A stretch of DNA of 22,058 nt from a virus (IMGVR_UViG_3300006903_000029:1-22058); one strand, 5' to 3'; shown: positions 1 to 22,058, counted from the first letter of the stretch. Program-made: numbers and translations. Notes: generated by a model not told the origin, from the letters alone.

Positions 1-702
1 TATGCTCGGTTTGTCAAGAGCCGCCTTTAATACTCTGATCGGGCGGACGCTGGCTACCGGCTGAAATACGGGCGGTTCCGGGTCGATCTTCCCGGATGCA
101 AGTCGTTGGTGGTACGCCCTTAACAGTGGCATGACCTTGGCCCGTAACTCGCTAGTTGTAAGCATCGCGGCATCTTCGCGGAATTGTGTCTGCCAGGACT
201 TCGGACAACAGGAAAGGATGAAGGCCGATTGTAGATTTATGCGGCCTGAGTCAACGTCCCGCTGTATTACTTCAATCAGTTTGAGCAGCTTGAGTTGGTC
301 TTTGACCCACCCGGTCGGCTTGCATAATACCCCTGCAAGGTAGCCCACAGTCCACTCAGGGTGGCGGGCGGCAAGGCGGCGAATCGCGGCAGCGTACTCG
401 GCTGGCTTGGGGTGGACGGATACGGCGTTGGCCTTAATCCCAACGATCATAGCCTCATCGTCACCAATGCCCTCAAAGATTTCGACGGGAACGGTCGGCC
501 ATTCTAAGTCTTTGGCGATGCAGTAGCGATGCAGCCCGTCGAGAATTTCGTACTTGCCGTCTGCCCGTTTGCGTGTTAGAATAGGACGCATCCAGTTGCT
601 TGTACGGATGGCGTCACGAAGCTGCTCGTATTCGAGGCAAGTCGTGTCGGCGAACCGCATAGCGATTTCGCTCTCCATGATTAGTTCAATTGGAACGTCC
701 AT
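1..702 (-). CDS. ParB-like nuclease-domain / DNA-binding protein (C-terminus beyond window)
   Basis: This frame is open for 234 codons from an ATG at 702 to the left edge, so the C-terminus lies outside the window. Residues 40-70 contain KYEILDGLHRYCIAKDL, which matches the ParB/Srx-fold motif (DGxHRxxAxxxL). It is followed by a helical stretch like the ParB helix-turn-helix: PKPAEYAAAIRRLA, then WTVGYLAGVL, GWVKDQLKLLKLI and a conserved-looking INLQSAFIL. In the family such proteins bind DNA sites for partition or regulation, or act as ParB-like nucleases. Family membership is read from these motifs; the exact role is inference. The gene diverges from the primase gene across a repeat-rich 411-bp region, so it may bind there. 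A consensus promoter ends 6 nt before the ATG, which implies a leaderless message. Confidence 0.8.
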   Translation of the reverse strand, partial: MDVPIELIMESEIAMRFADTTCLEYEQLRDAIRTSNWMRPILTRKRADGKYEILDGLHRYCIAKDLEWPTVPVEIFEGIGDDEAMIVGIKANAVSVHPKPAEYAAAIRRLAARHPEWTVGYLAGVLCKPTGWVKDQLKLLKLIEVIQRDVDSGRINLQSAFILSCCPKSWQTQFREDAAMLTTSELRAKVMPLLRAYHQRLASGKIDPEPPVFQPVASVRPIRVLKAALDKPSI

Positions 703-708
703 AGTTCT

Positions 709-736
709 ATTATACCACGGATAACGATTGTGTCAA
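709..736 (-). promoter_or_regulatory. Consensus sigma70 promoter for the ParB-like gene, leaderless geometry
   Basis: On the minus strand TTGACA (736-731) and TATAAT (714-709) are both perfect consensus hexamers separated by 16 bp. Only 6 nt lie between the -10 box and the ATG at 702, so transcription should start at or within a base or two of the start codon. No Shine-Dalgarno sequence could be transcribed. Confidence 0.8.
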
Positions 737-817
737 TAGTGTGGCGAAAAATCATCACGATAAGTTAGCGAGGCAACATGAATACGCGGTGTACGGGTGC
801 TATCGGCTAACCAGCGA

Positions 818-847
818 AAGTCGCAACTACAAATCGAGTTGCGACTT
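818..847. repeat. Perfect 11-bp inverted repeat with 8-nt spacer
   Basis: AAGTCGCAACT (818-828) pairs exactly with AGTTGCGACTT (837-847) around an 8-nt spacer. Neither strand continues into a T-run, so it does not look like an intrinsic terminator. A partial third copy of the arm, GCGACTTT, lies at 1007-1014. It could be a dimer-binding operator or an origin hairpin. Confidence 0.75.
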
Positions 848-849
848 GG

Positions 850-974
850 AAAGTTAGGAGTTAGCCAGTTAGTCTTAAAATATTGCTCTGTAGGGAGAGT
901 TGAATATAGGGTAGAATATTTTAAGCGCTATATAGGATGATATTGAAGGGGGTGACTAACTAACTGCTAACTTT
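850..974. repeat. Nested inverted repeats built from GTTAG motifs and an AT-rich arm
   Basis: The outer arms are 850-874 and 954-974. They match as inverted copies apart from one mismatch and a 4-nt CCAG present only in the left arm, and each carries three GTTAG cores. Immediately inside lie perfect 11-bp arms CTTAAAATATT (874-884) and AATATTTTAAG (915-925) around a 30-nt spacer. Two concentric inverted repeats in 125 bp are unlikely by chance and suggest a protein-bound structure. Confidence 0.7.
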
Positions 975-1035
975 GCCCGCAACCCTCGACGACCAAAGAG
1001 TTTGTGGCGACTTTGCCCAAAATGCCGACTAACCA

Positions 1036-1064
1036 TTGACAAACGCCCCTACATCCCTTATACT
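1036..1064 (+). promoter_or_regulatory. Sigma70-type promoter upstream of primase/helicase gene
   Basis: TTGACA (1036-1041), a 17-bp spacer and TATACT (1059-1064; five of six consensus bases). An ATG at 1071 follows the -10 box by 6 nt, the same geometry as the ParB-like promoter. The primase ATG is 50 nt beyond the -10 box, which leaves a leader of about 43 nt. One GTTAG-type motif (1029-1033) sits immediately before the -35 box. Confidence 0.75.
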
Positions 1065-1070
1065 AAGAGT

Positions 1071-1139
1071 ATGCCCGTAATCCGTAACTATCAATGCCCA
1101 AGGACCGCCCCCGATGAATGTCACCGAAGTTATCCGTAA
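1071..1139 (+). CDS. Possible 22-codon leaderless leader ORF overlapping the primase start
   Basis: An ATG placed 6 nt after the -10 box opens a 22-codon frame (MPVIRNYQCP...) that ends with TAA at 1137-1139, inside the primase gene in another frame. Translation of it would run across the primase ribosome binding site (AGGA at 1101-1104) and could couple or modulate primase expression. It may be chance; only the promoter-to-ATG spacing supports it. Confidence 0.25.
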   Translation: MPVIRNYQCPRTAPDECHRSYP

Positions 1140-3786
1140 CTTCCTGAACAACCACACCCATCCAGATTTAGCAGCACTTTACGACCCCGGCATGGAAGTT
1201 CAAGTTATGGCCTCGCCCGAAGGCGGCGAGCAAGTTGAAGGCAAGAAAGCCTGGACCGATGGGGTCAACACTTGGTTCAATTTCCGAATCCCGAAAAACG
1301 CTAAGACCATTCCCGAATTCAAGGAATGGCAGCTACAGTGGCCGCTCGCAGTCCACGCCCTCGCTATTGGCATGACGGGCTGGAACTTCGCCGAACGCAA
1401 GTCGATGCACGTTGCCTACGACTTCGACGCCATTTGCGGCTCGTCCCATCTTGGGACTGGCATCACACAAGAGGAACTTGATCGAGTACGAGAGGCTGCC
1501 CAAGCAATTCCTTGGGTGGAAACTCGCAAATCGACTGGCGGTGGGGGACTCCATTTACGGGTGCATTTGGGCAAGGGCATCCCCACCGCCAATCATACAG
1601 AACATGCCGCACTAGGACGTGCTGTGCTTGGCATGATGAGCGCTGAGGCGGGATTCGACTTCTCCGCTGGCGTGGATATTTGCGGCGGCAACATGTGGGT
1701 GTGGCATCGCAAGATGAACGCCACGAATCAAGGACTCAAGCTGCTGACGCCCCGCAAGCACGACCTGCTTGAAGTGCCGGAAAACTGGCGGGACCATATC
1801 GAAGTCGTGAGCCGGAAGCGGCGTAAGGTCCGCGTGCCCGGTCTGCCGGAGTCGGCGCAGGACAAGCTGATGGCTTTGTCCGAGTCCACGAAGTCGGCCC
1901 CACTTGACGACGGGCATCATCGCCTCATGGATTGGCTTGCTGAGAACGGCCATACGTGCGTGTGGGAAGCTGACCACGGCTTGCTGAGAACGCATACGGC
2001 GTCGTTGGCAGAAGCACACACGGCTCTTAATCTGCTTGGCACGTTCAACACGCTGGCGACTGGACGCGAGCAGGGCGACCACAACTGCTACTGCTACCCC
2101 AAGCCCGAAGGTGCGTGGCGAGTCGTCCGGTATAGCGAAGGCGCACGCGAGTCCGATACGTGGATTCAGGAAGGTGGCTGGACCTACTGCTACTACAATC
2201 AGCCTAACGATTTCCGCACGACCGCCATCGCTAAGGGCGGTATCCGCGACGAAGATGGTGGCTTCGTGTTTCCCTCAATGACGGTTGCCGGTGAAGTAGC
2301 TAAGTTGCTTGGGGCGAAGCTGGACATGAACGGGGCGCTGGCAACTCGCCAGACTAAGCTACGTGTCAGCAAGGATGGTGTTGGCATAGTCGTCGAAGTC
2401 AAGTCGGAGAAGGGCGATACTGAGACTGACAAGGCGGGCTTCATTGAGAAGGGTCGGACGCTCCGCAAAGTGCTGCGTGCAGACCTACCACAAATCCCGT
2501 CCGAGACAACCAACTTCGATAGTAAGTACCGCTATTTGATTACGCCAAACCGTTCACCGGCTGGTTGGGTGCTGCACAACTCCCAGGAAGGTTGGTGTGG
2601 CACGAACAAGGACAACGTAATCTCGGTGCTGATGAACAATGGACTATCGGCTTCCGACTCCAAGGCTGCAACCGGGCAGATTATCGAGGATGGCTGGACC
2701 ATTACGAATATGCCATTTGGGCCAGAGTATCCAGGCGGTCGTCGCTGGAACAAGGACGCCGCCACCTTTCGATTCAAGCCTGCCGATGAAGATGAATTGC
2801 CGCATCCGCATTGGGACAAGATTCTCGCCCACTGTGGTCGTGGCTTGAATGAGGCTGTGCGGAAAGACGCATGGTGCAGGCAATACTCCATTACGACCGG
2901 CTCTCAATATTTGCTGTATTGGGTTGCGTCGATGATGCAGCATCCTACTGAGCCGCTGCCATATTTGTTCTTCTATTCAGAGCCATATCAAAACTGCGGC
3001 AAGTCCAGCTTCCACGAAGCAATCAACTTGCTAATGACAAAGGGCGTAATTCGTGCCGATCAAGCCTTGCAGTCGCAAGGGAACTTCAACGGGGAATTGC
3101 TCGGAGCAATCCTATGCGTCGTCGAGGAAACCGATCTATCGAAGGCTGGCGGGCGTGTGTACGAGAAGATGAAGGATTGGGTTACGGGCCGCGAATTGAA
3201 TCTGCATACGAAGGGCGTTACGCCTTACATGATTCAAAACACGACGCATTGGATTCAATGCTCGAATATGCAACGGGCCTGCCCGGTGTTCGATGGTGAC
3301 ACGCGCGTTACTATGGTTCAATTCTACCCCTTTGCAAAAGATCAGGAAATACCTTGGCCGGAGTTGAAGGTCAAGTTAGAGGAAGAAGCGCCGGCATTTC
3401 TGCGAACGCTCCTTGACACGCATATCCCGCAGTCCAACGGTCGCTTGCGGATTCCCGCCATCGAGACTGAGGATAAGCAACGGGCAGTCGAGTTGACCCG
3501 CGACGAGTTGCAAACTTTCATCGCGGAGCATTGCTTCTACGTCCCTGGATACAAGACTGAGTTTAGCGTGTTCTACGAATCCTTCATGGAAACTCTCGGC
3601 ATCGCTGAGCGTGTGAAATGGACGAAGAACAAAGTCTCGTCGGCTATGCCGCCGAAGTTCCCTCGCGGGACCGGAACGGCGAATAAACTGTTCGTCGGCA
3701 ATCTTAGCTTGACCGAAGTTGAGCCGGAACCCGGCGCTTCACCGCTTATGCGGAATGAAAAGAAACACCTTGTCCCAATCGTTTAG
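1114..3786 (+). CDS. Primase-polymerase (AEP-like) fused to SF3 replicative helicase
   Basis: An 890-residue replication protein expected to prime and unwind phage DNA. The N-terminal part has AEP-primase-like motifs: YDFD with D103 and D105, then KSTGGGGLHL with S140 and H147, then GVDICGG with D188. The C-terminal part looks like a superfamily 3 helicase: Walker A YQNCGKSS with K630, Walker B ILCVVEE with E671/E672, and a motif C-like HWIQCSN with N718. Between them, about residues 240-600, is an uncharacterised linker region with a DHNCYCYPKPEG stretch near 318. The AEP-SF3 pairing is known from phage and plasmid primase-helicases. The ATG at 1114 is preceded by AGGA at a 9-nt spacing. It heads the plus-strand cassette. 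The helicase call is firm; the primase call is good but motif-based. Confidence 0.85.
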   Translation: MNVTEVIRNFLNNHTHPDLAALYDPGMEVQVMASPEGGEQVEGKKAWTDGVNTWFNFRIPKNAKTIPEFKEWQLQWPLAVHALAIGMTGWNFAERKSMHVAYDFDAICGSSHLGTGITQEELDRVREAAQAIPWVETRKSTGGGGLHLRVHLGKGIPTANHTEHAALGRAVLGMMSAEAGFDFSAGVDICGGNMWVWHRKMNATNQGLKLLTPRKHDLLEVPENWRDHIEVVSRKRRKVRVPGLPESAQDKLMALSESTKSAPLDDGHHRLMDWLAENGHTCVWEADHGLLRTHTASLAEAHTALNLLGTFNTLATGREQGDHNCYCYPKPEGAWRVVRYSEGARESDTWIQEGGWTYCYYNQPNDFRTTAIAKGGIRDEDGGFVFPSMTVAGEVAKLLGAKLDMNGALATRQTKLRVSKDGVGIVVEVKSEKGDTETDKAGFIEKGRTLRKVLRADLPQIPSETTNFDSKYRYLITPNRSPAGWVLHNSQEGWCGTNKDNVISVLMNNGLSASDSKAATGQIIEDGWTITNMPFGPEYPGGRRWNKDAATFRFKPADEDELPHPHWDKILAHCGRGLNEAVRKDAWCRQYSITTGSQYLLYWVASMMQHPTEPLPYLFFYSEPYQNCGKSSFHEAINLLMTKGVIRADQALQSQGNFNGELLGAILCVVEETDLSKAGGRVYEKMKDWVTGRELNLHTKGVTPYMIQNTTHWIQCSNMQRACPVFDGDTRVTMVQFYPFAKDQEIPWPELKVKLEEEAPAFLRTLLDTHIPQSNGRLRIPAIETEDKQRAVELTRDELQTFIAEHCFYVPGYKTEFSVFYESFMETLGIAERVKWTKNKVSSAMPPKFPRGTGTANKLFVGNLSLTEVEPEPGASPLMRNEKKHLVPIV

Positions 3787-3789
3787 GAC

Positions 3790-3817
3790 TTGACACCCAA
3801 CCCTTTCGTGCTATAAT
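3790..3817 (+). promoter_or_regulatory. Consensus sigma70 promoter abutting the dNMP kinase gene
   Basis: TTGACA (3790-3795), 16 bp, TATAAT (3812-3817): both boxes are perfect. The bases between the -10 box and the ATG at 3827 are GGAGGCAGT, so a strong Shine-Dalgarno (GGAGG, 3818-3822) occupies the place where initiation would normally occur. Initiation about 7 nt after the -10 box would leave the GGAGG out of the message. Read-through RNA from the primase promoter would keep it. Confidence 0.75.
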
Positions 3818-3826
3818 GGAGGCAGT

Positions 3827-4417
3827 ATGAGTCTGATCGTAGCTTTTGGACACCGGAAACGGACTGGCAAAGACACGGCGGCACAAATGCTAACGCAGCA
3901 TTTGACCCGCCTTGCTCCCGAATTGAAAGTGGAGCAAGTCAGTTTTGCCACGAAGTTGAAGGAAGTGTCCTACGAGTTGTTCAAGTGGGGCGGCTTGCAG
4001 CCGGGGGCCTTCTACGAGATTGAGGCCAACGCCCACCTGCGCGAAGTCGTGCTGCCGTTGATTGGTAAGACGCCTCGCCAGATTTGGATTGAAGTGGGCA
4101 ACTTCATGCGGCAGGTTCACCCCGAAGTGTGGATTAAGAACGCCCTATTTGTTGACGCCGACGTTATCATTGTCCGCGACATGCGGTACTTCAATGAGGC
4201 GGGCGAAGTTGAGGGTCGAGGCGGTCTGCGGTACAAGATGATTCGTAACTCAGCACCGATCAGCAATGACGTTGCCGACTGCAATCTCGACACCTACGAC
4301 CGTTGGACTGAATTGGTTTACAACAACGGCAGTCTGGACGATCTTGATTCCAAGGTCGAATCCCTTGCCAACCGTGTCATTGAGTTGAGCTATGCCAGCA
4401 CTACGCGAGCCGGATAA
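3827..4417 (+). CDS. Deoxynucleoside monophosphate kinase (phage gp1-like P-loop kinase)
   Basis: A 196-residue P-loop kinase predicted to phosphorylate dNMPs to dNDPs for phage DNA synthesis in the cytoplasm. The P-loop is AFGHRKRTGKDTAA (residues 6-19) with K15, D16 and T17. The stretch GNFMRQVHPEVWIKNAL (91-107) resembles the family's substrate-lid region with its conserved Arg and PxxW, and VIIVRDMRYFNEA (113-125) matches the VxDxRxxNE signature that follows. Length is close to that of T4 gp1-type enzymes (about 200-240). It is separated from the primase by a promoter and overlaps the next gene by 26 nt. A related P-loop adenylate-type kinase cannot be excluded. Confidence 0.8.
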   Translation: MSLIVAFGHRKRTGKDTAAQMLTQHLTRLAPELKVEQVSFATKLKEVSYELFKWGGLQPGAFYEIEANAHLREVVLPLIGKTPRQIWIEVGNFMRQVHPEVWIKNALFVDADVIIVRDMRYFNEAGEVEGRGGLRYKMIRNSAPISNDVADCNLDTYDRWTELVYNNGSLDDLDSKVESLANRVIELSYASTTRAG

Positions 4418-5108
4418 CGACCGTCAATTCTTCGCCCTTGCATCGAGTGATGCAGGGGCGTGGCTTGAGCGTGCAGTAGTTCCTACGCAGTCGGAAGCCT
4501 GCGAGCAGGAACTTACGCGCATGACCGGGGAAGCACCGCAAACCTTTGCTCAGATAGCCTCGCGCTATAGTCGTCGCTTTGAGACAAGAATCGCGGAACA
4601 AATATACCGGGAGCATGAAGCTGCTCGTTGGTGGCTGCCGGATATGGGCCGCAATTGGGGCTACACAGAAACGCTCACAATGGATGGAGACTTCGGAAGG
4701 ATAATCATTCCGAGCCGCCGTCGTAATTTGATCGTGCCCCACGCATCGTATGAAACTCGAATGACTGTGAACAGCGACGGACGTAATACGTTCGAGGCCA
4801 GATACCCGGACGGGGCCGAACTTAACCTTCGGATTTGGCCGGATACAATCTATGGCCTTTACGTCGGCGGGGTTCGCAATTCTCATTACGTTTCACAGCC
4901 AGACTACCGCTTCATTCTCGGCGAATTACAAGCCGGGCGTGGCGAGCGTATTATGATGCGTGAGCCAGTGGACTTCCGACGAATGATGACTCGCGGGGAG
5001 TTGACGGAGTATGAGCCGCCGCGAACAACCGCCTACGAACCAACAGCCTACGAACTTCCTTCGGCAGCCCGACAGGATTCACACTTCCTAATCTTGAGGC
5101 AAATATGA
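4392..5108 (+). CDS. Hypothetical protein with TAYEP-rich C-terminus
   Basis: I do not recognise this 238-residue protein. It lies in the replication cassette, overlapping the kinase gene by 26 nt and the Nudix gene by 4 nt (ATGA), so it is very probably translated as part of the same operon. The middle (about 70-190) alternates short hydrophobic segments, as in a beta-rich fold: WWLPDMGRNWGYTETLTMDG, FGRIIIPSR, LNLRIWPDTIYGLYVGG and DYRFILGELQAG. The C-terminus has low-complexity near-repeats (TEYEPPRTTAYEPTAYELP) that are probably disordered. The first ATG (4392) has only a weak ribosome site; an alternative in-frame ATG at 4521 lies downstream of an AGGA. No catalytic motif is visible. Confidence 0.7.
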   Translation: MPALREPDNDRQFFALASSDAGAWLERAVVPTQSEACEQELTRMTGEAPQTFAQIASRYSRRFETRIAEQIYREHEAARWWLPDMGRNWGYTETLTMDGDFGRIIIPSRRRNLIVPHASYETRMTVNSDGRNTFEARYPDGAELNLRIWPDTIYGLYVGGVRNSHYVSQPDYRFILGELQAGRGERIMMREPVDFRRMMTRGELTEYEPPRTTAYEPTAYELPSAARQDSHFLILRQI

Positions 5109-5590
5109 TGCAGTACGTGTTGGTCTTTCCGCATTGTCCAGTTTTCAATGGGCCGGACGTGCATGACGTGATGCTGATTCGCAAGGCCAAACCGGAATGG
5201 CAGAAGGGCCGCTTGAATCTAGTCGGCGGGAAGGTCGAGCCGGGTGAGTCTTTCGATCAAGCCGCCGTGCGGGAGTTTATCGAGGAAACCGGCCTCGACT
5301 GCTACAACTTTCAGCGGGCCGGGACTATTCGCTCCGACCGCAGCGGCTTCGTCCTTGGAGTTTATACCTGCGACACGGTATGGGCGGAAATAAAGTCCGA
5401 GCCACTTGAGAAGGTGGACTGGTTTGTTTGGGAGGAAGTGCGAACCGACCGGGCGCTAATGGATAATTTGCGCGTAGTCATACCCCTGCTCCTCGCAGGC
5501 ATGACTGGTTGGGAGTTAATTCACGGACGAGACGACGCCGGCCACGAAATCTGCAAGATTGAATGGGAGCCTGCGCATGTTGCCGTATGA
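5105..5590 (+). CDS. Nudix hydrolase
   Basis: This 161-residue protein has a complete Nudix box: G42-x5-E48-x7-R56-E57-F58-x-E60-E61-x-G63-L64 (GKVEPGESFDQAAVREFIEE and onward). The family hydrolyses nucleoside diphosphates linked to another group, using Mg2+ bound by the box glutamates. In a phage nucleotide cassette a likely role is clearing damaged or non-canonical dNTPs or altering nucleotide pools; the substrate cannot be read from sequence. It starts in an ATGA overlap with the preceding gene. An in-frame second ATG follows directly at 5108. The C-terminal 50 residues (LLAGMTGWELIHGRDD and onward) extend past the core fold. Confidence 0.9.
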   Translation: MMQYVLVFPHCPVFNGPDVHDVMLIRKAKPEWQKGRLNLVGGKVEPGESFDQAAVREFIEETGLDCYNFQRAGTIRSDRSGFVLGVYTCDTVWAEIKSEPLEKVDWFVWEEVRTDRALMDNLRVVIPLLLAGMTGWELIHGRDDAGHEICKIEWEPAHVAV

Positions 5591-6245
5591 ACAACAGCCA
5601 GCCAACATGAACGGCAACGTACTCGTTGCTATTGATGTTGAGACAACAGGGCGGCTCGCCGGGTTCCATGAGATTGTGCAGATTGGAATTCAGCCACTAG
5701 ACAGTGATTATCGGCCACTCGCCGGAGCGAGGCCGTTCTACCATAGCATCCGGCCAGAACACCCGGAGCGGGCTGAGTCAGAAGCAATGAAAGTGAGCGG
5801 TCTTAGCCTAGATGATCTTCGACTTGCGCCAGACCAATTCCAAGTTTCGGATTGGCTGGCGAATTGGGTCAGCGACCTTCGGCTTCCGTTCCAAAGGTCG
5901 CTTGTGCCACTCGCCCACAATTGGGCTTACGAGAAAGGGTTTCTTACCGACTGGTTGGGGTTAGAGGATTTCGGTAAGTATTTCTTCTCGCACCCGCGCG
6001 ACACACTGACTTCTGCTCTTTTCATTAACGACATTGCCGTGGCTCACGGTATGCGAGTCCCATTCCGGCTTGTCAATCTTCCGTTCCTGTGTGAGTTGTA
6101 CGGAATCCCACACAAGCACGCTCACGATGCCTTGGCCGATTCAATCTCAACCGCCGAGCTATACCGACGTTTGATTCTGAGTTTCGCCGATGGTACTGTG
6201 TTTACTCTTGCCGAAGCGGGCAACTCTGGCAATCCTCAATCTTGA
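5577..6245 (+). CDS. DEDDh-type 3'-5' exonuclease (DnaQ-like)
   Basis: This 222-residue protein carries the three exonuclease motifs of the DnaQ/RNase T family: Exo I AIDVETTG with D20 and E22, Exo II LAHNWAYEKGFL, and Exo III HDALAD with H183 and D188 (the H-x4-D spacing of DEDDh enzymes). In Exo II the usual aspartate position is E119, a conservative but unusual change in a metal ligand. Likely roles are proofreading with a polymerase, end trimming or nucleic-acid degradation. I chose the ATG at 5577 because GGGAG (5565-5569) precedes it by 7 nt. A TTG at 5559 would add six residues without a good ribosome site. It overlaps the Nudix gene by 14 nt and its 3' end overlaps the convergent minus-strand gene by 44 nt. 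Confidence 0.85.
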   Translation: MLPYEQQPANMNGNVLVAIDVETTGRLAGFHEIVQIGIQPLDSDYRPLAGARPFYHSIRPEHPERAESEAMKVSGLSLDDLRLAPDQFQVSDWLANWVSDLRLPFQRSLVPLAHNWAYEKGFLTDWLGLEDFGKYFFSHPRDTLTSALFINDIAVAHGMRVPFRLVNLPFLCELYGIPHKHAHDALADSISTAELYRRLILSFADGTVFTLAEAGNSGNPQS

Positions 6246-6561
6246 GGATTTGTCCAAGCAGCGGGCAGTCGGCACAACCGCAAGTCATCTTGATATTGTA
6301 GGAACCACACCGCTTCAATTGGAGCGTGCGATTCAGGAACTTGCAAGCAGGCCACAATGGGATGAACCGCCACGCATTGCCAGGGTCACGGTTGTAGCCT
6401 TCGATTGGAGGCGGTGGCTCAAAGCCTTTCTTCGGGTAGATGATCGACCCGTCTGGCATGAGTCGCCCCTTGGCGAAGCTGGTCTGTCGAGGGGCATGGG
6501 TCACGGCTCGTCGCCTCCGTTTAAGTTCGTCGCACGGCACGCATTCAACTTCGTTCGGCAT
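6202..6561 (-). CDS. Small cysteine-rich protein (putative zinc-binding), unknown function
   Basis: A 119-residue protein with nine cysteines: C7 and C10 (CVPC), C73, C85, C94, C96, C99 (CGCADC), C111 and C114 (CQSC). The paired CxxC layout suggests zinc binding or disulfides; this is inference. A basic patch KRRRR follows the first pair and a proline run (EPPPPIEG) sits near residue 50. The ATG at 6561 lies 1 nt beyond the ClpP stop codon and has GGAG in the ClpP end at a 6-nt spacing, so it is translationally linked to the protease. A longer TTG-started reading inside ClpP is less likely. It is the last gene of the minus-strand module and runs 44 nt into the opposing exonuclease gene. I do not recognise a family. 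Confidence 0.65.
   Translation of the reverse strand: MPNEVECVPCDELKRRRRAVTHAPRQTSFAKGRLMPDGSIIYPKKGFEPPPPIEGYNRDPGNAWRFIPLWPACKFLNRTLQLKRCGSYNIKMTCGCADCPLLGQILKIEDCQSCPLRQE
6231..6250. repeat. Perfect 9-bp inverted repeat at the convergent gene boundary
   Basis: AATCCTCAA (6231-6239) and TTGAGGATT (6242-6250) form perfect arms with a 2-nt centre. The repeat covers the exonuclease stop codon and lies within the coding end of the opposing gene. No T-run follows on either strand, so it is not a classical intrinsic terminator, though a stem here could slow or end both converging transcripts. Confidence 0.4.
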
Positions 6562-6562
6562 G

Positions 6563-7129
6563 TCATGCTCCGTAGATAGTATCCACCAGCCCAAGTTCCT
6601 TTGCTTCCTTGGCCGAGAGGATTAGGTCGGCTGCGCATTTCTTCCGCCAAAAGCTAATTGGCCTGCCCGACCGCTCAGCGTATATCTCGTACATACGCTT
6701 TTGAGTTTTCTTGGAATACTCCGCCCAATTCTGGAAGGTTGTCGGAATGTCATTGACCCTGGACTCGTAACCATCGTGGACCATGACGGTTGCGTTCGGG
6801 TAGATGATGCGCTGATCGGCAGCTTGCAAAATGATGCTGCCCATTGACATAGCTGAGCCAACCACGTAGATAGTGATTGGACAGGGACAGGCTTTGATAG
6901 AGTCATACACGGCCATGCCGTTAAACCAACACCCGCCGAAGCTATTGAGATATATCGTAATCTCTTTATCTTGAGCGGCGTTCGCCAGCATATGCAGGGC
7001 TTTTACAGCAAACTCCGATGTTCGCTGATTCACCCCATCTTCCTTATCGTCTCCTATGTAAACTGTGCGCGACTCAACATGAATGTCGTAGTCGTAGAAC
7101 CTATCAATACTCTCACGAACGAGTTTCAT
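6563..7129 (-). CDS. ClpP-family serine protease
   Basis: A 188-residue protein with the ClpP/crotonase fold signature. The nucleophile region VVGSAMSMGSIILQAAD places S95 where the canonical GQAASMGA serine lies. H118 is in ATVMVHDGY, and D168 in CAADLILSAKEAKELGLVD aligns with the DRDFFMSA-EAKEYGLID aspartate, so the catalytic triad appears intact. Length is near the roughly 195-200 of bacterial ClpP. In phages such proteins usually act as head maturation proteases beside portal and capsid genes; here it sits after the tail-tip gene, so its substrate is unclear. GAGG 6-7 nt before the ATG is a good ribosome site, and the gap to the upstream gene is 11 nt. Confidence 0.88.
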   Translation of the reverse strand: MKLVRESIDRFYDYDIHVESRTVYIGDDKEDGVNQRTSEFAVKALHMLANAAQDKEITIYLNSFGGCWFNGMAVYDSIKACPCPITIYVVGSAMSMGSIILQAADQRIIYPNATVMVHDGYESRVNDIPTTFQNWAEYSKKTQKRMYEIYAERSGRPISFWRKKCAADLILSAKEAKELGLVDTIYGA

Positions 7130-7140
7130 TTTATCCTCGA

Positions 7141-10107
7141 TTACGGGACGGGTTCGCTGTGGAAACCTTCGAGTGACCTATCTTCCTCTTTTGGCTCCGT
7201 GCAAGGTTGACCGAAGTTATCGCTGTCGGGGTCTTCGTCAATTCCAAGATCAGTACACCCACCGAGCAGCCACGTATCCTCTTTGCCAACAACCCATCCA
7301 TGACCATCGCTGCGTGCGGTGATTTCTTGCTGCTTCGTGTTCAAGAATGTATCTGCCATCACCTTTGAGTTGAACGTGTACTGTTCAATCTTGGATGGAT
7401 CGCCGTTCGCCAAGTCGCCAGTATCGCCAGCAGTCGTGCCAAAGGAATGGTCAGGTTGCTTGATAACTAGCGACGGGATGATGTAGCGGACTGTCACTAC
7501 GCAGGTGCAATTTCCGCCGACCTTATCCGGCAACTTTTTCTTTGCTGCATCTTCTGTGGCATCATCATTGCCCGCAGCATCCTTGGCTTCCTCAGCCGTT
7601 TGCTGAGCATTGAACGCCGCCTGCTGTGCGTTATCAGCTTTCCGCTCCACACGCTGAACGTAGGAGTTGGTAATCATCCCGTTAGACACCGGGGAAGTCT
7701 TCGTGCTAACCGGGCCAGTCGCGTCCTGCGGGGCCTTTGGCGTCGGCTTGGTATCGCCCTTATCCGAAGGTTTCTTGTCACCACGGTCATTATGCGGGCA
7801 CAAGGTAGGCTGGACTAGCGACGTGTTCGAGCAATCAAACTCGACATTGAAGCTAGGCGCACCGGGATTGTTGGGTGACAGCGGGTGTCCAGGTGGCGCA
7901 ATCGTATGGAAGTTGGGAGCCTTATTCCGGCTCTGCCAAGAGTTCTGTTCTTCCTCAAGAGTCGGGAAGATCGTCTGCTCGTCAATGTCGGCAGGCCACG
8001 CAAAGTTGTAAGGTGTTCGCGTGCCAGCTTTGCAAGGTGTCCACAACTCAAAGTTAACCGTGTGGTCGTTAGAGTTGTAGTTAGCCTTCTCGACGATACA
8101 CTTCACTGTGCCATCGGCAACATCGGGCAACGTAATGCTCATGCAGTCAAAGGACTCAAAATTCAACTTGTTCACAAGAGTCTTGAACTGCGCTCGCCGC
8201 CAAGTATTTGACTTGCGGATCATCCAGAAGGTAGCGGTCTTTTGGACTAGCTCAAAGATATTGAAGCAGTAGAAGTCATAGTCCAAAGGATGCGTGCCGT
8301 AGTCTGGGACATTGCGTGCCCGCAAGATCAGCAGGTTATCTTTGTTGACTGCGTAATCAGACTTCCAGTGTGCAATGAACTTTGTCACCAAATCTTCGGT
8401 GGAAGTATGGACGATTTTTAGCGAGTTAGGCATCACGTCCGATTCGGTCAGCATACCATCAGCATCCGGCTCAAGGGCCAGATACCGAAGAAAGAATTTG
8501 TTGTCTTTCAACCACAACGCACAACGAGCCTGGAAGGCAATTTCCTCCAAGACGTTGATGAGACTCTTTCGCTCAAGTAGAGCGAAGTGCATTGGATAAT
8601 TGTCAATCAGGTCACGCACGTCATCGAAGCTAACAGTGTCGGTGTCATAGTCAGTGTACGTGTCGATGAACCATTCGATAATGTCCACCGTGTTCGGACC
8701 AACTGACGACGTGAGGGTGACGTAAATATCATCCTCCCATCCACCACCCTCTTTTAGATTCTGTGTGCTGAGAGCCTGATTCAAAACGATTTCGGTGACG
8801 CCGGTGTAGCCGGTGTAGTCCGTTTCTCGAACAGTATAGTATTCAGGTGGCACGGTATAAAGGGACCGCAAGCCGTCGATTGTACGGAAGGCTGCCACGC
8901 GAAGAACGGTCGATGGAAGCAAATTGGCGATGTACACGATTTTCTTGTCGGCATTCATCGTCACCCGCGAGCCACCATTCGCCCAAAAGAAACTGGTTGA
9001 GTCAGCAGCATTGTATTTAGCCCAACTTAGCTTCGAGCCAGCAGCATTAACAGTCTGTGGATTTCCAGCGGCATCGACCGAAGCATTCTCTGTCGTAGAG
9101 CCTTGGGAGTAGGCGGGTGGTCCGCACTTGCTCTCAATCTCTTTCTGTGTGTCTGACTTCCTGACACGCCCATGCCCATCATTCTCAGGATGGACTCGCC
9201 CGGTGATGGTGAAGATTTCGCCATTCATCTTGCCAGTGAATAACCCATTCTTAATGTTGAGCGTGATAGTCGTGTTCTGCGGGAATAAGCTGCCACCAAA
9301 GACACGGACGGGACTGTACTCAGCCGCCTTTTGTTCTTTCAACTCCAACTTCAACCGCTCTAACTCCGTGCATTTCTGCTGAGCGCAACTGGCATCTTCG
9401 CAATACTGCGGCGTATAGATTAGACCACCACCGGGGGAAGTGGCGATGGTTGTTGAGTAGCCGCAAATACTAGATGGGCAGGTTAGTTTCTTGGCAAGGT
9501 CAATACGGTGTTCCAGCGTAAAGTCATGGATGCCCGTGCCATCTGCCAGGATACCTTGCCGCACTGAATCGACACGTAGGGCCGGGACATTGGCAACCGT
9601 GCCAAAGCACAGAGGCCACGGCTTGCCGATTAGAGTTTCGGGCGGATTCGGAAATGCACCTTCCTCGATTGAGAAGCCAACTTCAATATCCTCAATCTTA
9701 GACACAACATCGAATCGCAACGTCCTGTCGCCCTCATCCCACTCGATAGGTGAGTTGAGTACGCCCTGAAATATCAGGAACTTATCGTCAAGGCTCATGC
9801 CTTGGAACCACTGATACACCCAACACTTTTTCTTGTGCGGGTCAGTAGAGTCTAGGATTGTCTTGAGTTCGCCGCTAGGGTCATTCAGGCTCACACTAAT
9901 CTGCTGTGACTGCGAGCCACCCGACACCCCAATAACATCATCCAGTCCACTTACATCATGGATGACACCCTTCACACCGGGCGCTTCTTTATCACCATAG
10001 GCAATGCGAGGCCCACCCGTCACCCATTGAACCTCAATGATGACGACTGGCTCGGTCCCTAAGCGGGTTGCCAATTTGTCGAGGGCACTAGAACTTAGAT
10101 TGCGCAT
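7141..10107 (-). CDS. Large tail tip / baseplate hub-like protein
   Basis: A 988-residue protein at the distal end of the tail genes. Residues 1-170 (SLNDPSGELKTILDS, WVYQWFQG, FLIFQGVLNSP, LRFDVVSKIEDIEVGF) look like the N-terminal beta-domains of phage hub proteins that sit on the tail tube. Residues about 490-700 (LLERKSLINVLEEIAFQARC, ALWLKDNKFFLRYLAL, KTATFWMIRKSNTWRRAQF) suggest further hub-like domains. A short Ala/Gln-rich coiled coil (about 821-858, ADNAQQAAFNAQQTAEEAK) precedes a cysteine-containing C-terminal part. Several CxxC-like cysteines occur near 210-250 (CPSSICGY, CEDASCAQQKC). In long-tailed phages the large protein after the tape measure gene forms the tip and often contacts the host. 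The hub assignment is by position and style, not a firm domain match. AAGG 7 nt before the ATG supports the start. Confidence 0.6.
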   Translation of the reverse strand: MRNLSSSALDKLATRLGTEPVVIIEVQWVTGGPRIAYGDKEAPGVKGVIHDVSGLDDVIGVSGGSQSQQISVSLNDPSGELKTILDSTDPHKKKCWVYQWFQGMSLDDKFLIFQGVLNSPIEWDEGDRTLRFDVVSKIEDIEVGFSIEEGAFPNPPETLIGKPWPLCFGTVANVPALRVDSVRQGILADGTGIHDFTLEHRIDLAKKLTCPSSICGYSTTIATSPGGGLIYTPQYCEDASCAQQKCTELERLKLELKEQKAAEYSPVRVFGGSLFPQNTTITLNIKNGLFTGKMNGEIFTITGRVHPENDGHGRVRKSDTQKEIESKCGPPAYSQGSTTENASVDAAGNPQTVNAAGSKLSWAKYNAADSTSFFWANGGSRVTMNADKKIVYIANLLPSTVLRVAAFRTIDGLRSLYTVPPEYYTVRETDYTGYTGVTEIVLNQALSTQNLKEGGGWEDDIYVTLTSSVGPNTVDIIEWFIDTYTDYDTDTVSFDDVRDLIDNYPMHFALLERKSLINVLEEIAFQARCALWLKDNKFFLRYLALEPDADGMLTESDVMPNSLKIVHTSTEDLVTKFIAHWKSDYAVNKDNLLILRARNVPDYGTHPLDYDFYCFNIFELVQKTATFWMIRKSNTWRRAQFKTLVNKLNFESFDCMSITLPDVADGTVKCIVEKANYNSNDHTVNFELWTPCKAGTRTPYNFAWPADIDEQTIFPTLEEEQNSWQSRNKAPNFHTIAPPGHPLSPNNPGAPSFNVEFDCSNTSLVQPTLCPHNDRGDKKPSDKGDTKPTPKAPQDATGPVSTKTSPVSNGMITNSYVQRVERKADNAQQAAFNAQQTAEEAKDAAGNDDATEDAAKKKLPDKVGGNCTCVVTVRYIIPSLVIKQPDHSFGTTAGDTGDLANGDPSKIEQYTFNSKVMADTFLNTKQQEITARSDGHGWVVGKEDTWLLGGCTDLGIDEDPDSDNFGQPCTEPKEEDRSLEGFHSEPVP

Positions 10108-10116
10108 TGGACGCCT

Positions 10117-10530
10117 TTAGCAAGATTCAGGGGCCGGGGCAGATACCCGGACGCCTTCAAAGGTTAAGGTGATTGACTGGTCGGGGTCATAGCCACCGGG
10201 TAAACTGCGCAAACTGCCGGACTTGAATTCAAAGGGGTCGCCAGTTAGATACCCTTCCCACGTCTCGTTCTTGTGATTAACAAGTCGGATTTTGGCCCGG
10301 TAGTAGGAACGAATGAAAGCCCGTAGCTCTAACGCTTTCGGTCGTGCGAGGGTAAAAGTGTACGTCAACTCAGAGCGGTCATTGGACTTGACGTAGGAAT
10401 AGAGTGTGCCGTCCATTGCTTGATAGAAGGTGGCCGAGTGCTTCGGTGTCTCACCATCCCCAAACTCCGGGTTCGGGAGAATGGTCATTGTGGTTGGCGT
10501 CGGCAACGGTGCTAATAGAATTACGCTCAT
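10117..10530 (-). CDS. Small tail-associated protein, paralogue of the preceding protein's C-terminal domain
   Basis: A 137-residue protein. By eye its core aligns with the last 120 residues of the upstream 390-residue protein: NPEFGDGE against NPEPDNSD, then ALELRAFIRSYYRAKIRLVNH against VSDMKNFMMASLGREIGLLD, then TWEGYLTGDP against QWRGVIKTPD, and SITLTFEGV against SITFEFQGE. The shared pattern looks like a small beta-sandwich with one helix, plausible for a tail or tip component. It starts in an ATGA overlap and its Shine-Dalgarno (GGGGAGG, 5 nt spacing) is encoded by the end of the upstream gene. The function is not known. Confidence 0.65.
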   Translation of the reverse strand: MSVILLAPLPTPTTMTILPNPEFGDGETPKHSATFYQAMDGTLYSYVKSNDRSELTYTFTLARPKALELRAFIRSYYRAKIRLVNHKNETWEGYLTGDPFEFKSGSLRSLPGGYDPDQSITLTFEGVRVSAPAPESC

Positions 10531-11699
10531 ACAACCTCCCCTTGAAACTCAAAGGTGATGCTGCGATTGTGCCGACCTTGTTGTGTGATCTGTGCATCCG
10601 GCGTTTTGATTACGCCACGCCATTGACGGTTCTCCCAATCCAACAGACCAATCTCCCTGCCCAATGAGGCCATCATAAAGTTCTTCATGTCTGAAACTTG
10701 CTGCCCCGTTAGATTGTTGACGGTCAGATGCAAGGTTTGAGACTTCGGCCACTTTGGATCGGCAAAGATGATTAGTGAACCGCCACGCGATTCGCGTTTG
10801 ATGCGATTGAAAGAAAGCACGTCGGAATTGTCCGGCTCAGGATTTCGCAACACCAGAACAATGTCCGACGTGGCATACGGATAAGTAAGTGTGAGAGTGG
10901 CATGTCCAAGTACCGGCGGTGTCGTCGAGGGTGCTGTGTAAGAGGGGTCGCCACCCGTACCCACGAAGGGTGTATAGTTCTTCGGGGTACATCGACTTTC
11001 AACAACGCCTATTGCCGATTGGGAAAAGGAAATGGCCGAGTTTACTGACCTTTTAAGGACGGCTGTATATGTTGCTTGACTATCAAAAGCAATTACGTGT
11101 GATACCTCATCGCCCTTCCCAACCGTGACTGCTTGCGTCAATGCCAAGGTGCTGATGGCGATATTCTTTCGCTCAGCCGTACTGGTCAAAGACATAGTGG
11201 TGGTGGCAGAGGCCGGACGTGGCCGGCCTGCAACCGATGACAACACCATTATCGAGGAAGCTGCTACTGTGAAGTCATGCGCTACACCCACAACTTGTAC
11301 AAAGTTTAGTGGAGTAACTACTTCCTCGCTCTTGATATTCGAGATAATGTCCTGCTGGAAGTCTAGCGCGCTGCTTACGCTGCGAGCATAGTTCACTGTC
11401 TCAGTTGCGGTGGACGTGAATGCCAGGATACTGTTAATTGGGATCGTCGTATAGACCGCTGTATCCGTGAAGGCGAGTGTGGATGATGCCACACCAAAAG
11501 CATCGCGCTGGTATGTAGCGGACTGCGAGAAGCTGATAGCACTGCTGACAAGGACTGGCTCATCTACCGCCGTGGCATCGCTAGTAAACGCCAGTACCGA
11601 CTCTACGGACTGCTCCAAAGGATTGTCCGTAAGATCAATGCCAAGGGTTTCATTACCCCAAAGACTATCGGAAGTACCTAGCCGTCCTGTTAGCGACAT
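10527..11699 (-). CDS. Eleven-repeat virion protein with C-terminal tail domain
   Basis: A 390-residue protein in two parts. Residues about 33-232 consist of eleven degenerate units of 16-20 residues with a core of the form S-x-(I/L)-x-F-x-x-(S/T)-A. The cores lie at residues 35, 54, 74, 91, 111, 130, 150, 168, 184, 202 and 222; two units share SAISFSQSA exactly. Such short hydrophobic/Ser-Thr repeats suggest an extended beta structure, for example a fibre or solenoid; this is inference. Residues about 255-390 are a compact domain duplicated as the next gene. The ATG overlaps the upstream stop codon (TAATG). Placement between adhesin-like genes and the hub suggests a tail-tip fibre or spacer protein. 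Confidence 0.7.
   Translation of the reverse strand: MSLTGRLGTSDSLWGNETLGIDLTDNPLEQSVESVLAFTSDATAVDEPVLVSSAISFSQSATYQRDAFGVASSTLAFTDTAVYTTIPINSILAFTSTATETVNYARSVSSALDFQQDIISNIKSEEVVTPLNFVQVVGVAHDFTVAASSIMVLSSVAGRPRPASATTTMSLTSTAERKNIAISTLALTQAVTVGKGDEVSHVIAFDSQATYTAVLKRSVNSAISFSQSAIGVVESRCTPKNYTPFVGTGGDPSYTAPSTTPPVLGHATLTLTYPYATSDIVLVLRNPEPDNSDVLSFNRIKRESRGGSLIIFADPKWPKSQTLHLTVNNLTGQQVSDMKNFMMASLGREIGLLDWENRQWRGVIKTPDAQITQQGRHNRSITFEFQGEVV
11004..11603 (-). repeat. Coding repeats: eleven ~18-residue units
   Basis: Spacing between successive unit cores is 19, 20, 17, 20, 19, 20, 18, 16, 18 and 20 residues. Units are diverged in sequence except for the SAISFSQSA pair (units 2 and 11), so the array appears old and is held by structure more than by recent DNA duplication. 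Confidence 0.65.
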
Positions 11700-12628
11700 T
11701 ATTCCTTACTCCAATGCAAGAGCCTTCCAATGCCCTCATGGGTATTGTTGGAGTTGGCAGAGACAAAGAATCCAACTTGATCGGGACCACCACTCATGTA
11801 GGTAGTCTTACCGAATGACTTAATGAGAATCCAATTCTTTCCGTCAATGCCTGTGTAGAATTTCAAGTTAGTGCCGTCATTCTCGATCTTCAACCACACC
11901 ACGTCTAGGGTGAACCAGCGATTAGACGACTTCTCGGTGGTGAAGAATGACGTGCTGGTATTCCAGATTGAAACCTCAAGATTCATGTATGAGGAATCAT
12001 TGGCAGGGATGCAATTGATGGCGTTTAGTTTGCCATCTGAATTCTTCCGAAAGCAAAGGCCAAACCTGTTGGCACTTCCACTTTGGATACTCGGCATACA
12101 ACAACGCCAAGCCGCGATGTACGCATAGGGAGTTGAGGGTGCTGAGCGATATAGGACGTGGGCATTGGTCCCACTTTCAACTGGATACCGCATTAAGATC
12201 GTGCCATTTTGATCTGTGGCTGAAGCGCTACCCTGATGGTCCCAGGTGAAATCACTGACAGCAAGAGCAGCCGTAGCTCCATCATTCATAATCTTGCCGA
12301 AGGGTCGCTCGGCAATCGAGGCCCCAAATATGGGGTGATAGTCCATACCCCGCCGCTTCAAGCTACCTGCGGTAAGGACAAGGCTGATTGCTAAGGCGTC
12401 GGCATGGGAGGCTGCCGTAGTTCCCTCATGCCCGCGCGTGACCGTAAGCGTATTGCTGGAACGGGCCGTACAAAGCATTATCTCGCTCTGGCAGACGAGA
12501 CGGAAATTTCCTGTTGAGGGAAACACTGAGCCATCCGTGACAGTGATACTTGTAACACTGTTATTGATCGACCCATTTAGGGTCGTCGTTGCCAGAGATT
12601 TGATTTGTTCTTTTAGGGGTGCGGTCAC
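11699..12628 (-). CDS. Adhesin-like tail protein, paralogue 3 of 3 (LamG/ConA-like C-terminal domain)
   Basis: 309 residues from the GTG at 12628, the most diverged of three tandem paralogues. The N-terminal 80 residues match the others (TTLNGSINNSVTSITVTDGS, SEIMLCTARSSNTLTVTRGH, GTTAASHAD). The C-terminal two thirds have the pattern of a laminin-G/concanavalin-type beta sandwich, with VVWLKIENDGTNLKFYTGID followed by GKNWILI and ending in LLHWSKE. Such domains in phage tails commonly bind carbohydrate, so a receptor-binding role is inferred. The start is chosen because GTGA overlaps the upstream stop and because the equivalent position is the ATG start in paralogue 1. GGAG lies 9 nt upstream. 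A TTG at 12643 would add five residues. Confidence 0.65.
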   Translation of the reverse strand: MTAPLKEQIKSLATTTLNGSINNSVTSITVTDGSVFPSTGNFRLVCQSEIMLCTARSSNTLTVTRGHEGTTAASHADALAISLVLTAGSLKRRGMDYHPIFGASIAERPFGKIMNDGATAALAVSDFTWDHQGSASATDQNGTILMRYPVESGTNAHVLYRSAPSTPYAYIAAWRCCMPSIQSGSANRFGLCFRKNSDGKLNAINCIPANDSSYMNLEVSIWNTSTSFFTTEKSSNRWFTLDVVWLKIENDGTNLKFYTGIDGKNWILIKSFGKTTYMSGGPDQVGFFVSANSNNTHEGIGRLLHWSKE

Positions 12629-13563
12629 GATGCACGACTCCAATGAACCAGCCGGATATGGTTCGTTTCGCTGCCATTATCAGAATTGTTGCAGCCCCAG
12701 AATACTCGATTTGGCGCACCAGCCATGTGCGCGGTTCGGCTGGCCGAAGCAATTTGAATCCACTCCACACCATCCATGCTAATATAGAAAATCAGGTTGG
12801 TGTTGTTATCTTCCACCTTTAGCCAAACAACCGAGCCGATAAACGTGATAGTAGTCTTTGCCAGCAAGTCAGTCGTGACTGTGGTGGCATTCGTCCACTG
12901 GTAAACTGCAACCTGTTTAGCACGGCCACCAGAGCGACTGTCAGCTTGAACAGCCAGCGTTGTCAACTTGCCTGTGCTGCTTTCCCGGAAGCCGAGGCAG
13001 AAGAACGCATAGTCAGGGCTACCTTCAACCGGCATGAGTGGTTGAAAGGCGGCGATGTAACTATACGGGGCCGAGGGTGCTGTGCGTTCGAGGATACGCA
13101 CGTTGTCGCCAGAACTTGTTGTAGGGATAAGTAGGATCGTCCCATCTTCATCGGTCTTAGTGGACGACCCTTGATTCTGCCAAGTGAAATCTGTAGCCGC
13201 TAGTACGGTAACACCATCATCATCGACAAGCAGATTGAGCGGCAGCAGACTCGACCAACCCCACAGTGGAATGTTGTCGGCGGCAAGACGGTCATACCCA
13301 TCGGCTGTAATGACTTGAAAGATTTTCTTGCCATCTGCGTGCGAGGCTGCGGTTGTTCCATCTTGCCCGCGAACAACAGTCAGGTTGTTGCTGGACCGGG
13401 CTGTGACCAGCATAATCTCGCTCTCGACCACAACGCGGAAGTTGCCCGTCGAGGGGTACACAGACCCATCCGTGACAGTCACGGTTGTAACGCTATTGTT
13501 GATCGCACCATTCAAGGTCGTCTCAGTAGCGTTCTTCGTTAGTTCTTTTGCAGGAGCGGTCAC
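12625..13563 (-). CDS. Adhesin-like tail protein, paralogue 2 of 3 (LamG/ConA-like C-terminal domain)
   Basis: 312 residues from the GTG at 13563, closest to paralogue 1. Shared blocks are TTLNGAINNSVTTVTVTDGS, VESEIMLVTARSSNNLTVV, ASDFTWQNQGS-type (ATDFTWQNQGSS), RILERTAPSAPYSYI, LGFRESSTGKL and the terminal RLVHWSRAS. The beta-sandwich signature is VVWLKVEDNNTNLIFYISMD followed by GVEWIQI. The middle (about residues 165-225) differs most from its neighbours. The GTG forms a GTGA overlap with the upstream stop, and GGAG encoded by the conserved HWSR end of the upstream gene provides the ribosome site. A receptor-binding role is inferred from fold style and position. Confidence 0.65.
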   Translation of the reverse strand: MTAPAKELTKNATETTLNGAINNSVTTVTVTDGSVYPSTGNFRVVVESEIMLVTARSSNNLTVVRGQDGTTAASHADGKKIFQVITADGYDRLAADNIPLWGWSSLLPLNLLVDDDGVTVLAATDFTWQNQGSSTKTDEDGTILLIPTTSSGDNVRILERTAPSAPYSYIAAFQPLMPVEGSPDYAFFCLGFRESSTGKLTTLAVQADSRSGGRAKQVAVYQWTNATTVTTDLLAKTTITFIGSVVWLKVEDNNTNLIFYISMDGVEWIQIASASRTAHMAGAPNRVFWGCNNSDNGSETNHIRLVHWSRAS

Positions 13564-14498
13564 GATGCACGACTCCAATGCACCAGCCGGGCCAGTTGCT
13601 CGTAGGTGCTATTGTTGTAATTGTTGATGCCCCAAATGATTCGATTAGGCCCACCAGCCATATGCCCTGTTCGGCTCTCCGTCTGGACCAATACCCACTC
13701 GATGCCATCGCCAACATAGAACTTTAAGTTGGTATTGTCATCCTCAATCTTGAACCAAAGCAGATGATCGCAGAGTCCGTGGAATCGAACAGTCAAGCCT
13801 GTCCCGCTGAACGTGGTTGAATTGGTCCACTTGTAAGTTGACAGCACCATGCCGTCAACCCAGAAGCCACCATTGTTTTGATTGCTCAAACAGATTGCAC
13901 TCACCTTACTGGTGCTGCTCTCACGGAAGCCAAAGAACACCAGTGGAATAGACCCGCTGCCAGGAATCAAGAGTGCGCGTAATGCTCCGATGTAGCTATA
14001 TGGCGCTGATGGAGCGGTACGCTCTAAGATGCGAAGGTTCTCACCTGTCGCAGTCGGGGCACGCAGGAGAATGGTCCCGGCCTGATCTGTCTTTGATGCA
14101 CTTCCTTGGTTCTGCCAAGTAAAGTCACTAGCCGCAAGGATGGTGGAACCATCATCGGCGACCAGTTTGTTCAGAGCAGGTTGGCTCGAATATCCCCACA
14201 GCGGCACGTAGTCGGCATTGTACTGGTTAATGCTGGCATCGGTTAGGATCAGTGCAATCTTCGACAAGTCAGCGTGCGAGGCTCCCGACGTGCCCTCCTG
14301 ACCGCGAACGACCGTGAGCGTGTTACTGGACCGTGCCGTGACCAGCATAATCTCGCTTTCGCACTTCACGCGAAAGTTGCCGACCGAAGGAAACACGGAA
14401 CCATCAGTCACCACGACGGACGTGGTGCTATTATTGATCGACCCATTGAGGGTCGTCTGAGTCGAGTTGGCGAATTGCTCTTTTAGTGGCGCAGACAT
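13560..14498 (-). CDS. Adhesin-like tail protein, paralogue 1 of 3 (LamG/ConA-like C-terminal domain)
   Basis: 312 residues, first of the three tandem copies in transcription order. It has the same architecture: an N-terminal domain of about 85 residues (TTLNGSINNSTTSVVVTDGS to GTSGASHAD), a linker, then a beta-sandwich with LLWFKIEDDNTNLKFYVG, GIEWVLV and the RLVHWSRAS end. The ATG at 14498 has no clear Shine-Dalgarno and begins only about 6 nt after the T-run of a strong terminator, so transcription must read through that hairpin. This would keep copy number of these proteins low, as expected for tail-tip adhesins; that is inference. Confidence 0.65.
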   Translation of the reverse strand: MSAPLKEQFANSTQTTLNGSINNSTTSVVVTDGSVFPSVGNFRVKCESEIMLVTARSSNTLTVVRGQEGTSGASHADLSKIALILTDASINQYNADYVPLWGYSSQPALNKLVADDGSTILAASDFTWQNQGSASKTDQAGTILLRAPTATGENLRILERTAPSAPYSYIGALRALLIPGSGSIPLVFFGFRESSTSKVSAICLSNQNNGGFWVDGMVLSTYKWTNSTTFSGTGLTVRFHGLCDHLLWFKIEDDNTNLKFYVGDGIEWVLVQTESRTGHMAGGPNRIIWGINNYNNSTYEQLARLVHWSRAS

Positions 14499-14503
14499 GG
14501 CCG

Positions 14504-14541
14504 TAAGAAAACAGCGGGGTAGGGAGTATCCCTACCCCGCT
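14504..14541 (-). terminator. Strong intrinsic terminator inside the tail operon
   Basis: On the minus strand a perfect 13-bp GC-rich stem AGCGGGGTAGGGA / TCCCTACCCCGCT (arms 14529-14541 and 14513-14525) with a 3-nt loop is followed by GTTTTCTT. It lies between the 196-residue gene and the adhesin cluster and leaves almost no room for a new promoter before the ATG at 14498. Confidence 0.85.
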
Positions 14542-14560
14542 GGCTAAAGAGGAAAGCGAA

Positions 14561-15151
14561 TTAGCCGCTTACCGTGTAGGTGATTTTGAGAGTATCACCG
14601 TTAGAAACTGCAACAGTCGAGGCGAACGCAGCCGTCGCCCAGAGCGTGCCAGACGTGCCACCCTTCGTGTTGTTGCTTGTCACAAAGATGCCCTTGATCG
14701 TGGCCGTGGCATTGATTGTGAAGTCAACAGTGGACGAGTTGGTGATCGACCGGCTCGCAGCCGTACCTGCCGTCCACGTAGGACGATTGGCATTGCTGTA
14801 GGCTGTCGATTCAGTCCAACCGGCGTGGCTCGCCATTGTGTCCGCTGCGGCCAAAGCCGAGAAGCCGGAGTTGTCGATTAGGCCCAGATACCAAGTCGTA
14901 ATCTGGGTTCCCGAATGGAAGTAGATTTCGAGGATGCTGTTAAGACCAACATCCACGATTCCATTGGGAATGGTAAACTGCGACAAGACCTGTCCATCGC
15001 GGATATGCTCAACGATGAATCGGCCCTTCATGTTCATTCGGGCCAGGGGCGGCGGGGCTTCCGCAGCAAAAGCCGGGGCAGAAGCAATGGTCGCACCATC
15101 ACCACGCACCAACTCAAAGGCAACCGAATCTTCAAACGCTACTTTGTTCAT
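14561..15151 (-). CDS. Small tail-associated structural protein (fibre-like beta domain)
   Basis: A 196-residue protein just downstream of the tape measure gene. After about 40 residues it reads as an all-beta virion domain: FIVEHIRDGQVLSQFTIPNG, then IVDVGLNSILEIYFHSGTQI, TTWYLGLIDNSGFSALAAAD, TMASHAGWTE, RPTWTAGTAASRSITNSS, IKGIFVTSNN and GDTLKITYTVSG. The NGIVxVGLNxxLxxxF and WYLGLIDNxGF pattern is one I associate with conserved phage structural proteins of unknown detail. The ATG is supported by GGAGA about 7 nt upstream; the gap from the tape measure stop is 12 nt. A terminator follows directly, so it is the last gene of its transcriptional segment. Confidence 0.65.
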   Translation of the reverse strand: MNKVAFEDSVAFELVRGDGATIASAPAFAAEAPPPLARMNMKGRFIVEHIRDGQVLSQFTIPNGIVDVGLNSILEIYFHSGTQITTWYLGLIDNSGFSALAAADTMASHAGWTESTAYSNANRPTWTAGTAASRSITNSSTVDFTINATATIKGIFVTSNNTKGGTSGTLWATAAFASTVAVSNGDTLKITYTVSG

Positions 15152-15163
15152 GGTATCTCTCCG

Positions 15164-18100
15164 TTATGTTCTGAGACGAATGTTGCCTCGGCGGATTTCC
15201 CGGTTCAATGCCCGGCTAATATCGCGTCCGATGACTTCACCAGTTTGACGATTACCCTGCGTGTTTACATTAACATCGCCAATGTTAAAGTTGGTGACAG
15301 GTCCACCAGCGGCCCTAAATACAGGTTGACGACCTGAGTTTATCGCAACCAACTGAGAAAAGAATTTCCGAGTTGATCGAGCGTTTACTACGAACTCACC
15401 CGGCGTTAGCATAGCCGGTACTGTATCAGTCCCGCGAGGCTTGAAGGGGCTTGGCCCACCGCCTGCAAGATACGCCGGAATGACACCACCCAAAGCCCGA
15501 TACACTAGACCGCCAGTGGAGAATTCTTCTGCTCCACTGCCGCCGCCTCCCGCACGGGCTGCATTCAATTCGCGCTGAGCCGCCGCAGCATTACGCGCGG
15601 CCGCAGCTTCACTATTCAATTGGCCTGAGAGCGATGACGAAGCACTGCTGGCTGCACTGGCCGAAGTGGCGGCAGCCGATGTTGCCGATGCAAGAGCGCC
15701 TTCCTCAGTGGCAGCTTGGGATGTTGTGTTCAGCAACTCTTTAGCTGTGTTGAGTTGTCCTTCAACATTCGCACCCTGCTGCACTTGCTGATTTGCTTGC
15801 TGCAACTTGCTGGCATCTTGCACGTATTGTGCGATAGCTCCCGCCAGCGAACGATATGATTCCGACAACTTCGGATTCGAGGTTTCTGTTTCCTTACTCA
15901 ATGCCAAAAATTGCTGAACAGCAGCCGTTGCAGCTTTTGTGTCACCGGACTCTGCGGCGGCAATTCCCTTTTGAGCAATCTCCAATGCCTTCTGATTGCC
16001 GATGACGGCATTGATGAATTGGTCGCTCAAGCCCGCTGTGATGCCACTTGGATTGACAAGTTCACCAGCACCCGCTTTGAGTTTCTGTAAAACCTGTGTC
16101 ACCGTTCCGGCATTGGTCTGCACACCTTGGGCTAGTTGCTTGAACTCAACTTCAATCTTAGCCAAGTCACGGACAACGGCATCCTTTGCAGTCGCCACGT
16201 TAGATTGCAACTCAGTCAGATTGGCCCCGGTCGAGATACCTTGCGTGGCCTGTTTCGCTCGTTGTACAATGGCCTTCTCAATTTTATCTAGGCCAGCACC
16301 TTGATTAAGCAGCTTCTCCGCATCCAATCCACTAGCCAAAGATAATTCGGTGAGTACCGGCTTGACCTTAATCTCAAACTCTTTGTTGTTCAAAGCAGCT
16401 TGCAGACTCGCCGCAGCACCCTCGAATGAAGTCTTAATAGAGACTTCCTTGCCCAACTGATCCGTCAGGGGCTTGCGAATATCTTTCAGCAAATCCCCGA
16501 TGCCAAGTTTCTTAGCAAGGTCAGGATCGCCAGCTTTAGCCAACCGCTTCTGGATTTCCTCGGCAAGAGGAATGGCCTCGCGGAACTTAGCGATGCGTTC
16601 ATCGTTGCTGAGTTTCTGGTCTTTGAGAGCGTCGTTTTGTAGCTTCTCGATTTGGGATTCGAGGGCTTTGATTTCCGCCAGATTTTGCTTCTGGCTGGCA
16701 AGTTCCTTTTGTGCGGTGGCCGCAGCTTCCTTTGCGAGAGCGGTCTTTCGCAACTCAGCACCGATCTGGTCGCCAAGCACGGCATTGATAGCATCTTCTG
16801 CCTGCTTCAAACGGGCACGGTCGCCAGCCTGCTTCGCCGTGTTGGCAGCAGATTCCGCAAGCGATGCAGCCTCTTGGCGAACGGCATCTGCCTGTTGCTT
16901 GGCCTGCACCGTGCCTTGGGCTTCAAGGTCATTGGCTTGCCGACGTAGGGCATTGATGCGGTTCAGGTCATTGAATACTTGCTGACCTTCGGGCAGACCT
17001 TGATTAGCTCGGTTGAATCGGTTTTGACCAACTGTGCGGGTTAGCTCGGTGATATTGGTAAACTGGTCCTGCTCGGCCTTGGCAGCGCCCTTGATTGCAT
17101 CTTCTAACTTCCCGACGTAATCCTCATACGCCTTGATTCGGTCTTTCAACTGTGATCGAAGATTCTCGGTCACAAGTTGCTGAGACTTGATAGCATCCTG
17201 GGCGCTCTTGTTATAGAGAGCCTGGGCATCGGAGATAAACTTTTGCAGGGCAGTTACGGACTTGTCCAACTCTTGCTTGCGGCCTTCCGCAATCAGTTGG
17301 TTTGCCTTCGTGGTATTTTCAGCATCCTTGCGGCGGGCCTCAGCACGGCCAGCAAATACATCGTCGAGAGCGGCCTTGGCCTTGTCACCTGCGCTACCTA
17401 GATCGGCAATGGCTTTGCCGAGAGCGATGACGCCAACAGTGATGGCGATGATCGGCCCGGTGGTAGCGATGAATGCTACGATGCCACGGCCAGCAGCTAC
17501 AGCACCCGCCGCAACTTTGGCGAAGGATAGCGTGAGCAGTCCATTACCTGCGGCAAGTAGCGCGGCATTGAAGTTGGCCGCGAATAGATTGGCAGCATAC
17601 ACAGCAGCCGCAGCCGCCGCGATTTTGATTACGTTGGTCAACCCGCCGAATGGGGCAGACAGTGCCGAGATTGCGGCCAAGGCATTACGGCCAATGTCCA
17701 CAATAAACAGATTCTTGACCCGCTCTAAGTCTTGTTCTACTTGCTTGGCATTCGTGTTGATGATGATGTTATTTTTCTGCTCAAGCAGATCAGCACCAAC
17801 CGCCTTGATCTTGGCGAGGTTCTCGGCAGCGCGCTCAGCTTGATCGCCAGTCAATCCGATAACGCCGCGAGCAACGCGAATGTTCTCGGTCAGTTGCGTG
17901 ATTTCAGAGGCCGTGTCACCAGAGATAGCTGTGATCTTTTCCAAGAACGGCAGGAACCCACCCGCTGCCTGGATGCCAGCTTCCGCCGTGCTAACTCCTA
18001 GCTCAGCAAACACCGCCTTCATTTCAGTTGTTGGCTTCAACAGGCCACGGATCGTGTTGCCCAACAGGGTCATAGCCTCATCAGCCGGAACGCCCGTAAC

Positions 18101-19207
18101 TGTGAGGGTAGCCAAGGCTGCCAGCACTTCGTCGATGCTAACACCAACCTGCGCGGCCACGACGGTAACACGACCGAGAGAATCAGCAACTTGGTCCAGA
18201 GTGAATCGGCCCAAGTCAACGGCCTTAAACAACTTGCCAGAGATATTCGCCGCCTCAGACGTGGCAAGGTTGTAGGAATTCAGTACCGAGGAAATCGCAT
18301 TAACGGCCTGTGGAGTTGTAGCCCCGGTCACGTTAGCCAACTTCAATGCAGTCGCCAGCACGTCTGCACTTTCAGCAGCATTACCGATTTGATTCGACAG
18401 TAACTCATATTGTGCCGCTGCCACTTCTGTAACGGGCCGACCGAATTCATCAGCCAGGGCACGAACCTGTTTGTTCAGTTGCTCAATGCCGCCGACTTCC
18501 GACCCGGCAATTGTCTGGATGCGGGCCAGGGTCTTTTCGTAAGTTACCGCAGCCGTCACGCCTTCGATCAGACCATTTGTAATTTTGCTGATCGCATTTG
18601 ACAGTAAGTTGGCGGACACGACTGCCGCGAGGAACCCGGTATTCAGGTTGCTCAGGAAGTTGCTGCCACCACCGCCAGCATTCTTAATACCATTCAGTTG
18701 CGTAATTAACTTCGCAATCTGAGCCTGTGGACCGACGAAGGCTGAACCCAAGTTGTTGCCGATGCTCTTAATCTGATTTGCAGTCAGACCGGCCCTTGCA
18801 CCAACTTGGGAGATTTTCTGAATGAGGGCATTCGCCTGATTGAGCGAATCGCCTGAAAGCCCTGCGGTTTCTCCGCCAAGGGACTTTTGAATTTTGATGG
18901 CGGAGGCTTGCTGAGTCCGCCGAGAAGCAGCCGCAGCCTCAGCAGCCGCAGCCTTCTGAGCGGAAGCCGCCGCCTGATCTTGGGCACGTTGCAAGCTGCC
19001 GAGAGTCTTAACAAGGTCCGTGACGGCCTTCGCATCCTGATTGATGGAGCCGAGTAGATTCTGACCGGACTTGCTAAAGGCAGTATTGGCAGCCGCCGCA
19101 GCCTGCACGTTACGTGCATACTGGCTAAATAGGGAGCCGAGCGTTCGCAGCGTGCTAATCGCTTGCGAAGCATCTAACCCTAGCTTCTGTGTGATTTCAT
19201 CTGCCAT
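15164..19207 (-). CDS. Phage tail tape measure protein (TP901 family)
   Basis: A 1347-residue tape measure protein that sets tail length and is expelled during DNA injection. Residues 1-180 are Ala/Gln-rich and coiled-coil-like. Residues about 210-430 carry the TP901-type core (AVTYEKTLARIQTIAGSEVG, LADEFGRPVTEVAAAQYELL, VNAISSVLNSYNLATSEAAN, GVSIDEVLAALATLTVTGVP, TIRGLLKPTTEMKAVFAELG). A hydrophobic stretch at about 525-605 (IVAFIATTGPIIAITVGVIA) could span membrane on ejection. Long helical and coiled-coil segments follow. The C-terminus has GTDTVPAMLTPGEFVVNARS (1259-1278), a motif typical of these proteins. The ATG overlaps the upstream stop (TGATG). Confidence 0.95.
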   Translation of the reverse strand: MADEITQKLGLDASQAISTLRTLGSLFSQYARNVQAAAAANTAFSKSGQNLLGSINQDAKAVTDLVKTLGSLQRAQDQAAASAQKAAAAEAAAASRRTQQASAIKIQKSLGGETAGLSGDSLNQANALIQKISQVGARAGLTANQIKSIGNNLGSAFVGPQAQIAKLITQLNGIKNAGGGGSNFLSNLNTGFLAAVVSANLLSNAISKITNGLIEGVTAAVTYEKTLARIQTIAGSEVGGIEQLNKQVRALADEFGRPVTEVAAAQYELLSNQIGNAAESADVLATALKLANVTGATTPQAVNAISSVLNSYNLATSEAANISGKLFKAVDLGRFTLDQVADSLGRVTVVAAQVGVSIDEVLAALATLTVTGVPADEAMTLLGNTIRGLLKPTTEMKAVFAELGVSTAEAGIQAAGGFLPFLEKITAISGDTASEITQLTENIRVARGVIGLTGDQAERAAENLAKIKAVGADLLEQKNNIIINTNAKQVEQDLERVKNLFIVDIGRNALAAISALSAPFGGLTNVIKIAAAAAAVYAANLFAANFNAALLAAGNGLLTLSFAKVAAGAVAAGRGIVAFIATTGPIIAITVGVIALGKAIADLGSAGDKAKAALDDVFAGRAEARRKDAENTTKANQLIAEGRKQELDKSVTALQKFISDAQALYNKSAQDAIKSQQLVTENLRSQLKDRIKAYEDYVGKLEDAIKGAAKAEQDQFTNITELTRTVGQNRFNRANQGLPEGQQVFNDLNRINALRRQANDLEAQGTVQAKQQADAVRQEAASLAESAANTAKQAGDRARLKQAEDAINAVLGDQIGAELRKTALAKEAAATAQKELASQKQNLAEIKALESQIEKLQNDALKDQKLSNDERIAKFREAIPLAEEIQKRLAKAGDPDLAKKLGIGDLLKDIRKPLTDQLGKEVSIKTSFEGAAASLQAALNNKEFEIKVKPVLTELSLASGLDAEKLLNQGAGLDKIEKAIVQRAKQATQGISTGANLTELQSNVATAKDAVVRDLAKIEVEFKQLAQGVQTNAGTVTQVLQKLKAGAGELVNPSGITAGLSDQFINAVIGNQKALEIAQKGIAAAESGDTKAATAAVQQFLALSKETETSNPKLSESYRSLAGAIAQYVQDASKLQQANQQVQQGANVEGQLNTAKELLNTTSQAATEEGALASATSAAATSASAASSASSSLSGQLNSEAAAARNAAAAQRELNAARAGGGGSGAEEFSTGGLVYRALGGVIPAYLAGGGPSPFKPRGTDTVPAMLTPGEFVVNARSTRKFFSQLVAINSGRQPVFRAAGGPVTNFNIGDVNVNTQGNRQTGEVIGRDISRALNREIRRGNIRLRT

Positions 19208-19698
19208 CAGAAGGACCGCTTATCAAAATCGAAGAATTGTGTAAGGTCAGGAAGTTCGGCCTGTGCCGCAACTTGCAGAAATGCCTTTTTAGCCTGAGCC
19301 TCAAAGTTGTAGGGGCCGGGTGTTTTCAGGTGAATGCCCCAGATGCGGGCGTCAAAGAATTCGTTGATTATCAAATGCTTCAACGCTGTTTGGTATTCGA
19401 TGGTCCACTTGCCATTGCCGCCTTCTAGGGTGGCTGAACTTTGTGATGCCCCTCTTGAGGATTGGTCGCTTTTGGCTTTACCGCGAGGCGCACCGATGGA
19501 GATTGGATGCTGTAGCAAGTGGGCCAGTGGCAAGACTGTACCCACAGATTGACCGGCCCAAACTGGAACGATTCTGATGAACTCTGTTAGCCAAGCATCC
19601 CATGCCCGGAACAGTTGTCTTTGCATTTCATCGTCGATAGCCTTGATAGCTCCCGACGTGCTGAAATTCAACTCAGCAAAGAATCCTTCTAGTTTCAT
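19207..19698 (-). CDS. Small virion-type protein between tail chaperone and tape measure
   Basis: A 163-residue protein that I cannot place in a family. Its start overlaps the stop of the -1 frameshifted chaperone product (ATGA at 19698-19695) and its stop overlaps the tape measure ATG (TGATG), so all three are tightly coupled. It begins with an amphipathic helix (IKAIDDEMQRQLFRAWDAWL), followed by IVPVWAGQSVGTVLPLAHLL, a pattern seen in small phage neck or tail completion proteins. Then come a hydrophilic Ser-rich loop (about 75-92), a mixed central part (WTIEYQTALKHLIINEFFDA) and a C-terminal helix. In lambda-like phages the chaperone is followed directly by the tape measure gene, so an extra gene here is uncommon. 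Confidence 0.65.
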   Translation of the reverse strand: MKLEGFFAELNFSTSGAIKAIDDEMQRQLFRAWDAWLTEFIRIVPVWAGQSVGTVLPLAHLLQHPISIGAPRGKAKSDQSSRGASQSSATLEGGNGKWTIEYQTALKHLIINEFFDARIWGIHLKTPGPYNFEAQAKKAFLQVAAQAELPDLTQFFDFDKRSF

Positions 19699-20362
19699 AA
19701 GCCTGCTGCCTGACCCGTGGCCTCGATAATCTCAATATCTTCGTGGTCACGAACTTGAGAGTATGCTAGAAGTTGAGCCTGAACCCAGGGGTCATTATCA
19801 TCCCACCGCCGCTTCACGTTGGGCGGTAGGATGCCAAGTCTTTCGCACGTGCGCCATATCGCATAGTGCATCGTCCGAAACTTCGGCCAGAGGACCGACT
19901 TTACACCTTCCCCTGACCAGCTAAGAAAGCCTGTCGAGCAGCCTCCAACTTTGCTTCATCGAGAGCATTGGCTTGCAGAGCAAGACCAACGATCTTGTTG
20001 ATTTCGATGATGGAGAACTTCGACTCTTGCAACTCGGTCACATAGTTCGGCCACGTATCCGGCTTGAGCATGTCCACTGTTTCCCATTCCAACCCATCCG
20101 TAGCTTGCAGGGACTTGAGGATAATCCAGGCCATACGCCGCTCATTGTGCATATTGACAGCGGCCACGTAAGTCGGATCATCGGCAACGACTTCACGCCG
20201 ATTGCGAACCACTCGAACAGGGGCCTTGGGTTCCAGACACAACTTGTCAAACTCGTCATAGTCCAGAACAGCTTGAGCCTTGAACACAACCTCCCCATCA
20301 CCGCGAGGAAGCACTAACACCGCAATGTTAGGGCATTCCAGCTTTTCACCATGAAACTTCAT
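19695..20362 (-). CDS. Tail assembly chaperone, frameshifted long form (gpGT-like)
   Basis: Just before the gpG stop (19903-19901) the -1 frame is open and continues for 71 codons to a TGA at 19697-19695, filling a 200-base interval with no other gene. The extension reads EGVKSVLWPKFRTMHYAIWR, then TCERLGILPPNVKRRWDDND, then PWVQAQLLAYSQVRDHEDIE and so on, a helical, aromatic-rich segment ending in a LLAYxxxRxxEDIE pattern like T-domains that bind the tape measure protein. With a slip at GGGGAAG (19913-19907) the product would be 222 residues. The -1 frame ends in an ATGA overlap with the next gene, which indicates it is a translated frame. Programmed -1 frameshifting here is established for lambda and many long-tailed phages. 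Confidence 0.8.
19901..20362 (-). CDS. Tail assembly chaperone, short form (gpG-like)
   Basis: A 153-residue protein two genes before the tape measure and after the tube proteins, the usual place for the gpG-type tail assembly chaperone that keeps the tape measure soluble while the tube polymerises. Sequence features fit: a beta-type N-terminus (IAVLVLPRGDGEVVFKAQAV), a helical middle (NMHNERRMAWIILKSL) and a C-terminal helix (ALDEAKLEAARQAFLAGQGKV). The call is strengthened by the open -1 frame across its stop codon. The ATG at 20362 has AGGAG at a 7-nt spacing. Confidence 0.75.
   Translation of the reverse strand: MKFHGEKLECPNIAVLVLPRGDGEVVFKAQAVLDYDEFDKLCLEPKAPVRVVRNRREVVADDPTYVAAVNMHNERRMAWIILKSLQATDGLEWETVDMLKPDTWPNYVTELQESKFSIIEINKIVGLALQANALDEAKLEAARQAFLAGQGKV
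19907..19913 (-). promoter_or_regulatory. Candidate -1 slippery site (GGGGAAG)
   Basis: Read in the gpG frame as G GGG AAG, six nucleotides before the stop codon. A -1 slip re-pairs GGG perfectly and lets tRNA-Lys read GAA with one G-U pair. It resembles the lambda G-T site (GGGAAAG) but is not identical. A second candidate, TTTCTTA, lies about 12 nt upstream in gpG but is a poorer match in the A site. Confidence 0.5.
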
Positions 20363-20382
20363 TTTACGACTCCTGAGTTAGT

Positions 20383-20409
20383 AAAGGCCCCGCCCGCAAT
20401 GGGCGGGGC
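20383..20409 (-). terminator. Terminator-like hairpin between tube protein and tail chaperone
   Basis: The 9-bp all-GC stem GCCCCGCCC / GGGCGGGGC (arms 20401-20409 and 20387-20395) has a 5-nt loop and is followed on the minus strand by CTTTACT, a short and impure T-run. It sits 16 nt after the tube gene stop and ends before the chaperone ribosome site. Partial termination would let the tube protein be made in excess over tape measure and chaperone. Confidence 0.65.
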
Positions 20410-20424
20410 TTTGTTGCTGAGAAC

Positions 20425-21468
20425 TTACACGCGAGACACGCCCGGCTCAACGGAATTACACTTTCCCGTCACGCTGATCGTGGCATCACGCAAGTTGAAT
20501 TCGAGGCTCTCGTACCGGAAGTCCGGGAACGTGTAATCCTCATTCAACTCTGACCCGCAGGGCGGATCGTACACAACTTCAATGTCAATGGCGAACGGCT
20601 CGCACGGGTCGCTAGACGAACTAGCAATCGTGGAGGCTTCACCTTGCTGCTTGAGGAAGTCGATAGGTGACGGAAGCCAAGCCCCGCCCGACCCATTCGT
20701 GTAGAACTCATACAGCAAATCCAGCTTCACTTCGACCGGCTGCTCATCGCCACGTCGAACCGTGTCTAGGTCGCCACGGTCACGGACGTAATCGAATTCG
20801 CGCTTCTCAGACCAAGTGAGATTGCCGTTACCAACCTTAATCTCGATGCGAGCAGGCAGGAAGGTAATGTCGGCATTGTCAGCCGGGATTCCATCAGCCG
20901 TGGCAAAGGCCGGGCTGAACGTGATGATGCCGGTCGTGCCGCCCTGATTGAGCGTGCTGACCGTCACCGTATCGCCGCCACCCGACAAGTCCACGTCCGT
21001 AGCCGTCATTTGGGCGACGTTCGTGTTCAGGTAGGCTTGGGTAAACTTCACGATCCACTTGCCGGTCGCGGGCTTCGTCACAATCACGTCGCCAGGGGCG
21101 ATGTTGGACAGAGCCTCAAGAGCCGTCTGCACGTCGCTCGCGCTCGCGTTATAGGCGATATTCGCGGTCGTTTGTGCGCTGAAAGTGAGGGTGAAGTTAC
21201 CAGACGTGGCATCCACGGTAACAAGTTGGTTTTCGTTCTTGTCCGTGGCAGTCACGGTATAGAACGCTTGGGTCGAGCCGACCACCGAAAACCGTGCGCC
21301 AATTGGCACGACGGTTCCAGCATCCGGGAGGCTCGCCAAGTTGTCAATGTAAATCGACGTGTTACCATTGGCCGGTGCAGCCGGAGCGCCAGGTCCATTG
21401 ACTTTGGCCGTGCCGGCAAAACCGTCCTTAAAGTAAATCGTCGTGTTACGAAGTTCAATTTGAGCCAT
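20425..21468 (-). CDS. Major tail (tube) protein-like, with inserted domain
   Basis: A 347-residue protein two positions ahead of the tail chaperone, the normal locus of the major tail protein. Residues about 195-345 (ITFLPARIEIKVGNGNLTWS, KREFDYVRDRGDLDTVRRGD, EVKLDLLYEFYTNGSG, DPPCGSELNEDYTFPDFRYE, ATISVTGKC) are nearly the same as the paralogue upstream. Residues about 86-178 are an extra domain absent from the paralogue (GNFTLTFSAQTTANIAYNAS, SDVQTALEALSNIAPGDVIV, WIVKFTQAYLNTNVAQMTAT), resembling a beta-type domain found in multiple phage virion proteins and large surface proteins. The start ATG has AAGGA upstream. Tube role by position and duplication; it could instead be a minor or decorated tube subunit. 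Confidence 0.65.
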   Translation of the reverse strand: MAQIELRNTTIYFKDGFAGTAKVNGPGAPAAPANGNTSIYIDNLASLPDAGTVVPIGARFSVVGSTQAFYTVTATDKNENQLVTVDATSGNFTLTFSAQTTANIAYNASASDVQTALEALSNIAPGDVIVTKPATGKWIVKFTQAYLNTNVAQMTATDVDLSGGGDTVTVSTLNQGGTTGIITFSPAFATADGIPADNADITFLPARIEIKVGNGNLTWSEKREFDYVRDRGDLDTVRRGDEQPVEVKLDLLYEFYTNGSGGAWLPSPIDFLKQQGEASTIASSSSDPCEPFAIDIEVVYDPPCGSELNEDYTFPDFRYESLEFNLRDATISVTGKCNSVEPGVSRV

Positions 21469-21493
21469 TGGCTTTTGTTCCTTTCAATCAGAA

Positions 21494-21948
21494 TTACGGG
21501 TCGCGGGACACGCTCGGCTCGACGGCATTACACTTGCCCGTCACGCTGATCGTGGCGTCCCGAAGATTGAACTCAAGGCTCTCGTAACGAAAATCCGGGA
21601 ACGTGTAATTTTCGTTCGTTTCCGACCCGCACGGCGGATCGTAAATTACTTTCACGTCGATGGCAAACGGTTCGCAGGGGTCGCCAGACGAACTTGCCAG
21701 ATTCGCAGCCTCATTGGCCCGTTTCAGGAAGTCAATGGGCGAGGGCAGCCAAGCACCGCCAGAGCCGTTCGTGTAGAACTCATACAGCAAGTCGATTTTT
21801 ACTTCGACTGGCTGCTCATCCCCACGTCGAACAGTATCAAGATCGCCACGATCCCGAACGTAGTCAAATTCCCGCTTCTCCGACCACGTAAGATTCCCGT
21901 TACCAATCTTGATTTCGATTTGGGCCGGAAGGAACGTGATCGCAGCAT
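21494..21948 (-). repeat. Diverged direct repeat of 20425-20880 (gene duplication)
   Basis: The 3' parts of the two tube-like genes are recognisably the same DNA. For example both carry GTCGAAC near a GACTGGCTG or GACCGGCTG block and end with near-identical codons for RDATISVTGKC. Most base differences fall at third codon positions while the protein is kept, so the duplication is not recent and both copies have been under selection. Confidence 0.7.
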
Positions 21949-22058
21949 CATTGGCAACAGAACTTGCCAAGGCCGGGGTGAAAGTCAAACTGGTAGTCGG
22001 GGGACCGCCAGAGTGAGCAGTTACCGTGTGTACGGGCGTGCCAGTCTCACCAGCGATG
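21494..22058 (-). CDS. Major tail (tube) protein-like paralogue, N-terminus beyond window
   Basis: The frame is open to the right edge (first complete codon at 22057), so the N-terminus is outside. It reads IAGETGTPVHTVTAHSGGPP, then TTSLTFTPALASSVANDAAI and onward. From AITFLP the remaining 148 or so residues differ from the downstream paralogue at only about 18 positions by eye, mostly conservative. The region joining VHTVTA to TSLTFTPA is short here, whereas the paralogue has about 93 extra residues there, so this copy is the simpler form. The next gene starts 26 nt further on. Two tube-like proteins in tandem could form a mixed tube or a tube plus terminator or decoration. Confidence 0.65.
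   Translation of the reverse strand, partial: IAGETGTPVHTVTAHSGGPPTTSLTFTPALASSVANDAAITFLPAQIEIKIGNGNLTWSEKREFDYVRDRGDLDTVRRGDEQPVEVKIDLLYEFYTNGSGGAWLPSPIDFLKRANEAANLASSSGDPCEPFAIDVKVIYDPPCGSETNENYTFPDFRYESLEFNLRDATISVTGKCNAVEPSVSRDP

Follow-up and report, generated by a model that had tools for sequence, protein, structure and literature searches.

An apparently exchangeable row of putative lectin-type adhesin genes in the tail module of an uncultured phage

Why does a tail module keep three similar genes in a row, and could such a row be lengthened or shortened without damage to its expression? This question is raised by IMG/VR record IMGVR_UViG_3300006903_000029, a stretch of 22,058 nt that was analysed as a whole (the window) and that probably stems from an uncultured tailed phage of Planctomycetota. 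A first-pass annotation had described three tandem adhesin-like paralogues here and had read them as an expandable receptor-binding array. We suggest, at a probability of about three in four, that their products, W1-W3, are tail-tip adhesins encoded in an exchangeable slot between the genes up196 and dn390, likely recognising host-surface glycans as a lectin set.

Three related genes among tail genes

W1 (13560..14498; 312 aa, ATG start), W2 (12625..13563; 312 aa, GTG start overlapping the W1 stop) and W3 (11699..12628; 309 aa, GTG start overlapping the W2 stop) all lie on the minus strand, as do all features located below, and form a family that we call P. Their overall pairwise identities in an alignment are 57, 50 and 46%, and with W1 as query W2 was matched at E 7e-108 (57%) and W3 at E 2e-86 (49%), thus the kinship of the paralogues is not due to chance. 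The open reading frames, these identities and the E-values bear out the annotated tandem paralogues. The alignment likewise confirms a shared N-terminal domain and conserved ends, HWSRAS in W1 and W2 and HWSKE in W3. The three proteins are most alike at residues 30-60 (80-83%), followed by residues 1-30 and 60-85 (57-67%) and 120-175 (48-70%), and least alike at about residues 180-245 (19-43%). A variable region thus exists as annotated, but the "divergent middles" are not the centres of the proteins: the variable part is the middle of the C-terminal domain, together with a linker at about residues 88-115.

The N-terminal domain (in W1 about residues 1-85, 14244..14498) resembles phage tail-fibre N-terminal families. 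Its approximately 90 residues match phrog_8469, "tail fiber protein", at E 6e-10 (W1), 1.5e-8 (W2) and 2.6e-9 (W3), and the P family profile matches PDB 8jov, "Putative tail fiber protein", at E 1.7e-10; a search for the name 8JOV yielded no relevant paper. Altogether, phrog_8469, phrog_38058, phrog_12150 and 8jov align with about residues 1-95 of W1-W3, but the annotated fibres continue into different C-terminal regions, whereas W1-W3 are short tandem proteins with a single concanavalin A (ConA)-like domain. Judging from these matches the N-domain is presumed to be the docking part on the tail.

For the C-terminal domain (in W1 about residues 111-310, 13569..14168) structure prediction, which had been proposed as a check, points to a lectin/carbohydrate-binding module (CBM)-type fold. 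The AlphaFold2 model of W1 (mean pLDDT 85.7, alignment of 22 relatives) comprises a small β domain, a helix (87-97) and a jelly roll (111-310), and Foldseek gave 193 matches in the PDB at E <= 0.001, foremost among them ConA-like enzymes, lectins, including legume lectins, and CBMs. The C-domain matches at E 1e-5 to 1e-6 include CBM66, the DUF1349-like ECA2234, alginate lyases and CBM2 of the evolved Dit of phage J-1. The predicted fold is shared with CBM66, DUF1349-like and PL7 structures (PDB 4b1l, 3mep, 2za9) at target TM-scores of up to 0.70 and at a sequence identity of 10-16%. Pfam GH43_C2 and DUF1349 reached 12-15 bits, which is below their curated cut-offs of 22.7 and 32.4; the annotated LamG/ConA-like C-terminal pattern is thus supported by AlphaFold2 and Foldseek, with Pfam alone staying under its cut-offs. 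W2 residues 130-307 match phrog_19068 (E 6e-19), and the nearest viral model to that of W1 is an uncharacterised 332-aa protein of an uncultured phage (E 3.7e-22). As the predicted ConA-like fold matches lectins and CBMs, a sugar-binding role of the C-domains is likely, although enzymes such as alginate lyases and glucanases have this fold, too. A parallel in fold and place is the evolved Dit of J-1 (PDB 5ly8), in which a ConA-like CBM fold is located at the tail tip, as predicted for W1-W3. The CBMs of evolved Dits bind hosts (PMC7291167); they are, however, inserted in Dit, whereas W1-W3 are separate reading frames between up196 and dn390.

The order of genes in IMG/VR relatives is major tail protein(s), a chaperone-like gene, g19207, tape measure, up196, P in n copies, dn390, dn137 and tip988, in some followed by ClpP, and a tail module with this fixed up196-dn390 slot occurs in dozens of IMG/VR phages. 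In the window the tape measure gene (15164..19207) is assigned by length and position, and a homologous reading frame in L161, a relative from a Planctomycetota genome, matches PF10145 (PhageMin_Tail). The upstream bound of the slot, up196 (14561..15151; 196 aa), matches phrog_8123 (E 5e-28) and is syntenic in relatives; the downstream bound, dn390 (10527..11699), contains repeats and a C-terminal domain that aligns with dn137 (10117..10530). For dn137 AlphaFold2 (pLDDT 82.1) predicts a fold that Foldseek relates to proteins of the baseplate and the tail tube (best E 3e-4). The large tip988 (7141..10107) is conserved in the module by synteny and similarity across relatives, and from its position it is presumed to be the tail hub. 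Since the predicted fold of dn137 is tail-tube/baseplate-like and the dn390 C-terminus aligns with dn137, we infer that the P proteins belong to the tail tip.

Content of the slot across relatives

Among 37 arrays bounded by up196 and dn390, which include related and thus non-independent events, one P copy was found in 3, two in 6, three in 24 and six in 4. As P arrays had mostly been found with P itself as query, the census was redone through up196. In this census 56 of the 64 slots bounded by up196 and dn390 hold no P and 12 slots are empty (gap under 75 nt), while many of the non-empty slots without P hold proteins of about 345-400 aa. Those that were examined mostly belong to one other family of about 360 aa, Q (phrog_2448), with one copy at 5 loci, two at 17 and five in L228 and L255, where the five copies are positional orthologues (59-75%). 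Q resembles P in occupying the same slot in related phages, in forming tandem arrays and in carrying an embedded ribosome site (see below), but is without sequence relation to W1-W3; homology of the two families was rejected, as profile comparison gave a probability of 0.3%.

The window's nearest relatives by the backbone genes tip988 and dn137 are L180, L218, L183 and L178, and their slots differ: that of L218 is empty, L183 has one Q, L180 one Q and other reading frames, and L178 one P. W1-W3, in turn, group with the copies of L006/L007 (96/92). Thus, slot and backbone have different histories. The proposed expandable slot is borne out in that it holds 0, 1, 2, 3 or 6 P or 1, 2 or 5 Q; the comparison of copy numbers that the first-pass annotation had called for gave counts that vary between lineages and are stable within them, and relatives do not uniformly contain three orthologous copies free of recombination. 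The idea of exactly three copies everywhere, which had come from the L010-type clade, was dropped after the up196 census had revealed empty slots and slots with 1, 2 or 5 genes. The window's own lineage is represented by near-identical contigs only (L004 and L005, 1 and 0 differences in 16.5 kb), which give no information on variation. A DNA search of the phage collection gave no match, and cultured phages have only distant relatives of the C- or N-domains of W1-W3. A diversity-generating retroelement was also considered and rejected: no PF00078 reverse transcriptase is present on L004 and L005, the contigs that carry the window's array, and a PF00078 match, found in 1 of 10 records, is far from the array of that record.

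When 84,980 species genomes of bacteria and archaea were scanned, one full-length relative was found, L161, in a metagenome-assembled genome (MAG) of Planctomycetota. The L161 contig also bears an integrase as well as a primase resembling that of the window (44.9% over 216 aa). On a 290-kb contig of the same MAG the tail genes are complete and in order, from the major tail protein through to tip988; its slot gave neither a P nor a Q match, while a single P copy lies outside it. Elements of this type are rare, being present in 2 of 392 genomes for the phylum and in 6 of 397 for the order. Planctomycetota are thus likely the hosts of this phage group, an assignment that rests on MAG binning, which may err.

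Junctions with an embedded ribosome site

How can a slot hold rows of such different length? At the junctions W1-W2 and W2-W3, which both read CATTGGAGTCGTGCATCGTGA and share 25 identical nucleotides (CATTGGAGTCGTGCATCGTGACCGC), the TGA stop and the GTG start share the tetranucleotide GTGA (13560..13563 and 12625..12628, respectively), and GGAG is located 9 nt ahead of GTG. The GTGA overlap had been claimed for the junctions in general; it holds for the two inner ones, but the third, from W3 to dn390, is a TAATG overlap (11697..11701) with its own AAGGA just upstream. The GGAG of W2 (13573..13576) lies within the W1 codons TGG AGT, i.e. W-S, and that of W3 (12638..12641) within codons of W2, so that the ribosome site is indeed, as proposed, placed inside the conserved HWS codons of the preceding copy at both inner junctions.

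Codon choice across relatives suggests that these sites are maintained. In P overlaps the Ser or Arg following the conserved Trp is encoded by AGN in 41/41 cases, giving TGGAG, whereas the background AGN use in P genes is 46% of serines and 10.5% of arginines. In Q, the C-terminus of which is FGV(K/E)V(G/D), all 27 overlaps (TAATG or TGATG) use AAG or GAG for the K/E residue (28/28) against a background of 46%/42% in Q genes, and these codons yield AAGG or GGAGG-like sites ahead of the start. Both counts include kin and are phylogenetically non-independent. The codon constraint relaxes where the genes stand apart, and this relaxation, together with the same arrangement in two unrelated families, indicates that the embedded sites in P and Q have been selected for translation of the next gene. 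The proposal that copies may be gained or lost without harm to translation is thus largely supported, and the embedded ribosome site, kept by codon choice in P and Q, is the strongest argument for it.

Stability, joint exchange and possible role of the triplet

In the L010-type clade, the best-sampled one, the copies at each of positions 1, 2 and 3 group in a single clade with full support (about 20 genomes) and every bounded slot has 3 or 6 P copies. Four arrays have six copies; their copies 4, 5 and 6 belong to clades 1, 2 and 3, respectively, with a separate ribosome site ahead of copy 4 and coupling inside each triplet, so that a three-gene block has been either duplicated or acquired. The copies of L008/L009/L117 are positional orthologues, too. 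N-domain identity is position-specific (47-51% between paralogues, 72-84% between orthologues). For close pairs of the L010-type clade dN/dS is 0.04-0.34 in N-domains and 0.06-0.26 in C-domains, which points to purifying selection on the copies; positive selection on the C-domains was considered and is not seen, dN/dS being low. An ancient orthology of the three positions across all clades was rejected, as the identity matrices have no preference for equal positions, and therefore it was within each clade that triplets formed or became homogenised. As to the extra copy among W1/W2/W3 relative to L006/L007 the trees disagree, N-domains suggesting a grouping within the genome and C-domains suggesting W1 and W2 with L006a/L007a. 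On the genomes compared, copy number is variable between lineages and stable within them.

Within the L010-type clade, to which the tests of block exchange and selection refer, the C-domains change together. The three C-domains are correlated in pairwise identity at 0.89-0.91 among themselves and at 0.39-0.46 with tape measure or dn137 (Mantel), while tape measure and dn137 correlate at 0.85. Among 23 pairs with similar backbones the within-pair C-domain spread is 0.015 versus 0.056 after shuffling, and a single changed C-domain was not found among 136 pairs, where the largest spread is 0.10 versus up to 0.21 for N-domains. In L013 and L087 most flanking segments are 92-99% identical and all three C-domains just 71-72%; in L102 and L105, by contrast, the triplet is 92-95% identical (P1 N-domain 79%) and the backbone flanks 58-71%, and the breakpoints lie where the P1 N-domain ends and where P3 ends. 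Since one tract spans all three copies, such joint change could come from linkage alone, but against this stands the lack of any singly changed C-domain among the 136 pairs.

Joint change would also be expected if W1, W2 and W3 were obligate 1:1:1 subunits of one fibre or knob with a receptor site formed by all three lectin domains, which we regard as possible, though the odds are somewhat against it. This reading is favoured by the bounded slots of the L010-type clade with only 3 or 6 copies, the six being a duplicated triplet with coupling inside, by the position-specific N-domains, by the co-variation of the three C-domains and by the coupled translation, which fits a fixed stoichiometry. 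In addition, there is a precedent, as three consecutive tail proteins of virophage DSLV2, which its authors relate to tail proteins of Synechococcus phages, form a 1:1:1 heterotrimer (PMC12724248). DSLV2 and the window are alike in having three adjacent related tail genes, and by this analogy a heteromeric tip is plausible. The DSLV2 proteins, however, are gp37-tip-like fibres with a demonstrated heterotrimer, whereas P has a different fold and a copy number that is not always three, and its heteromer is hypothetical. Against the obligate trimer, other phages have this slot working with 1, 2 or 5 copies, three therefore being no general rule; linkage and a shared host would also give co-variation; and the N-domains in the window, mutually 70-72% alike, are compatible with docking at equivalent sites.

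Alternatively, each copy might form its own homo-oligomer and bind a different sugar, so that more copies would widen the host range. Multi-adhesin phages are known, and the different C-domains on related N-domains as well as the copy numbers differing between lineages would agree with this. Yet in the L010-type clade C-domains never vary singly (spread <=0.10 in 136 pairs) and all three copies are similarly constrained; the stable counts, the positional orthologues and the joint change of C-domains argue against free shuffling of independent specificities, which is not what this clade shows, and we consider independent specificities rather unlikely. That the C-domains are enzymes, namely depolymerases of a lyase- or glucanase-like type, or decorate the tail in a general way instead of binding receptors is improbable: the best fold matches do include PL7 alginate lyases and glucanases, but the non-catalytic CBM66 and DUF1349-type folds have better target TM-scores (0.64-0.70) than A1-II' lyases and β-glucanases (0.44-0.50). 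Finally, tandem duplication is common in phages, but a neutral duplication without functional meaning is very improbable given that all copies are intact with low dN/dS, are positional orthologues over about 20 genomes and have an embedded ribosome site conserved at the codon level in two unrelated families.

We thus favour W1-W3 as tail-tip adhesins that would be docked to the tail via their N-domains and would recognise the host via ConA-like, lectin/CBM-type C-domains. The last codons of each cassette serve both as conserved C-terminus and as ribosome site for the gene that follows, the start of which overlaps the stop, and owing to these dual-use ends any cassette could be followed by another one or by dn390 without loss of translation. 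Coupled translation would yield the three products in similar amounts. Comparison of relatives shows that over evolution the slot is emptied, refilled or expanded, or its lectin domains exchanged as a block, while within a lineage, as seen in other clades, the copies are fixed, position-specific and all retained. The lectin subunits probably act together on host glycans, whether assembled into a heteromer or docked as several adhesins.

The W1-W3 array belongs with the modular phage adhesins, an already known kind. Tentatively, and with considerable doubt, we extend this to a general cassette-based receptor-binding slot in a large group of uncultured phages, in which unrelated lectin-type families would have convergently embedded the next gene's ribosome site in their conserved C-terminal residues and the triplet of distinct lectin subunits would work and be exchanged as one hetero-oligomeric recognition unit. 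Discussions of phage host range usually centre on a single fibre gene whose tip can be exchanged; in this operon an entire run of lectin genes is replaced, lost or multiplied at one site, and rows of any length can work since the signal for translation is encoded in the end of the protein. Should the array be heteromeric, nature would have produced a combinatorial adhesin here, and several domains would have to change in a coordinated way for a host switch, an idea that the pairs L013/L087 and L102/L105 make directly testable. Moreover, the array offers a handle on phages of Planctomycetota, the apparent hosts.

Variant arrays and the adhesin slot in relatives

In the tail operons of relatives, the adhesin slot between the genes up196 and dn390 can be occupied differently. 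Two loci carry five tandem proteins of the phrog_2448 type in this slot (L228, 7833-13183; L255, 10441-15800), and the copies of these five-gene arrays are positional orthologues with embedded ribosome sites. In two other arrays the second copy (L009, 5880-7985; L117, 5992-8316) is enlarged by a long C-terminal extension, reaching a total of 702 aa in L009 and 782 aa in L117. Two full-length relatives in tandem, accompanied by a lone C-domain, are found at 8995-13143 of LR756511.1 (L082), a very large uncultured phage of 595 kb.

An entire tail module (L166 and L258) is present on one 290-kb contig of a Planctomycetota MAG, where the element is apparently integrated. In this element the copy of the window's adhesin family precedes the gene for the major tail protein. 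The interval between its up196 and dn390 genes has no match to this family or to phrog_2448.

Other genes

The ClpP-like protease of the window (6563-7129; PF00574 and head-maturation-protease PHROGs) is encoded after the tail-tip gene and not close to the head genes, a position kept in the relative L006 and some others. In the window's plus-strand gene group, a Nudix box (GKVEPGESFDQAAVREFIEETGL) can be read in the ORF at 5105-5590. The 72,178-base record of the relative L013 contains a reverse transcriptase domain (71516-72049; PF00078, 60 bits) at the contig end, distant from its adhesin array.

Major tail proteins and dn390

Two major-tail-protein paralogues form a tandem pair on the minus strand of the window (20425-21468 and 21494-21988), the longer one having an insertion of ~100 aa; such a pair also occurs in L006 and several further relatives. 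dn390 (10527-11699) contains repeats of ~25-30 aa followed by a tube-like C-terminal domain. Among relatives its length ranges from ~330 to 1025 aa, and thus the repeat number may vary as well.
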